Part shown: positions 1 through 64,000 of the stretch, in pieces
Numbering within the stretch: position 1 is the stretch's first letter
How the letters are laid out: each line of letters opens with the position of its first letter
Source of the DNA: Propionispira arboris
Lineage (GTDB): Bacteria > Bacillota > Negativicutes > Selenomonadales > Selenomonadaceae
Length of the DNA stretch: 64,000 nt
Direction: 5' to 3'
Assembly: GCF_900109225.1 (NCBI RefSeq)
Contig: NZ_FNZK01000011.1
Coordinates: 1 to 64,000 of the forward strand
Notes under the pieces: model-generated
Told to the model about the DNA's origin: nothing
Databases searched by the model: none
The model's input: the letters and a program-made list of their open reading frames with translations, nothing else
Translations under genes and position numbers: made by a program

Positions 1-222
1 TGTCATAAATCCGAATAAGATTGTTTTCAACATGCTGGTCGGGTTATACCTGATACGTCCAGCAAAGTGAGCTGGAACATTTTTCAGGTATTTCTCCAAG
101 TCGATTTCCTCCATAAATCGGTCAAAAACCAGCACGGGATCACAGATATTCAGATAATCTGAAATAAACAGTGGCAAAACTGCCTGTTTTGTTTTAAAAT
201 AATGTATGTTTGAATTTTTCAT
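1..222 (-). CDS. IS1182-like transposase, N-terminal part (cut by window edge)
   Basis: The first 74 codons of a protein that continues beyond the window start. The translation contains FDRFMEEIDLEKYL followed by a stretch on target length and a SMLKTILFGFM-like segment. This is the characteristic N-terminus of IS1182-family DDE transposases. The start is the ATG whose complement is at 220-222. The C-terminal catalytic part is not visible, so intactness cannot be judged. The family assignment is from recall of the N-terminal signature and is moderately sure. Confidence 0.7.
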   Translation of the reverse strand, partial: MKNSNIHYFKTKQAVLPLFISDYLNICDPVLVFDRFMEEIDLEKYLKNVPAHFAGRIRYNPTSMLKTILFGFMT

Positions 223-245
223 GTGCTATGTAAAATTTTAACACA

Positions 246-287
246 AAAAGAGGATCAGCGGCTCTTTCGAGCTAGTGATCCTCTTTT
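246..287 (-). terminator. Intrinsic terminator of the flavodiiron gene
   Basis: A 12-bp perfect outer stem (AAAAGAGGATCA with its complement) encloses a second GCTC/GAGC stem with a TTTC loop. On the minus strand it is followed by a T-rich tract. It lies 34 bp after the stop of the minus-strand flavodiiron gene. It also separates that gene from the transposase start. Confidence 0.8.
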
Positions 288-320
288 GTTTTTATAGGGG
301 CATTATTTCACAGCCCCTTT

Positions 321-1484
321 TTAAAGGTCAATTATTTTTTGTGTGATTTCAGCTAACTGCTTCTGATTTGGGATATTTTCTAAACGAATTTTGTCGAGGC
401 AGATCGTAAATCCGCACTTTTTAAGTTCTTCTTCAACCTGTGCAATACTTTGTCCACCCCAGCCATAAGAACCAAAAGCAAATGCTTGCCGATTTTTCGG
501 TGAGAGACCACGCAGATAGCAGAGGAATTCAGCAACGGTAGGCATCATCATATTATTTAAGGTTGGCGAACCAACAGCGATATATTTACTTGTGAGAACT
601 TCGGTAACAATATCAGAAATATGATTTACTTTTAAATCATATAACTTTGTTTCAATACCTTTCACAGTAAAAGCTTCTGCAATCGCGGTAGCCATGATTT
701 CGGTTGAATGCCACATGCTGTCAAAGACGACAACAGCACCGGTCTCTGGAATCGCGGTACTCCACTCTTTATAGCCGGCAAGGATTTCTTTTACATGAGA
801 GCGCCAGTTAACGCCATGACCAGTTGCGATCATTTCTACATCGAGACCTGATACAGTTTTATACGCTATTTCAGCTTGACGACCATAAAGCATTAAGATG
901 TTGGCATAATATTTCTTTGCTTCTTCCATCACTTGTGAAATAGGGCATTCATCGTCAAAACGACCGCTTGTTGCATAATGTTGACCAAATGCATCATTCG
1001 AGAAGAGAATTTTTTCTTCGGGGCAGTAGGTAATCATACTGTCCGGCCAGTGAAGCATTGGCGTTGTGACAAATTGTAAGGTTCTGGTACCGATGCTAAT
1101 TGTATCACCGGCCTTAACACCCTGATATTTATACTCGCCATAATAGGATTTTAATCCTTTGAGTCCATGTGGGAGACTGGTAACAACGGTTGCGTTTGGA
1201 CAATACTTCATAACGGCAGGAATTGCTCCCGAATGATCGCGTTCCAAATGGCTGGAAATTACATAGTCAATTTTCGACGGATCAATAATCGATGAAACAC
1301 GCTGCATGAGTTCATCGGTAAAGCCTTCTTTGACGGTATCGATAAGTGTTATTTTTTCGTCGATAATCAGATATGCATTATACGTTGAACCACGGCTGGT
1401 TTCATACCCATGAAAATTCCGCAAAGCCCAATCAATGGCACCAACCCAATAAATTCCTTTTTTCATTTCAATTGCTTGCATCAT
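321..1484 (-). CDS. fprA: Flavodiiron protein (A-type flavoprotein, O2/NO reductase)
   Basis: 387 residues, the usual family length. The N-terminal metallo-beta-lactamase-like half carries the diiron ligands, including HLERDHSGAIP near residue 80 and further His/Asp ligands. The C-terminal flavodoxin domain begins with VVVFDSMWHSTEIMA near residue 252. Such proteins reduce O2 or NO to water or N2O in the cytoplasm of anaerobes, using electrons from rubredoxin or similar carriers. The start ATG follows AGAAGGGTGATCT. The upstream region holds an AT-rich dyad near 1521-1546 that loosely resembles a PerR/Fur-type box, which would fit oxidative regulation but is weak. The gene is monocistronic with a strong terminator. 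No rubredoxin gene is adjacent. Confidence 0.93.
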   Translation of the reverse strand: MMQAIEMKKGIYWVGAIDWALRNFHGYETSRGSTYNAYLIIDEKITLIDTVKEGFTDELMQRVSSIIDPSKIDYVISSHLERDHSGAIPAVMKYCPNATVVTSLPHGLKGLKSYYGEYKYQGVKAGDTISIGTRTLQFVTTPMLHWPDSMITYCPEEKILFSNDAFGQHYATSGRFDDECPISQVMEEAKKYYANILMLYGRQAEIAYKTVSGLDVEMIATGHGVNWRSHVKEILAGYKEWSTAIPETGAVVVFDSMWHSTEIMATAIAEAFTVKGIETKLYDLKVNHISDIVTEVLTSKYIAVGSPTLNNMMMPTVAEFLCYLRGLSPKNRQAFAFGSYGWGGQSIAQVEEELKKCGFTICLDKIRLENIPNQKQLAEITQKIIDL

Positions 1485-1621
1485 AGATCACCCTTCTTAT
1501 CACAATAATTAATCTTACTTAAACATAATTCTAATTATAATTGTAATACGATTTATTTTTAAATACAATGATATTTAAAAATAATACAACTTGGTTCGTG
1601 AAATTAATATAAAATATAGCA

Positions 1622-3046
1622 TTATAGGGAATTTTCTGTAGGGAGTGTTTGTTCGTCAGCTTGTTTCGTTATAGAGGGCCAGACCTGATTGATCGTTTGG
1701 GCCATGATTTTTTTACCTACTACATCAAGATGCAGTCCATCAAGGGCTAAGCCGTCACTTAATATACCATTATGACATGGCAAGGCGGCCGCAATGTCGA
1801 TGTAGACTTGGCTGCGAATATATTGATTGACCAGATTCATTTGGTTTTGCCAGTCGGGAGCCGAATTTTCACCAAAGACTTTTTTGATGTTTTCTGGATT
1901 AATAGGAGGTAAAGTCAAAAAAATCGGTTTAATATTGTTTTTTAAACATTTTATTTTGATGGTTTCCAGATTATAAATGACCGAATCGGCGGAATAACCA
2001 CCACGCAGACTGTTGGTGCCGCCCATGATAATCAGGTAATGGGGATGAAATGGCAGGACATCACGATCAAAACGATCCATCAGGGCTTCACTTGTATCGC
2101 CGCTGAGTGCCAAATTTATTACAGGGAAATTTAGATAGGTTTCATAACTATATTCCCAGTCCGCTGGTCCATATGACATATGTCCGCCGCCATGGGTAAT
2201 ACTGTCGCCATAAACTGCGGTTTGCCAGGCTGAGGCGGGTGTAACAGTAAAGGAATCAGCTTTAGAATAGACACCAATCGGGTTTCCTGTTGCATCAAGA
2301 CTGCGGACTCGCCAGTAAAAAGGTTTAGACGAGGAACGTGGCTGTTTATCATAATAATCGCATAGTTTCGTGGTAAAAGCCGCAATGCGATAGCGAGAGG
2401 GGGTAATACCATCATGATTTTCTGGTGGCGCAGAAAGTAGTTCAATTTCAAATTGTTTTGCGCCACTATTTGGAATCCAGCTATACACGGGATAAAGCAA
2501 AGTGGTTCCATTGCCTTGGTTATAACGTGCCGTTAAAATCGGTGCTTTCATATTTTCTTTGGCAGGATCCGTATAGAGTGCTTCGGGGACAGAGAAAAGG
2601 CTGATTGGATTTCCATCATAATCGATGGCTCGCACGCGCCAATATAGAGCCTGCTTGCCCAATAATTCTGGGGCGAATTTATCGAGTGGCGGGTTATAAC
2701 CATTGCTGTAGATGCTGCGTGAAAAATAAATATGATCCCGCGAAAGCTGTGTGTTTTGCAGATCGTCGGGTAAAGTGGTAAAAAATTCGACTTCATATTT
2801 TACGGCATTGAGGTTTTTCGTCCATGTGAGTAAAGGTGAACAGGAAGCAGGATTATTTTTGTCATAATGTGATGTTATCCTTGGAGCTGTTTCCCACTGC
2901 TTCGTATAGGCTTTTAAATTTGGGCTTTCTGCGATTGTTATGCCATGGCTGGGAATATCTTGATCCATCGCTAGAACCAACGGTGTTTTAATCGAAAAAA
3001 TACATATTATACTTACAATAAAAACTTTTTCTTTTCGGTTCAACAT
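1622..3046 (-). CDS. Secreted SGNH/GDSL-family esterase with N-terminal beta-sandwich repeats
   Basis: 474 residues. The first about 26 residues form a signal peptide (KVFIVSIICIFSIKTPLVLA, then MDQD). Two repeats ending in YWRVRAID.DGNPI and YWRVRSLD.TGNPI (about residues 60-160 and 165-270) look like fibronectin III-like domains. The SGNH hydrolase domain follows: block I GDSITHGGG near residue 280, block III GGTNSLRGG near 340, and block V DGLHLD near 435. It is therefore an exported serine esterase or lipase-like enzyme acting in the periplasm or at the cell surface. The substrate cannot be told; cell-envelope polysaccharide deacetylation is one possibility. It is monocistronic, with a start 18 nt after a GAAGGTAG-like ribosome site. 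Confidence 0.85.
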   Translation of the reverse strand: MLNRKEKVFIVSIICIFSIKTPLVLAMDQDIPSHGITIAESPNLKAYTKQWETAPRITSHYDKNNPASCSPLLTWTKNLNAVKYEVEFFTTLPDDLQNTQLSRDHIYFSRSIYSNGYNPPLDKFAPELLGKQALYWRVRAIDYDGNPISLFSVPEALYTDPAKENMKAPILTARYNQGNGTTLLYPVYSWIPNSGAKQFEIELLSAPPENHDGITPSRYRIAAFTTKLCDYYDKQPRSSSKPFYWRVRSLDATGNPIGVYSKADSFTVTPASAWQTAVYGDSITHGGGHMSYGPADWEYSYETYLNFPVINLALSGDTSEALMDRFDRDVLPFHPHYLIIMGGTNSLRGGYSADSVIYNLETIKIKCLKNNIKPIFLTLPPINPENIKKVFGENSAPDWQNQMNLVNQYIRSQVYIDIAAALPCHNGILSDGLALDGLHLDVVGKKIMAQTINQVWPSITKQADEQTLPTENSL

Positions 3047-3194
3047 TAAACTACCTTCTTTTTTTCATTTTCATTGTTTATCATAGCATTATAGGTATAG
3101 GTCTACAAGCAGCAAATCTTTTTCATTGTTGAAAAATTAGCTGCATTTTAGATTTGTACATTATAAGGATCGGAGGGGGTGCTCAAATTACGGT

Positions 3195-3237
3195 TACTGT
3201 CTAGTAAATTCCATAAAATAGAATTTACTAGACAGTA
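3195..3237. repeat. 17-bp perfect inverted repeat upstream of the RND efflux operon
   Basis: The arm TACTGTCTAGTAAATTC (3195-3211) is repeated exactly as its complement (3221-3237) around a 9-nt spacer. Each arm itself has a TACTnnnnAGTA pseudo-dyad. There is no T-tract, so it is not a standard terminator. It lies about 130 bp before the efflux adaptor gene, where a repressor operator would sit. The 319-bp spacer 3047-3365 holds nothing else that I can assign. Confidence 0.55.
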
Positions 3238-3365
3238 TAGGCTAAATGCAGTACTATTCAAATAAATAGGAATTATAAATTATAGAGAGTCACGAAAAAT
3301 TGATGAGCAGAGTTTGGATTCATTGTAGTAAAATTTTAATTTGGTAAAAAGAAGGGACCGGGAGA

Positions 3366-4622
3366 ATGAAGTATAACTTTTTTGTGCAAAATAAAAAAAG
3401 TAAAAATATTCTAATTGTTAGTGTTTTTATCTTTGTTTGTTTGAGTATTTTTGGTATCTACCGTTTATCCGTACATAATGTTGTTGTGTCTAAAAAAAAT
3501 GTTCAAACTACAGTAATGGTTGCTGCAGTTACGCGTACTGATTTAATTAAAACCATATCTTTAGTTGGGCAGACGCTGCCACAGGCACAAGTTGATATTG
3601 CTGCAAAATATCAGGGCAAAGTGAATACAGTCAATGTAGAATTGGGACAGGTAGTTACACCTGGGCAGATTCTAGTTGTTCAGGATACCGGCGATGCCGA
3701 TATTTCTATTGGACAAAATCAAGCATCCTATCAGCAGGCTTCTGCCGATGCAATGACAACGGCTTCAACAGTAAATGCAAATTATGATAAAGTGCAGGCC
3801 GATTATGATAAAGCCTTGGCAAGTTATCGCCGCAATAAACAAGTTTTTGATGTTGGCGGCATATCGCTTGAGGAGTTTGAAACAAGTCAGCAGGCATTGG
3901 CTGATGCAAAAGCAAACTTGGATGTAATTGCAAACCAAATGAATCAAGGTGTACCGGCTTCGATTGTATCCGCACAGGCGAATGCTCAAAAAGCACAGAC
4001 TACAATTGCCGCAGCGCAAAAACAACGGGATGATCTAGTATTGAGAGCACCACGGGCTGGCATAATCGGTTATCGGCAAGTGGAAGCTGGCGACATTGTT
4101 TCGCAGGGACAAAAATTATTGAGTATTTATGATAATCGAAAACTGTATGTTGATTGTCAGGTCTCTGAACAAGATTTAGCAGCGTTCTCTATTGGCATGA
4201 ATGTAGATGTAGGTATTGAGTCGATTGGTCAGAGTATTGCAGGACAAGTTATCTATATTAGTCCCAGTGTTGATACGACGAATTTAACCTATACCGTGAG
4301 GGTTTTGATTGACAATGAAGCGGGAACCTTAAAAAGTGGTATGTTTACACGGTCTATTTTAAATACAGTACTGCGTCCGAATACCTTGGTTATTAGTAAA
4401 GATGCATTGCTCGAAAAAAATGGTGAACAATATGTATTTGTTGTTGATGATAAGAAGGCAGTGCACCAGCGAACTGTTAAAATTGGGGCGCGTGGTGATG
4501 CAACCGTAGAAATTTTATCAGGGCTTGACGAGGGGGAACAAGTAGCAACAAATAATTTGTCACGTTTAAGAGAAGGCATGACGATTTTGCCAGCGAGTGA
4601 TGAAGCAGGTGACAGTAATTGA
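3366..4622 (+). CDS. RND efflux periplasmic adaptor (HlyD/MFP family)
   Basis: 418 residues. A single N-terminal membrane anchor (about residues 15-33) precedes a biotinyl-lipoyl half motif (KYQGKVNTVNVELGQVVTPG near residue 80). An alpha-helical hairpin rich in Ala/Gln runs over about 115-220. The second lipoyl half is LRAPRAGIIGYRQVEAGDIV, followed by beta-barrel domains. It links an inner-membrane RND pump to an outer-membrane channel. The ATG follows AAGAAGGGACCGGGAG. Its stop overlaps the TTG start of the pump gene, so the two are translationally coupled. No TolC-like gene is adjacent. The inverted repeat at 3195-3237 may be its operator. Confidence 0.92.
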   Translation: MKYNFFVQNKKSKNILIVSVFIFVCLSIFGIYRLSVHNVVVSKKNVQTTVMVAAVTRTDLIKTISLVGQTLPQAQVDIAAKYQGKVNTVNVELGQVVTPGQILVVQDTGDADISIGQNQASYQQASADAMTTASTVNANYDKVQADYDKALASYRRNKQVFDVGGISLEEFETSQQALADAKANLDVIANQMNQGVPASIVSAQANAQKAQTTIAAAQKQRDDLVLRAPRAGIIGYRQVEAGDIVSQGQKLLSIYDNRKLYVDCQVSEQDLAAFSIGMNVDVGIESIGQSIAGQVIYISPSVDTTNLTYTVRVLIDNEAGTLKSGMFTRSILNTVLRPNTLVISKDALLEKNGEQYVFVVDDKKAVHQRTVKIGARGDATVEILSGLDEGEQVATNNLSRLREGMTILPASDEAGDSN

Positions 4623-7600
4623 ATTTAACACGTTATGCCATCAAGAAACCAATCGGTATATCAATGATTGTTCTGCTGTTCGTTGTTTTGGGACTGTATA
4701 GTTTTTATCGCATTGGCGTAGAACTTTTACCAGCTATCAATATACCTTATGTTACGGTCACCGTGAATTATCCGGGGGCGGGTACGGAAGAAATTGAACA
4801 AGATGTAATCAAGCCATTAGAAAATTCACTTTCTTCGTTATCGAACTTAAAACATATGACAGCCGTGGCTCGTCCGGAAAAAGCGCAAATTACCTTGGAA
4901 TTTGAATTTTGGGCGAATGTAGATACCTCGGCGATTGATGCCACTCAGTATGTAAATTCAGTATTGAATAAATTGCCGACGGGCATAAAAACACCTACCG
5001 TTATTAAGCGGGATGTCAATGCTTCACCGATTATGGAAATATCAGTTATGGCAGATAAGCCATTAGGTGATGTTTATACAGTAGCCAATGATGTTTTTGT
5101 CGAACGACTGCAACGGGCGAGTGGTGTCTCTGATGTACAGCTCGATGGCGGGCGTGATAAAGAAATTGCGGTAGAGGTTGATAAAGATAAATTAGCTTAC
5201 TTTAATATTGCATTGAATCAAATCGCAACTCGAATTGATCAGGAAAATGTATTAACACCGGCAGGGTCAGTATTTAATAACAAACAAGAAACAAATGTTC
5301 GACTAGCAGCGCAGTTCAGTTCTCCCGCTGAAATTGAATCAATTCATCTTGAAAATAGTAAAAATGTAGCGATTCCGCTTAGCAGTCTGGCTACGGTACG
5401 TGAACAAGATAAGCGGGTAACACGTTATGCCAGAACCAATGGACAGGATGTTGTTTCTTTATCTGTTTATAAAAACAGCAATGCGAATATTGTTGAAACA
5501 GCGAAAGCGACAATGGCACAATTGGCTTCTTTGCGTAGTGAATATCCAGATTACAAATTTGTAATTATTACGAATTCGGCAACGTATGTGGATGATTCTT
5601 TGCATAATACATTAGAAGCGTTAATTGAAGGTTTATGCACAACTGGTTTGATTTTATTTCTCTTTTTAAGAGGCTGGAGATCGACCGTTGCTGTCTTGAT
5701 TGCCATTCCAACCTCGTTAATTACGACGTTCTTTGTGATGTATATGGCAGGGTTTACGTTTAATATGCTGTCACTCATGGGAATGTCGTTATGTATCGGG
5801 ATTTTGGTGGATGACTCGATTGTGGTTTTAGAAAATATTCACCGGCATTTGGCGATGGGCAAGTCTTCCGATGTTGCAGCTGAAGACGGGCGGAGCGAGA
5901 TCGGTATGGCGGCAATTGTTATCACGCTGTGCGATGTTGTTGTATTTATGCCAATTGCCTTTATGACAGGTATGACTGGGCAGTTTTTTCGCCAATTTGG
6001 TCTTACGATCGTTTTTGCAACATTGTGTTCTTTATTTGTATCCTTTACATTAACACCAATGCTTGCATCTAAATTTTATAAAAATGGTTTGTCTGAACCA
6101 ACAGGGGTCTTTTGGGATCAACTTGCTCGAATGGAACAGGGATTCATCAACTCTTACGAGCGTTTTCTGCGTTGGAGTTTGCATCATCCGAAAAAAATAA
6201 TCATATCCGTAACGATTATCTTTTTTGCATCCTTAGCTTTATATTATCCTACCGGAATCATTGGCGGTGAATATATGCCAAAAACCGATGAAGGGAGTTT
6301 TCGTATATCAGTTCAATTCCCGGTTGGCCAAAATATTGATACAACGAATGTTATGGTGCGGGATATTGAAACCTATTTGACGCAAATTCCTGAAGTTACG
6401 AATTATTTATCCAGCGTGGGTCAACCAGCCGGAAATTATGGCGGGGTCAGTGTGCAAATGGTTGACCGAAAAGATCGTGATAAAACAGTTTGGCAAGTTA
6501 CGGATGAAGTGCGACAATTTTTGAAAACAAAATTCCCCCAAGCCGTAGCACAGGTGAATGAAACGCAAAGTTCAATGCCTGGGGTTTCAGGTGGAACTGG
6601 TACTGGCGGCGGTGGCGGGAATTCTGCACCGGTACAGATTGAAATTCGCGGTTCGAACTTAGAATCGATTGTCAAAGCTTCTTATTATGTTCAAGATGTT
6701 TTGAATAAAATCGATGGCATTAAAGATGTACGCAGTTCATATACAGAAGGTGCACCGGAACTTCGTTTAATGGTGGATCGTGAAAAATTAAAATTTTTTA
6801 ATACATCAGCGAACGATGTACAAAATGTATTTTCTGGAGCCATTACAGGAACTCTGGCCGGATATCTGGTCAATGATCCAAATAATGATGGGCAGGACAC
6901 CGATATTTATGTTCGTCTAAAAGATAGTGATGGATATAAAGCCTCGGATATACGTTCTATACCCGTTAAGACGAATACTGGTTTTGTGAAGGTTGGCGAT
7001 GTAGCCTCGGTCGAAGATAAAGTGGGGCCGGTTATGCTTCGTCGTGTTGATAAGCAAGAGTCCATCAATATCGCCGCGAATATTACGGATCGGCAGTTGC
7101 AGGCTGTACTGGATGATATAGCTAAAAATATTAGTTCTAAGGAATTGGGCAACAATGTAACATATCGGTTTATCGGGCAGGCTGATAATATGAACAGCAC
7201 CTTTACCGAAATGGGACAGGCACTGCTATTATCACTTCTATTGGTGTATATGCTGTTAGCGACACTTTATGAATCGGTGTCTACACCGGCTATTCGGATG
7301 CTTTCTCTGCCATTTGGCTTGATTGGGTCACTTGTTTTCTTAGCGATTACCCATAATTCCATCAATCTTTATTCTTTAATTGGTATCTTGGTTATGGATG
7401 GACTGGTATCGAAAAATGGTACATTACTGCTCGATTATACATTAACATTAATGGAACGCGGTAAAACAGCTGAACAGGCAATCATTGAAGCTGGTAAAAC
7501 AAGGTTGAAGCCTATTTTTATGACAACAATCACGATGATTACGGGTATGCTGCCAACGGCTCTGGCTATTACGCCTGGGGCTGAAACCAGAGTTAGTATG

Positions 7601-7753
7601 GCCTGGGTTGTAATCGGGGGGTTATTGTCTTCCACCTTTTTTACTTTGATTGCAATTCCAATTGTTTTTTTGTATTTTGAAAATCATGATATTTCACCTT
7701 GGCATATCGTACGGGCTTTTTATAAGAAAATACGAGCCTTGCTGAAAGTTTAA
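4619..7753 (+). CDS. RND multidrug efflux permease (AcrB/HAE1 type)
   Basis: 1044 residues, the normal RND pump length. It opens with a membrane segment (ISMIVLLFVVLGLYSF). It then has a large periplasmic loop, a block of membrane helices with GILVDDSIVVLENIHRHL near residue 400 (the proton-relay Asp pair), a second periplasmic loop and a closing helix block. It is predicted to export drugs or other amphiphiles using proton-motive force together with the upstream adaptor. The TTG start at 4619 overlaps the adaptor stop by four bases (TTGA). A Gly-rich stretch near residue 660 is an unusual flexible insertion in the second loop. It is followed directly by a bidirectional terminator. Confidence 0.95.
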   Translation: MNLTRYAIKKPIGISMIVLLFVVLGLYSFYRIGVELLPAINIPYVTVTVNYPGAGTEEIEQDVIKPLENSLSSLSNLKHMTAVARPEKAQITLEFEFWANVDTSAIDATQYVNSVLNKLPTGIKTPTVIKRDVNASPIMEISVMADKPLGDVYTVANDVFVERLQRASGVSDVQLDGGRDKEIAVEVDKDKLAYFNIALNQIATRIDQENVLTPAGSVFNNKQETNVRLAAQFSSPAEIESIHLENSKNVAIPLSSLATVREQDKRVTRYARTNGQDVVSLSVYKNSNANIVETAKATMAQLASLRSEYPDYKFVIITNSATYVDDSLHNTLEALIEGLCTTGLILFLFLRGWRSTVAVLIAIPTSLITTFFVMYMAGFTFNMLSLMGMSLCIGILVDDSIVVLENIHRHLAMGKSSDVAAEDGRSEIGMAAIVITLCDVVVFMPIAFMTGMTGQFFRQFGLTIVFATLCSLFVSFTLTPMLASKFYKNGLSEPTGVFWDQLARMEQGFINSYERFLRWSLHHPKKIIISVTIIFFASLALYYPTGIIGGEYMPKTDEGSFRISVQFPVGQNIDTTNVMVRDIETYLTQIPEVTNYLSSVGQPAGNYGGVSVQMVDRKDRDKTVWQVTDEVRQFLKTKFPQAVAQVNETQSSMPGVSGGTGTGGGGGNSAPVQIEIRGSNLESIVKASYYVQDVLNKIDGIKDVRSSYTEGAPELRLMVDREKLKFFNTSANDVQNVFSGAITGTLAGYLVNDPNNDGQDTDIYVRLKDSDGYKASDIRSIPVKTNTGFVKVGDVASVEDKVGPVMLRRVDKQESINIAANITDRQLQAVLDDIAKNISSKELGNNVTYRFIGQADNMNSTFTEMGQALLLSLLLVYMLLATLYESVSTPAIRMLSLPFGLIGSLVFLAITHNSINLYSLIGILVMDGLVSKNGTLLLDYTLTLMERGKTAEQAIIEAGKTRLKPIFMTTITMITGMLPTALAITPGAETRVSMAWVVIGGLLSSTFFTLIAIPIVFLYFENHDISPWHIVRAFYKKIRALLKV

Positions 7754-7754
7754 T

Positions 7755-7800
7755 AAAAAATGCCCTGTCGGCTATCGTTTGAGTCGGCAGGGCATTTTTT
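7755..7800. terminator. Bidirectional terminator between the RND operon and the HAD gene
   Basis: AAAAAATGCCCTG pairs with CAGGGCATTTTTT with further GU-containing pairs inside. It has an A-run on one side and a T-run on the other. It lies between convergent genes ending at 7753 and 7804. Confidence 0.9.
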
Positions 7801-7803
7801 ATT

Positions 7804-8625
7804 TTAATTTTTTAGGATATGTTCATGAATGGACGCGGCAACGCCATTTTCTATATTCGTTAATGTTGTGAATTTAGCAATTTCCTTGACTTCAGGGATT
7901 GCATTGCCCATCGCAACGGAATAACCTGCATATTTCAGCATAGAAATATCATTAAAAGCATCACCGATTGCCATGACATCGGTCGATTCTATTTGCAGAT
8001 GTTGACACAGGTGCTGAAGCGCATTGCCTTTACTGGCCGTTTTACTATTGATTTCGATATTTTGATCCAATGAGCTCGTTAGGGTAACAGGCATGTTTGT
8101 ACATAGCGAATGAATTTTGTTTTTACTTTTGCTGTCTTTATAGAAAATATTAATTTTTTCTATTGGCTTTTTGTGTTGCAATAAAAAGTCATGAATACTC
8201 TCCACCGGAGTTAGGCTTCGTAAAATAAGAGATTTCAAAGTGGGATCAATATAATCATCAATATGATCGTAATAATATTGATCGGTATAGATTCGTTCAT
8301 TGGCATAGACTTCAGGAACGACATCATACTGGATAAGCTGTTGCATAATGGAAGAGGACTCTTTGAATGGTAGCATATTTTGATAGATGTTGATGTTTTT
8401 TTCACGGTCATAAATTTTTGAGCCATTACCGCAAATAAAATAACGGATATTGGTAAATTTATCGAAAATAGGTTTTAATTCAACGCCGGTACGACCCGTG
8501 GATATGATTACTTCTACATTTTTGGCAATCGCTTGCTCTATAGCATCTTTTGTTATGGTGGATACCTCATGATTTTCGTTTAAGGTTGTGCCATCCATAT
8601 CGAGGGCAATTAGTTTAATGTGCAT
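7804..8625 (-). CDS. Cof-type HAD-superfamily phosphatase
   Basis: About 273 residues. Motif I LDMDGTT is near residue 8 with nucleophile and acid/base Asp. Motif II is STGRT, and motifs III/IV are SKGNAL and AIGDAFNDISML. The C2-type cap lies between them. These enzymes hydrolyse sugar phosphates, flavin or pyridoxal phosphates in the cytosol; the substrate here is unknown. The frame is open 12 codons further upstream, but the chosen ATG at 8625 follows AGAAAGGATTATCCCC. It begins with MHIKLIALDMDGT, as family members do. Confidence 0.9.
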   Translation of the reverse strand: MHIKLIALDMDGTTLNENHEVSTITKDAIEQAIAKNVEVIISTGRTGVELKPIFDKFTNIRYFICGNGSKIYDREKNINIYQNMLPFKESSSIMQQLIQYDVVPEVYANERIYTDQYYYDHIDDYIDPTLKSLILRSLTPVESIHDFLLQHKKPIEKINIFYKDSKSKNKIHSLCTNMPVTLTSSLDQNIEINSKTASKGNALQHLCQHLQIESTDVMAIGDAFNDISMLKYAGYSVAMGNAIPEVKEIAKFTTLTNIENGVAASIHEHILKN

Positions 8626-8910
8626 GGGGATAATCCTTTCTAGTAATGGCGAATAACACATAAAAAGAAATTATGAAAAATTTAACAGGGTTATTCATTT
8701 TATAGTTGCTTTTGTATTTTTTTCGATTCATTCTATCTTCAATTATAGCATTGAAGATAGAATGAAACAAGAAAATTGGGGCTGGTACAAGAGCGTTGAA
8801 ATATCCGATAGAGCATATTTTTTACCTCTATGATAAAGTGATTTGACGATGGGGTCTATTCTATCGTAAAATGGAGGGATGAAATACATAGAAAATCAGG
8901 TGTTGAGTGT

Positions 8911-9966
8911 ATGACGAATATATGCAAGGTGCTCTGCCTTGGAATTCCGGTTGGCTTTTTTTTTGAATTTTTGCAAGTTCCCCTGCCTTGGACATTAGGA
9001 CCTATTGTGGCGGTTTCACTTTATTCATGGAAAACAGGGCAGCGCATTTATTGGCCGCTAAAAATTCGGAATACTGCGTTGATTTTATTGGGGTATGCTA
9101 TGGGGCGCCCCTTTACGATTGAAACAGGTCATAAAATTATAGATCAATTGCCGATGATGCTTTGTGCGACATTGATCACAGTGTTTGCTGGTGTTGTGAT
9201 TGGGTATATTACGCACAAAAAAACGAACATCAGTCTTACCACTTGCTTATTGGGATGCGTGCCGGGCGGTCTTTCACAGATGGTTGTGTTAGCTGGAGAA
9301 ATGGATGGAACTGATCAGACGGCTGTGACCATTATGCAGACGATGCGAATGCTATCCGTTGTTTTTGTAATACCATTTCTTACGATGCATATTTTACATG
9401 ATGGAAATTTAAATATGGCAGAGGCGGCAGCCAGTATGCCAGCGGTGAGTCTTACGACTATTTTTGTTTTTTCTAGTGTGGCAATTGGCGGGGCAGTGCT
9501 GGGACGAATCGTGCATTTGCCTACTGCTTATTTGTTGGGACCGATTTTGAGTACAGGGTTTTATATTTTACTGACAGGAACGGAGGCCCCTATCGTTCCT
9601 ATTTCTTATATCAGTATTGCGCAGATTTGTGTGGGCAGTTACATTGGGGCAAGTATCAATCTGGCTAAAATCAAACAATATCATGGCCTTTTATCCTGTT
9701 TATTCAGCGGCGTTTGCGTCGTTCTTTTAATATCTTTGCTTATGGGGTATATTGTGGGCGAATTGACAGGGGTGGCCTTCGTTACAGCTTTTTTGAGTAC
9801 TGCACCAGGCGGCTTGACGGAAATGGGAATTACAGCGTTATTAGTTGGTGCGGATATATCAACAATGACCGCATACCAATTGGTAAGACTTTTGTTTATT
9901 ATGCTTGCTTTTCCGTATATTGCTAAAATTTTTGTCATGCTTTTTGATAAAAAAGTTACTGTGTAA
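8911..9966 (+). CDS. AbrB/AmoA-like membrane protein (PF05145-type transporter)
   Basis: 351 residues of almost continuous membrane helices arranged as two repeats. Each has a signature loop: PGGLSQMVVLAGEMDGTD near residue 120 and PGGLTEMGITALLVGAD near 300. This duplicated pattern is that of the AbrB (annotated as ammonia monooxygenase) family, thought to be transporters or regulators at the membrane. The start lacks a strong ribosome site (AGGTG 10 nt upstream). It is followed after 51 bp by tctB, so it appears to be the first gene of a tricarboxylate-transporter-like operon. A run of nine T at 8955-8963 is in frame. Confidence 0.8.
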   Translation: MTNICKVLCLGIPVGFFFEFLQVPLPWTLGPIVAVSLYSWKTGQRIYWPLKIRNTALILLGYAMGRPFTIETGHKIIDQLPMMLCATLITVFAGVVIGYITHKKTNISLTTCLLGCVPGGLSQMVVLAGEMDGTDQTAVTIMQTMRMLSVVFVIPFLTMHILHDGNLNMAEAAASMPAVSLTTIFVFSSVAIGGAVLGRIVHLPTAYLLGPILSTGFYILLTGTEAPIVPISYISIAQICVGSYIGASINLAKIKQYHGLLSCLFSGVCVVLLISLLMGYIVGELTGVAFVTAFLSTAPGGLTEMGITALLVGADISTMTAYQLVRLLFIMLAFPYIAKIFVMLFDKKVTV

Positions 9967-10020
9967 AAATTTTTATGATTCTAGGCTGTTCGTTTTGGCA
10001 GCGCAGGAAGGAGCAAAGTG

Positions 10021-10479
10021 ATGAAGATTGGTGATAGTATTATCTCTTTTTTTGGATTGGGTCTGTGTGCAGGGGCGTGGATGTTGAATAGTAAAATACC
10101 GAAGGATACTATAAACCATGTAGGTGCCGATTTTTTCCCAAGTAGTGTCATTTTATTATTGACTGTGGCTTTTTTGGTTAATTTTGTTCAGATTATACGA
10201 AGTGAAAATGGTGATAAATTCCAACTGGCAGCGGGCGGAACGTGTCGGGTTAGTTGCTTGATCCTACTTTGTTTGCTTTATCCAATCGGTTTTAAAGGAA
10301 TTGGTTTTATTTTATCAACAGGGATATTTACATTTATTATGCTGTATTTAGCGAATATGCGAAATATTGGCACAGCTATTTTGGGGGCAGCAGCTACCCC
10401 TGTGATTGTGCATAGCTTATTTTGTCGTTTTTTCGATATAGAATTGCCACTGGGTGTTTTGCAGATGCTGCTGCATTAA
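10021..10479 (+). CDS. tctB: TctB-family small permease subunit
   Basis: 152 residues with four predicted membrane helices and the acidic or hydrophilic loop after helix 2 typical of TctB/DUF1468. The sequence begins MKIGDSIISFFGLGL with a FFPSSVILLL segment. In tripartite tricarboxylate transporters this subunit pairs with TctA and a periplasmic binding protein TctC. GGAAGGAG at 10006-10013 favours the ATG at 10021 over the GTG just before it. No tctC is present in the window. Confidence 0.75.
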   Translation: MKIGDSIISFFGLGLCAGAWMLNSKIPKDTINHVGADFFPSSVILLLTVAFLVNFVQIIRSENGDKFQLAAGGTCRVSCLILLCLLYPIGFKGIGFILSTGIFTFIMLYLANMRNIGTAILGAAATPVIVHSLFCRFFDIELPLGVLQMLLH

Positions 10480-10513
10480 TAAAAAGTACAAAGAAATACA
10501 TAGGTGATTGTTT

Positions 10514-11985
10514 ATGGATACAGGGATTTTTTTGAGTCAGTTTCGCATGAGTTTGTTTTTGGAGTTATTGCCAATTCTATTTTTAGGTGTGTTTTGTGGA
10601 ATGTTTTTTTGTCTTACAGCTAAACTCCAAGCGGAAGCTGTTGCAGCTTTTGTACTGCCCTTTACAATCCATTTGCCACTAGCTATAGCTGTTGGCTTAG
10701 TACTGGCTGTTTATGGGGGTGGTCGGTACGGGGCATTACTTTTGGGGTCTATGAGAGCGCGTTTTGATTTATCGGTGGCTGCGGCTTCTGTTGCTTCGAG
10801 GTTTAGCCACCGAGAAACAACAGAGAAAATTTTTTTATCGGTCAACTGGCTTCACTTTTTGGTTTTACTACGAGTCTTGTTGTTTTATTTTATGGCATAC
10901 CAGTGGTGGCGCAATGGAATATAGATCTTGAAACGGCGGATCTGTTTGCAGCACTTGTTTGCATCCTTTGTGTGGCAATCGTTGTTTCGGGGAAATCGGT
11001 GGGGAAAGGATTGATTTCAGCGTTACTAGGTTTACTGCTTTGCACAATTGGTTCAGATCCAATTTCGACATATTCAAGGTGGACTTATGGTGTTGAAAGA
11101 TTATTTAATGGAGTGCCCCCGCTGCCACTTATTTTAGGTGTTATGGTATTATCGGACATACTTACCAGTCTGGAACGCTTTGTCTTGTTTGAAAAAACGA
11201 AGCATATCGCTGCTTTTTTGCCAAACTGGGGGCAGTTGAAAATGATGTTGCTGCCGATGGTTACAGGAAGTATCATTGGTCTTCTCATCAGTGTTATACC
11301 GGCGGCCGCTCGTGCTGCGGCATTTATTTCATGTTATGATACGAAACGCGCTGCCCGGCGCAAGAAAAATCCTTTTGTTCTTGCTGCCGCCAGTCAGGCA
11401 GCTCAGGCTTCAAGCAGTGTTGGCTCTATGTTTTCGTTGCTGTTATTTGGGATACCGGGGACTCGGTTGGGGGTAATTCTTTTTATGACATTTCTTTTAC
11501 ACGGCTTGTCGCCAGCTTCCTTTTTCGGACAGCCTAATATTGAGGTGATTGACAGTGTTTTAGGAGGAGCATTTGTAACGGGAATGCTCCTCATTGGTCT
11601 TGGCTTTTGTGGCATGCATTTTTTTGCCGTATGCAGTCGTTTGGATGGACGGATCTTGCTGCCAATTCTTTTTGTAATAACGATTGCCGGGGTCTATTTA
11701 ATTCATCAGAGTTTTTTTGATGTTTATTTGACTATTTTATTTGGAATCATAGGTTATATTAGAAATCGTTATCGGTACCCTTTGCTGCCATTTTTGTTGG
11801 CCTTTATTTTAGGTCCAATTATTGAGGTGAATTTACGACATACCTTAGCTTTTTCGGCGGGTGATTTTTCTATTTTATTAACAAATCCGCTGGCACTGAT
11901 ACTGCTTATTACAGCGATACTTTTATTACTAATGACCTTTTTGAAGCAATGGAGTTATACACGATATATTAAAAAAAATATGTAG
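10514..11985 (+). pseudogene. tctA: TctA-family large permease subunit, reading frame split (-1)
   Basis: Two frames together match one TctA protein of about 490 residues. The first runs from ATG 10514 and ends at 10924. The second is open from 10807 to 11985 and has no ribosome site at any start. Conservation moves from frame one to frame two at the seven-T run 10830-10836. There the zero frame reads ATT TTT TTA and the new frame continues IGQLASLFGF, as in TctA. Adding one T restores 490 residues. The C-terminal half keeps the family motif GIPGTRLGVILF and HGLSPASFFG. The N-terminal GGS..AILLN.PG motif is replaced by YGGGRYGALLLGSMRARFDL, so the protein is divergent. It may be a true pseudogene, a recoded gene or a sequencing error. 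Confidence 0.75.
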
Positions 11986-12004
11986 TGCTTTTACAGAATT
12001 TACA

Positions 12005-12034
12005 TTGATTTACCAGTAAAAATCAATGTATAAT
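12005..12034 (+). promoter_or_regulatory. Promoter overlapping an inverted repeat, flagellin gene
   Basis: TTGATT (12005-12010) and TATAAT (12029-12034) are separated by 18 bp. An 11-bp perfect inverted repeat (TACATTGATTT with its complement, 12001-12011 and 12020-12030) covers the -35 and reaches the -10. It could be an operator or a weak terminator of the upstream tct genes. Confidence 0.55.
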
Positions 12035-12084
12035 ACTATATAAGTTCTTAAGTTTCCAGATGAATTGACAAGGAGGCGAAAATA

Positions 12085-12897
12085 ATGGGAATTTCTATTC
12101 AGAACTCAGCAGGGATGCTTAAAACACTGAATTCATCATCAAGTGCTATTCAGTCTGGCATGAAGAACATTGCTACGGGTCTTAAAATCAATAGTGCAGC
12201 CGATGATGCCTCGGGGTATCAAATCTTAACAAGGATGAATGTGTCAGCGGGAACCTTGGCACAGTCAAGCCAAAATACGCAAACATCCAATGCCTTATTG
12301 AAAACAGCGGATGGAGCTATTGGCTCAACGGTCAGCTCTTTAAGTTCACTCCATGATCAGCTTTTGAAAGCCGCAAATGGGACAAATAATGATGCGGATA
12401 TTAGTGCGTTACAACAGCAAGTGAATCAAACGGTTTCACAGATTAGCGACAATGCAGGAGTTACGTTTAATGATAAGTCACTTCTTAATGGGTCGACAAA
12501 GATTACCGTTGCTGGTGATAATGGCTATAACAATGTGAGCCTTCCTGATATGAGTGCTCAGGCACTGGGGCTGCAAGACTCAAAGGGAAATTCAACACTT
12601 GATCTTTCTTCATCAAAGGGCATTGCAGATGCGCTGAGTGTGGTGGATACTGCTTTACAAAGTTCATTATCGCAGCAGACAAAGCTTGGTGCGACCCAAG
12701 AAGGACTTGATTTTTCGGCAAGCAATTATACAACGCAGGCGGCTAGCGTAACGGATGCTGCTTCGACAACAGGTGACAGTGATATGGCAAAACAAATTAC
12801 AAATCTGAAATCGAGTCAAACGCAGCAAACAATTGCTCTACATCTCATGACTCTCAGTAATCACCGTAATACCGATGTTTTAGCGCTTCTTGGTTAA
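12085..12897 (+). CDS. Short flagellin-like protein
   Basis: 270 residues. The N-terminal D0/D1 signature is clear (SGMKNIATGLKINSAADDASG, residues 23-43; here SGMKNIATG and INSAADDASG). The C-terminal D0 helix ends NHRNTDVLALLG, matching the usual VL.LLG flagellin end. The middle domain is very short, and NGT...NDAD sits where the D1 core expects conserved Arg/Asn contacts. No other flagellar genes are nearby, so it is an orphan copy. It may be a minor filament subunit. AAGGAGGCGAAAATA precedes the ATG. Confidence 0.85.
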   Translation: MGISIQNSAGMLKTLNSSSSAIQSGMKNIATGLKINSAADDASGYQILTRMNVSAGTLAQSSQNTQTSNALLKTADGAIGSTVSSLSSLHDQLLKAANGTNNDADISALQQQVNQTVSQISDNAGVTFNDKSLLNGSTKITVAGDNGYNNVSLPDMSAQALGLQDSKGNSTLDLSSSKGIADALSVVDTALQSSLSQQTKLGATQEGLDFSASNYTTQAASVTDAASTTGDSDMAKQITNLKSSQTQQTIALHLMTLSNHRNTDVLALLG

Positions 12898-12922
12898 ATT
12901 TTTCTAATATTTGACTTTATTG

Positions 12923-12953
12923 ATAGGTGCCTTTTGCAGGCATCTATTTTTTA
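12923..12953 (+). terminator. Terminator of the flagellin gene
   Basis: GATAGGTGCC pairs with GGCATCTAT (one GU pair) across a short loop and is followed by TTTTTT. Confidence 0.8.
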
Positions 12954-12962
12954 TGCGAAAAT

Positions 12963-12999
12963 TTTGACATGTAAAAATGATACAATTTTACATGTCAAA
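12963..12999. promoter_or_regulatory. 14-bp perfect inverted repeat before the amino-acid permease
   Basis: TTTGACATGTAAAA (12963-12976) is repeated as its exact complement at 12986-12999 around nine bases. Each arm holds the palindrome ACATGT. A TATAAT lies shortly downstream at 13016-13021. The position and symmetry suggest an operator for the gene starting at 13073; the binding protein is unknown. Confidence 0.5.
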
Positions 13000-13072
13000 G
13001 AAATATATTATATGATATAATCAGTATTCGTGTAGAGTTTTTTGAGCAAAAGGAATTTAGGGGGAAGCAATT

Positions 13073-14461
13073 TTGAATATTTTTCGAACAAAAACAATTA
13101 AAGCCTATCAAAAAGATGCAGATGGGTCAGCTTTAAAACGTTCATTAAGTGCAGTGGATATCATTATGCTTGGTGTAGGTGTTATTGTTGGTACCGGAAT
13201 TTTTGTATTGACAGGAGTAGCAGCAGCAGAGTATGCGGGGCCGGCACTTATGCTGTCTTTTGTTATAGCAAGTATTACCTGTGGTTTTGTTAGTATGGCA
13301 TACTCGGAACTAGCTTCCATGGTTCCGGTTGCTGGCAGTTCATACGCTTATGCTTATACATCAGTGGGCGAATTTTGGGCATGGCTTGTGGGCTGGAATA
13401 TTATTTTAGAATATACGGTGGGAGCTAGTGCGGTAGCTGGTGGTTGGTCAGCCTATGTTGTTGGTCTCTTGAAATCGGCTGGAATTGAACTTTCCAAAAC
13501 ATGGACGGCTGTACCAGCTGATGGCGGCATTATGAATTTACCAGCGATTTTAATTACGCTATTTTTGTCCTATTTATTGATTCGCGGCATTCGAGAAAGT
13601 GCTACGGTTACAAAGACGTTGGTTGGTATTAAGATTGCCGCAATTTTCCTTTTCTTGTTTTTAGCTGGTCCGAGTGTAGATGTTACAAACTGGCAGCCAT
13701 TTATGCCGTTTGGTTTTGCGGGTGTTTCAGCGGGAGCGGCGTTTATCTTTTTTGCTTATCTTGGGTTTGATGCTATCTCGACCGCAGCCGAAGAAACGAA
13801 AAATCCGGCAAGGGATATGCCGATTGGTATCATTGGATCGCTTATTATATGTACAATTTTATATATTGCAGTTACAGGTGTTATGACGGGCAATGTTTCT
13901 TATACAAAGCTTGATACGGCGGAACCAGTTGCTTATGTACTTAGGTCGATTGGCTATAATTTTGGTTCAGCAGTAGTTGGAACAGGAGCTATTGCCGGGC
14001 TTACGACAGTACTGCTCGTTATGATGTATGCTCAGACCAGAGCTTTTTTTGCAATGGCCCGCGATGGACTTATACCGCAATCTGTTTGTAAAATCCATCC
14101 TCGTTATGCTACCCCGCATCGTATTACGATTGTGGTTGGTGCTGCCGTTGCTTTGATTAGTGGTTTTACACCCATTCATATTGTTGCAGAAATGTGCAGC
14201 ATTGGTACATTGTTTGCATTTATTATATCATCGATTGGTGTTATGGTTATGCGATATAAATATCCGGAAGCAAAAAGACCATTTCGTTGTCCCTGGATCA
14301 AAACCATTGGCTGTTTAGCAGTAATTAGCTGCAGCTATGTGATGTATAATTTATCGGCTATGACGTGGGAACGTTTCTTTGTTTGGAGCTTTATTGGTAT
14401 TATTATCTACTTTTATTATGGGCGCTCCCATAGTAATCTCAATAAAAAAGTTACAAAATAA
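13073..14461 (+). CDS. APC-family amino-acid permease
   Basis: 462 residues with about twelve membrane helices. The APC helix-1 motif GVGVIVGTGIFVLTG is near residue 36, and FFAYLGFDAISTAAEE is near 226. These place it with the YfnA/CAT-type cationic or neutral amino-acid permeases. It imports amino acids at the inner membrane. The start is TTG, supported by AGGGGGAAG six bases upstream. It is transcribed alone between two hairpins and may be controlled by the inverted repeat at 12963-12999. Confidence 0.9.
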   Translation: MNIFRTKTIKAYQKDADGSALKRSLSAVDIIMLGVGVIVGTGIFVLTGVAAAEYAGPALMLSFVIASITCGFVSMAYSELASMVPVAGSSYAYAYTSVGEFWAWLVGWNIILEYTVGASAVAGGWSAYVVGLLKSAGIELSKTWTAVPADGGIMNLPAILITLFLSYLLIRGIRESATVTKTLVGIKIAAIFLFLFLAGPSVDVTNWQPFMPFGFAGVSAGAAFIFFAYLGFDAISTAAEETKNPARDMPIGIIGSLIICTILYIAVTGVMTGNVSYTKLDTAEPVAYVLRSIGYNFGSAVVGTGAIAGLTTVLLVMMYAQTRAFFAMARDGLIPQSVCKIHPRYATPHRITIVVGAAVALISGFTPIHIVAEMCSIGTLFAFIISSIGVMVMRYKYPEAKRPFRCPWIKTIGCLAVISCSYVMYNLSAMTWERFFVWSFIGIIIYFYYGRSHSNLNKKVTK

Positions 14462-14474
14462 TATGGATTCCTTT

Positions 14475-14513
14475 ATTATAACTGCATAAAAATTCTATTT
14501 ATGCAGTTATAAT
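14475..14513 (+). terminator. 16-bp perfect hairpin after the permease gene
   Basis: ATTATAACTGCATAAA and its exact complement flank a 7-nt loop starting 13 bp after the stop. The following bases are AT-rich but lack a clean T-run, so termination is likely but not certain. Confidence 0.6.
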
Positions 14514-14592
14514 ATTATTAATATAAAATATACAACATTAGAATTCATCTCAAATTAAGCAATGAATCTTTTGATAAAACGCGGAAATATTA

Positions 14593-14621
14593 TTTACATT
14601 GAAATAATCACGGTGTATAAT
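14593..14621 (+). promoter_or_regulatory. Promoter of nifJ, with a ~200-nt leader
   Basis: TTTACA (14593-14598) and TATAAT (14616-14621) are exactly 17 bp apart, in the 318-bp gap before nifJ. Transcription from here gives a leader of about 200 nt. That leader holds a dyad GTGATGTA/TACATCAC (14713-14720 and 14733-14740). The rest of the gap is AT-rich with no reading frame. Confidence 0.65.
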
Positions 14622-14831
14622 GAACGTGTATATAGTTCAATGAATATGAATAAAATATAAATTGTATTCATAAATATACATAGCATTCTAACACTTTGTC
14701 AGGTTGTACATTGTGATGTAGTTTCTATATCTTACATCACTATTTTATTACATTATTTTATGTGAGGGAGTACTTTTTTTGTTAGAAGTACGGTAAAACA
14801 GATTTTATCAAATGAGGGGAGCTATTTAAAC

Positions 14832-17800
14832 ATGAGTAAAAAAATGAAAACTATGGATGGTAATGCCGCCGCTGCATATATTTCCTATGCATTTACAGAT
14901 GTGGCTGCAATCTATCCAATCACTCCGTCTTCACCAATGGCAGAAGATGTTGATGAAATGGCAGCTAAAGGCATCAAAAACTTGTTTGGACAAAAAGTGA
15001 GAGTTATCGAATTGCAATCAGAAGCAGGCGCAGCAGGAGCTGTTCATGGTTCTTTGCAGGCAGGAGCTTTGACCACAACATATACAGCATCACAAGGTCT
15101 GCTGCTGATGATTCCAAATATGTATAAAATTGCAGGCGAACTTTTGCCAGGAGTATTTCATGTAAGTGCTCGTGCACTCGCAGCATCATCTTTAAATATT
15201 TTTGGTGATCATCAAGATGTTATGGCAGCGCGACAAACTGGCTGTGCAATGCTCGTTGAAAGCAGTGTCCAACAGGTTATGGATTTAAGTGCTGTAGCTC
15301 ATTTAGTAGCTATAAAAAGCAAAGTCCCATTTGTTAATTTCTTTGATGGTTTCAGAACGTCACATGAAATTCAAAAAATCGAAGTCATTGATTTTGCTGA
15401 TCTTGGCAAGATTCTGGACTGGGATGCTGTTAAGAAATTTAGACATAATGCACTCAATCCGGATCATCCGGTAATTCGCGGTACTGCACAAAATCCTGAT
15501 ATTTATTTCCAGGAACGTGAATCGGTTAACAAATATTATGATGCATTGCCAGAACTTGTCGAACAGGCTATGGCAGATCTTGCAAAAATCACGGGTCGTG
15601 AACATCATTTGTTTGATTATCATGGTGCCAAAGATGCAGATCGTCTTGTTATTGCCATGGGTTCTGTCTGTGAAACGACAAGAGAAGCTGTTGATTATTT
15701 AAATGCCAATGGCGAAAAGGTCGGGGTGCTTACTGTACATCTTTATAGACCATTCTCGATTGATCATTTCTTTAAATATATTCCAGACACGGTAACAAAA
15801 ATTGCTGTTTTAGATAGAACAAAAGAATTAGGGGCACTTGGTGATCCATTGTACCTTGATGTAAAAGCTGCTTTTTACAATACAGATAAACATCCGGTTA
15901 TTGTTGGTGGTCGCTATGGTCTCGGTGGTAAAGATATTACGCCGGATCAGATTTTGGCTGTTTATGAAAACCTTAAACTGGCTGAACCAAAACGCGGGTT
16001 TACAATTGGGATTGAAGATGATGTAACATTCAAATCCTTGCCAGCTTACACGAAAGATGTTGATATGACACCAAAAGGGACAACGGCATGTAAATTCTGG
16101 GGTCTTGGTTCCGATGGTACAGTTGGTGCAAATAAAAGCGCTATTAAGATCATTGGTGATAAAACCGATATGTATGCACAAGCGTATTTTGCCTATGATT
16201 CCAAAAAATCAGGCGGTATTACGATGTCGCATTTGAGATTTGGTAAATCGGCAATTACGTCGCCATATCTTATCAATAAAGCAGATTTTATTTCCTGTTC
16301 ACAGGAATCTTATGTAATGAAATATGATCTTCTTGCTGGCTTAAAACCAAATGGAACATTCTTGCTCAATACAATTTGGACCGGCAAAGAATTAGATGAT
16401 AATTTACCAGCTGCAATGAAACGTTATATTGCGAAGAATAACATTAGTTTCTATATTGTTAATGCCGTAGCGATTGCGCAAAGCCTGGGTCTGGGTGGAC
16501 GTTTCAATATGGTAATGCAGTCTGCATTCTTTAAATTGGCTAATATCATTCCACAAGAAACTGCAGTTCAATACTTGAAAGATGCTGTCGTAACGTCTTA
16601 TGGTAAAAAAGGTCAAAAAATCGTTGATATGAATAATGGTGCAATTGACAAAGGGATTGAAGCGGTTGTTAAAGTCGAAATTCCGGCAAACTGGAAAGAT
16701 GCAGTCGATCCAGTTACTACGAAAAAGGCAGTACCAGCCTTTGTTAAAGATATTCTTGAACCGATGAACCGTCAAGAAGGCGATAAATTAGCAGTTAGTG
16801 CTTTCACGGATCTTGCTGATGGTACATTCCCATCGGGTACGGCTGCCTATGAAAAACGTGGGATTGCAATCAATGTTCCTGAATGGCAGGTTGATAACTG
16901 CATTCAATGTAACCAGTGTGCGTTCGTGTGCCCACATGCAGTTATTCGTCCAGCACTCATGACAGATGCTGAAAAAGAGGCTGCTCCAGCTGTGATGACT
17001 TCGAAACCAGCTGCTGGTGCGAAAGGTCTGCATTATGCAATTACGGTATCACCGCTTGATTGTACTGGCTGCGGAAATTGTGCGCAGGTTTGTCCGGCTA
17101 AAGAAAAAGCTCTTGTTATGAAACCTTTAGCAACACAAGAAGCAAATGGTGCATCTTTCGAATATGCAATCAATGAAGTAGCACCAAAAGAAAATCCAAT
17201 GAATAAAAATACGGTAAAAGGTAGTCAGTTTGAAAAACCTTTACTTGAATTCTCTGGCGCTTGTGCGGGTTGTGGTGAAACACCATATGCAAAACTCGTT
17301 ACACAATTGTTTGGTGATCGTATGATGATTGCGAATGCAACCGGTTGTTCGTCCATTTGGGGAGCATCGGCACCAGCTATGCCATATACGACAAACCAAT
17401 TTGGTCGTGGACCAGCATGGGCCAATTCTTTATTTGAAGATAATGCAGAATATGGATTTGGCATGTTCTTAGGAGCAAATGCTGTACGCGAAACGTTAGC
17501 AACCGATATTCAAACAGCAGTTGAAGCCGGTGGTATGAGTGAAGAACTCAAAGCTTCTTTTGCCGATTGGATTGCAAATATTCATGAAGGTGAAGGCACT
17601 CGTGATCGTGCTGATAAACTTACAGCACTACTCGAAGCTGAAAAAGCAGATAATGCTGTATTAAATAGTATTTATGAAAATAAAGATTTCTTTGTGAAAC
17701 GTTCCCAATGGATCTTTGGTGGTGACGGCTGGGCTTACGATATTGGTTACGGCGGACTCGATCATGTACTGGCATCTGGTGAAGATGTGAATGTGCTTGT

Positions 17801-18350
17801 ATTTGATACCGAAGTTTATTCCAATACTGGCGGACAATCTTCTAAATCAACACCAGCAGCAGCAATTGCTCAGTTTGCGGCAACTGGCAAAAAAACAAAG
17901 AAAAAAGATCTTGGTATGATGGCAATGAGTTATGGTTATGTTTATGTAGCTCAGATTGCTATGGGTGCCGATAAAAACCAAACATTAAAAGCAATTGCTG
18001 AAGCAGAAGCTTATAAAGGACCTTCTTTGATTATTGCTTATTCACCTTGTATCAATCATGGTTTACGTTTGGGTATGGGTAACAGCCATCTTGAAACAAA
18101 ACGTGCCGTAGAAGCAGGGTACTGGTCTATGTACAGATTCAATCCAGCGTTAAAAGATTCTGATAAAAATCCGTTTGTTTTAGATTCGAAAGAACCTACC
18201 GCGGACTTTAAAGAATTCATTCTTGGTGAAGTTCGTTATTCTTCACTAAAACGTGCTTTCCCTGACACTGCAGATGCACTGTTTGATAAGACAGCTGCTG
18301 ATGCCAAAGAAAGATATGAAAATTATAAAAAATTGGCTGGTAAAGAATAA
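14832..18350 (+). CDS. nifJ: Pyruvate:ferredoxin (flavodoxin) oxidoreductase
   Basis: 1172 residues, full single-chain length. It oxidises pyruvate to acetyl-CoA and CO2 and reduces ferredoxin, the central step of fermentation in anaerobes. Domain order is visible. Domain I opens with AAAAYISYAF and YPITPSSPM. Two ferredoxin-type clusters are CIQCNQCAFVCP (about 690) and CTGCGNCAQVCP (about 743). A proximal-cluster segment is CAGCGETPY (about 810). The thiamine-diphosphate motif is GGDGWAYDIGYGGLDH (about 963), with NTGGQSSKSTP. GAGGGGAGC precedes the ATG. It is monocistronic with its own promoter and terminator. It is the best-preserved and most codon-regular gene here. Confidence 0.98.
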   Translation: MSKKMKTMDGNAAAAYISYAFTDVAAIYPITPSSPMAEDVDEMAAKGIKNLFGQKVRVIELQSEAGAAGAVHGSLQAGALTTTYTASQGLLLMIPNMYKIAGELLPGVFHVSARALAASSLNIFGDHQDVMAARQTGCAMLVESSVQQVMDLSAVAHLVAIKSKVPFVNFFDGFRTSHEIQKIEVIDFADLGKILDWDAVKKFRHNALNPDHPVIRGTAQNPDIYFQERESVNKYYDALPELVEQAMADLAKITGREHHLFDYHGAKDADRLVIAMGSVCETTREAVDYLNANGEKVGVLTVHLYRPFSIDHFFKYIPDTVTKIAVLDRTKELGALGDPLYLDVKAAFYNTDKHPVIVGGRYGLGGKDITPDQILAVYENLKLAEPKRGFTIGIEDDVTFKSLPAYTKDVDMTPKGTTACKFWGLGSDGTVGANKSAIKIIGDKTDMYAQAYFAYDSKKSGGITMSHLRFGKSAITSPYLINKADFISCSQESYVMKYDLLAGLKPNGTFLLNTIWTGKELDDNLPAAMKRYIAKNNISFYIVNAVAIAQSLGLGGRFNMVMQSAFFKLANIIPQETAVQYLKDAVVTSYGKKGQKIVDMNNGAIDKGIEAVVKVEIPANWKDAVDPVTTKKAVPAFVKDILEPMNRQEGDKLAVSAFTDLADGTFPSGTAAYEKRGIAINVPEWQVDNCIQCNQCAFVCPHAVIRPALMTDAEKEAAPAVMTSKPAAGAKGLHYAITVSPLDCTGCGNCAQVCPAKEKALVMKPLATQEANGASFEYAINEVAPKENPMNKNTVKGSQFEKPLLEFSGACAGCGETPYAKLVTQLFGDRMMIANATGCSSIWGASAPAMPYTTNQFGRGPAWANSLFEDNAEYGFGMFLGANAVRETLATDIQTAVEAGGMSEELKASFADWIANIHEGEGTRDRADKLTALLEAEKADNAVLNSIYENKDFFVKRSQWIFGGDGWAYDIGYGGLDHVLASGEDVNVLVFDTEVYSNTGGQSSKSTPAAAIAQFAATGKKTKKKDLGMMAMSYGYVYVAQIAMGADKNQTLKAIAEAEAYKGPSLIIAYSPCINHGLRLGMGNSHLETKRAVEAGYWSMYRFNPALKDSDKNPFVLDSKEPTADFKEFILGEVRYSSLKRAFPDTADALFDKTAADAKERYENYKKLAGKE

Positions 18351-18364
18351 AACTTAAAATGAGT

Positions 18365-18404
18365 ACAGACCTGTATCTTTTTATAGATGCAGGTCTGTTT
18401 TTTA
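18365..18404 (+). terminator. Terminator of nifJ
   Basis: ACAGACCTGTATC pairs with GATGCAGGTCTGT around an 8-nt loop, followed by a run of T. Confidence 0.9.
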
Positions 18405-18432
18405 GTTCAGGGTATATATATGCCAGCCGATT

Positions 18433-19278
18433 TTATTTTAACAGCATATGTTTTACATTTTTTTTATAGGTTTGGAGGATGCTTTTGTTGTTTTCATAGT
18501 TATTGCTATATAAAATACCACATAAAACATTTAAGATGTATTGGCAGCAGGTGTCATAAACAATATTTCCAATGGACTCCCGGTGTACATCACTTTGAAT
18601 TTCGATCCATTCTGTCGCCAGTTGTCCTAGTGTTGAGTCATGAGAAGGTGTCAACATGATTATGGGGGTGTGGCGTTCTTTTAAGTGGGTTCCAATCTCG
18701 ACCAGACGACGATTTTCACCGGTACGTGACATGATAATTGCAACGGCTTTGCTTGATGACTGGATTGCCTGGTAATATTGTGCATTGGCAGAATCATGGA
18801 TGGATACTTGTTTACCCAGTGCCATCATGCGATACAGATAAGTTTTTACGAGATGCAGGTTATCATCAAACCCAAAAAATTCAATCTGCGTGCTACTGTT
18901 GAGTAGTTTTGATACATTGGCAATGGTTGTATAGTTGATGGAAAGTCGAGTCTTTTCGATTGTTTCAATTTCCAGATTGGCAACTTTATTGATAATCGAA
19001 TAATTCGTTTCATTGATATTGATTGCCGTAGCTGGCGTAGCGTGTGCTGCCAGGGAATTTATTTCGTTAAAAAATGTGGCCTTGAAATGCGAAAATCCTT
19101 TTTTATTGTTCAGTTTATTGACGAGTCGTATCACGGTCGAGGGACTTGTATAACTGACTTTTGCCAAATCTTTGATCGAAAAATCGAGGATTGTTTCCGG
19201 TGCATTTAATAGATAGCGGATAATTGTTTGTTCTGATTCAGAGAAATTTTTCGCGTTTTGCAGTTGTTCTAAAATCAT
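18433..19278 (-). CDS. RpiR/MurR-family sugar-phosphate-responsive regulator
   Basis: 281 residues. An N-terminal HTH_6 domain contains FSIKDLAKVSYTSPSTVIRL (recognition helix about residues 37-56). A SIS domain from about 120 contains FFGFDDNLHLV and AIIMSRTGENRRLVE. RpiR proteins bind sugar phosphates through SIS and control sugar catabolism. It is divergent from the GH1 beta-glucosidase gene, so that gene is its most likely target. The start ATG is preceded by GAAAGGAAAACTTT. Confidence 0.9.
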   Translation of the reverse strand: MILEQLQNAKNFSESEQTIIRYLLNAPETILDFSIKDLAKVSYTSPSTVIRLVNKLNNKKGFSHFKATFFNEINSLAAHATPATAININETNYSIINKVANLEIETIEKTRLSINYTTIANVSKLLNSSTQIEFFGFDDNLHLVKTYLYRMMALGKQVSIHDSANAQYYQAIQSSSKAVAIIMSRTGENRRLVEIGTHLKERHTPIIMLTPSHDSTLGQLATEWIEIQSDVHRESIGNIVYDTCCQYILNVLCGILYSNNYENNKSILQTYKKNVKHMLLK

Positions 19279-19644
19279 AAAGTTTTCCTTTCTGTTAGCA
19301 TGCTATATAGAACGCATTAAAGAAATTATATCCAGTCTATCAGTCTGCCAAAAATTGGGTATCGGGCATCGTTTGCTTCCTACGTAACGCCACTCAACCC
19401 TACACCCCATTCCTGACGAGTGCCATATAAAATGTTTAATGCCATATATATTGTTATTATAGCATAGCTATACCTTGTTTTTGCGACAGCGATTTGCAGT
19501 AATCTGACATATAAATGTCAGAAAATATAAACTTTTTCGTAAAATTGATGAAACAAAACATCAACTTTTCTAATTTTGTAGAGATGTCAGATTTGATTTG
19601 TTATACTGCAATTGCAGAGAAAAAATGATGGGAGCGATTGGTTT
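19279..19644. promoter_or_regulatory. Divergent control region with several short palindromes
   Basis: The spacer holds TAGCATGCTA (19296-19305), TATAGCATAGCTATA (19458-19472), TCTGACAT/ATGTCAGA around ATAA (19503-19522) with a further ATGTCAG at 19584, and CTGCAATTGCAG (19606-19617) just before the bglA ribosome site. These are candidate RpiR operators. Which of them is used cannot be decided. No reading frame of note lies here. Confidence 0.45.
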
Positions 19645-21047
19645 ATGAAACAATTTAAACAAGATTTTCTATGGGGTGCTTCTACTTCGGCTTATCAGGT
19701 TGAGGGAGCATACAGTGAAGATGATAAAGGTTTGTCCGTGCAGGATGTTAAGGCAGTTTTGCCAGGAACACCAGATTTTAAAGTGGCATCGGATCATTAT
19801 CATCATTTCAAAGAAGATATAGCTTTGATGGCTGAAATGGGATTTAAAACATATCGTTTTTCGATTGCTTGGACAAGAATTATTCCCGACGGTGATGGGG
19901 CAATCAATCCTAAAGGTATTGAATTTTATAGTAAGTTGATTGATGAATGTCTTAAATATAAGATTGAACCGTTGATTACGATGTACCATTTTGATTTACC
20001 GTATGAACTGGAAAAAAAGGTGGATGGTCAAATCGTAAAACAATTGATGCATTTTTAAAATATGCCAAAGTGTTATTTGAGGAATTTGGGACGCGTGTAA
20101 AATATTGGCTGACCATCAATGAGGAAAACATGATGATCTTGCATGGTGCTGCAATTGGCACGGTAAATGGAAGTGCGGCGGAGGTTCAAAAAATATTATA
20201 TCAGCAAAATCATCATATGCTCATCGCCCAAGCACTTACAATGAAATTACTGCATAAGATGGTAGCTGATGCCAAAATCGGTCCAGCACCAAATATCAGC
20301 TATGTGTACCCTAAAACCTGTAAACCGGAAGATATCTTAGCTATGCAGAACTTTTCGGCAATTCGCAATTGGTTGTATCTGGACATGGCAGTTTATGGTC
20401 GTTATAATACGGTTGCATGGAATTTTATGGAAAAAACAGGAATTACACCAACGATAGAAGCTGGTGATATGGAGGCGTTAAAGGATGCGAAACCAGATTT
20501 TATTGCTTTTAATTACTATGCGACGGCTACTGTAGCCGATGGCAGTGCAATTTTTGAGGATGATGAAAGTGGCGATCAACAGATTTCGATTGGCATGAAA
20601 GGTTTTTATGCAGGCTCTAAAAATGAACATTTACAAAAAACACAGTTTGGCTGGGAAGTTGATCCAGAAGGTTTCCGCATTACACTAAGAGAAATCTATG
20701 ATCGTTATCATTTACCACTTATTGTTACGGAAAATGGTTTGGGTGCGTATGATGAAGTCAATGAAAATGGTGAAATCATCGATGATTATCGCATTGAATA
20801 TTTGCAAAAACATATCATGCAGGCTAAGCTCGCGATAGATGATGGCGTAGAACTGCTGGGATATTGTCCGTGGTCGGCCATTGATCTTATTAGTACTCAT
20901 CAGGGGTTTGTTAAACGTTATGGGTTTATATATGTGAATCGTACGGAAGACGACTTGAAGGATATGAAACGTTTGAAGAAAAAATCTTTTTACTGGTATA
21001 AAAAAGTAATTGCCAGTAATGGAGAAGATTTAACAAATAACAAATAG
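19645..21047 (+). pseudogene. bglA: GH1 6-phospho-beta-glucosidase/beta-glucosidase, reading frame split (-1)
   Basis: Together two frames encode one GH1 enzyme of 467 residues. Frame one runs from ATG 19645 (MKQFKQDFLWGASTSAYQVE) to a stop at 20056-20058. Frame two continues to 21047. The change falls at the seven-A run 20012-20018, where the zero frame reads GAA AAA AAG. Adding one A gives LEKKGGWSNRKTIDAFLKYA, the normal GH1 sequence. The acid/base region appears as WLTINEEN, with Glu-Glu where the family has Asn-Glu-Pro. The nucleophile motif is IVTENGLG. It hydrolyses beta-glucosides or their phosphates in the cytosol. The neighbour is an RpiR regulator; no PTS gene is adjacent. Confidence 0.8.
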
Positions 21048-21056
21048 GGCATAAAA

Positions 21057-21105
21057 TAAAAGGCACACGATCTCAAATTATTGGTTTGAAATCGTGTGCC
21101 TTTTT
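21057..21105. terminator. Bidirectional terminator between bglA and glnL
   Basis: AAAAGGCACACGAT pairs with ATCGTGTGCCTTTTT, extended by TCAAA/TTTGA, between convergent genes. Confidence 0.9.
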
Positions 21106-21113
21106 GTGGCGGA

Positions 21114-22040
21114 TCAATCTTTTTTCGCTTCCATAAATAATACTTTGATGAATTTTTTACTATTGATATGAATCTGCGACATATTTACTTTTTCGTTGCT
21201 TTCGAGAGTCAGCATAATTTTACGTACTTCCGTAAAATCAAAAAATTTGGCAGCATATTCCTCGAACTTTGGATTTGCATAATCAATGATGCCCATTGAG
21301 GCAAGATTAACCAGAGCTTGAAAAATGGTGCGGCGCAAACGTTGCTCCAAAGCTTTGTATTCTTTCTGAATTTCAATCGTATTTTCCTGGCCTAGTTTTG
21401 CTTCGGCAATTTTGGTGAATATAATTTTAAGTGAGGGAAAATCTTTTTGCAGTAGAGTTTCCTGTTCCTGTTTTTGTAAAAATTGCAGGATATCCAAAAG
21501 ATCTTTACAGCCTTTTTCGCCGCCAATACCCATTTCTGTTAACATCATTTCGCCTTTTTGCCGAATGGTCAGCGGCAGGGGCGTATGTCTTATCGTATTA
21601 GCTATTTCGGCAGAATTATTGGATCGTAAAGCCGTATGAAGATTTTTTTCGATATTGTGAACAAGATTTTTAAGCTGCATGTGTTCACTGACCGCTCGGA
21701 TGACACTAACAACTTCATTACGGTTGATTGGTTTGGTAATATAGTAATCGACACCTAAACTATAGGCATTGCCAATCATTTCTTTGTTTTCAACTTGTGA
21801 TAACATGATGATCTTTCCTGTAAAATCGGCTTTGATTGATTTTACCGTTTGTACACCATCGCGTATCGGCATGAGCATATCAATTACTAATATATCGATT
21901 TTTTTCCTTTCCAGCAAAGCTGTATCAATCAGCGAACCGTTGTCAGCTTCGCCCGCAATTTCACCAAGGTCATAATCTTCAATGATGTCTGAGAGCATCG
22001 TACGGATGACTTCATCGTCATCCACAATCATAAAACGCAT
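21114..22040 (-). CDS. GlnL/YcbB-type response regulator
   Basis: 308 residues. The receiver domain (about 1-120) has acidic residues DDDE, phospho-acceptor Asp in ILVIDMLMP, and the conserved Lys in YYITKPINR. The C-terminal half lacks a standard HTH. It matches the YcbB domain (region beginning LTIRQKGEMMLTEMG), as in B. subtilis GlnL. The gene lies 9 bp after the histidine kinase gene in the same direction. By analogy with GlnK/GlnL, the pair probably senses glutamine or a related amino acid and controls uptake and amidase genes. The divergent DASS carrier and asparaginase are natural targets. Confidence 0.85.
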   Translation of the reverse strand: MRFMIVDDDEVIRTMLSDIIEDYDLGEIAGEADNGSLIDTALLERKKIDILVIDMLMPIRDGVQTVKSIKADFTGKIIMLSQVENKEMIGNAYSLGVDYYITKPINRNEVVSVIRAVSEHMQLKNLVHNIEKNLHTALRSNNSAEIANTIRHTPLPLTIRQKGEMMLTEMGIGGEKGCKDLLDILQFLQKQEQETLLQKDFPSLKIIFTKIAEAKLGQENTIEIQKEYKALEQRLRRTIFQALVNLASMGIIDYANPKFEEYAAKFFDFTEVRKIMLTLESNEKVNMSQIHINSKKFIKVLFMEAKKD

Positions 22041-22049
22041 AAAAGGGAA

Positions 22050-23336
22050 TCATCCTTTCAAATTTAGTAAAGGGATTGATAAGAGAAAAGAGGTCTTATC
22101 TTCAACCGTTACAATTATATTTCCATGCAGTTCTTCCGTGAGATGTTTTACATAAGCAAGACCGACTCCCGTCGATGGATTGCCTATCGAGTCGAATTTT
22201 GTTGTATAACCAGGTTTAAAGAGTAACGGTACCTTTTGTGGTGAAATACCTATGCCAGTGTCCGAAATCTGTATTTTTATCATATCAGCCATTTTGGTAA
22301 AATGAAGCTCAATGGTACCAGATTTCTCGATTGCTTCTACGGCATTTGCAACTAAATTATTTACCAAAGATAATACTGTATACACATGCAAGGCAGGGAG
22401 CTGCGGATCGACGTGACTGGCGAAGGTGATTTCTTTTTGCAAGGCCTTAGCATATTTGCGATTTGATTCTATAATGAGATCAACAAGTGCAGTCGTTGGC
22501 ATATAATCTTTTAGTTCACGGTTATTGGTCAACTGACGGAGCCCTGCGTAGATTCGCTGGTTGTCTTTTTTGATTTCGTGGACTTGACCAGCAATGCTTA
22601 AAATTTCACTGGCTAGTTTTGGCGGGTCGATTATCGTAGCTTGATCCTGCAGATTTTCATAGATTTTATAACAATTACGGGTAACTGCTTCGGCATTCTT
22701 TTGTGATTTATTCAGTTGGATTACTTCTTCATATAGATTGGAGATTAAAAGCAGCATGTGCTGCTTTTGTTGATGTTCCTGGTTAGCCCTCGTTTCAGCC
22801 TGATAAATTTGTGTCAGGAAGAAAAAACTTAAGATAAAGAAACAGCGTAAGAATGCAATCGCGGATATTTTGATCAGAACCGAAAGTGTTATATTGAAAT
22901 CGCTGCTGGCATAGATGCTTGTCATAGTAAGTTCAGCAATGCTGGCGGCGATTTCGGCTAGAATTGACCAACCGGCAATTTGCAGCGCTTTGTTGTAGAG
23001 TGCTGCATTAAATTTAGGAATATGAAAACAAGCGGCATACGTCAAATAATAGAAAAATGTCGGTCCGTGCAGCCCCAAACTCGTGGAAAATGAAATTGTC
23101 GTAGTCCATAGATCAAGGAAAATTCGAAATATTGTAACAGCTAACCCAACAGAAAAACCGGATACAACAAAAGGAACATTACGGAGCCAAAGCAAAAATA
23201 GTAAAAAGAGTGGTGAGCCGAAACTCACACGGAAAGAAGCAAGATCCCCTGTAAATGGGTGAAACTTTGGTTCACCAGCAAGCGGAACGAGCAAGAGCAT
23301 TAATGCAAAAAGTATTAGATTTCGATGTTGTTTCAT
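22050..23336 (-). CDS. GlnK-type membrane sensor histidine kinase
   Basis: About 428 residues. There are several N-terminal membrane helices (residues 5-200), a coiled stretch, then HEIKKDNQRIYAGL carrying the phospho-His (HEIKKD type, like Spo0B/CitA-like kinases). The ATPase domain has N box NNLVANAVEAIEKSG, G1 ISDTGIGIS and G2 GVGLAYV. The reading frame is open 39 codons further. The ATG at 23336 is preceded by TTGAGGTTATTT and starts just before the first helix, so it is preferred. It is co-transcribed with the YcbB-type regulator. Confidence 0.85.
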   Translation of the reverse strand: MKQHRNLILFALMLLLVPLAGEPKFHPFTGDLASFRVSFGSPLFLLFLLWLRNVPFVVSGFSVGLAVTIFRIFLDLWTTTISFSTSLGLHGPTFFYYLTYAACFHIPKFNAALYNKALQIAGWSILAEIAASIAELTMTSIYASSDFNITLSVLIKISAIAFLRCFFILSFFFLTQIYQAETRANQEHQQKQHMLLLISNLYEEVIQLNKSQKNAEAVTRNCYKIYENLQDQATIIDPPKLASEILSIAGQVHEIKKDNQRIYAGLRQLTNNRELKDYMPTTALVDLIIESNRKYAKALQKEITFASHVDPQLPALHVYTVLSLVNNLVANAVEAIEKSGTIELHFTKMADMIKIQISDTGIGISPQKVPLLFKPGYTTKFDSIGNPSTGVGLAYVKHLTEELHGNIIVTVEDKTSFLLSIPLLNLKG

Positions 23337-23602
23337 AAATAACCTCAATGATAAAATAATATAAGAAAAAATCATTAGCTCAATTATAGCATGAAATAGA
23401 AATTTGTGGCTATGCTTCTTATTTGCATATAATATATTTATTAAATGTATCAATATACATATTTATTACTAATGATAAGATATTATATAAAAATAGTCAG
23501 AAAATTTTTACTTAGTTTTTTGTCGGATTCTATAGACCCCTTAGTATATTGAGATTGTACATTATCGTATTATATTCTTTAGATTTATTAGGGGGAAATA
23601 TT

Positions 23603-25086
23603 ATGGCTGGAAAAATGAAAGCAATGTCGGTGTCCCAGACTGGGACGATGGCGGCTGGTCAAAGCGCAAAAAAAGTTTTTTGCGCGGTAGTTTAGGAAAA
23701 GGTCTTTTATGTGTTTTGATTGGAGCTCTAATCTGGTTTTTGCCAATTCCAAACGGAGTTAAACCACAAGCGTGGCATTTACTCGCTATTTTCGTGGCAA
23801 CGATTGCGGGATTTGTGCTCCAACCTTTATCGATTGGTGCTGTATCCATTATCGCCTGTACAATGCTGGTGGTTCTTGGTGTATTGACACCATCTGAAGC
23901 TTTGGCTGGCTTTAGCAATGGAACGATATGGCTTATTGTATCGGCATTTATGTTTGCCGAAGGGTTCATTAAAACAGGACTTGGGAAAAGAATCGCTTAT
24001 GTTTTATTGAGTCGTTTCGGTGGCAGCACATTAAATGTAGCATATGTGCTTTCGGTAGCTGATTTTATTGTAGCACCATTTACACCTTCCAATACAGCAC
24101 GTGGGGGCGGTATTATTTATCCGATCGTGCGTAGTATTTGTTCAGCCATTGGCTCGGAACCTGATTCGGAAAAAAATAAAAGAACGGGTGCTTTTCTGAT
24201 TTTTAGTTCCTATTGCGCCGTTATTACGAGTGCTTGTATTTTTTTAACGGGTGCATCGAATAACGTGTTGGTTGTTACTTTATCCAAAGAAATGTTCGGC
24301 GTTGATGTCAGCTGGCTGGCATGGTTTGCTGCTTGTATCGTTCCGGGATTGATTTTGTCCGTAGCGACACCATGGGTTTTATATAAACTGATCAATCCGG
24401 AACTTAAAGAAACGCCAGAAACAAAAGTTATGGCGAAAAAAGAACTTGAAGAAATGGGTTCAATGAGTTTAGCGGAAAAAATGCTCTGCGGAATTTTCTT
24501 GTGTGCTTTAGTTCTGTGGGCAACGAGTTCCATTCATGGGATTGACTCAGCGTTTGTGGCTCTGTTAGGTCTTTCAGCGATGCTTATTACGAAGATCATT
24601 GACTGGGCGGATGTTCTAAACCAAAAAGGTGCATGGGATGTATTAGTTTGGATGGGTGTTTTAGTCAATATGGCGGCTTTTTTATCAAAGCTCGGTCTGA
24701 TGACTTGGTTTGCTGGCACAGTTGGTCAACAAATGGAAGGTACATCATGGCTGTTTATGTTGGTTGTCTTGGCGATTGTCTATACGTATGTACATTATGG
24801 TCTGGCAAGTAATAGTGCCCATATTATGGCCTTGTTTGGTGCTTTTGCAACAATTTTGGTTGCCGCTGGTGCTCCTGTACTTGGTGTCTTGATTCTTTTT
24901 GGTGCACTCGCAAACAGCTGCTCTTTATTGACGCATTACGGTTGTGGTGTTACACCGATATTTTTTGGCTCAAATTATATGCCGCAAGGACAATGGTGGA
25001 GAATTGGTTTTATCATAACGACACTGCATCTTTTTGTCTGGTTATGTATCGGTTTGCCATGGATGAAAGTGCTGGGATTGTTTTAA
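23603..25086 (+). CDS. DASS-family dicarboxylate/Na+ symporter, 5' end out of frame
   Basis: The main frame from TTG 23680 gives 468 residues. It has about twelve membrane helices and the family segments FTPSNTARGGGIIYPI and SNSAHIMALFGAF. It imports dicarboxylates such as malate or aspartate-like acids. TTG 23680 has no ribosome site. The only strong site (AGGGGG, 23591-23596) serves ATG 23603, whose frame stops after 30 codons. Adding one A to the five-A run 23611-23615 joins both and gives MAGKNESNVGVPDWDDGGWS followed by the carrier, 494 residues. So the true start is probably 23603 with a one-base problem. A 30-codon leader peptide coupled to the carrier is the alternative. Confidence 0.75.
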
Positions 25087-25195
25087 TATATAAAACGGAA
25101 AAAGATTGTCTGCTAACAAATGGACCAACAGAGCGCAATTTTTTACTTCGTTCTATATAATGTGTAAGATATAAAAAATAAAAGGGGTGTTCTTG

Positions 25196-26272
25196 TTGAA
25201 AAAAAGTGTAGGTATTATTCTTATGGCCTTATTGGTAATGGTTTTGGGGGTGCAGAGTGGATTCGCAGCAGAAACAGCAAACAAATTGCCCAATATTAAA
25301 ATATTGGCCACTGGTGGTACAATTGCCGGCAGTGCTGCTTCAGCAACAGCCACAACTGGCTATAAAGCGGGAGCTTTGGGTATTGATGTGTTGATCAATG
25401 CCGTACCAGAAGTCAAACAGTACGCAAATGTTTCAGGTGAACAAATCTGTAGTATTGATAGTAAAGATATGACAAATGAAATCTGGCTGACCTTAGCGAA
25501 ACGAATCAATGTATTGCTGGCTGATGACAGTGTAGATGGTATTGTCATTACACATGGTACGGACACCTTAGAAGAAACGGCATATTTCTTGAATTTGACC
25601 GTAAAAAGCAATAAGCCGGTTGTTTTAGTTGGCTCGATGCGTCCGGCAACAGCAATCAGCGCCGATGGTCCGATGAATCTATTGAATGCAGTCCGCGTTG
25701 CAGCAAACAAAGCAGCTGTTGGTAAAGGTGTTTTAGTAGCGATGAATGACGAAATCAACGGAGCACGTGATGTGACGAAAACGAATACAACAAGTGTAAG
25801 CACATTTAAGGCACCAGAACTTGGTTTCTTGGGATATATTAATGATGGTAAACCAGAATTTTATCGTGAAAGCACGCGTCGCCATACCGCTGACAGTGAA
25901 TTTACGACGAAAAACCTATCGCAGCTTCCTTACGTAAAAGTTATTTATGGACACGCCGATGATGATGGTATCTTTGTTGATGCAGCAGTAGCAGCTGGGG
26001 CAAAAGGTATTATTTATGCAGGGACTGGCAATGGAAGCATCCATAAAAATGCGGAAGCCGCCTTGGCTAAAGCAACCGCTAAAGGAATTGTAGTTGTACG
26101 CAGCTCACGGGTTGGCAATGGAACAGTAATTGATGCGGAACAGTCTTATATCGATGAACATTTCTTAAATGGAGATTCTTTGAGTCCACAAAAAGCGCGC
26201 ATTTTATTATCGCTTGCTTTAACAAAAACCTCAAATTTAGCTGAAATTCAAAAAATGTTTAACGAATATTAA
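25196..26272 (+). CDS. ansB: Type II (periplasmic) L-asparaginase
   Basis: About 358 residues. The signal peptide KKSVGIILMALLVMVLGV ends GFA-AE. The catalytic threonines are in ILATGGTIAGS (about residue 40) and THGTDTLEETAYFL (about 125). The SMRPATAISADGPMNL block follows. It converts asparagine to aspartate and ammonia outside the inner membrane. AAAGGGG eight bases upstream supports TTG 25196 rather than the GTG three codons earlier. It lies 100 bp after the dicarboxylate carrier, which could take up the aspartate produced. Both are probably under the adjacent two-component system. Confidence 0.93.
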   Translation: MKKSVGIILMALLVMVLGVQSGFAAETANKLPNIKILATGGTIAGSAASATATTGYKAGALGIDVLINAVPEVKQYANVSGEQICSIDSKDMTNEIWLTLAKRINVLLADDSVDGIVITHGTDTLEETAYFLNLTVKSNKPVVLVGSMRPATAISADGPMNLLNAVRVAANKAAVGKGVLVAMNDEINGARDVTKTNTTSVSTFKAPELGFLGYINDGKPEFYRESTRRHTADSEFTTKNLSQLPYVKVIYGHADDDGIFVDAAVAAGAKGIIYAGTGNGSIHKNAEAALAKATAKGIVVVRSSRVGNGTVIDAEQSYIDEHFLNGDSLSPQKARILLSLALTKTSNLAEIQKMFNEY

Positions 26273-26316
26273 TATGAAAGTTTTATTAAAAATAAAGTAG
26301 AATACAAATTTAACAC

Positions 26317-26364
26317 AAAAACTGTAGTGGCAAGTTGAATGAGACTTGTCATTACAGTTTTTTT
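26317..26364 (+). terminator. Terminator of ansB
   Basis: AAAACTGTAGTGGCAAGT pairs with ACTTGTCATTACAGTTTT around an 8-nt loop, followed by T residues. Confidence 0.88.
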
Positions 26365-26515
26365 ATACAAGAACAGCGTTGCTGTATAGCTTGTTTTCCA
26401 TTTGTGACGTATGTTTTTTTCTTGTGTGTATATATATTAAATAAAAAGTTACAAAAATTGATTGACAAATATTATAAATACTGTAATAATGTATACATGG
26501 TTACGATATTACACA

Positions 26516-26544
26516 TTGATTTTCACATAAATGTGTAGTACAAT
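26516..26544 (+). promoter_or_regulatory. Promoter of the ilv-leu operon
   Basis: TTGATT (26516-26521), 17 bp, TACAAT (26539-26544), immediately upstream of the T-box leader. Confidence 0.6.
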
Positions 26545-26550
26545 AGAAAA

Positions 26551-26798
26551 ATAGCAGTGATGAGAGGGTAAAAAGTATTTTTTAATTCCTTGCAGAGAGC
26601 CGATGGTTGCTGTAAATCGGTAGGATTTGAATACTTGACTTCGCCCCGGAGCTTTTGTGTCGATTGTTTTTACAGGAGGCACAAACGTTTTTCAGCGTTA
26701 ATGGAAGTCTATTAGAGACATTGAGTATAATGTAGGGTGGTACCGCGGAATATCCGCCCCTGCTGGCATGACGTAAAACGTGCCGGTAGGGGCTTTTT
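26551..26798 (+). promoter_or_regulatory. T-box riboswitch leader of the ilv-leu operon
   Basis: A conserved T-box core AGGGTGGTACCGCG is at 26734-26747. It is followed by a terminator (GCCCCTGCTGGCA to TGCCGGTAGGGGC, 26756-26793, then TTTTT) that competes with the antiterminator. Upstream is a stem I with AGAGAGCCGATGGTTGCTG (26595-26613), and AGTA (26574-26577) opposite GAA (26629-26631) in the specifier region. Uncharged tRNA binding allows read-through into ilvN. The specifier reads ...GAATACTTGA. CTT (Leu, 26634-26636, followed by a purine) would suit the genes. TAC directly after GAA is the other reading. Confidence 0.92.
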
Positions 26799-26828
26799 AT
26801 TATCTTTTTTTGAGAGGGAGGGTGACAC

Positions 26829-28347
<1,519 letters not shown>

Positions 28348-28392
28348 GTTCTGTTTGCTATAAAATTTGACGATGCAGGAATTGAATTTGAA

Positions 28393-28436
28393 TCGGCTTA
28401 CGCTTACATATCGTATGGGAGTGTAGGCCGGTTTTT
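28393..28436 (+). terminator. Intra-operon terminator-like hairpin between ilvC and leuC
   Basis: CGGCTTACGCT (28394-28404) pairs with AGTGTAGGCCG (28420-28430) using GU pairs, followed by GTTTTTCT. It lies in the 119-bp gap and could lower leu expression relative to ilv. Confidence 0.6.
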
Positions 28437-28466
28437 CTAAGAAAAGCTATTAGGAGGGTTTCATAC

Positions 28467-29726
28467 ATGGGAATGAACATGACTGAAAAAATCTTGGCAA
28501 AACATGCTGGACTCGAGTCTGTTGTGCCAGGACAATTAATTAATTGCAAGCTTGATATGGTTTTGGCGAATGATATTACAGCACCGCCATCGATTAAAGA
28601 ATTTGAAAAAATCGGCAAACCGGTTTTTGATAATACGAAAATTGCTTTGGTGCCGGATCATTTTACACCAAATAAAGATATAAAAACGGCAGATCTCGCA
28701 AAGGCGGTGCGTACGTTTGCTAAGCAGCATAAGATCGTAAATTATTTTGAAGTAGGTCGTATGGGGATCGAACATGTTATTTTGCCGGAAAAGGGTTTGG
28801 TGGCACCCGGTATGCTTACCATTGGTGCAGATTCCCATACTTGTACGTATGGGGCTCTGGGCGGCTTTTCAACTGGTGTGGGGACTACAGATCTTGGTGT
28901 GGCCTTGGCAACGGGGGAAGCTTGGTTTAAAGTTCCAGAGACGATTCAGGTCAACTTGACGGGCCGTCGTCCGGAGGGGATTAATGGAAAAGATGTTATT
29001 TTAACCTTAATTGGTAAGATCGGCGTGGATGGAGCGAGGTACCAGGCTCTTGAATTCACAGGTGAAGGACTCAGTTCATTGTCGATGGCCGATCGTTTTA
29101 CGATTGCAAATATGGCAATTGAAGCGGGCGGGAAAAATGGTATATTTCCCGTCGATGAAAAAACTCGTGAATACATCAAAGATCGGGTAACGAAACCGTA
29201 TGAAATTGTTGTATCGGATGCAGATGCACAGTATGTGCGAACGGTTGAAATCAATCTCTCCCGGCTGAAACCAGTTGTAGCCTTCCCTCATTTGCCGGGA
29301 AACACAAAACAGGTTGCAGATATCGGTGAAATTAAAATTGATCAGGTGGTAATTGGTTCGTGTACAAATGGACGGTTGGAAGACTTGAAAAATGCAGCGG
29401 ATATACTGAAAGGTCATCAAGTACATAAAGATGTACGATGCATTGTTATTCCAGGAAGTCAGCAGGTATATCTCGATGCTATGAAGCTTGGTTATATTGA
29501 AATATTCATTCATGCTGGAGCTGCTGTGAGCACACCTACCTGCGGCCCATGCATGGGTGGACACATGGGGATCCTGGCGGCGGGTGAACGCTGTGTATCA
29601 ACAACAAATCGTAATTTTAGAGGCCGTATGGGGCATGTAGATAGCGAAGTATATCTGGCTGGTCCACATGTAGCGGCAGCAAGCGCAATTTTAGGCAGAA
29701 TTGCCACACCAGAGGAGGTTCAATAA
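28467..29726 (+). CDS. leuC: 3-isopropylmalate dehydratase large subunit
   Basis: 419 residues, the shorter LeuC type of archaea and Firmicutes. Cluster ligands are visible in VIGSCTNGR (about residue 300) and [11 protein letters not shown] (about 357). The substrate region [13 protein letters not shown] is near 120. It isomerises isopropylmalate with LeuD and needs a [4Fe-4S] cluster. AGGAGGG is nine bases before the ATG. The next gene follows after one base. Confidence 0.96.
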
Positions 29727-29727
29727 A

Positions 29728-30216
29728 ATGGAAATAGAAGGAAAAGTTTGGCGCTATGGCGACAATATAGATACAGATGTAATTATTCCGGCGCGATATT
29801 TAAATTCATTTGATCCCCAGGAACTAGCCAGTCATTGTATGGTTGATATTGATGAAACGTTTGCCCAAACTGTACAAGCTGGTGATATTATGGTTGGCGG
29901 CAAAAATTTTGGCTGTGGATCGTCCAGAGAGCATGCTCCAGTTGCAATCAAAGCATCAGGGATTCCAGTCATTATTGCCGCAAATTTCGCTCGGATTTTT
30001 TATCGCAATGGCATTAACATCGGGCTGCCTCTTCTGGAAATTGGCGATGCGGTTGACAAAATTAAAGCTGGCGACAAGCTGCGGGTGAATATTGCAACGG
30101 GTACGATAGAAAACTTGAGTACAGGCGATGTGTTTCATTCGCAGCCGCTGCCGGGATTTATTCAGGATATCGCGAAAGCAGGCGGGCTTATAAACTATAT
30201 CAAGGAGAAAAAATGA
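29728..30216 (+). CDS. leuD: 3-isopropylmalate dehydratase small subunit
   Basis: 162 residues, matching the short LeuD type that pairs with this LeuC. It begins [19 protein letters not shown] and has the swivel-domain motif [28 protein letters not shown] precedes the ATG at 29728. An earlier in-frame start inside leuC would add nine residues and is not needed. Confidence 0.96.
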
Positions 30217-30217
30217 T

Positions 30218-31285
30218 ATGGCAAAAAAAATTGTTGTGATTCCCGGTGATGGAATCGGTGAAGAAATAACCAATGCAGCGGTGCTGGTCTTGAAAAAGAT
30301 TTCTGATAAATTTCAATTGGATTTAACTTTTGAAAGTCATGCCGCTGGCGGGACTGCTTATGATTTATACGGAACCCCGCTGCCAGAAAAAACTATTTTG
30401 GCGGCGAAAGCTGCCGATGCAGTCTTATTTGGTGCCGTCGGCGGTGCTGTTTGGGATAACGTTGATCCGGCACTTCGTCCCGAAAAAGCTATTTTAGGGT
30501 TACGCAAGTCCCTTGGCTTATATGCGAATCTGCGCCCGATAAAAGTTATGGATTGTTTAGTGGAATATTCGCCGCTGAAAAAAGAAATTGTCAGTGGCAT
30601 TGATATTATGATTGTTCGTGAACTCATTGGCGGAATTTATTTTGGCGACAAATGTGAATCAGAAATGAAAGACGGCTTTGAACGTGCGTGGGATTTAGAA
30701 AATTATAGTGTGCCGGAAGTTGAACGCATTGTGAAACTTGCTATGGAAACAGCCCAAAAACGCAATAATAAAGTAACATCGGTTGATAAAGCAAATGTTT
30801 TAGCCACTTCACGTCTATGGCGCCGCACCGCGACCAAGGTAGCAGCAAGCTATCCTGATGTTAAACTGCAGGATATGTATGTAGACAATTGTGCAATGCA
30901 GCTCGCAATTCATCCGACAGAGTTTGATGTAATTGTTACCGGTAATTTATTTGGTGATATTTTAAGTGATGAAGCAGCTGTGCTCGGCGGGTCGATTGGT
31001 TTGATGCCATCGGCAAGTATCGGTGAATGTACAAGCCTTTATGAACCAATTCATGGATCAGCACCGGATATTGCGGGACGTGGTATTGCCAATCCTATCG
31101 GCACGATCTTATCAGCAGCAATGCTGCTTAGACATTCGTTTGCTGCCGAAGCAGCAGCTTTGGCCATTGAAAAAGCTGTCGAAAAAGCATTGCTGGATGG
31201 GTATAGAACAATGGATTTATATCGTGATGGTTTTAAAAAAGCGAATACAGAAGAAATGACACAAGCCATTTTTGATAGGATATAA
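30218..31285 (+). CDS. leuB: 3-isopropylmalate dehydrogenase
   Basis: 355 residues. [15 protein letters not shown] is at the N-terminus. The Mg/substrate region is [20 protein letters not shown], here shown as [13 protein letters not shown], near residue 228. The NAD-binding [12 protein letters not shown] is near 275. It oxidises isopropylmalate to ketoisocaproate. It starts one base after leuD ends. No leuA is in the window, so leucine synthesis must be completed elsewhere. Confidence 0.96.
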
Positions 31286-31347
31286 AAACGCAGCAGTTTC
31301 CGAAAACTCAAATTGTGATACAGAAAATAGATTGGAGGTGTGGATTT

Positions 31348-33002
31348 ATGAAGGGAGCACAAGCCGTTGTTGAATGTCTGGTCGAAGAAGGGGTAGAAAT
31401 CGTTTTTGGTTATCCGGGCGGGATGATTTTACCCTTGTATGATGCCCTATATGACGATACGCGGATTCAGCAGATTTTAACGACGCATGAACAAAGTGCG
31501 GCTCATGCAGCAGATGGCTATGCTCGTGCTAGTGGCAAGGTCGGGGTCTGCATTGCGACATCGGGACCGGGGGCGACGAATCTGGTTACGGGCATTGCGA
31601 CGGCATTTATGGATTCAATACCCTTGGTGGCTATTACCGGGCAGGTTGATACGACTTTATTAGGTCGGGATGCTTTTCAAGAAACGGATATCATTGGGGT
31701 TACAATGTCCGTCACAAAGCATAATTTTAAGGTGAAAGATCCTAAAAAGCTGATTTCTACATTACGGCTTGCTTTTCAGACAGCCAAGTCAGGGCGGCCG
31801 GGCCCGGTCTTAGTTGATGTTCCACGTGATCTTTTTTTGCAGAGACTATATTTGAAGCACCGTCAGCAAGTAAGGTATTTGCTAAGCCAGCCGCTGATTT
31901 TCTGATTTGTGTTGCCGAAGCCGCCGAAGTGATTCAAAAAGCAAATCGTCCTGTAATTATAGCCGGAGGCGGCGTCATTTCAGCTGGAGCTAGTCGTGAA
32001 CTTTGTCTGTTTGCTGAAAAATTCAATCTCCCCGTAGCCAATACCCTGATGGGAATCAGTGCGTTTCCACATGATCATCGCTTGTCACTAGGATTTGCCG
32101 GAATGCATGGCTTAGAGACGGCGAATAATGCGATTGCTGAGGCGGATCTCATCATTGCTGTGGGGAGTCGTTTTGGTGATCGCCAGACGGGAAACCGCGA
32201 TAAATACACGCATAATACGCACTTTATTCATATTGATATTGATCCGGCAGAACTTGACAAAAATGTTGCCAGCAGCATTGGGCTTGCGGGGAATATGAAA
32301 GTAATATTGACACTACTGATGCAATACGAACCATTGCGATCACTGGATCGCTGGTGGAGTGTTTTACAAGGCTGGCAAGATAAATACGAACGCAATTATG
32401 ATGGATCTTATCTTAATGTTCCTTGGGCAATGGATTGTATTAATCAGTTGAGCAAAGACAAAAACATAGCGATTGCTACGGATGTTGGGCAGCATCAGAT
32501 GTGGGCGGCACAACATTTGCGGCTGCAAGAACCAAGAACGTGGATTTCATCCGGCGGTCTGGGTACAATGGGCTTTGGGCTGCCAGCAGCACTTGGCGCA
32601 CAGCTGGCTTTTGGGAAAACACGTCGACTTATTCATATTGCGGGGGATGGCGGTATAAAAATGACGGGCAATGAATATTATACGATTGCCAGACTCAACT
32701 TACCGGTTATTTCGATTCTCATCAATAATTCTAGTTTAGGCATGATTCGACAATTGCAAAAGGTACAATATAACGAGCGTTATATTGCCTGTGATATGAC
32801 ATATCCGATGGATTATGTCTTATATGCGAAAAGTTTTGGTATTGAAGGTGCAGCGGTAAGTACACCCGAGGAATTTAGGCAGGCGTTGCAGAAGGCTTTT
32901 TTGGTGGATAGACCGCAAGTCATTGTTCTTAATATTGAACATGAATTTGTTCAGCCCATGATAAAATATGGAGCTGAAATCAATGAATTTGTCGAATTTT
33001 GA
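31348..33002 (+). pseudogene. ilvB: Acetolactate synthase large subunit, reading frame split (-1)
   Basis: The ThDP-binding start [20 protein letters not shown] and [15 protein letters not shown] are in the first frame, which stops at 31903-31905. The FAD/middle domain (RPVIIAGGGV) and ThDP motif GDGGIKMTGNEYYT are in a second frame ending at 33002. The switch is at the seven-T run 31832-31838 (zero frame CTT TTT TTG). One extra T gives [18 protein letters not shown] and one 551-residue protein. ATG 31348 follows TTGGAGGTGTGGATTT. It catalyses the first step of valine/leucine synthesis with IlvN. As written it would make no active enzyme unless the frame is shifted. Confidence 0.85.
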
Positions 33003-33008
33003 TAAGAT

Positions 33009-33046
33009 ATACCGTAAATTCACGATTGAATTTACGGTATTTTTTT
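33009..33046 (+). terminator. Terminator of the ilv-leu operon
   Basis: ATACCGTAAATTC and its exact complement flank six bases, followed by seven T. Confidence 0.9.
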
Positions 33047-33137
33047 CGATTGTTTGCTGAAAACAAGAAAAAATTCTTGTTTTAGGTTATAATATAATAG
33101 ATATTTTGTTTATAAAAGGAAATGCGGAGGTTTTTTT

Positions 33138-34010
33138 ATGATAAAAAAAGGGATTATTCTTGCGGGCGGCTCTGGTACAAGATTGTATCCATTAACAAAA
33201 GTAGTAAGTAAACAGCTTATGCCAATTTATGATAAGCCGATGATTTATTATCCTTTAAGTACGTTGTTATTAGCGGGTATCCAAGAAATATTGGTTATTA
33301 CGACACCGCAGGATGCTCCGCTCTTTCAAGCATTGCTGCAAGATGGCAGCCAATGGGGGATACAGATTGAATATGCAGTGCAGCCAAGTCCCGATGGTTT
33401 GGCGCAGGCTTTTTTAATCGGTGAGAAATTTATTGGCAAGGATGGCTGTGCATTGGTCTTGGGGGATAACATTTTTTATGGTGCTGATTTGGCTGTTTCA
33501 ATGCAGCGGGCAGCAGCTCAAAGTGATGGAGCTACGGTGTTTGCTTATTATGTAAAAGATCCGCAGCGTTATGGTGTAGTTGAATTTGATAAAGACGGTA
33601 AGGCTGTAAGCCTTGAGGAAAAACCAGAAAAACCTAAGTCGAATTATGCGGTTACAGGTCTTTATTTTTACGATAATAAAATTATTGATATTGCAAAAAA
33701 TATCAAACCATCACCACGCGGGGAACTTGAGATTACCGATGTGAATAAGGTTTATCTAAATCAAGCAAAGCTGAAGGTGGAAACGATGCGTCGCGGTTAT
33801 GCCTGGCTTGATACGGGAACACATGAATCGCTTTTGCAGGCATCTTCTTTTGTCCAGACGATAGAAGGCCGACAGGGATTGAAAGTGGCTTGTATCGAAG
33901 AAATTGCGTATCGCATGGGCTATATCAATGCTGAGCAAGTACTTCGACTCGCCGAACCATTGAAAAAAAATGACTATGGTCAATATTTATTGCAGCTGAT
34001 CAAGGAATAA
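33138..34010 (+). CDS. rfbA: Glucose-1-phosphate thymidylyltransferase
   Basis: 290 residues. The nucleotidyltransferase motif [17 protein letters not shown] is at residues 4-20, [15 protein letters not shown] follows, and the metal site is VLGDNIFYG. It makes dTDP-glucose, the first step to dTDP-rhamnose for surface polysaccharide. It is the first gene of an rfbA-rfbC-rfbB operon. The ATG is preceded by GCGGAGGTTTTTTT. A run of eight A at 33963-33970 is in frame here, unlike the disrupted runs in other genes. Confidence 0.97.
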
Positions 34011-34024
34011 TAGGAGTGAAAAAC

Positions 34025-34591
34025 ATGAATGTGATTGAAACAACCTTAAATGATGTGTACATAATTGAACCTAAAGTATTTGGTGATAATCGGGGCTGGT
34101 TTATGGAAAGTTGGTCAAAACGAGATTTGGCAGCGGCGGGTATTCATTGCGACTTTGTGCAGGATAACCAATCCTTTTCCGCGCAAAAAGGAACCTTGAG
34201 GGGGCTTCATTACCAGCTGAATCCCAAATGCCAGTCGAAAATAATTCGCTGCACAAAAGGTACTATCCTTGACGTAGCGGTTGACATTCGTCAAGGTTCA
34301 CCTATGTATAAAAAATGGATTGCAGTAGAATTATCGGCTGAAAATAAAAAGCAGCTTTATATTCCGCGTGGTTTTGCCCATGGTTTTGTTACGTTGACGG
34401 ATGATGTGGAAGTGCAGTATAAAGCGGACAATTATTATGCACCTGATTGTGATGGCAATATTCGCTATGATGATCCGGATATTGGTGTTGACTGGGGAAA
34501 CGGCGATTTTATCTTGTCTGAGAAAGACCAAAAAGCACCTTATTTAAAAGATCGTACGAATCTAAATTTTGTTTATGGGGAGAATAAATAA
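34025..34591 (+). CDS. rfbC: dTDP-4-dehydrorhamnose 3,5-epimerase
   Basis: About 188 residues with cupin fold. LRGLHYQLNPKCQSK carries the catalytic His region near residue 60. The motif YIPRGFAHGFVTL is near 120. It epimerises the 4-keto sugar made by RfbB. GGAG nine bases upstream favours ATG 34025 over the GTG three codons earlier. The stop is directly followed by the rfbB ATG. Confidence 0.96.
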   Translation: MNVIETTLNDVYIIEPKVFGDNRGWFMESWSKRDLAAAGIHCDFVQDNQSFSAQKGTLRGLHYQLNPKCQSKIIRCTKGTILDVAVDIRQGSPMYKKWIAVELSAENKKQLYIPRGFAHGFVTLTDDVEVQYKADNYYAPDCDGNIRYDDPDIGVDWGNGDFILSEKDQKAPYLKDRTNLNFVYGENK

Positions 34592-35611
34592 ATGAAACTT
34601 ATTGTAACCGGTGGAGCAGGGTTTATTGGCGGTAATTTTATTCATTATATAATGAAACAGCATCCAGAGTATAAAATAATTTGTCTGGATCTGCTTACGT
34701 ATGCAGGGAATTTAGAAACATTGGCACCTGTAATGAAATCGAGAAATTTTCAATTTGTAAAAGGTGATATTGCGGATCGAGATTTTGTGTATAGTTTATT
34801 TGAAGCTGAAAAACCAGATATGATAGTCAATTTTGCGGCAGAAAGCCATGTAGATCGGTCTATTGAAAATCCGGAGATCTTTCTTCAGACCAATATTATT
34901 GGGACAAGTGTCTTGCTGGATGCCTGCCGAAAATATGGTATTCAGCGTTATCATCAAGTATCGACCGATGAAGTATATGGCGATTTACCACTCGATCGAC
35001 CGGATTTGTTTTTTACAGAAAGCACACCGCTTCATACATCGAGTCCTTATTCTGCATCAAAAGCGTCGGCGGATCTTTTAGTGCAGTCTTACCATCGTAC
35101 GTATCAACTTCCAGTTACGATTTCACGTTGTTCGAATAATTACGGACCGTATCATTTTCCCGAAAAATTGATACCTTTGATGATTGCCAATGCTTTAAAC
35201 GATAAAAAACTGCCGGTTTATGGCACAGGGGAAAACGTGCGAGACTGGCTTTATGTGGAAGATCATTGTGCAGCGATTGACCAAATTCTGCAGCATGGTA
35301 TAATTGGAGAAGTATACAATATCGGTGGGCATAATGAAAAGACAAATCTTGATGTTGTGAAAACGATTTTGCGTGAAATTGGCAAATCGGAAGATTTAAT
35401 TGAATTTGTTACGGATCGCAAAGGGCATGATCGTCGTTATGCGATTGATCCATCCAAGATTAAAAAAGAAATTGGCTGGGAACCAACAACAGATTTTTCT
35501 TCAGGAATTAAAAAAACAGTACAGTGGTATTTAGAAAATAAAGAATGGTGGGAACGCATCTTAGGTGGCGGCTATCAATCTTATTATAAAAAAATGTACG
35601 ATAATCGATAA
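34592..35611 (+). CDS. rfbB: dTDP-glucose 4,6-dehydratase
   Basis: 339 residues, extended SDR family. The NAD motif GGAGFIGGNFIHY is at the N-terminus. The catalytic STDEVYGDL lies near 130 and YSASKASADLLV near 157 (YxxxK). It converts dTDP-glucose to the 4-keto-6-deoxy sugar. The start ATG abuts the rfbC stop and uses GGGAGAATAA inside rfbC. The fourth pathway gene, rfbD, is not in the cluster. Confidence 0.97.
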   Translation: MKLIVTGGAGFIGGNFIHYIMKQHPEYKIICLDLLTYAGNLETLAPVMKSRNFQFVKGDIADRDFVYSLFEAEKPDMIVNFAAESHVDRSIENPEIFLQTNIIGTSVLLDACRKYGIQRYHQVSTDEVYGDLPLDRPDLFFTESTPLHTSSPYSASKASADLLVQSYHRTYQLPVTISRCSNNYGPYHFPEKLIPLMIANALNDKKLPVYGTGENVRDWLYVEDHCAAIDQILQHGIIGEVYNIGGHNEKTNLDVVKTILREIGKSEDLIEFVTDRKGHDRRYAIDPSKIKKEIGWEPTTDFSSGIKKTVQWYLENKEWWERILGGGYQSYYKKMYDNR

Positions 35612-35625
35612 AATTTTTATCGATT
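35603..35625 (+). terminator. Small perfect hairpin over the rfbB stop
   Basis: AATCGATAAA and its complement around ATT overlap the stop codon of rfbB, with no T-run after it. It may stabilise the 3' end or reduce read-through into speE. Confidence 0.4.
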
Positions 35626-35652
35626 AAACTAACAAACAGAGGAGTCGTTTTT

Positions 35653-36486
35653 ATGCAATTATGGTGTACAGAAAATGAGACCGAATACTTAGGTCTGACA
35701 ACAAGGGTTAAAGAAACTTTATTTGCGGGGAAATCTGAATTTCAGGATGTAGCCGTTGTTGATACGTATCAATTTGGTCGTATGCTGGTTTTAGATGGTG
35801 TTTTTCAGACTAGTATTGCTGAAGAATTTGTCTATCATGAAATGATTGCCCATATTCCGCTATTTATTCATCCAAATCCTAAAAAAGTCTTGGTTATCGG
35901 CGGTGGCGATGGTGGTGCAGTTCGCGAAGTAGTTCGTCATGATACGGTAGAAAAAGTTGAAATGGTAGAAATCGATGGTTTAGTGGTTGAAGTTTCTAAA
36001 AAATATTTGCCGCAAATCAGCAAAGCAATGTTGGAGAATAACCCTAAATTGGATCTTAAAATCGGTGATGGCATTGGACATATGGCAGCGGCTGAAAACG
36101 AATACGATGTAATTATTGTAGATTGTTCTGATCCAATCGGTCCTGGTGAAGGCCTGTTTACGCATGCTTTTTATCAAAATGTCTATAAAGCACTCAAACC
36201 AGATGGTTTATTTGTGCAACAGACGGAATCGCCATTTTATCATCAGCCGCTCATCCGACGTTTGAGTAAGGATATAAAAGATATTTTCCCAATTCATGAA
36301 ATGTATTTGGCGCATATTCCTATCTATCCAGGTGGTATGCATTGCTTTACGATTGGTTCAAAAAAATATGCATCCAAGGATGTAGATTTAAGCAATCGTC
36401 AAAAACTTGAAACAAAATACTATAATGAAGAATTACAAAAAGCGGCGTTTGCATTACCTAATTTTGTAAAAGAACTGATTAAATAA
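35653..36486 (+). CDS. speE: Spermidine (polyamine aminopropyl) synthase
   Basis: 277 residues. An N-terminal beta-strand domain precedes the Rossmann core with VLVIGGGDGGAVREVVRH near residue 77. The catalytic-site region IIVDCSDPIGPGEGLF is near 155. It transfers aminopropyl from decarboxylated S-adenosylmethionine to putrescine. No speD is adjacent. AGAGGAGTCGTTTTT precedes the ATG. Confidence 0.95.
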   Translation: MQLWCTENETEYLGLTTRVKETLFAGKSEFQDVAVVDTYQFGRMLVLDGVFQTSIAEEFVYHEMIAHIPLFIHPNPKKVLVIGGGDGGAVREVVRHDTVEKVEMVEIDGLVVEVSKKYLPQISKAMLENNPKLDLKIGDGIGHMAAAENEYDVIIVDCSDPIGPGEGLFTHAFYQNVYKALKPDGLFVQQTESPFYHQPLIRRLSKDIKDIFPIHEMYLAHIPIYPGGMHCFTIGSKKYASKDVDLSNRQKLETKYYNEELQKAAFALPNFVKELIK

Positions 36487-36518
36487 GCAAAGTCTTTTGC
36501 TGCTATTTTTGTTTACAC

Positions 36519-36555
36519 AAAAGGGCGATCTCAATTTTTTTGAGATCGCCCTTTG
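36519..36555. terminator. Bidirectional terminator between speE and the aminopeptidase gene
   Basis: AAAGGGCGATCTCAA pairs perfectly with TTGAGATCGCCCTTT around a T-only loop, between convergent genes. Confidence 0.9.
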
Positions 36556-36564
36556 CTTCTTCTA

Positions 36565-37677
36565 TTATTTGAGATTTTCAGGGTTTAGGCCTTGTAATTC
36601 TTCTAAGACAAAACGGCCATCTTTACGTACGAGGACATCATCCAAATAAATTTCACCGCCGCCGTATTCTGGTGTCTGGATGCAGACCAGATCCCAGTGG
36701 ATAGCAGATTTATTGCCATTATTAGCTTCAGCATATGCATTGCCTGGTGTAAAATGAAAACTGCCACGGATCTTTTCATCAAATAATGTATCTTTCATTG
36801 GCGTTATGATGTAAGGGTTTAAACCGAAAGAGAATTCACCGACATAACGAGCGCCAGCATCCGTGTCGAATATTTGATTGATTTGTTCCGTATGATTTGC
36901 CGTCGCTTCAATGATTTTTCCATCTTTGAAGGTAAGTTTGATATTTTCATACGTAACACCCTGATAAACAGCGGGTGTATTATAAGCCAAAGTACCATTG
37001 ATGCTGTTTTTAATTGGCGCAGTATATACTTCACCATCCGGAATATTGCACGTGCCGGAACATTTAATCGCTGCAATGTTTTTTATCGAGAACACCAGAT
37101 CCGTTCCTGGTCCAACAATATGTACCTTGTCGGAACGTTCCATTAAATTTACCAGTGGCGTCATGGCCGTATCCATTTTTGCATAATCCAGGTTACAAAC
37201 GTTGAAATAAAAATCTTCAAATGCTTCGGTGCTCATATTGGCAAGCTGTGCCATGGGGCCGTTTGGATAGCGCATTACGCACCACTTTGTAAGTGGAACG
37301 CGGATTTCACTATGGACAGGACTTGACCAGTATGTTTGATAAAGGCTCATCTTGTCGGATGGTACATCACCAAGTTCACTAACATTATCACTGGCACGAA
37401 CCGCAAGATAAGCATCCATTTCGCGCATACGCATGGATTCATATTGCGCAATCAACTGCATTTGTTCTTTGCTTGCAAGCATGAGCAGTTCACGTTGGAG
37501 CTCATTGTTTTTGCATGATAAAAAAGGTATGCCGCCAACTTTATAGACTTCCTTTATGATAGCTTTGGCGAGGGGATTCCCACTATCGAAAACTTCAATT
37601 AATATCTTTTCGCCTTTTTGTAAGTTCGTTGAGTACTGAATCAGATTTTTTGCCAGAGTTTCTATTCTTGGATCCAT
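36565..37677 (-). CDS. M29-family metallo-aminopeptidase (AmpS/AmpT type)
   Basis: 370 residues. The C-terminal metal-binding part is visible: EFSFGLNPYI, FHFTPGNAY, SAIHWDLV (His-x-Asp) and the closing DDVLVRKDGRF. The N-terminal domain begins DPRIETLAKNLIQYSTNL, as in M29 enzymes. It removes N-terminal residues from peptides in the cytosol using two metal ions. The start ATG follows AAAGGAGATTTATGAT. It stands alone, between a terminator and the tRNA promoter region. Confidence 0.92.
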   Translation of the reverse strand: MDPRIETLAKNLIQYSTNLQKGEKILIEVFDSGNPLAKAIIKEVYKVGGIPFLSCKNNELQRELLMLASKEQMQLIAQYESMRMREMDAYLAVRASDNVSELGDVPSDKMSLYQTYWSSPVHSEIRVPLTKWCVMRYPNGPMAQLANMSTEAFEDFYFNVCNLDYAKMDTAMTPLVNLMERSDKVHIVGPGTDLVFSIKNIAAIKCSGTCNIPDGEVYTAPIKNSINGTLAYNTPAVYQGVTYENIKLTFKDGKIIEATANHTEQINQIFDTDAGARYVGEFSFGLNPYIITPMKDTLFDEKIRGSFHFTPGNAYAEANNGNKSAIHWDLVCIQTPEYGGGEIYLDDVLVRKDGRFVLEELQGLNPENLK

Positions 37678-37781
37678 ATCATAAATCTCCTTTATAAATT
37701 GATTTATTCAAATATTGTACCACTAAATGGGATTCATAGACAAGAATTTGCCAAAGATAGAGATGTAAAAATAAGAAAAGC

Positions 37782-37810
37782 TTGCATTTGTATTTTAATT
37801 GCATTATAAT
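37782..37810 (+). promoter_or_regulatory. Promoter of the tRNA-Asn/Glu/Val cluster
   Basis: TTGCAT (37782-37787), 17 bp, TATAAT (37805-37810), 14 bp before the first tRNA. Confidence 0.75.
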
Positions 37811-37823
37811 AGTTAATGTTCCT

Positions 37824-37899
37824 TCCTTGATAGCTCAGTTGGTAGAGCAATCGGCTGTTAACCGATCGGTCGTAGGTTCGAGTCCTACTCAAGGAGCCA
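37824..37899 (+). tRNA. tRNA-Asn (GTT)
   Basis: A 76-nt cloverleaf. Acceptor TCCTTGA pairs with TCAAGGA. D-loop AGCTCAGTTGGTAGAGC, anticodon loop CTGTTAA with GTT, T-arm GGTTCGAGTCC, and encoded CCA. Confidence 0.97.
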
Positions 37900-37903
37900 A
37901 AAT

Positions 37904-37978
37904 GGCGCGTTGGTCAAGCGGTTAAGACACTGCCCTTTCACGGCGGTTTCATGGGTTCGAATCCCATACGCGTCACCA
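37904..37978 (+). tRNA. tRNA-Glu (TTC)
   Basis: Acceptor GGCGCGT pairs with ACGCGTC. The anticodon loop CTTTCAC has TTC, the T-arm is GGTTCGAATCC, and CCA is encoded. It lies 4 bp after tRNA-Asn. Confidence 0.97.
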
Positions 37979-37983
37979 TTTTC

Positions 37984-38059
<76 letters not shown>

Positions 38060-38280
38060 ATAAAATATTTATGGAGTAATGAATTTTTTATATAGTGTAT
38101 TTATTGCCTTGTCCATGGAGGATGAGGCTTTTTTTGTCATAAATAAAAGTCTGTGCATTCTTATTTTGATTTGTTATAATCGATAATAATAACTAGTATT
38201 TAGCGTTTACTGAGAAATGAATTGTTTGTTGAGTGAAATAAATGTTTCGTGTACCAGAAGGAAAAAGGGGGGAGAAATTT

Positions 38281-39216
38281 TTGAAATTGAATATAGCCGT
38301 GGCTGGGAGTAATACGATGAACGCCGAAGAAGTTCTTGATGCTGTGCGTTTGATTTTAGGGAATCTTGTACGGGATGCAATGCTCGTTATAACCAAGGAA
38401 ATAACAGATGCCAATATGGCGGATTTGTTTATTTGTGCGACAACGCAGGCGGAAGAATTGGCAAAAAGGGTGCCTTCTAACAAGATAATTGTTTTAGATT
38501 TACAACCAACGTCACAATTTTTTGTTGAAGTAGCTCGTATACCGGTTGGACAAACAGTATATGTGTTCAATTCAAATTCAAAATATGCAAAGCGATTGGT
38601 TGAATCATGCCATCGGGTGGGAATTCGGGAAGTTGAGTTCATTTTGCTTGGGTATGAAGAATTGTCTGAACAAAAGGTTGCAGCATCTTTGCGAAACGCA
38701 AAATATATTATTGGTATAGCAAAGCAAGTTGGTGAGACTATTTTGCTTTCTCCCCCGTATGCAGATTTTTTGCGAACGGATGTACATATTATTGGTATTC
38801 ATCGTGTCGCTTCCATGCAGTCTGCTTGTCTATTGATTCAATGGAGTGCAGCTTATTTTCAACAAACGGTAACCCGGCAGGTAGCGATGCTTACCACTAA
38901 ATTGCGGCAGGCGGTTGTCCAAAATCAAGCAAATGACGAGATCGGCGATTTGTCATGTATAGCAAATGAACTTGAACGTTTGCTAACGGAAAGCAATCAA
39001 TTGATTTTTACAATGCATGATGCGGTTATGAAATCTTTTGCAAATCAAATTTCACCGCATATAACGATGGTCGATTATTATAAAAAATCCGCTCATAGCA
39101 AAACAACCGATCCGGATGGTTCATCAAATCGGGAAATTGTTGAGACCCTTGAAAATATCAGTTCACTTAATGAAAAATATTTAAGGTTGTCAAAAAAATT
39201 AAGTGCAATAAAATAA
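38281..39216 (+). CDS. Stand-alone sensor-like protein, possibly PrpR-N-like fold; function unknown
   Basis: 311 residues, soluble, no signal peptide. It begins KLNIAVAGSNTMNAEEVLDA, and its alternating beta/alpha pattern (VITKEITDANMADLFICATT, IIVLDLQPTSQFF, YVFNSNS, KYIIGIAKQVG) suggests two Rossmann-like lobes. That resembles ligand-binding N-terminal domains of PrpR-type regulators. From about residue 200 it becomes helical (TRQVAMLTTKLRQAVVQNQ), like a signalling coiled coil. It lacks any HTH, AAA or methyl-accepting motif. AGGGGGGAGA five bases before TTG 38281 fixes the start. It follows the tRNA cluster and precedes a convergent LysR gene. I do not recognise a precise family. Confidence 0.55.
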   Translation: MKLNIAVAGSNTMNAEEVLDAVRLILGNLVRDAMLVITKEITDANMADLFICATTQAEELAKRVPSNKIIVLDLQPTSQFFVEVARIPVGQTVYVFNSNSKYAKRLVESCHRVGIREVEFILLGYEELSEQKVAASLRNAKYIIGIAKQVGETILLSPPYADFLRTDVHIIGIHRVASMQSACLLIQWSAAYFQQTVTRQVAMLTTKLRQAVVQNQANDEIGDLSCIANELERLLTESNQLIFTMHDAVMKSFANQISPHITMVDYYKKSAHSKTTDPDGSSNREIVETLENISSLNEKYLRLSKKLSAIK

Positions 39217-39227
39217 TCATGGCAAAT

Positions 39228-39269
39228 AAAAACTGACCGTTGCAGAAATTGTTGCAGCGGTCCGTTTTT
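39228..39269. terminator. Bidirectional terminator between convergent genes
   Basis: AAAAACTGACCGTTGCA pairs with TGCAGCGGTCCGTTTTT with one mismatch. It overlaps the stop of the minus-strand LysR gene. Confidence 0.85.
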
Positions 39270-40152
39270 ATTCATTTGCCAAGGCGTTTTTGATAAATTC
39301 AATCAGCGTTTCGGCTGCATGTGATAAATGATTGCTTTTTTTGATGGCTAGTCCGAAGGGAATATATAATGGTGGGTCTATTGTTATGGAACAGATGCTT
39401 TTGTCGTCTTCTAAAGCCTCGGCGGGAAGCAGTGAAATTCCACTGCCACAAACAATGAATCGTTTAATTGTTTGCACGGAATTTGAAGAAAAACTGATTA
39501 TTGGTTCAATTTCGTTACGATGAAACATATCGAGTACAATTTTTCTCGATAAACAATTTTCTTTAAATAAAATCAAGTTTTCGTTCGCCAAATTAATAAG
39601 TTTAAGCTGTTTTTTGTCTTTGAACATATGATAAGTTGGCAGAGCAATGCGAAACTCCTGCTGACCAAGGGGGTGAATTTCAAGCATGTCGAGCGAATCT
39701 TTTCCAGAGATGCTGATAATAGCAAAATCGATAAGACCTTCTTCTAATTGTTTTTGAAGTTGAAGGGAGCCATCTTCAATAAAAATCAATGAAAGAGAAG
39801 GGTATAATGCATGGAATTTTGCTAGAATAAAGGTTAATACCGAGACGCCGGTAACGGGAGAAAGTCCGATGCGAATGTTTCCGTTATTAAGGTTTTTTAG
39901 TTCGGTAACACTGGTAATTGCTTTGGAAACATCATTCATAATGATCTCAATATGATTAAAAAAAACGCGGCCTTCAGCTGTGAGTGTGGCATTCTTTTTA
40001 TTGCGGATAAAAAGCTGAATCCCTAGTTCTTCTTCGAGACGTTTGATGGCGGTAGTTACACCTGGTTGGGATACGTACATTTGCTCGGCAGCAAGTGTAA
40101 AGCTTTTTAATTTGCTTACTGTGAGAAAATACTCAAGCTGCTTTAATTCCAT
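39268..40152 (-). CDS. LysR-family regulator (AbgR-like by position)
   Basis: 294 residues. The N-terminal winged HTH is MELKQLEYFLTVSKLKSFT followed by AAEQMYVSQPGVTTAIKRLE. The C-terminal substrate-binding domain has RIGLSPVTGVSVL and DFAIISISG. It is divergent from an abgA-like amidohydrolase, the same arrangement as E. coli abgR-abgA, and so is likely its activator responding to a substrate. The family is certain; the specific role is inferred from position. Confidence 0.9.
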   Translation of the reverse strand: MELKQLEYFLTVSKLKSFTLAAEQMYVSQPGVTTAIKRLEEELGIQLFIRNKKNATLTAEGRVFFNHIEIIMNDVSKAITSVTELKNLNNGNIRIGLSPVTGVSVLTFILAKFHALYPSLSLIFIEDGSLQLQKQLEEGLIDFAIISISGKDSLDMLEIHPLGQQEFRIALPTYHMFKDKKQLKLINLANENLILFKENCLSRKIVLDMFHRNEIEPIISFSSNSVQTIKRFIVCGSGISLLPAEALEDDKSICSITIDPPLYIPFGLAIKKSNHLSHAAETLIEFIKNALANE

Positions 40153-40524
40153 GATTTAAGCTCCGTTTCCTTACACGCAACTATAAACCAGAACATCTCG
40201 ATTGATTTGTTTTTATTATGGTTCTGGCAGCTGGTGAAAATAATAAGTGTTTTTATTATAACATAATAGAAGCTCAATTTTTAAATAAAATGTTTATCTT
40301 ATCACAAAATCACATTTATATTTATCGTAGAATAAAAAATAGATATAATGAATAAAATACCATCTGTTATAATAAATACATGCGTTGCTGTTTGATTGTT
40401 ATACATATTGTTTTTATAAAATGACTTTTTGTTTTTATCAAGTGGATATTCGCGGAATATAAAATTGTATTTCATGAAAACTTTTATAGAATTAATTTGG
40501 CAGCCGTGGAAAGAAGTGATTGAG
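40153..40524. promoter_or_regulatory. Divergent control region of the LysR and abgA-like genes
   Basis: About 370 bp, AT-rich, no convincing gene. An inverted repeat CCAGAAC/GTTCTGG (40188-40194 and 40221-40227) lies close to the LysR start, and several TATAAT-like boxes occur. LysR binding sites are expected here but none is distinct. Confidence 0.4.
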
Positions 40525-41853
40525 ATGGTATTGGATGAAAAAGTTGCTGTGCAGGTAGATAAATTGAAAAAACTTACAATTGAACGGCGAAGATTTTTAC
40601 ATGCCTACCCTGAACCGGGATGGACGGAATTCCATACGGCAGCTTTTGCAGCGAAAATATTAACAAATTTAGGGTATGCGGTATCACTGGGGGATGCGGT
40701 TCTTAATCCTGAAAAAATGATGGGCGTACCCGAGGAGGCAATTCTTAAAGAGGCAGCGCGGCAAGCTATAAAAAACGGAGCGAAAGCGGAGTTTGTCGAT
40801 CAAATGGCTGGTGGTAAAACGGGTATTATGGCTGTCTTTAAATTTGCTTTGCCAGGACCGGTCGTTGCCTTGCGTTTTGATATGGACTCTAATGATGTTT
40901 GCGAGGCACAAACAGAAGACCACAGACCATATAAATGTGGTTTTGGTTCAAAAAAAAATGGCGCCATGCATGCGTGTGGTCATGACGGACATACTGCTGT
41001 CGGCTTAACTGTAGCGCAGGTTTTGATGTCACTAAAAGATGAATTGGCTGGTACAATAAAGCTGATATTCCAACCAGCCGAAGAGGGCGTGCGTGGGGCA
41101 AGGGCAATGACAGCTAGCGGGATTGTTGATGATGTTGATTATATGCTGGGAGCGCATTTTGGTTTTAAAATGAAGCATACAGGACAAGTAGCTTGTGATG
41201 TTACGGGCTTTTTGGCTACGAGTAAATATGATGCAGAATTTATAGGTATACCTGCACATGCCGGAGCGGCACCAGAAGCCGGGCGAAATGCTCTATTGGC
41301 CGCAGCGTGCGCAACGCTTAATTTACATGCGATCTCTCGCCATAGTGATGGTGCTTCACGTATTAATGTTGGTAGTTTAGTGGCTGGAAGTGGCCGCAAC
41401 ATCATCGGTGATAAGGCTGTGCTAAAACTTGAAACACGAGGTGCAACAAGTAAAATTAATCAATATATGGCTGGCGAGGCATTGCGAATTATAAAAGCAG
41501 CAGCAGCAATGTATGATGTAAAGCTTAAAATTAGAGAAGTTGGAAGTGCTGCCGGGGGCAGTAATACGCCAGAATTATCAAAAAAAGTTCAAATGGTTGC
41601 CGAGCGCCTTGCAATTTTTGATGATATTGTACCAACTGCTGATTTTGGGGCAAGTGAAGATTTTTCTTATTATATGGAACGTGTCCAGAAAAAAGGTGGA
41701 CAAGCTGCTTACATGATGGTTGGTGCCGACCTGGCTGCTGGTCATCATGATTCATATTTTGATTTTGATGAAACGGCATTGGACTATGCTGCAAAGCTTT
41801 TAAGCAGTGTCACGGCACAATTATTGACAGATAAATTCATAGAGAAAGTTTAG
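40525..41853 (+). CDS. abgA: AbgA-like M20D amidohydrolase (aminobenzoyl-glutamate hydrolase subunit type)
   Basis: About 442 residues. Metal ligands are in MHACGHDGHTAVGL (about residue 150) and FQPAEEGVRGARAM (about 185). The dimerisation domain has AHAGAAPEAGRNALLAA. The closing region AAGHHDSYFDFDE matches AbgA almost residue for residue. Related enzymes cleave p-aminobenzoyl-glutamate or N-acyl amino acids. No abgB partner follows, so the substrate may differ. The ATG at 40525 follows AAGAAGTGATTGAG; longer frames upstream have no ribosome site. Confidence 0.85.
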   Translation: MVLDEKVAVQVDKLKKLTIERRRFLHAYPEPGWTEFHTAAFAAKILTNLGYAVSLGDAVLNPEKMMGVPEEAILKEAARQAIKNGAKAEFVDQMAGGKTGIMAVFKFALPGPVVALRFDMDSNDVCEAQTEDHRPYKCGFGSKKNGAMHACGHDGHTAVGLTVAQVLMSLKDELAGTIKLIFQPAEEGVRGARAMTASGIVDDVDYMLGAHFGFKMKHTGQVACDVTGFLATSKYDAEFIGIPAHAGAAPEAGRNALLAAACATLNLHAISRHSDGASRINVGSLVAGSGRNIIGDKAVLKLETRGATSKINQYMAGEALRIIKAAAAMYDVKLKIREVGSAAGGSNTPELSKKVQMVAERLAIFDDIVPTADFGASEDFSYYMERVQKKGGQAAYMMVGADLAAGHHDSYFDFDETALDYAAKLLSSVTAQLLTDKFIEKV

Positions 41854-41885
41854 AAACAATGAAGTTTCAATTTGCGGTAGAAAAG

Positions 41886-41922
41886 GCGTTTCTGGTTTTA
41901 TTGCTGGAAACGCAATTTTTTT
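41886..41922 (+). terminator. Terminator-like hairpin between abgA and dcuC
   Basis: GCGTTTC and GAAACGC around a 14-nt loop, followed by seven T. Confidence 0.65.
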
Positions 41923-41965
41923 CCGCTTAAATATAGATACTTGAAAATTTGGGAGTGTTGTAATT

Positions 41966-43219
41966 GTGATGATGATCGTAGGACTTTTTATAGTTATTGC
42001 TACAGTGTATTTTTTAATAAAGCAGTATGATGCAAGATTTGTTTTATTGGCTTCCGGTATTATTATGGCCTGCATTGGTGGTGTGCCCATGAGCTCACTG
42101 GACTCTTTCGCTAAAAATATGACAAATGGCGGTTTGATTCAGGCAGTTTGTTCCGTCATGGGATTTGCTATGGTGATGAAGATTACCCAGTGTGATAAAC
42201 ATTTAATTAATTTTATGGCTAAAGCGTTATCTCGGTTCCGCCCGTTTTTGATTCCTGGGGTAGTTTTGGCTACGTATGCGGTCAATGTTGCCTTGCCAAG
42301 TGCGGCTGGTACGGCAGCTGCAGCTGGAGCAATTTTTGTTCCACTGATGATGTCGGCTGGTGTTCATCCTGCAATGGCAGCAGCTGCAGTCAAATGTGGT
42401 ACGTATGGAAGTATGCTCAATCCAGGCTTGGCCCATAATCCTTTTGTTGCGAAAATTGCCGGTGTCAGTGTAATGGATGTCATCAGTTTTCACTATAAAG
42501 CCAATATAGCATCCTTACTGACGGCGGCGGTCGTTATTACATTAACGGCTTATTATCTAAAAGAACATAAAGGCTATCAATCTACCAGATTTGAAGCAGA
42601 TGAATCGTTTAAGGTTAATTATTTATATGCATTAATGCCAATTTTGCCAATTGCCATTCTTATCGTATGTTCAACGCTGTTTGTCGACAAGGTTAAAATG
42701 GATGTGCCACAAGCTATGTTGATTGGAGCGGCCGTCTCGCTCTTTGTAACAAGAACGCATCCAGTTAATCTCAGTAATGCTTTTTTTGAAGGCATGGGGA
42801 AAGCCTATGGCAGCATTATAGGGATTATCATTTCGGCAGGTGTATTTGTATCAGGTCTTACGGCGATGGGGCTGGTCAACAACTTTATGGATATCATGCT
42901 GAATAATCCAGCCATTGTAAAAATTTGCGCGGCTGTTGGGCCGTTTGTTCTTGGCGTCATCATGGGGTCCGGTGATGCAGCAACTTTCGCTTTTAATGAA
43001 GCCATCACACCGCATGCACAAGATTTTGGTTTGTCACAAGTTCAGATGGGCAGTATGGCAACGTTAGGTGGAACGTTAGGCCGGACAATGTCACCAATTG
43101 CCGGTGCAACGATTATTGTAGCTGGTATTGCTGGCGTAAATCCAATGGAAATTGCCAAACGTAACTGTTTGCCGATGGTTTTAGCGATGGTTGTGGGAAT
43201 GTTTTTCCTTTTAAATTAA
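41966..43219 (+). CDS. dcuC: DcuC-family C4-dicarboxylate carrier
   Basis: 417 residues with about twelve helices. The family features LPSAAGTAAAAGAIFVPLMM near residue 110, NPGLAHNPFVAKIAG near 152 and SGDAATFAFNEAITPHAQ near 335 are visible. DcuC proteins exchange or export succinate, fumarate or aspartate under anaerobiosis. The gene follows the abgA-like gene in the same direction with a hairpin between. It may import the amidohydrolase substrate or export a product. The GTG start is ten bases after GGGAG; an ATG three bases later is also possible. Confidence 0.88.
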   Translation: MMMIVGLFIVIATVYFLIKQYDARFVLLASGIIMACIGGVPMSSLDSFAKNMTNGGLIQAVCSVMGFAMVMKITQCDKHLINFMAKALSRFRPFLIPGVVLATYAVNVALPSAAGTAAAAGAIFVPLMMSAGVHPAMAAAAVKCGTYGSMLNPGLAHNPFVAKIAGVSVMDVISFHYKANIASLLTAAVVITLTAYYLKEHKGYQSTRFEADESFKVNYLYALMPILPIAILIVCSTLFVDKVKMDVPQAMLIGAAVSLFVTRTHPVNLSNAFFEGMGKAYGSIIGIIISAGVFVSGLTAMGLVNNFMDIMLNNPAIVKICAAVGPFVLGVIMGSGDAATFAFNEAITPHAQDFGLSQVQMGSMATLGGTLGRTMSPIAGATIIVAGIAGVNPMEIAKRNCLPMVLAMVVGMFFLLN

Positions 43220-43243
43220 AATTTCAGGATTTTTCTATTCTTT

Positions 43244-43278
43244 AAAAGAGTCTTCCTTTTGTGAAGGCTCTTTTGTTT
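43244..43278 (+). terminator. Terminator of dcuC
   Basis: AAAAGAGTCTTC pairs with GAAGGCTCTTTT (one mismatch) around seven bases, then GTTTT. Confidence 0.85.
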
Positions 43279-43282
43279 TATA

Positions 43283-43310
43283 TTGCTTTTTTCGTTTGAT
43301 CTATTATAAT
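43283..43310 (+). promoter_or_regulatory. Promoter of niaR
   Basis: TTGCTT (43283-43288), 16 bp, TATAAT (43305-43310). Confidence 0.55.
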
Positions 43311-43362
43311 AAAGAAGATTCATACGATTAAAATTGCAAGTAGCATTGGAGGGGATTCCAAT

Positions 43363-43896
43363 ATGAATACAGAAGAACGGCGTGAAAAAGTATTGCAGCG
43401 TTTAGTGGCTTCGTCTATTCCAGTTACGGGAACAGCACTATCGAAAGAATTCAATGTCAGTCGGCAAATTATTGTGGGTGATATTGGAATTATTCGTGCG
43501 ATGGGTACCCAGGTGTATGCAACGCCACGTGGTTATGTGATACCAGATCATGGTGAGACAAAAAAATTAATCGCTATGATTGCCTGCCAGCATGACAATG
43601 ATGGTTTAGCGCGCGAATTGGAAATTATTATTGATAATGGCGGTAAAATTTGTGATGTTTGCGTAGAACATCCGCTTTATGGTGAAATTCGCGTAGATTT
43701 ATTACTTTCCACTCGTAAAGATGTGGCTAATTTTCTAAAAAAAGTGAAAGATTGTGCGGCAAATTTATTGCTTATTGTTACGGGAGGTCTTCATTTACAT
43801 ACGATTGAAGTTCCCGATGAGGAAACCTTGCAGGCTATCAAACAAGATTTACGCTCAGAAGGTATTTTGATTGAAGAAGCAAATGAACAGAGGTAA
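43363..43896 (+). CDS. niaR: NiaR-type niacin-responsive repressor (HTH plus 3H domain)
   Basis: 177 residues. An N-terminal HTH (TGTALSKEFNVSRQIIVGDI) is followed by TPRGYVI. The C-terminal 3H domain has the three His regions CQHDNDGL, EHPLYGEIRVD and GGLHLHTIE. These repress NAD biosynthesis and niacin uptake genes when niacin is plentiful. The next gene is a NiaP-like transporter with a dyad over its ribosome site, which fits direct control. TTGGAGGGGATTCCAAT precedes the ATG. Confidence 0.93.
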   Translation: MNTEERREKVLQRLVASSIPVTGTALSKEFNVSRQIIVGDIGIIRAMGTQVYATPRGYVIPDHGETKKLIAMIACQHDNDGLARELEIIIDNGGKICDVCVEHPLYGEIRVDLLLSTRKDVANFLKKVKDCAANLLLIVTGGLHLHTIEVPDEETLQAIKQDLRSEGILIEEANEQR

Positions 43897-43949
43897 ATAG
43901 TCTGCCATTGCTATATAGAGTGCATATTTAATGCAACTTAGGAGCACTT

Positions 43950-43990
43950 GACACTGTCCGGTATTTAGCTGGGCGGTGTTATTTTTTATT
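43950..43990 (+). terminator. Terminator of niaR
   Basis: GACACTGTCC pairs with GGGCGGTGTT (GU pairs included) around 11 bases, followed by ATTTTTTATT. Confidence 0.8.
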
Positions 43991-44000
43991 AAAGCAGCTC

Positions 44001-44067
44001 TTGTCTTTCCAGCGATTCATCGTTATAATGAGAACATGACAAATTTACTGTAAAGACAGGTGTAAAT
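44001..44067 (+). promoter_or_regulatory. niaP promoter with candidate NiaR operator
   Basis: TTGTCT (44001-44006), 17 bp, TATAAT (44024-44029). Downstream, at 44043-44067, a dyad ATTTACTGT...ACAGGTGTAAAT covers the transcription start side and the ribosome site. A repressor there would block niaP. Confidence 0.65.
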
Positions 44068-44070
44068 AAC

Positions 44071-45414
44071 ATGGACTTAATTAATCGCTTAGAAAGAATA
44101 CCCGTAAATAAATTTCACTATCAATTACTTTTTGTTACTGGACTTGGCTGGATGTTTGATGCGATGGATACAGGCATTATTGCTTTTGTTTTACCAACGT
44201 TAGCAAAAATTTGGGGCTTGTCAACGCCGCAAATGGGGTATATTGGCAGTATAGGTTTAGTTGGAATGGCAATTGGAGCTGTATTGGCGGGAGAACTAGC
44301 CGACCGCTTTGGCCGTAAAAAAATGTTTATGGCAACACTTCTCCTATATTCAGTAGCAACGGGCCTTTGCAGTATTGCCTGGAGTTTTGAATCCTTGTTG
44401 GTTTTTCGATTTTTAGTGGGGTTTGGACTTGGTGGGCAATTGCCGGTAGCGGTGACCTTGGTAACAGAGTTTGCTCCAGCTCATTTGAGAGGGCGCTTCA
44501 TTGTTCTACTGGAAAGCTTTTGGGGGTTGGGCTGGCTTGCAGCAGCTCTGATTTCTTATTTGGTGATCCCGCGCTTTGGCTGGCACGTTGCTTTTATTTT
44601 GGGAGCACTACCGGCTCTTTATGTATTTTATATTTTCCATATGGTACCAGAGTCCGTTCGCTATTTAATCAATAAAGGGGATTTTGTGGCAGCTGATAAA
44701 ATTGTCAGACGGATTGAAAAACAGGCTGGTATCATTAGCCCGGACAGTTTATTCGATGCCGAATCTGCTTGTCTTGAACAGACGCTATTGCCTAAGGTGA
44801 AAATTTCTTTTCGTGAACTTTTACAGCCTGCATTTTTAAAAAGAACTTTGATGTTATGGTGTCTTTGGTTTGGAATCGTCTATTCTTATTATGGGATCTT
44901 TACCTGGCTGCCGTCGTTGATGGTGAGCAATGGTTTTACGGAAATTAAAAGTTTTGAGTATGTACTGATTATGACGATCGCACAACTGCCTGGATATTTG
45001 GCGGCCGCTTATTTTGTCGAACGAATCGGCAGGAAAGCAACGCTGGTGAGCTTTCTCGGGAGTTGTGCAGTGTGTGCCTATTTTTTTGGACAAGGTGGTA
45101 CAGCCGGAGTAATTTTGATTTGGGGAAGTTTGATGTCCTTTTTTAATCTTGGTGCATGGGGGGTTGTCTACAGCTACACCCCGGAACTTTATCCAACGCG
45201 GATTCGGGCGATTGGTTCAGGCTGGGCGGCAGCAATTGGCAGAGTTGGTGGAGTTCTGGCCCCAACTGTTGTTGGCATGATGCTGGCAAGGCAGAGCGGG
45301 TTTGAAGACATTTTCTTGATGTTTACGATTGTTATGCTTGGCGTGGCTGGTATCGTTGCTTTGTTTGGACCGGAAACAAAAGGCTTGAAACTAGATGAAA
45401 TCAGCAAAGTCTAA
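44071..45414 (+). CDS. niaP: NiaP-like MFS niacin transporter
   Basis: 447 residues with twelve helices. MFS signatures are GELADRFGRKK (loop 2-3), HLRGRFIVLLESFWGLGW and VERIGRKATLV. The N-terminus MDLINRLERIPVNKFHYQLL matches the NiaP type. It is predicted to import nicotinate or nicotinamide across the inner membrane. Position after niaR and the dyad in its leader support this over a generic MFS sugar or aromatic-acid porter. Confidence 0.88.
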   Translation: MDLINRLERIPVNKFHYQLLFVTGLGWMFDAMDTGIIAFVLPTLAKIWGLSTPQMGYIGSIGLVGMAIGAVLAGELADRFGRKKMFMATLLLYSVATGLCSIAWSFESLLVFRFLVGFGLGGQLPVAVTLVTEFAPAHLRGRFIVLLESFWGLGWLAAALISYLVIPRFGWHVAFILGALPALYVFYIFHMVPESVRYLINKGDFVAADKIVRRIEKQAGIISPDSLFDAESACLEQTLLPKVKISFRELLQPAFLKRTLMLWCLWFGIVYSYYGIFTWLPSLMVSNGFTEIKSFEYVLIMTIAQLPGYLAAAYFVERIGRKATLVSFLGSCAVCAYFFGQGGTAGVILIWGSLMSFFNLGAWGVVYSYTPELYPTRIRAIGSGWAAAIGRVGGVLAPTVVGMMLARQSGFEDIFLMFTIVMLGVAGIVALFGPETKGLKLDEISKV

Positions 45415-45496
45415 GTCGCTGTAATGAAAATGTATCTGAACGACAAAATATGTTATAATAGAAAACATGAAATTTATTTATTGGCAGGAGGATTTT

Positions 45497-45904
45497 ATGT
45501 TTCATTATATTATGCTGTTAGCGGGATTGCTTGCAGCTGTTTGGGTGTATAAAGATGCAAAACAGTGGGGTTATACAAAGCTGTGGATTATACTTTGGTC
45601 AATTGGAACCTTGTTTACGGTGTATTTATTTTTCCCGTTATATTTAATTCTGGGCCGCAAACCTCAGCTGAAAGCGAAACCGGAAGATAAAAATACGATG
45701 GAGAATATTACAATTGAAGCAGACGCAAAATTTTCAGGCGTGGTTATTGACTGCCCAATGTGTGGGAAACAGGTCAATGAAGAATACAATAATTGTCCAC
45801 ATTGTGGTTACACCTTAAAACTTTATTGTGAAAAATGTCAGTATGAACTGGAACGTGACTGGAAAGTCTGCCCAAATTGTCAGACGAAAACACCAGAAAA
45901 GTAA
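45497..45904 (+). CDS. Small membrane protein with double zinc ribbon
   Basis: 135 residues. Two N-terminal membrane helices (about 1-18 and 30-52) precede a cytosolic tail with two zinc-ribbon units. These are CPMC...CPHC (about 83-104) and CEKC...CPNC (about 110-131). The function is unknown; such proteins are common in Firmicutes. GGAGGATTTT before ATG 45497 decides the start over an upstream in-frame codon. Confidence 0.75.
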   Translation: MFHYIMLLAGLLAAVWVYKDAKQWGYTKLWIILWSIGTLFTVYLFFPLYLILGRKPQLKAKPEDKNTMENITIEADAKFSGVVIDCPMCGKQVNEEYNNCPHCGYTLKLYCEKCQYELERDWKVCPNCQTKTPEK

Positions 45905-45954
45905 AGTGGAAGAATCCGACGAATAACTTTTCATTTTGTAAAATTTGGATTTTA

Positions 45955-45984
45955 TTGGACATGAATCAACAGATATGCTATAAT
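45955..45984 (+). promoter_or_regulatory. Promoter of tRNA-Arg
   Basis: TTGGAC (45955-45960), 18 bp, TATAAT (45979-45984), 20 bp before the tRNA. Confidence 0.7.
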
Positions 45985-46004
45985 AAATCCTGTTCCGATG
46001 ATGT

Positions 46005-46079
46005 GCGCCTGTAGCCCAGTGGATAGAGCGTTGGCCTCCGGAGCTAAAGGCGTGAGTTCGATTCTCACCAGGCGCACCA
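46005..46079 (+). tRNA. tRNA-Arg (CCG)
   Basis: Acceptor GCGCCTG pairs with CAGGCGC. The anticodon loop CTCCGGA has CCG, the T-arm is AGTTCGATTCT, and CCA is encoded. No terminator follows before foreign-looking DNA begins, which suggests that an element has inserted at its 3' end. Confidence 0.97.
46069..46079 (+). repeat. Candidate attL: tRNA-Arg 3' end
   Basis: CAGGCGCACCA, the last 11 bases of tRNA-Arg, occurs again in the same orientation at 62421-62431. The segment between holds a recombinase remnant, toxin-antitoxin genes and repeats. Confidence 0.55.
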
Positions 46080-46091
46080 CTAAAGCCAAAC

Positions 46092-46635
46092 TTATAGCGA
46101 ATCGTGATTGTCACGACTCACCGTTATTTTATCAATAAAAGTATGCACTAGAGTACGTAGGCTTTTAGCTGTACCATTTTTAATGTCGGTGCGATATTTC
46201 AGAATATAATATTTGATTTGTTCTTGAGATATACTAGGCATAGAACTACTATCAAGCTCTGAAAGTTTAGAGTTAATGATAAGTAGTTCTTTTTTTACAT
46301 CTTTTAAACGTTCTTTATCGAATTGATCAGCAGTTCCTTCTTTAAGGAGTTCATATAAATTATTCATACGTTTTTTTAGTTGTTTTTGTTTTGTGGTCAG
46401 CGTATACTGCTGGATATTATTTTCTCGAGTGCGTTTTGTGTAAAGTGCTGTAACTTTTTCTGTTAATTTATCAATAGCATTGGAAGAACTAAAAAGTGCA
46501 TCTACTTTTTTCAATATAAAATTGTCAAGTTCTGTTATAGGAACGCATGTATTCGAGACTGACACGAAGCTGGGCAACAATAGATTCTTCCCGCTGGTTA
46601 TCGGATGAATAGCGAGCGTATAGTGCAGCGATCAT
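46092..46635 (-). pseudogene. Serine recombinase with large internal deletion and frameshift
   Basis: The start ATG at 46635 follows AAAAGGAGTGATTTT and encodes IAALYARYSSDNQREESIVA, the N-terminus of large serine recombinases including the catalytic Ser. Within about 25 codons the frame is lost. A second frame down to 46092 encodes only the C-terminal part: VPITELDNFILKKV, then a coiled coil (KQKQLKKRMNNLYELLKEG) and a closing FIDKITV. More than half of the protein, including most of the catalytic and zinc-ribbon domain, is missing. It lies 12 bp from tRNA-Arg, where an integrase is expected. It is almost certainly non-functional. Confidence 0.85.
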
Positions 46636-46723
46636 AAAATCACTCCTTTTATTATTTTTGAAGGAATTTACATATTTTTCTTGAAAGAAAAATATCATAT
46701 ATACTTTAAAAGGGGGAATTTGT

Positions 46724-47800
46724 GTGAGTGGACGCTTTGAATACCTTAGTTTTAGAGATTGTGACTTAGATGATCCATTTTTTGATTCGTTGAAAAATGA
46801 TTACCCAGAATTTGAGAGATGGTTTTCTCATAAACAATCAAATAATGATTTTGCATATGTGTATCGAGAATATGGTACTATTTTTGCTTTTCAATATTTA
46901 AAAAATGAGTGTGAGGAAATTGAATTACAAAATAGTAGTATTCCAAATGAAAATAGAGTGAAAATTGGAACTTTAAAAATAGAAGAAGATGCGAAAGGTC
47001 GAAGGTTGGGCGAGGGGCTTCTTGCTATAGCATTATGGACTTGGCAGCAAGCTCAAGTTAATCAAATTTATTTGACCGTTTTTGAACACCATGAAATGCT
47101 AATTAATGTTTTGAAAAAATTTGGATTTGAGGATGTTGGAATCAATTTAAGAGGTGAACATGTTTTTTTAAAAGATAAAAACAGATTATCACATGATGAT
47201 CCTTATAAAATGTTTCCGTACATATCTAATGGATTTGAACATGCTAAATATTTGCCCATACAAGAAGATTACCATGATACATTATTTCCTTACTCGGAGT
47301 TATCGAGAACATCTCAAAATGTTCTAAATTTATCAGTCGCGAATGGTATGACAAAGGTTTTTATTGGATTTCCTCGAGACCCAGAAAGCTTAGACTATAA
47401 ACGTAATCAACCTATTGCTATTTATCGAATTACTAAAGCCCAAACTAGAAAAACATTTCTTTCGGTTGTTTCTTCATTTGGTGTAGTTGTAGATTATCGA
47501 GTTGTCATAAACAAAAGAAAAAATATTATGACCGAAGAAGAATATTTGTCCTTTGTTGGAAATAAATCTTATTTTAATAGAGAGGAATTAATACGTTTTT
47601 ATAGAAGTGGAAGAAATGTAATAGTTATAAAAATGCTATATAATGGTTATTTTGGTGCTGGTAATAATGTGAATCATAGATGGTTGCAAGAAAAAGGTTA
47701 TTTTGTTGGGCATCCATATGAAACATTATTAGAGCCTGAAGCGTTTAGTGAAATTCTTAGAGAAGGTGGAAAAAATGAGCAAGATATTATTCTCGATTAA
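46724..47800 (+). CDS. GNAT acetyltransferase fused to a C-terminal PUA/EVE-like domain
   Basis: 358 residues. A GNAT fold spans about 1-155, with the acetyl-CoA loop region DAKGRRLGEGLLAIALWTWQ and LKKFGFEDVG near its end. The C-terminal half (about 190-345) contains VFIGFPRDPE, QPIAIYRITK, FSFGVVVDY-like strands and GYFVGHPYETLLEPEAF, which I read as a PUA-like RNA- or base-binding fold. This reading is tentative. It overlaps the next gene (ASCH domain) by 26 bp, so the two are likely co-expressed and may act together on RNA or a modified nucleotide. It lies in the island and has the higher A+T of that region. Confidence 0.7.
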   Translation: MSGRFEYLSFRDCDLDDPFFDSLKNDYPEFERWFSHKQSNNDFAYVYREYGTIFAFQYLKNECEEIELQNSSIPNENRVKIGTLKIEEDAKGRRLGEGLLAIALWTWQQAQVNQIYLTVFEHHEMLINVLKKFGFEDVGINLRGEHVFLKDKNRLSHDDPYKMFPYISNGFEHAKYLPIQEDYHDTLFPYSELSRTSQNVLNLSVANGMTKVFIGFPRDPESLDYKRNQPIAIYRITKAQTRKTFLSVVSSFGVVVDYRVVINKRKNIMTEEEYLSFVGNKSYFNREELIRFYRSGRNVIVIKMLYNGYFGAGNNVNHRWLQEKGYFVGHPYETLLEPEAFSEILREGGKNEQDIILD

Positions 47801-48149
47801 TCCGCAACATGTGGAGAATATTCTTAATGGGAATAAAAAAGTTGAATATAGAAAAGTGAAATGTGCTAGAGCGGATATTGATTCGATTCTTATATATTCA
47901 ACAGCACCTATTAAAAAAGTCGTGGCGCAAGTACAACTGGAAAATATTTTTGTTGATAATCCAGACAAAATATGGGATAGGACAAAAAATATATCAGGGA
48001 TAACAAGAGGATTTTTTAATAATTATTTTGATAAAAGAGCTTTTGCTGTTGCATATGAATTAGGAGAAGTTGAAACTTTTACTATACCAAAATCCTTAAA
48101 AGACTTTGGTATAGCATTTGCACCACAGTCTTTTGTTTATGTAGACTGA
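47775..48149 (+). CDS. ASCH-domain protein
   Basis: 124 residues. It begins SKILFSINPQHVENILNGNK with KVEYRKVK, the ASCH signature (the I.P.....I..G.K..E.R pattern). It ends GIAFAPQSFVYV. ASCH proteins are PUA-like and bind or modify RNA or nucleosides. The ATG at 47775 follows AGAAGGTGGAAAAA inside the 3' end of the GNAT gene. Its terminator is the hairpin of repeat R1. The conserved pairing with a GNAT gene suggests one functional unit. Confidence 0.85.
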   Translation: MSKILFSINPQHVENILNGNKKVEYRKVKCARADIDSILIYSTAPIKKVVAQVQLENIFVDNPDKIWDRTKNISGITRGFFNNYFDKRAFAVAYELGEVETFTIPKSLKDFGIAFAPQSFVYVD

Positions 48150-48160
48150 ATTTTAATTGT

Positions 48161-48219
48161 TATATCACAATCAAAATTTGGGCGGAGCCTCACTGTTGGT
48201 CCAGTGAGGTTTTTTTTCC
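48161..48219 (+). repeat. Repeat R1: terminator-like element
   Basis: TATATCACAATCA (48161-48173) is followed by TTGGGCGGAGCC and a perfect hairpin CCTCACTG/CAGTGAGG with eight T. It shares the ATATCACA box, the GGGCGGAGCC block and the CTGTTG loop with R2-R4. The 13-bp box is repeated in inverted orientation at 48549-48561, beyond the hicB gene. The element encodes the abnormal C-terminus of that hicB. Confidence 0.7.
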
Positions 48220-48515
48220 GCGTAATTATCCATTTGGGAACGGGCATTAGACATATCTACATCGATAAGATAAAGTGTTTCGTTTTTTTCGAGGGGGATT
48301 TTACAAAGTGGAGTAGGTGTAGGAATTTCTTCGCCATCGTGTTCCATACCCCATAAATGCAAAGCAAGTCCATCTTTTGCCAAATGAATAGCCTCATCAA
48401 GAGTATCACCAACAGCAACACAGCCAGGTAAATCATGAAAATGAATAACGAAATTTGTCTCTTCTTTTTCGATAGATGCAGGAAATACATAACTGTCATT
48501 ATATTTTTTATACAT
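48171..48515 (-). CDS. hicB: Truncated orphan HicB-like antitoxin
   Basis: 114 residues. The HicB N-terminal RNase-H-like domain is complete (YVFPASIEKE, FVIHFHDLPGCVAVGDTLDE, VDMSNARSQMDN). The DNA-binding C-terminal domain is absent: after NYAEKK it reads PHWTNSEAPPKF, encoded by repeat R1. No hicA lies upstream. It is either a remnant or an antitoxin-only gene. Start context is TTTTTTATATG with AGAGG ten bases upstream. Confidence 0.8.
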   Translation of the reverse strand: MYKKYNDSYVFPASIEKEETNFVIHFHDLPGCVAVGDTLDEAIHLAKDGLALHLWGMEHDGEEIPTPTPLCKIPLEKNETLYLIDVDMSNARSQMDNYAEKKPHWTNSEAPPKF

Positions 48516-48540
48516 ATAAAAAACCTCTTTACTTAAAAAT

Positions 48541-48636
48541 AAAAAGGCTGATTGTGATATAATAAATGTGTGTTAAATATCACATAGCCTTTAGGTTAAG
48601 CTGCTCCTGTTGACGCAGGGGCGGCTTTTTTATTTC
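48541..48636 (+). repeat. Repeat R2 with inverted flank and extended -10 promoter
   Basis: ATATCACATAGCCTTTAGG (48578-48596) leads into a hairpin GCTGCTCCTG/CAGGGGCGGC with TTTTTT. Upstream, AAAAAGGCTGATTGTGATAT (48541-48560) is an inverted copy of the box. TGATATAAT (48555-48563) is an extended -10. A transcript of about 65 nt could start here and end at the T-run. Confidence 0.65.
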
Positions 48637-48646
48637 AATTAGACTT

Positions 48647-48786
48647 TCATATCGTCGATGTATTTAATTCAGAGGCATAGCTATTTTTATATAAATTTTC
48701 GGGAGCAATATCAATTTCCTCATCATTTCAAACTAATGTACCGCATTCAACATAAACTCGTTTAAAAACTGATTTGTTTTTTAATG
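48647..48786 (-). pseudogene. DUF2442 fragment with nonsense codon
   Basis: Reading the minus strand gives SVFKRVYVECGTLV, then TGA (48728-48730), then NDEEIDIAPENLYKNSYASE. DUF2442 proteins have GTLVWPNG.DIAPE.LY at this place, so TGG has become TGA. The N-terminal half of the domain is missing. DUF2442 genes are often found in toxin-antitoxin-like pairs. The rest of the 48516-48854 gap holds only repeat R2. Confidence 0.65.
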
Positions 48787-48835
48787 ACTTTTTTCAACTG
48801 TATAATAAAAAATAGTCATATTTAAAAGATATTTA

Positions 48836-48856
48836 CCGCCTTTGAGCGGTTTTTTC
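48836..48856 (+). terminator. Short hairpin with T-run
   Basis: ACCGC/GCGGT around six bases followed by TTTTTT, plus orientation, at the 3' edge of the doc gene. The upstream gene it once served is not evident. Confidence 0.5.
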
Positions 48857-49310
48857 ATTTCTCGATAATTGTGTCAGCTATATTACCATCAGATAAAAAT
48901 TTATTAATATCAATGGAGGTAGAGCGTTCTTCTAACCATAGGGCAAGTTCTTCACTGCTCATTTTTCCCGAAGCAACATTGATAGCTATGTTTTCAAGTT
49001 CTTTTTGAGTATAATTAATTTCAAAATCATTAACCAGTAAATAAACAAGCATACTGTGTACGGCGGTTCTTTTATTGCCATCACGAAAACCATGATTTTT
49101 GGCTAAGCCGAAACATAAACGCGCGGCTTTATCAAAGATACTAGGATATAAATCTTTCCCATCATATGTTGCAAAAGGGTTATTTATAGCTGATTCAAGT
49201 AAGTTATGGTCAAGAATTCCTTTATCCATAGTAAAAGTTCTTTCCATTTCTTCATGGAAAGAAAGGACATCTCTTAAAATAATTTGTATAGTTTGTTTGA
49301 TGTCACTCAT
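48855..49310 (-). CDS. doc: Doc/Fic-family toxin
   Basis: 151 residues with the Fic core HGFRDGNKRTA near residue 72 (catalytic His and phosphate-binding loop) and the Doc-type N-terminus SFHEEMERTF. Doc proteins phosphorylate elongation factor Tu; other Fic proteins transfer AMP. Here FRDGNKR is intermediate, so the exact chemistry is uncertain. The start overlaps the stop of the antitoxin gene by ATGA. The gene is complete and carries no inactivating change that I can see. Confidence 0.88.
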   Translation of the reverse strand: MSDIKQTIQIILRDVLSFHEEMERTFTMDKGILDHNLLESAINNPFATYDGKDLYPSIFDKAARLCFGLAKNHGFRDGNKRTAVHSMLVYLLVNDFEINYTQKELENIAINVASGKMSSEELALWLEERSTSIDINKFLSDGNIADTIIEK

Positions 49311-49462
49311 TTGTTTGCAAGTTCCCTATAGGCTTTTTGATTTCGTTGCATTAGACGGGCGGAAGCCGCGGCTATTTTTTTCTCGATAGTAATGTTATTC
49401 TTGCTTACAATAGAAATATTATTTGCATCGGAACTTGATGGAGAATGTGCACTTTTTTTCAT
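49307..49462 (-). CDS. Small antitoxin of the Doc toxin
   Basis: 51 residues, below usual gene-finding limits. It is MKKSAHSPSSSDANN at the start and ends RLMQRNQKAYRELANK, a C-terminal motif typical of short antitoxins paired with Fic/Doc toxins. AAAGGATTGATTTTT precedes the ATG. The TGA overlaps the doc ATG (ATGA), showing translational coupling. Confidence 0.75.
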   Translation of the reverse strand: MKKSAHSPSSSDANNISIVSKNNITIEKKIAAASARLMQRNQKAYRELANK

Positions 49463-49599
49463 AAAAATCAATCCTTTCTATTATGCTACATCTGTTGTGG
49501 GATAATTAATTGCAGAAATTTCCGTAAGAGAAGCTCGCATGGTACTAACGATGAACTGTCTTCTACTAAGGTGAAATCATATTATTTAATGAGATCCAC

Positions 49600-49655
49600 A
49601 TATCACATAGCCTTTGGGCGAAGCCTCACTGTTGACGCAGGGGCGGCTTTTTTTT
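49600..49655 (+). repeat. Repeat R3: terminator-like element
   Basis: ATATCACATAGCCTTTGGGC (49600-49619) then AAGCCTCACTGTTGACGCAG and GGGCGGCTTTTTTTT. It shares long identical blocks with R2, including CTGTTGACGCAGGGGCGGC. It ends 3 bp from the stop of the minus-strand 66-codon gene. Confidence 0.7.
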
Positions 49656-49657
49656 AT

Positions 49658-49858
49658 TTATATTTTGCGGATTGCATTCATTGTCTTTTTACTAAGATCT
49701 CTAATACTTATATCGTCACTAAAATGATCATGCTGCCATTTCGTATAATCAAAAAGTTCTCTGATGATTAAGGAAATAAAGCGTTCTGCATCGACCTTAT
49801 CAAGCTTGTCAATTAAAATACTCATGTTTTCATTTTTGACGATGCTATCAGTCTTCAT
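49658..49858 (-). CDS. Small protein of unknown function, downstream of hicB
   Basis: 66 residues (55 if ATG 49825 is used). It is acidic and helical, with the segment RFISLIIRELFDYTKWQHDH and a closing ISIRDLSKKTMNAIRKI. The pattern recalls short antitoxin-like proteins, but I do not recognise the family. It begins 5 bp after the hicB stop and has no ribosome site of its own, so it would depend on coupling. R3 directly follows its 3' end. Confidence 0.5.
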   Translation of the reverse strand: MKTDSIVKNENMSILIDKLDKVDAERFISLIIRELFDYTKWQHDHFSDDISIRDLSKKTMNAIRKI

Positions 49859-49862
49859 TTTA

Positions 49863-50288
49863 TTATACTGAAAAATGTTTTGATGAGCTGTCTTCTACGC
49901 CTAAATATTGCTTGAGTGAAGTCTGCAATAGGTGGGAATAGTTTACTTTTTCCTTACGGGCGAGAATATCCAGCCAGCGGGGAATGGTCACAGTCTTATT
50001 CATGGACTTGTTGAGCATTTTTTCACGGAAAGGTGGCATCCAGGCATCAATCATAACAAGTACTTGACCCGGATTTTGCTTAATTTTGATAGGGCTTGAG
50101 GAAGCTGGGATTTCTTCGTCATCTTCTTCCATGCCGTACAGTTGGAGTTGGAGTGCCTCTTTTGCGTTTTTAAAGGCTTCTTCCATTGTGGCAGCAGATG
50201 GTAGGCAACCGGGGAGATCAGGAAAAAAGATAAAAATACCATCATCAGCGATTTCAAATAGAGCAGGGAACGTATAAGTGTCTTTCAT
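49863..50288 (-). CDS. hicB: HicB antitoxin (full length)
   Basis: About 141 residues. The N-terminal domain is KDTYTFPALFEIADDGI and IFFPDLPGCLPSA. The C-terminal ribbon-helix-helix part is KTVTIPRWLDILARKEKVNY and SHLLQTSLKQYLGV. HicB neutralises HicA and represses the operon. TTGGAGGTTGATAACA favours ATG 50288. The cognate hicA just upstream is broken, so this is an antitoxin without an active toxin. Confidence 0.92.
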   Translation of the reverse strand: MKDTYTFPALFEIADDGIFIFFPDLPGCLPSAATMEEAFKNAKEALQLQLYGMEEDDEEIPASSSPIKIKQNPGQVLVMIDAWMPPFREKMLNKSMNKTVTIPRWLDILARKEKVNYSHLLQTSLKQYLGVEDSSSKHFSV

Positions 50289-50330
50289 TGTTATCAACCT
50301 CCAATAATAGATAAGGAGAAAGGCGAAGCG

Positions 50331-50474
50331 TCAAGAAAATTTGACTCCGGCCTATTCTTGTATTCGCTTGAGAGCAGCCTGCGGAATATCTTTTCGGGAA
50401 TGTGTGACCGTGGACACGCCCTTTTTTGCTTGGATGCTTAAACTGGTGGTGGTCACCTGCACAATTGACTTCAT
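50331..50474 (-). pseudogene. hicA: hicA toxin remnant (deletion, frameshift, stop)
   Basis: From ATG 50474 (AAGGATGAC before it) the strand still shows the HicA core in one frame (GDHHQFKHPSKKGR). The C-terminal part is in another (VTHSRKDIPQAALKRIQE), separated by one extra C. A TAG at 50352-50354 replaces the Gln of the usual IQ.QAG ending, after which AGVKF continues. The first helix of HicA is mostly deleted. It lies directly upstream of an intact hicB. Confidence 0.75.
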
Positions 50475-50693
50475 GTCATCCTTCTTATAGTTAACTATAA
50501 CACATATTATTACACATACAAAGGCAAATAAACAAATGTTTTTACACGTGTTGATGAAGCAGGAAAACAATGGTAAGGTGTCTTTTTTTTGTCAATAAAA
50601 AATGATATTATAAGAAAAAGAATCCGCTTTCTGAATTTCAGTATAGTAGATTTATGGTACATTATACGCAGGTAATATCTCCTGAAAACCACA

Positions 50694-50731
50694 AAAAAAC
50701 ATGATTTTTACAATAAAAAAATCATGTTTCA
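50694..50731. terminator. AT-rich perfect hairpin, possibly bidirectional
   Basis: AAACATGATTTTT pairs with AAAAAATCATGTTT around a 6-nt loop, with A/T runs on both sides. Confidence 0.6.
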
Positions 50732-50788
50732 TCTTATTTTTACTTGCAATCGTTACGAAGTGTAATATAATTAGAAATAGGGTGGAAA

Positions 50789-50886
50789 TTAAAAAAGTCG
50801 CCGTGTCCCAAGAGTGTTAGCGCACTCTTTAGGCACGAGCAGGTGAACCAGCACCTACACGTAACAGCTAGCTGTCTACGACGACA
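50789..50886 (-). ncRNA. Predicted ~100-nt structured small RNA, class unknown
   Basis: The promoter TTGTCA (complement of 50914-50919), 17 bp, TATAAT (complement of 50891-50896) points to a start near 50885. The predicted RNA begins GTCGTCG, pairing with CGGCGAC (complement of 50797-50803), directly followed by six U. Inside are CGTGT/ACACG, hairpins AGGTG-CTGGTT-CACCT and AAGAGTG-CGCTAA-CACTCTT, and the palindrome ACAGCTAGCTGT. The result is a closed multi-branch structure. There is no start codon or ribosome site. The flanking 50475-51125 gap holds no other gene. It matches no RNA class that I can recall (not 4.5S, 6S, tmRNA or RNase P). Confidence 0.7.
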
Positions 50887-51125
50887 ATTTATTATACCGT
50901 TATTTTCCTTTGGTGACAAGGGAGATGGTTTGTTCGGTATAATACGATTGAAGTTTTGACAGGGCTTAGCGTCTGCATGCAATTAAGATATAGCAAAGCG
51001 CATGTGTAGGTTGAATAAACCCGCGCATGCGCTTTTTTGATTTCCCCTGAAACAAACTGTAGGGTGGGTTCCTTTATTGGATTACAATAGAGAAACCCCT
51101 TGCAGAATGAGGATGGGGGATATAA

Positions 51126-51422
51126 ATGATGATGAAAAATGTATTTGATTCATTGGCTGCCACGAAGGAAGATGAAATTTTGGTTGGCTTAGATTTAAGA
51201 AAATATTCTAGTGAATATTTTCATGCCAGCGAAAAAGTCCTTGCATATCAGGACAAAATAAAAAATGCATTGCCCTTGGATTTGCAGGAAATTTTGGAAC
51301 AACTTGATGATGAATATAATTGTATGATGATGAGCGGAATGGATGTATATTATCGGCAGGGTTTTTCCGATGCAGTCCGGCTGATTATGGAGACAATGAC
51401 TTGGTCACCAACGCGGAGTTAG
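51126..51422 (+). CDS. DUF6809-like small protein, function unknown
   Basis: 98 residues with three Met codons at the start. GAGGATGGGGGATATAA precedes the first. It is helical; the C-terminal part MDVYYRQGFSDAVRLIMETM resembles the YxxGFxDGxxLxxE pattern of small proteins seen in mobile elements of Firmicutes. No catalytic motif is visible. It is monocistronic with a terminator at 51434-51470. Confidence 0.6.
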   Translation: MMMKNVFDSLAATKEDEILVGLDLRKYSSEYFHASEKVLAYQDKIKNALPLDLQEILEQLDDEYNCMMMSGMDVYYRQGFSDAVRLIMETMTWSPTRS

Positions 51423-51433
51423 AAGGAACGGTG

Positions 51434-51470
51434 CACCCTGGTGATTTGAAAAAAAATCGCCGGGGTGTTT
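51434..51470 (+). terminator. Terminator after the small protein gene
   Basis: CACCCTGGTGATTT pairs with AAATCGCCGGGGTG (GU pairs), then TTTCT. Confidence 0.75.
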
Positions 51471-51532
51471 CTGTGCGCCAGGAATGGTCGTTTACTCGTC
51501 GGTGCAGTCCAATGGAGAGAATGTAGAGTGTT

Positions 51533-53050
51533 TTAATGAATAAAAATCTGGCCGAAATAGACAATACAACCCATGAGAATGATGAAAGAGACGTAATACT
51601 TGGCTGCAGACTTTAACAATTCGCTTTCACGCCCGTTACTGGCAATTGCTGCGGTAGCGATAGCGATATTTTGCGGTGAAATCATTTTTCCAGCACAGGA
51701 TCCAGTTGCATTGGCAGCTGCTATCCAACTTGCATTTGCATAAATTGCGGAGGCGGAAGCTGTTTGCAGTTTGCCAAAAAGAACACTGCTTGATGTTGCT
51801 GAGCCAGTGATAAATGTGCCGACTGAGCCGATGAAAGGAGCGATGGCTGGATAGAAGATGCCAGTTGTATTGACCGCTGTTTCAGCGATTTCATGTGTCA
51901 TACCGCTGTATCCCATGATTTTGGCTGTAGCTATAATTGTGATGATTGTAATGATTGTGTTGCGCAGGCTAATAATCGTTTTGGCTAGAACCAGGAACAT
52001 TTCTCCGAAAGATGCAGATTGTACTCGCCCACCGATGAAGGAGGCAAGCAGAATCAGTACTCCCGGTGTGGCAAGCCAGGTGAATGTATAAGGTGAGGCG
52101 TCGGCACCACTGTATATAAGCACGGAAGTTTTGATGAGGTTTAGTGGTTGGTTGATTGCAGGGATGAGCTTTGATGTAGTGAGAAGAAATATAAAGATAA
52201 GGATAAAGGGGAGGCAGGCTAAAAGACCTTTTTTAAAGGGAACAGGCACTTTGTTTATAGCCATCCGGTATGTGTCATCTGTGACCTTTAATGTTTTTGC
52301 ACAGATGATGATGGCAGTCATTGTGCAGATTGAGGCTGCAACGACTGCTAACTCGGGTCCCATGAAAAAGGAGACGAGCATTTCGGGAATAAGAAAACTA
52401 ATGCCTGCGATGAAAGTGAGAAAAAATACTCCTTTGAGTGCACGAATGGATTGCCCGGTAGCAATTACGATAAGAAAAGGACAGAGCAGGTTAAGCGGAG
52501 CTAGTTGTAGACTGACGTATTTTGCCAGTTGTAATGGCGCAATGTCAGTAATTTGCCCGAGGGTTACCAGGGGAATACCAATAGAACCATATGCTGTCGG
52601 CACAGAATTTGCAATGAGGCATACTAGTGCTGCAAGCATTGGATTTATGCCGATGCCAACTAACATGCTAGCCGGTATAGCAATGGCGGTGCCAAAACCG
52701 GCCATACCTTCAAGAAAAGCGCCAAATCCCCAGCTGATGAGTAACACTATGATGCGGCGATCTGTGCTTACCGAAGTGAGCATTTTTTTTATGATATCCA
52801 TACTTTTTGTATGGATTGACAAGTTATAAGTGAAAATTGCAGCGATGATAACCAATAAGATAGGCCAGCAGGCAAGGGCGATTCCTTCAAGCATGGCAGT
52901 AGCTGCATTGACCAGGGGCATGTGGTAGATAAAAAGTGCTGCTGAAGAAGCGAACACTAGCGCAATCGGGCAGGCTTTGTGGCTCGATATTTTTAGTATA
53001 CTAAGAGCGACGACAAGCCAAATAATAGGGGAAAGTGCGATAATAAACAA
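51533..53050 (-). CDS. lctP: L-lactate permease
   Basis: 505 residues, about twelve to fourteen helices. The family regions GFGAFLEGMAGFGTAIAIPA, IANSVPTAYGSIGIPLVTLG and the C-terminal GSVGTFITGSATSSSVLFG are present. It imports lactate across the inner membrane. The start is TTG after AAAGGAATGATTTTC. It is the last gene of the lutC-lutBA-lctP operon, 171 bp after lutBA with no clear terminator between. Confidence 0.95.
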   Translation of the reverse strand: MFIIALSPIIWLVVALSILKISSHKACPIALVFASSAALFIYHMPLVNAATAMLEGIALACWPILLVIIAAIFTYNLSIHTKSMDIIKKMLTSVSTDRRIIVLLISWGFGAFLEGMAGFGTAIAIPASMLVGIGINPMLAALVCLIANSVPTAYGSIGIPLVTLGQITDIAPLQLAKYVSLQLAPLNLLCPFLIVIATGQSIRALKGVFFLTFIAGISFLIPEMLVSFFMGPELAVVAASICTMTAIIICAKTLKVTDDTYRMAINKVPVPFKKGLLACLPFILIFIFLLTTSKLIPAINQPLNLIKTSVLIYSGADASPYTFTWLATPGVLILLASFIGGRVQSASFGEMFLVLAKTIISLRNTIITIITIIATAKIMGYSGMTHEIAETAVNTTGIFYPAIAPFIGSVGTFITGSATSSSVLFGKLQTASASAIYANASWIAAANATGSCAGKMISPQNIAIATAAIASNGRESELLKSAAKYYVSFIILMGCIVYFGQIFIH

Positions 53051-53221
53051 AGAAAATCATTCCTTTCCATATGTAAGTTAAGAATTTAAATATTGTAAAA
53101 TAGTATGTTTTCCAAAAATTCAATCAATTTAAGCGGTGGCAAATGTTATGTAAACAATGATGTTATTTACTTTACTACGCAGACATTTTGTTAAACCATC
53201 TGCGTAGTAAAGTGAGATATA

Positions 53222-55402
53222 TTATACGGGTAGATTTTCTGCAAGAATGTCAGCGATGTGTTTGACCTGAATATTTGGTGCTTGTTGATCAAGCCCACCG
53301 CGAAGCTGCATCATGCAGGCTGGGCAAGCGACCGCGACGGTGTCGGCACCTGTATCTTTAATGTTGGAGATTTTCTCATCGAGCAAGGGGAGTGAAATCT
53401 CGCTGTATTTGATGCCGAAAGCACCTGCCATACCGCAACATTTGTCACAGTTTTTCATTTCGGTGAATTCATAACCAGCAGTTGACTTAATAAGGGCACG
53501 TGGCTGCGTGAATATACCGAGTCCGCGCTTCATGTGGCAAGAATCGTGATATGTGATCATGTGTGTTGTTTTTCCTTTGGCTGGGCTTAAACGGCCAGCT
53601 TTTTTGTATTTATCCGCGACAAAACTAGTGAATTCATGGACTTTTACCGCCATCGCTTGTGCGCGGGCAAGCCACTCGGAATCATTTTGAAAGAGCTCTA
53701 CATAAGTCTTATGAAGAGTTTCGGCACAGGTTGGGCAAGCACTGATGATGATGTCAACATTAGCTGCTTCAAATACTTCTATGTTCTTTTTAGCTATTTT
53801 ACAGCCAGTATCGCGGTCACCCATCCCTAATACTGGTTTTCCACAGCAGTTCTGTCCTTCGGGGAAAACCACCTCAATACCAAGGTTTTGTAAGACCTTG
53901 ACGACGGATTCGCTTGTATCAGGAAATACGAAGTCTAGATTGCAGCCACTAAAGAAAGCGGCACGCATAGTCGGTTTTTCTGGATTTTTCTTAAAGAGGC
54001 GTGAGGTACGGTCGCGAAATGGTTCTGCAGCGAGGGCAGGCAAACTGCGGCCTTTCGTCATGCCAGCAAAAAAGAGCGGTAAATGGCGAATGAATTTCCC
54101 AGACTGAACTGGTTTTTGTGCTACGGAGGCAATGCGCAACAGGGTGTGGAATACTTTGCGGTTGGAAAGGACATTTTGGAAGACAGCTTTTTCTGGAAGG
54201 TTCAGTCCTTTTTCTTGGACGGCACGAGATCGCAACTCATCAATGAGATCTGGGATGGGAATCTTGCCCGGACAAATCGACTCGCACTTACGGCAGCCAA
54301 TGCAGAGATCACTGAATTTTGAGAAATCGTCCAGGCTGTTTAGGAGACCTGTAAGGATAGCACCAATGCCTCCAGAGTATATATTTCCGTAAACGTGTCC
54401 GCCGACAAGGGTCCAAATGGGACAAACATTGAGACAGGAAGCACAACGGACGCACTGATAAACTTCTTTGAGCTTCGGGTCATGTGCTGCTTTCAAACGA
54501 CCGTTGTCAAGTAAAATGACGTAGAGTTTACGATCCTCTTCAACCCATTGATCTCCTTTTTTATATATGACAGGTGTTGGGCCATCAACCATTGTCATAT
54601 AGCTAGTCATACGCTGACAGGTTCCGTTTCGAGGTAAGAGTCGTAGAATTTTGGCTGCATCTTTAATTTTGGGGATGAGTTTTTCGTAGCCTATGATAAC
54701 AACATGTATGCGTGGAAGGGTAGTGACAATGCGCGCATTGCCTTCATTTGTCACTAGACCGATAGCACCGTTTTCGGCGATCCCGAAGTTTGCACCTGTG
54801 ATACCCATGTCTGCATGCAGAAATTCTTCGCGCAATACTCGCCGGGCTGTTTGTATCATAAAGGGAATATCGCTAGGGATGTTTTCGTCGAGTGCTTCGG
54901 AGAAGAATTCCGCGCATTGGTTGCGGTCCAGATGAATGGCTGGCATAACCATGTGAGAAGGCTTCTGTCCTGCAACGGAAAGCATCCATTCACCAAGATC
55001 GGTCTCCCGGACATGGAGGTCATTTTGTTCTAGGTACGTATTGAGGTGGATTTCTTCTGTGGCCATGGATTTAGATTTTACAATCCGGTGAACATTGTTT
55101 TCAAGACAGATTTGTAGGAGGTGTTGTTTAAGATCATCACCATCTTTGGCTCGGTACAGCTGCCCGCCGCGTTCTTTTATGGAGGTCTCAAATTCATTGG
55201 CAATCTGCTCAATATTATCAACGGTTTTGCGTTTCATATCACGTAAAGCATCTCGTAGGTCTTCAATATTATCAACATTCGCATAGGCTTTAAGGCGAGC
55301 TTCTGGATATTGGTCAGCGAAACGCGAAAGTGCTGTCTGCATAACATTATTATTCAGTTTTTCTTTGATTTCTTTGTGAAGATTTCTATTTTGTGCGGAC
55401 AT
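53222..55402 (-). CDS. Fused lactate utilisation protein LutB-LutA (iron-sulfur)
   Basis: 726 residues, nearly LutB plus LutA in one chain. Residues about 1-310 form the LutB N-terminal domain (MGITGANFGIAENGAIGLVT). Two [4Fe-4S] motifs follow, CVRCASCLNVCPIW and CIGCRKCESICPGKIP (about 320-385). From about 480 there are two CCG domains as in LutA: GCNLDFVFP, NCCGKPVLGMGD, CPTCAETL, then DSCHMKRGLG, CDKCCGMAG and CPACMMQL. With LutC it oxidises lactate to pyruvate. In B. subtilis LutA and LutB are separate. Its ATG overlaps the lutC stop by one base (TGATG). Confidence 0.9.
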   Translation of the reverse strand: MSAQNRNLHKEIKEKLNNNVMQTALSRFADQYPEARLKAYANVDNIEDLRDALRDMKRKTVDNIEQIANEFETSIKERGGQLYRAKDGDDLKQHLLQICLENNVHRIVKSKSMATEEIHLNTYLEQNDLHVRETDLGEWMLSVAGQKPSHMVMPAIHLDRNQCAEFFSEALDENIPSDIPFMIQTARRVLREEFLHADMGITGANFGIAENGAIGLVTNEGNARIVTTLPRIHVVIIGYEKLIPKIKDAAKILRLLPRNGTCQRMTSYMTMVDGPTPVIYKKGDQWVEEDRKLYVILLDNGRLKAAHDPKLKEVYQCVRCASCLNVCPIWTLVGGHVYGNIYSGGIGAILTGLLNSLDDFSKFSDLCIGCRKCESICPGKIPIPDLIDELRSRAVQEKGLNLPEKAVFQNVLSNRKVFHTLLRIASVAQKPVQSGKFIRHLPLFFAGMTKGRSLPALAAEPFRDRTSRLFKKNPEKPTMRAAFFSGCNLDFVFPDTSESVVKVLQNLGIEVVFPEGQNCCGKPVLGMGDRDTGCKIAKKNIEVFEAANVDIIISACPTCAETLHKTYVELFQNDSEWLARAQAMAVKVHEFTSFVADKYKKAGRLSPAKGKTTHMITYHDSCHMKRGLGIFTQPRALIKSTAGYEFTEMKNCDKCCGMAGAFGIKYSEISLPLLDEKISNIKDTGADTVAVACPACMMQLRGGLDQQAPNIQVKHIADILAENLPV

Positions 55403-56022
55403 CAGTGTACCCTCCTATTTGGCATTTCGTCGACAGCGATAATGAAAAAGCGGCTTGGCCCGTGAACTCCAAGGCTCAGGACGCGTTCTATATCTGCGGT
55501 ACGGCTTGGCCCGGTGATAAAGCCCATATAACCTCGATTAAACACACGAGAAATAATTTGAAAGGCTGTTGTGACATTTTTGACGGTATGGTTTGCATTG
55601 AGTATTATGATGTGACTGGGTGGCAGCATGCCAACAACGCGAGCCTCATAAGAATAAGTATCAACACAGACGCTGCCGGTTTCGCCTATACCAAACTCAG
55701 CCATAGAAATGCCAAGATCAGCAGTCGGGGCGTGCTCGGCGATATCAAATTTATTTGTATATATTTCTGACCCCATCAGTTCAATATTTTTATATAATGT
55801 TGTGAGCTCTGGCGACGTTTCGTCATTGGTAGCGATGATCTTATTAACGTTCAGGGTAGTGATTAGACCGGATATGGCTGTTTGCGCAGCTTGAAGATCT
55901 TTTGCATGAATAATTTCGGCGGAAGCAGCCTTGGCATTTTCTTCGAATTCTTGCCAATAACTGGAATTTACGAGGTTGTCATCAAAGGCGTTAGTGACCC
56001 AGTCTTTACATACTTTTTTCAT
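55402..56022 (-). CDS. lutC: Lactate utilisation protein LutC
   Basis: 206 residues of the LUD/DUF162 fold: ADLGISMAEFGIGETGSVCV near residue 100 and GFITGPSRTADIERVLSLGVHGP near 165, both diagnostic. It is the first gene of the operon. GGGGGAATATGTT precedes the ATG. Together with the fused LutB-LutA it makes the non-flavin lactate dehydrogenase system. A FadR-type regulator is divergent. Confidence 0.93.
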   Translation of the reverse strand: MKKVCKDWVTNAFDDNLVNSSYWQEFEENAKAASAEIIHAKDLQAAQTAISGLITTLNVNKIIATNDETSPELTTLYKNIELMGSEIYTNKFDIAEHAPTADLGISMAEFGIGETGSVCVDTYSYEARVVGMLPPSHIIILNANHTVKNVTTAFQIISRVFNRGYMGFITGPSRTADIERVLSLGVHGPSRFFIIAVDEMPNRRVH

Positions 56023-56516
56023 AACATATTCCCCCTAAAACTAAAATTCATATGATGAATTTATTGATTTTATTATATTAATATGCTTAAAGAAAGTCAA
56101 TGACTGATATTTATCAAACAATAATATGTATTAATTATTTAATAGTCAGAATTTATTTAATAATTAAAATAATCTTAATAATATTGAATAGTATGCTGAA
56201 TTTAAAGGAAACTATAAATATATTATTTTTATAAAAACAGAGTTAAAATAAATATTATTAATTATAAAATAAAGATAATTAATAATTAAAATAAAAATAT
56301 TTTATAAAAAATAGGTAAATAGATGTTTTATAAGAAAAATAAGAGGGAAATTCGTATGATGTTATCGTGGATATTTTATTCATTTTTATTGAATTGATCG
56401 GATTCGTATTATGAGTATAAGACCTTTACCTTTCATGATACAATACGTTATAATTTGGAGTAGAAAAGAATAAAGAAAACCATTTGTGAAAATGGATTTT
56501 ATAAAGGGAGATTTTT
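56023..56516. promoter_or_regulatory. AT-rich divergent control region of the lactate genes
   Basis: 494 bp without any gene, extremely A+T rich. A promoter for the plus-strand regulator is visible: TTTACC (56425-56430), 18 bp, TATAAT (56449-56454). A short dyad CCATTT/AAATGG lies near 56480. I see no clear FadR-type TGGT...ACCA operator. Confidence 0.5.
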
Positions 56517-57242
56517 ATGGCAGAGAAAAAGAATCCGACACGCGTAGAAAAAACATCGGAAGAGATTATTCGTTTTATCATAAGCAATAAAATGCTCCCG
56601 GGAAATCAGCTTCCGACAGAAGAGGAGTTCCTGACTTGGTTCGAAGTTAGTCGGGGGACGTTAAGAGAGGCTGTTAAATTGCTTGTTGCGCGCAATATAT
56701 TAGAGATTCGGCAAGGGGCCGGGACATTTATATCACATAAAAAAGGCATACCAGAGGACCCTCTTGGCCTCAATTTTATTTATGATGATCATCGTCTTGC
56801 GCTTGATATGTTAGAGGTTCGTTTAATGTTTGAACCTCATACAGCTGAGCTTGCAGCAGTCAATGCTACGGCTCAACAACGTAAAGAAATAGCGGAGAGT
56901 CCCCGAAATATTGAATCGCTCATTCGGAGGGGGGAACCTTATGCAGATGCGGATTGTCGATTCCACCAGATGATTGCAGAAGCAAGTGGAAATCGTGTTA
57001 TTGGTCAACTTATGTACATTCTGCATTCTTCCGTTTCGAAGAATATTGAAATAACGTTAGATACCCTGCGAGATAAGAACACGGTGTTTTATCATCATAA
57101 AATTGCGCGTGCTATTAATGAAGGAAATGTTATTAGTGCACATTGGTTTATGGCTACGCACTTAAATCTTTTACGTGAATTCGTGATTGATAAAATGGAA
57201 GCCGACGGTTTAGAAACAAATAAGAGACATAGTCCATTATGA
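56517..57242 (+). CDS. FadR-subfamily GntR regulator of lactate use
   Basis: 241 residues. The winged HTH is near residues 12-75 (PGNQLPTEEEFLTWFEVSRG, then TLREAVKLLVARNILEIRQG and GTFIS). The C-terminal FCD domain carries metal-site residues in DADCRFHQMIAEASGN and HHKIARAINEGN. It probably binds lactate or a related acid and represses lutC-lutBA-lctP, like LldR/LutR. AAAGGGAGATTTTT precedes the ATG. Confidence 0.9.
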   Translation: MAEKKNPTRVEKTSEEIIRFIISNKMLPGNQLPTEEEFLTWFEVSRGTLREAVKLLVARNILEIRQGAGTFISHKKGIPEDPLGLNFIYDDHRLALDMLEVRLMFEPHTAELAAVNATAQQRKEIAESPRNIESLIRRGEPYADADCRFHQMIAEASGNRVIGQLMYILHSSVSKNIEITLDTLRDKNTVFYHHKIARAINEGNVISAHWFMATHLNLLREFVIDKMEADGLETNKRHSPL

Positions 57243-57300
57243 TGGGCAAATATTAGGATGAAATTAAAGTGTGTGTGCCATCTTCAATAAGTTTAGCAAG

Positions 57301-57352
57301 ATCACATAGTCCTTAGGTGGAGCCGTTTCTGTTAGTGCAGAAACGGTTTTTT
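57301..57352 (+). repeat. Repeat R4: terminator-like element
   Basis: ATCACATAGTCCTTAGGTGG (57301-57320) then hairpin AGCCGTTTCTG/CAGAAACGGTT with TTTTTT. It follows the FadR-type gene as its terminator and ends exactly where the truncated ompH frame begins. Confidence 0.7.
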
Positions 57353-57718
57353 ATGATGATGCACCTGTTAAGACGATACGGAATTTATGTTGACTTCATC
57401 TATTTAATGAATCAGCATCCTGATACGGTTCAGGCAAATAATGTGCTTAAGACAGAGCAGGAGGCTGCAAAACAAGAATTTGAAACTAAATCTGTCGGCA
57501 TGAATGACCAGGATAAACAAAAGCTTGATCAAAAGCTTGCACAACGTATCGAACAAAAGCGGCTGGAACTTATAAAACCAATATCGGAAAAAGTTGTAGC
57601 TGCCACCAATGCAGTGGCTGGCGAAAAGGGACTGTCGATAGTGATCGGGAAAAATGAAGTGGTTTGCGGCGGTACAGATATTACGGCAGATGTGCTTAAG
57701 AAAATCACGGGAAAATAA
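57353..57718 (+). pseudogene. ompH: Truncated OmpH/Skp-like periplasmic chaperone
   Basis: From ATG 57353 the protein reads into IYVDFIYLMNQHPDTVQANN, then a charged coiled coil (KTEQEAAKQEFETKS...KQKLDQKLAQRIEQK) and the Skp end KGLSIVIGKNEVVCGG.DIT. The signal peptide expected before Y.VD is missing; repeat R4 takes its place. Without export it could not act as an outer-membrane protein chaperone. It shows the organism or donor is diderm. Confidence 0.75.
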
Positions 57719-57725
57719 GAAATAG

Positions 57726-57771
57726 CACACTAGTAGAGGGATTGGCATTTGCCAATCCCTCTACTAGTGTG
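57726..57771. repeat. 22-bp perfect inverted repeat
   Basis: The arms at 57726-57747 and 57750-57771 are exact complements with two bases between; the arm starts CACACTAGTAGAGGG. It has no T-run. It lies just after the ompH remnant and could be a terminator, an operator or the trace of a transposable end. Confidence 0.65.
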
Positions 57772-57883
57772 TCCTGTATAGACGTTTATTCGTCGGTGAT
57801 CTAAGTGTGATCCATGCCATTAGCTTAAGAGACGGATGTTTCCTGTAAACTGGATGAAGGAAATGATGTGAGGCATACAAAAC

Positions 57884-57912
57884 TTGACAGTATCTATATT
57901 ATATTTTATAAT
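57884..57912 (+). promoter_or_regulatory. Consensus promoter of the TetR-efflux operon
   Basis: TTGACA (57884-57889), 17 bp, TATAAT (57907-57912): a full match to the sigma-70 consensus. It shows that the longer open frame starting at 57868 is not used. Confidence 0.8.
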
Positions 57913-57960
57913 TTTAGTGTAGTACTGGAGAAGGGAGAATCAGTATCGAGTGAGAGGACA

Positions 57961-58521
57961 ATGAAAGAACAAATTATTTTAGCAGCATTGGATGAAATGC
58001 ATGAACATGCCCTCCGATTTCGCATGAATGACGTGACAAAGCGCTTACATATAAGCAAAACTTCACTTTATAAGGCTATAGCTTCTAAGACGGAGCTTAT
58101 TAATGCAGTGATAGATTACATGTTTGATATGTTTAACGCTCGTGAAGCTACCATTTGCTCGCAGGATATCCCAGTGCGTCAGAAAGTTACGATGCTCATC
58201 CAGCTTTATAGGGAATCCTTTAAGAACTTTGATCGTAGTCTGTATTCAGATTTGAGAAAAGATTATACGGAAGAGTGGGGGCGGGTTATGGATTTTCGGA
58301 GACAGAAGGTGGATATTATTATGCATCTGCTGAAGGAGGGAATTGAAAAAGGAGAACTTCGTGCGGTAAATCTGGATGTTATGCATTGTTGTTTGATGGC
58401 AATATCAGAAGCATTGTTTTCAGAAGATTTTTTGCGAAAAAGCAAATTGACCTATAGTATGGCAATGAATTGTTTTGGTGATATGTTGTTTCGTGGTGTT
58501 GAAAAAAATGATATAGGGTGA
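57961..58521 (+). CDS. TetR-family regulator of the efflux operon
   Basis: About 186 residues. The N-terminal HTH spans about 20-45 (RMNDVTKRLHISKTSLYKAI) and the C-terminal ligand domain is helical. The ATG at 57961 is chosen because a consensus promoter lies at 57884-57912. AGAGGACA before it is a close-set ribosome site. It precedes an adaptor and two permease genes and probably represses them. Confidence 0.85.
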   Translation: MKEQIILAALDEMHEHALRFRMNDVTKRLHISKTSLYKAIASKTELINAVIDYMFDMFNAREATICSQDIPVRQKVTMLIQLYRESFKNFDRSLYSDLRKDYTEEWGRVMDFRRQKVDIIMHLLKEGIEKGELRAVNLDVMHCCLMAISEALFSEDFLRKSKLTYSMAMNCFGDMLFRGVEKNDIG

Positions 58522-58557
58522 ACCCATTCCTATTGGGTGGTTTCACCTATCTTTTTA
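58515..58557 (+). terminator. Terminator after the TetR gene
   Basis: GGGTGAACCCA pairs with TGGGTGGTTTCACC (one bulge), then CTATCTTTTT. It may partly separate the regulator from the efflux genes. Confidence 0.75.
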
Positions 58558-58611
58558 TCTATTGAGTACCGACTATCTGCTTTTCGGTATTTAGAACAGG
58601 AGTAAATCTAG

Positions 58612-59643
58612 ATGAGTAATTTTTGGAAAATAAGGGTAAAACAGATAACGGCAGTTGTTGTGTCTGGTCTTTTATTAATAACAGGATTCGCAGGTTGTGG
58701 GAAAAATACCACGTATATTACTGATGGTGAGCTATGGGGAAGAGCTGATGCCAAAGAAATTGACGTGAATACTAAAATTAGTGGTCGTGTTGTAAAGTTA
58801 AATGTCAAGGAAGGTGATGTTGTAACAAAAGGTCAGGTCATTGCACGTATTGATTCTCGTGACTTAGAAGCCCAGGTAGCACAAGCAGAAGCAAATATTG
58901 CTGCTTTGGAGGCACAATATACACAAGCTACTGCACAGACGGGAATGCAGACAGGAACAGCTGCAGCCGCTGTGGGGCAATCTGGGGCTAGCCAGGAGTC
59001 AGCAGAGGCAAGTATGAATTTAGCCCGTGCTGATTATGATCGCTACAAGGAACTTTTAGAAGCTGGAGCAGTATCAAAACAAATTTTTGAAACCTATAGG
59101 ACAAAGTATGAAACAGCGCAGGCCGCTTATCGTCAAGCATCTGCATCTGTAAGTTCTGCACAAGCTGGCTTGGATGTAACATCAGTTAATGAAGCAAATG
59201 AGAATGCTGTAATTAAAAAGATAGATCAGGCGAAAGCTAGCTTGGAACAAATTCATGTTTCATTAGATGAAACCATTATTCGTGCTCCTTTTGATGGCGT
59301 AATAACAGAAAAATACGTAGAGGAAGGATCGATGCTTTCCACAGGAACACCTCTTGTTGCTGTACAAGATACTAATGATAATTGGGTTAATTTCAAAGTA
59401 GCGGAAACGAGTCTTAATCATTACAATCTCTATCAGAAAATTACGATTGAAGGTCGTGATGGAAAAACTCAATTTACAGGAACAATAACAGATATCAGTA
59501 AAAAATCTGAGTTTGCTACTCGTCGCGCTACGAGTGAACGTGGTGATGCGAGTGACATCATTAGTTTTAACGTTAAGGTACAAGTAAATTCAGGTAAATT
59601 GCGCCCGGGGATGAGATTCAGGATTATGGAGGCAGCGAAATGA
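58612..59643 (+). CDS. Lipoprotein HlyD-type efflux adaptor
   Basis: 343 residues. The N-terminal signal ends LLITGFAGC, a lipobox, so the adaptor is probably lipid-anchored. The lipoyl halves are VVKLNVKEGDVVTKGQVIAR (about 65) and APFDGVITEKYVEEGSMLS (about 225), around a helical hairpin (about 85-205). A barrel domain follows. This is the YbhG/YhiI-like adaptor type that works with ABC-2 permeases. GGAGTAAATCTAG precedes the ATG; its stop overlaps the next start. Confidence 0.9.
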   Translation: MSNFWKIRVKQITAVVVSGLLLITGFAGCGKNTTYITDGELWGRADAKEIDVNTKISGRVVKLNVKEGDVVTKGQVIARIDSRDLEAQVAQAEANIAALEAQYTQATAQTGMQTGTAAAAVGQSGASQESAEASMNLARADYDRYKELLEAGAVSKQIFETYRTKYETAQAAYRQASASVSSAQAGLDVTSVNEANENAVIKKIDQAKASLEQIHVSLDETIIRAPFDGVITEKYVEEGSMLSTGTPLVAVQDTNDNWVNFKVAETSLNHYNLYQKITIEGRDGKTQFTGTITDISKKSEFATRRATSERGDASDIISFNVKVQVNSGKLRPGMRFRIMEAAK

Positions 59644-60776
59644 TGCGGCAATTTTCGGAAATCGTGCGATGGGAGTGCTACTCCCTCTGCCGTGGTCGCA
59701 TTCCCGCGATACTTTTATTTCTTACACCACTGATTTTTACATTGCTTTTTGGGATGGTTTATGAGCAAAATACAGTACGTCATATTCCGGCGGTCATCTA
59801 TGATGCAGACCAAAGCAGTATAAGTCGCAGTCTTATTAAAGTGTATAATGATTCTGATCGTATTGATATTTGTCACTATGTGTATAGTTCGGAGGCGATG
59901 GAAGCGGCTTTAACTAAGGATGAGGCACAGCTGGCTCTAGCAATTCCAAAATATTTTGCAAAAGATATTAATGCAGGGCGTCAGACACAGATTGCATTGA
60001 TTGTCAATTCTACGAATAATCTTTTTGCGAATTCGGCACTTTCAGCTACGGAAGAAATGAATCGGACGTTTTGCATTGCTATTGCACAAAAACTTATGGA
60101 AAGTTACGGTGCAAATTCGGTTGCTGCGATGGAAATGGTGTATCCAATTAAACTTGGGGTACGTATTATTAATAATCCGACTACTGGATATACGCTGTTT
60201 ATGTTGCCTGGTCTAATGTTAAATGGATTACAGATTGCTCTTTTGATAACCGTGGCACCGCTTTTAGCGGCGTTTATTCGTCGGCAAATTTATGATGAAT
60301 CAAAGTATTCCTCTGCATCTATTTTATTAGCAAAAGCTCTTCCCTACTGGTTGTTAGGGGTGATTATGTATATTATTTCATTAATCGTGATGGAGCATTT
60401 TTGGGCAGTACCTATACGTGGGAGTTGGATTGATATACTTCTTTTAGGTGCAGCCTATAATTTTGCCGTTATTGGTATTTTATATTTGGTTTCCTCTTTA
60501 GCAGCAGATGAAACCCAAGCTGTTCAGTTGCCACTCCTTTATATTATGCCAGGGTTGCTTTATAGTGGATTGTCTTTTCCAATTATATCTATGGAAGGTT
60601 TTGGTCGCTGGTATGCGAATACAATGCCATTGACTTATGCAGCAGATTCTTTGAGAGATTTATTGTTAGCTGGTTATGCACCAGATCTTTTTGGTGATGT
60701 AAGCACGCTTCTGGGTATGGGAATTGGTTGCGGTACTGTGGCAGGAATATTGTTTACGTTGCGGCGACGTAGGTGA
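59640..60776 (+). CDS. ABC-2 type permease (YbhS/YbhR-like), first of two
   Basis: 378 residues. One N-terminal helix (IPAILLFLTPLIFTLLFGMV) and a large periplasmic domain (IPAVIYDADQSSISRSL) are followed by five C-terminal helices with PLTYAADSLRDLLLAG near the end. It forms the membrane part of an exporter. Start ATGATG overlaps the adaptor stop (AAATGATG). No ATPase gene lies in the operon. Confidence 0.88.
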   Translation: MMRQFSEIVRWECYSLCRGRIPAILLFLTPLIFTLLFGMVYEQNTVRHIPAVIYDADQSSISRSLIKVYNDSDRIDICHYVYSSEAMEAALTKDEAQLALAIPKYFAKDINAGRQTQIALIVNSTNNLFANSALSATEEMNRTFCIAIAQKLMESYGANSVAAMEMVYPIKLGVRIINNPTTGYTLFMLPGLMLNGLQIALLITVAPLLAAFIRRQIYDESKYSSASILLAKALPYWLLGVIMYIISLIVMEHFWAVPIRGSWIDILLLGAAYNFAVIGILYLVSSLAADETQAVQLPLLYIMPGLLYSGLSFPIISMEGFGRWYANTMPLTYAADSLRDLLLAGYAPDLFGDVSTLLGMGIGCGTVAGILFTLRRRR

Positions 60777-60813
60777 AAATACAAGAATGCGCAGAAGCCG
60801 AGGAGGTGGAATC

Positions 60814-61956
60814 ATGAACTGGAAATCATTAGTTTTAAGAGAAGTAAAGGGGATTTTTGTTAAGGATCCGCGAAGAATTTTATTTTTGTTTGGTGCTATA
60901 TGGGGATATCTTTTCATTTTCGGTTTTCTTTATAATCAAGGCGTAGTAAAGCATATACCGGCTGTTCTTTATGATGCAGACCAAAGCGAATTAAGCCGTT
61001 CTTTGGTGCAGGCGATCGAAGACAGTGAAAGTATTTCCTTTGTGAAAGATGTCACTAGTGAAGAAGCTATGGAGTATAGCCTAGCCGAAAAGAAATCTTA
61101 TATGGCAATCGAAATTCCAAAGAATTTCGCCAAAGATATTCAGTTAGGGAAGACTGGTACTGTTCTCTATATGGCAAATGGTGCCAATATCATATTTGCA
61201 AACACGACAGCAATAGCGGTGCAGGATACAATTAATGAATTTTCTGACAAAGTGGCCATAAAGAATACGGCTCGTCGTTTGAGTGTTCATGAAAAGGTGT
61301 TAGCACAGAAGCTGATGCCCATAGACTTTGAACTTCGTATTCTTAATAACCCAACGCAGACATATCTTTTTTTCTTTTGTATCGGATTAGCTTTGGCAGC
61401 ATTTCAATCTGGGTTGTGTTTTGCCGTAGGAGCTTCGGTACATAGCGATATTCAAGAAGCAGTTCTTCTTAAAGAAACACCTGTATTGAAACGCATTATC
61501 ACAAAATTCATTGTATATTGGCTTGGTTCTATGATTTCTTTTGGAGTGTTTCTTTTACTTGCGAATTATTTTTGGCATATCCCTGTTCGGGCACCTTTAT
61601 CAAAATTAATGTTGCTCAATGGAGCTTTTAGTTTTGATGTGATTATGCTGGCGATGCTTATATCTTCATTTTTTGCAACTGAGTTAAAATTTGTAAAGGC
61701 AGTACTTTTATATGTGGTACCATCCTTTATTTTTTCTGGATATACTTGGCCTTTACAGTCTATGCCAACCAGTATGCAGTGGGTAGGAAAGATATTCTTT
61801 CCGCTTACATGGATGGCTAGTCCGACGCGAGAACTAATGCTTTCTGGTAATACCGGAAATTATGTAAAGAGTGTTATTATTTTGTGCTTTACAGGTGCAC
61901 TTTCCCTATTTTTGATATTCTGTTCTTGGAGTAATCGTCATTTAGCTGAAAAATAG
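60814..61956 (+). CDS. ABC-2 type permease, second of two
   Basis: About 380 residues, a clear paralogue of the preceding gene: same layout and the same periplasmic motif IPAVLYDADQSELSRSLVQA. It ends with PLTWMASPTRELMLSGN. GAGGAGGTGGAATC fixes ATG 60814. The two probably form a heterodimer. The operon stops here and an ABC ATPase and an outer-membrane channel are both absent. Confidence 0.88.
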   Translation: MNWKSLVLREVKGIFVKDPRRILFLFGAIWGYLFIFGFLYNQGVVKHIPAVLYDADQSELSRSLVQAIEDSESISFVKDVTSEEAMEYSLAEKKSYMAIEIPKNFAKDIQLGKTGTVLYMANGANIIFANTTAIAVQDTINEFSDKVAIKNTARRLSVHEKVLAQKLMPIDFELRILNNPTQTYLFFFCIGLALAAFQSGLCFAVGASVHSDIQEAVLLKETPVLKRIITKFIVYWLGSMISFGVFLLLANYFWHIPVRAPLSKLMLLNGAFSFDVIMLAMLISSFFATELKFVKAVLLYVVPSFIFSGYTWPLQSMPTSMQWVGKIFFPLTWMASPTRELMLSGNTGNYVKSVIILCFTGALSLFLIFCSWSNRHLAEK

Positions 61957-62420
61957 CTCTGTGCGTCCCTCTCAGTTTTGAGTACATAAAACAGCAGAGA
62001 AAAAACCGAATGCGTCGTATGATAATGTGATTTTTTATGCAGGTGCATTGGAATGCACTTTTTAAAAAATATATAATCGTCTTTGATATAATAGGAAATA
62101 GCAGTATGAGTATGAAGGTGCTTGAAGTGAACAAATTAATGATTTCAGCAAGCGAATTATTACAAGAATTAAATGAAGCAGTATTTATGGACGAAATAAG
62201 AGATACACTATCTTTGATAATTGAACTGATATAAAAAATATAATTATTGATAGAAATGGGAACAAATAAATCTCACTACAATTGCAACCATCGTTCCATC
62301 TTCAGAAGAATTGTTTTTTGTCTTTATAGTATAAATATGATAAAATAATTTAAGCAATAAGGACATTACGTGATCATTTTTTTGTATTGATGATTGGTTG
62401 CATCATGAATGGTACCCCTT
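61957..62420. other. Gap at the right end of the island; possible 42-codon frame
   Basis: A frame from ATG 62106 to 62234 could encode 42 residues (MSMKVLEVNKLMISASELLQ, then an acidic helix) with TAGGAAATAGCAGT upstream and a TATAAT at about 62085-62090. It resembles nothing I know and may be spurious. The rest is AT-rich without evident signals. Confidence 0.3.
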
Positions 62421-62431
62421 CAGGCGCACCA
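62421..62431 (+). repeat. Candidate attR: second copy of the tRNA-Arg 3' end
   Basis: CAGGCGCACCA, identical to 46069-46079. It is followed 14 bp later by a good terminator, as a tRNA gene would be, while the real tRNA-Arg lacks one. This fits an element having inserted between tRNA-Arg and its terminator. Confidence 0.55.
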
Positions 62432-62444
62432 TTTTAAAGATTCT

Positions 62445-62492
62445 GCCCTTATAGACGTTGCTTTATAAGTTACGCTTATAGGGGCTTTTTAT
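62445..62492 (+). terminator. Terminator probably displaced from tRNA-Arg
   Basis: GCCCTTATA pairs with TATAGGGGC (one GU) with an inner hairpin, followed by TTTTTATTTT. No gene upstream of it within the gap needs it. Confidence 0.8.
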
Positions 62493-62523
62493 TTTAAAAC
62501 GTATAGAAAACAGAGGTGGATTT

Positions 62524-63180
62524 ATGGTTGGGTGGTACGAGCTGATTTTTGGCAGTATGTATTGTGGTAAATCAGAAGAGTTGATTCGCCGATTGAAACG
62601 CTGCCAAATCGCTAGTCAACGTTATATTTTATTTAAACCGATGATGGATAACCGGTATGAACTGTCTCGTGTGATGACACATGAAAATAATAAAGTGAAA
62701 CAGTTTATGTTAAAGTCCTTAGCAGAAGCAAAATATGATGTCGGTAAAGGGTCTTTTTTTCATAAAATTATTAATAAAATTCCCGGATCGATTGAAGCAG
62801 TGAACATTAATAAACCGGAAGAGATACTGACTTATGTCAGCAAAATGCAATATGATGTAGTAGGTATCGATGAAGTGCAATTTTTTGATGAATCCTTATT
62901 GCCTATCCTTGATCAGCTTATATTACAGGGCAAACGGATTATTGTTGCTGGGTTAGATCTATATGCTTCGGGAGAACCGTGGCCGATTGTGGCGAAACTT
63001 GCCTGCAAAGCTAAGTATGTTGAAAAATTACATGCTGTGTGTGTGGATTGTGGCGAAGAAGCGATGTATTCTTTCCGCCTCGACAGCAATACGAAAGACG
63101 ATATTGTTGAAGTTGGCTCTGTGGGAACCTATATTGCTTTATGCGAAAATTGTAAACAAAAAAGATTAAGTCATATTTAA
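62524..63180 (+). CDS. tdk: Thymidine kinase
   Basis: 218 residues, type II TK. The P-loop is LIFGSMYCGKSEELIRRL (GS.YCGKS replacing the usual GPMFSGKT). The Walker B-like segment is VVGIDEVQFFDE near residue 118. The lasso/zinc region has CVDC (about 179) and CENC (about 211). It phosphorylates thymidine for salvage. AGAGGTGGATTT precedes the ATG. The N-terminal variation is within the range of Firmicute enzymes. Confidence 0.92.
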   Translation: MVGWYELIFGSMYCGKSEELIRRLKRCQIASQRYILFKPMMDNRYELSRVMTHENNKVKQFMLKSLAEAKYDVGKGSFFHKIINKIPGSIEAVNINKPEEILTYVSKMQYDVVGIDEVQFFDESLLPILDQLILQGKRIIVAGLDLYASGEPWPIVAKLACKAKYVEKLHAVCVDCGEEAMYSFRLDSNTKDDIVEVGSVGTYIALCENCKQKRLSHI

Positions 63181-63308
63181 AGGATCGTTGATTTTTTTAT
63201 AGATGGAGCTGCGAAGCGGCAAAAATCCTCTTAGCGATAGAGAAGTCCTTGACTTTATTAATCAATTGTTTTAGTCTATAAGTTATGTGATAATGCATCA
63301 GGTAGAAT

Positions 63309-63375
63309 GGCCTAGTAGAAAAGACTGTTACAAAATGTGTTTGGATCATTTTTGTGAGGGCCTTTTTATTTTTGC
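63309..63375 (+). terminator. Two-level hairpin with T-rich tail between tdk and the thioesterase gene
   Basis: ACAAAATG/CATTTTTGT sits inside an outer GGCC/GGCC pairing (63309-63362), followed by TTTTTATTTTT. The 231-bp gap holds no gene. Confidence 0.5.
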
Positions 63376-63411
63376 CTGGAATGCCTGATAGATAAGTCAG
63401 GAGGATGCGGT

Positions 63412-63819
63412 TTGACAACACAAACAACAATCAAAGTGAATTTTTATGATACAGATGCGATGGCGGTTGTTCATCATGCGAATTATATTCGTTGGTTTGA
63501 GATCGGACGTGTTGAGTTTTTGCGCGAAGCAGGTATTACGTTAGATGAATTAATGAATGATGGGTATGTTTTTCCGATTACCGAGGTGAGTTGTAAATAT
63601 TTGTTGCCAGGAAAATTCGATGATGTTCTTGTCATTGAAACGATACCAACAGCACTTACGCAGGCTAAAATGGCTTTTGATTATAAAATTATTCGTTCAG
63701 CCGATGGTGCTGTTTTAGTTGAAGGGCATACACAAAATGTATTTACAAATAAGAAAACTGGTAAAATTACGCGGTTACCAGAAAAATACTATACAAAACT
63801 TCAGGCTGCTTTGAAATAA
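63412..63819 (+). CDS. YbgC/FadM-type acyl-CoA thioesterase (hot-dog fold)
   Basis: 135 residues. The active-site motif FYDTDAMAVVHHANYIRWFE is at residues 10-29, with the catalytic Asp. It hydrolyses short acyl-CoA esters; in diderms YbgC is linked to the Tol-Pal envelope system, though tol genes are not seen here. The start is TTG after AGGAGGATGCGGT. Confidence 0.92.
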   Translation: MTTQTTIKVNFYDTDAMAVVHHANYIRWFEIGRVEFLREAGITLDELMNDGYVFPITEVSCKYLLPGKFDDVLVIETIPTALTQAKMAFDYKIIRSADGAVLVEGHTQNVFTNKKTGKITRLPEKYYTKLQAALK

Positions 63820-63908
63820 AATTTTGAAATGATGCTGGAATTGAGTATAATTAAGTTAATGGGTTTGTCGAGGTTTTTGCTCAGCAATTGTTATGAGGAG
63901 GTGGTGCA

Positions 63909-63977
63909 ATGGATAACAATGCACCAATCGGAATTTTTGATTTGAGAATTGGTGAGTTTATTCTTGAACGCGAATAA
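63909..63977 (+). CDS. 22-codon frame resembling the glutamate racemase N-terminus
   Basis: An excellent ribosome site (GAGGAGGTGGTGCA) precedes ATG 63909. The peptide is MDNNAPIGIFDLRIGEFILE and ends RE. MurI proteins begin MDN..PIGIFDSGVGGLTVARE, so positions align without gaps, but the catalytic-site SGVGG is changed and a TAA follows. It may be a decayed murI start or an unrelated short peptide. The window ends 23 bp later. Confidence 0.35.
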   Translation: MDNNAPIGIFDLRIGEFILERE

Positions 63978-64000
63978 AGCAGAATTTAAATGCATTGATC

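Follow-up and report, generated by a model that had tools for sequence, protein, structure and literature searches.

A candidate chromosomal antisense-RNA attenuator cassette with hypervariable loops and exchangeable small-protein payloads in Propionispira arboris

Antisense attenuators are so far known mainly from plasmid copy control. In the RNAI/RNAII pair of ColE1, the antisense RNA is about 100 nt long and has three stem-loops, with short loops that set specificity. The plasmids pT181 and pIP501 have antisense-RNA transcription attenuators, RNAI (87 nt) and RNAIII, respectively (PMC5703833), and YUNR loops accelerate sense-antisense binding in pIP501 as well as in hok/Sok (PMC6562991). 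In the symE/SymR locus of Escherichia coli, the 5' part of the mRNA is opposed by a structured antisense RNA, SymR, which is transcribed from a promoter within the symE ORF and affects translation and the stability of the mRNA (PMC1891008).

Here we describe a locus in the first 64,000 nucleotides of contig NZ_FNZK01000011.1 of Propionispira arboris (the whole of this stretch is called the window below), for which a literature search that covered few subscription papers found no published description. As far as sequence comparison can tell, it is built like an antisense-RNA transcription attenuator to which a translational lock has been added, and we consider it probable that the locus is a chromosomal attenuator cassette resembling those of pT181 and pIP501, with swappable payloads and copy-specific kissing loops.

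The minus-strand small RNA and its copies

An earlier note on this DNA had claimed a new structured small RNA on the minus strand, with a near-consensus promoter that starts at the 5' strand of a closing helix, and this outline was borne out. The promoter, TTGTCA-17-TATAAT at 50919-50891, agrees with 11 of 12 consensus positions; transcription is predicted to start at about 50885, within the 5' strand of the closing helix GUCGUCGU/ACGGCGAC, and the six U that the note had placed at the end of the 3' strand follow that strand directly (50796-50791). The closing helix encloses three stem-loops, and the 12-bp palindrome of the note is ACAGCTAGCTGT at 50864-50875. The putative RNA of about 95 nt (50791-50885) has a predicted fold of -39.8 kcal/mol, compared to -28.0 +/- 3.25 for shuffled sequences (z -3.6; 0 of 200 shuffles as low). 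A single promoter match is not significant in a stretch this rich in AT, where 4 promoter-like matches were found and 5.0 expected, and so the case for the promoter rests on comparison between copies. Our collected set comprises 139 copies from Negativicutes and Desulfosporosinus; the -10 element TATAAT is kept in every one of them, and TTGT-17/18-TATAAT, with a variable spacer, in 127.

No covariance model of Rfam 15 matched at its gathering score between 50500 and 51150; matches at relaxed thresholds were at chance level, none reaching any gathering score. The note's view that the region has no coding potential needs a qualification, as an 80-aa minus-strand ORF spans it in the window, but the frame is not conserved across copies, in which the loops vary from 4 to 9 nt and the A-tract from 3 to 7 nt, and we rejected a coding role. 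What homologues conserve is base pairing, and this comparison, together with the Rfam result, supports the claim of a new structured RNA without an Rfam family. Two outcomes that the note had named as refuting its claim, a hit to an existing Rfam family and a reading frame conserved in place of base pairing, were looked for and not observed. Over the 957 base-pair cells of 29 copies, the minus-strand reading gives 98.0% standard pairs and the plus-strand reading 86.9%; most of the difference stems from three nearly invariant G-U pairs, which on the plus strand are C-A mismatches. Changes on both sides of a pair were seen in 22 cells versus 8.3 in shuffles; such statistics are inflated by the non-independence of related copies. 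Stem C supplies the covariation support, since the remaining helices vary too little to inform. A reading on the plus strand only was also tried and set aside: RNAalifold on plus-strand alignments gave little covariation, and the G-U count favours the minus strand.

The element is repeated within genomes. Searched against its own genome, the 321-bp stretch 50740-51060 gives five matches, the window copy and four others at 93-94% identity to it; the copies at the ends of contigs C15 and C33 share the same core and are probably one locus, which gives four loci rather than five. The sister genome, from a congener, also has four. An rRNA leader was suspected from the two contig-end copies and rejected, as no rRNA was found nearby. 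A covariance model built from 29 copies, which gives clear matches of about 90-145 bits, detected the element in 31 genomes out of 250 from the class, and in a set of 398 genomes drawn from the phylum it detected only two carriers besides the P. arboris genome itself; weak extra matches (30-40 bits) lay mostly on the opposite strand of the same places. Carriers in the Negativicutes have from 1 to more than 20 copies, and Desulfosporosinus-like genomes have 3 to 8. Two copies about 4 kb apart on one 5396-base contig (C8 of genome G152; L183 and L185) may be a tandem array. In the genus, homology among most copies is limited to a unit of about 800 bp (50671-51480), at the 5' border of which lies an AT-rich hairpin, AACATGATTTTT...AAAAAATCATGTT (50700-50729), kept in the Propionispira copies and in several copies of genome G040. 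The core motif is also present on two IMG/VR contigs classified as viral: on one (L192) it lies near an ORF resembling N-acetylmuramoyl-L-alanine amidase and two resembling site-specific recombinases (all named by eye), a context that suggests a prophage border, and on the other (L191) it has no recognisable neighbour.

Up to 24 scattered copies from one genome, homology mostly confined to the repeated unit, and variable loops reminiscent of guide loops might indicate a non-autonomous mobile element or a guide RNA, similar to a MITE, an omega-RNA or a bridge RNA, with the RNA serving movement. We give this very little credence, as no transposase, nuclease or recombinase family recurs beside the copies among the neighbours listed, loci are found at the same places in two species, and searches of plasmid and phage collections yielded no match to the cassette.

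The opposed leader and its switch elements

Beyond what the earlier note contained, we found genome-wide repetition, loop hypervariability, and a leader and ORF on the plus strand that oppose the small RNA. The leader promoter, TTGCAA-16-TATAAT (50744-50771), is conserved among copies: at least 9 of 12 consensus positions agree in 114 of the 137 with enough upstream sequence, and the mean is 9.57, compared to 7.63 for shuffled sequences. The predicted leader of about 260 nt (50778-51038), likewise conserved, has a fold z-score of -6.1 (263 nt) and contains the exact full complement of the small RNA, followed by a variable stretch and an intrinsic terminator. This terminator (50998-51038), a predicted stem followed by U6, is present in copies with full downstream sequence, where the layout is GCGCAUGUGUAGG...CCUCGCAUGCGC-U(n) and then AAUUUCCCC; a small ORF starts about 85 nt past the terminator and AAUUUCCCC.

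The small RNA is thus placed in cis-antisense to the leader. Of the roles that the note had listed, antisense or antitoxin RNA fits best, and its suggestion of a guide-like RNA found no support. With its structure, its own promoter and its U-tract, the small RNA could conceivably target other genes in trans, the antisense arrangement being secondary. In the copies we read, however, the leader that it opposes carries matching switch elements, and we saw no conserved single-stranded stretch outside the stems that could serve as a seed, observations that make a trans-acting role highly improbable. A riboswitch-like or protein-binding attenuator, with the minus promoter incidental, would account for the strong fold of the plus leader, its terminator, the hairpin at the ribosome site described below, and the variety of downstream genes. 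This also seems improbable to us, if somewhat less so, as the minus promoter is kept at least as well as the plus promoter, the G-U pattern favours the minus-strand fold, and the hypervariable YUNR loops would be unexpected in a ligand pocket.

Two competing segments of the leader are nearly invariant among copies. Strand 1 of the predicted antiterminator, ACCUACACGU (50853-50862), is exactly a segment under the cover of the antisense RNA and includes CCTACAC in 137 of 139 copies; strand 2, AUGUGUAGGU (51002-51011), lies within the 5' arm of the terminator, where TGTGTAGG is found in 126 of 135, and its GTGTAGG is complementary to CCTACAC. The terminator leaves the UGU before AGG unpaired and does not by itself explain why this UGU is invariant. 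In leaders stopped before the 3' arm of the terminator, the antiterminator helix has a median predicted probability of 0.90 (80 copies; 1.00 in the window), with low values in about a fifth of copies, and it is so nearly invariant that it has no covariation support. Complete leaders at equilibrium favour the terminator (0.98) with and without the antisense RNA, and any attenuation must therefore be kinetic. Attenuation in pT181 and pIP501 is held to be kinetic as well.

Two further pairings involve the end of the terminator. The 5' end of the leader, GGUGGAAAUU-A(n)-G (50780-50797), is complementary to the terminator U-tract plus AAUUUCCCC (51032-51047) and would form a helix, P1, with it; the number of A covaries with the number of U in the terminator (Spearman 0.72, n=77; equal in 61 of 77 copies), and some copies have paired substitutions, such as AAUUGAAAG with CUUUCAAUU. 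The 3' strand of P1 includes an anti-Shine-Dalgarno segment, AUUUCCCC (51040-51047), conserved after the terminator, so that UUUCCCC is shared, pairing either with the P1 5' strand or with the Shine-Dalgarno sequence of the ORF, GGGGG at 51115-51119. The latter pairing, which would sequester the ribosome site in a hairpin, is predicted at 0.86 in the window, and the two segments change together between copies (UUUCCUCC with GGAGGA, UUCCUCCC with GGGAGGGA). Such a hairpin is predicted ahead of most payload types, and in a minority of copies the Shine-Dalgarno sequence of the first ORF was not found paired with the anti-Shine-Dalgarno segment. When whole transcripts of 60 copies were folded freely, P1 had a mean probability of 0.30 and Shine-Dalgarno closure one of 0.70; with the antisense-covered region masked, the means were 0.05 and 0.87, an effect of modest size in the folding model, in the direction that fits a switch.

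From these elements we propose the following mechanism. The leader would be synthesized from the plus promoter, and the RNA of about 95 nt, complementary to the 5' part of the leader, from the minus promoter inside it. In the absence of antisense RNA, nascent ACCUACACGU would pair with AUGUGUAGGU once this is transcribed, blocking the terminator and allowing transcription of the payload ORF, and the 5' end of the leader could then pair with the U-tract and UUUCCCC to form P1, freeing the ribosome site. With antisense RNA present, first contact would be made by U-turn kissing at two variable loops and would spread over ACCUACAC; the terminator would then form, presumably the main effect, and RNA that was read through would keep its ribosome site closed.

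Nowhere else in the nearly invariant core does the sequence vary as much as in the two apical loops, those of stems B and C. Loop C (50817-50822; TTAGCG on the plus strand) has entropies of 0.97-1.64 bits between an invariant GTG and CAC, and loop B (50846-50851; AACCAG on the plus strand) 1.29-1.94 bits between near-invariant stems, with 102 different loops in 132 copies. Together they make 130 combinations in these 132 copies. In two syntenic orthologous pairs, the loops differ at 10 of 24 positions and the remaining sequence at 4 of 250 (p 3e-9). A YUNR motif occurs in plus-strand loop C in 61 of 132 copies (20.3 +/- 4.1 in shuffles), and 22 of 59 loop C types are also present as their own reverse complement. 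Since loop sequences differ from copy to copy, an antisense RNA would be expected to act chiefly on the leader of its own locus, and binding would be copy-specific. Both loops were shared by none of 544 within-genome pairs, which is no significant excess of avoidance given an expectation of about 0.2, and loop pairs differ no more within a genome than between genomes. The loop sequences hint at selection for insulation between copies of one genome, which is plausible rather than proven.

Payloads and genomic neighbourhood

The ORF behind the window copy (51126-51422, plus strand, 98 aa) presumably serves as the payload of the switch. It is DUF6809-like, scoring 26.7 bits against PF20648, just below the gathering score of 27 that would assign it to the family, and it is not of the SymE family. 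A DUF6809-like ORF lies behind all four loci of this genome and all four of the congener, and the payload of a further locus, L068, matches DUF6809 (PF20648) at 66.5 bits. Relatives of SymE (43.4 bits; cutoff 29) are the payload in 21 of 139 copies. Other payloads include several DUF6809-like subfamilies, a family beginning MYKTYRTTKDTI, a 55-aa family in Desulfosporosinus, a family of about 60 aa in genomes G152 and G169, and one of about 75 aa in G104, as well as a receiver-domain protein (response regulator, PF00072) and an ACT-domain protein. Most payloads are 55-140 aa long, and in several genomes the RNAs in front of two or more payload types have mean identities of mostly 75-93%. Counted by hand from coordinates, 22 of 27 SymE matches in 22 RNA-bearing genomes are directly preceded by a cassette, at most about 700 nt away, with one weak 41-bit match among the 22 RNAs, and the small RNA is always antisense. 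At L013, L047, L060 and other loci, a short conserved frame, MKMGGYKLVSVQGKKK..., starts at the Shine-Dalgarno hairpin and extends slightly past the start of the MYKTYRTTKDTI ORF, an arrangement that looks as if the two were translationally coupled.

The occurrence of SymE raises the question of a strict type I toxin-antitoxin system, in which every payload would be a toxin and the antisense RNA an antitoxin acting through a block of translation or decay by RNase III, and not through attenuation. The cis antisense arrangement of such systems is found here by sequence and conservation, the ribosome site is hidden, as is usual for type I toxins, and the mostly small payloads and the HicB and Fic genes in the neighbourhood also agree. 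The receiver-domain and ACT-domain payloads are not toxin-like, however, the window payload is without known function, and this explanation leaves the terminator and antiterminator unexplained. We regard it as rather unlikely, though it has more in its favour than the other alternatives, and continue to prefer an antisense-RNA attenuator with swappable payloads.

The toxin-antitoxin genes among which the earlier note had placed the RNA are indeed nearby, but they lie outside the cassette. Two minus-strand ORFs (48171-48515 and 49863-50297) are HicB-like antitoxins (PF15919; 53.0 and 49.8 bits), and an ORF at 48855-49310 is of the Fic/Doc family (PF02661; 54.5 bits); the 54-aa ORF directly upstream of the latter could be its antitoxin. 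Elsewhere in the window is a T-box leader (26551-26764; RF00230, 116 bits).

A broader proposal is that the copies form a natural family of mutually insulated chromosomal antisense attenuators, in which one conserved two-RNA switch serves many unrelated small proteins, address loops diversify rapidly, including by loop inversion, and up to two dozen copies are separately controlled; we would put the chances of this at about even. If it is true, the 139 collected members of this chromosomal family, with their natural address loops, would be ready-made orthogonal RNA switches, a kind of device that has had to be engineered in synthetic biology (PMC3753616). They would also offer a handle on about ten small-protein families under a common control device, the majority uncharacterised, and on SymE beyond the enterobacteria. 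The cassette would make address-loop diversification among paralogues testable.

Comparison with known antisense systems

Like ColE1 RNAI, the cassette RNA, at about 95 nt, has three stem-loops, but no replication origin or primer was seen, and the cassette has elements for termination and translation. With symE/SymR it shares a structured RNA that is antisense to the 5' portion of an mRNA and, in 21 of 139 copies, a SymE-like protein. It differs in that its antisense promoter lies about 200 nt upstream of the ORF, with a terminator between them, and in that the window copy is without SymE. The type I systems of Bacillus and other Gram-positive bacteria, such as bsrG/SR4 and fst, resemble the cassette in their cis antisense RNA, YUNR loop contacts (PMC6562991) and hidden ribosome site; their toxins are typically small hydrophobic peptides, whereas the payloads here are from several unrelated families, most of which are not of this kind.

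The closest resemblance is to pT181 and pIP501. As in these plasmids, the putative antisense promoter lies within a long leader and the terminator just before the ORF. In pT181 and pIP501 the terminator is induced when the antisense RNA binds (PMC5703833), as we propose for the cassette, and the enrichment of YUNR in the cassette loops recalls their U-turn type of loop contact (PMC6562991). Unlike the plasmid systems, the cassette is chromosomal, with many paralogues per genome and hypervariable loops; it adds the Shine-Dalgarno hairpin and the P1 helix, its payloads are not Rep proteins or other replication initiators, and it has no match in the plasmid collection. Judged from its sequence, the cassette would work like the copy control of pT181 and pIP501 while standing apart from those replicons.
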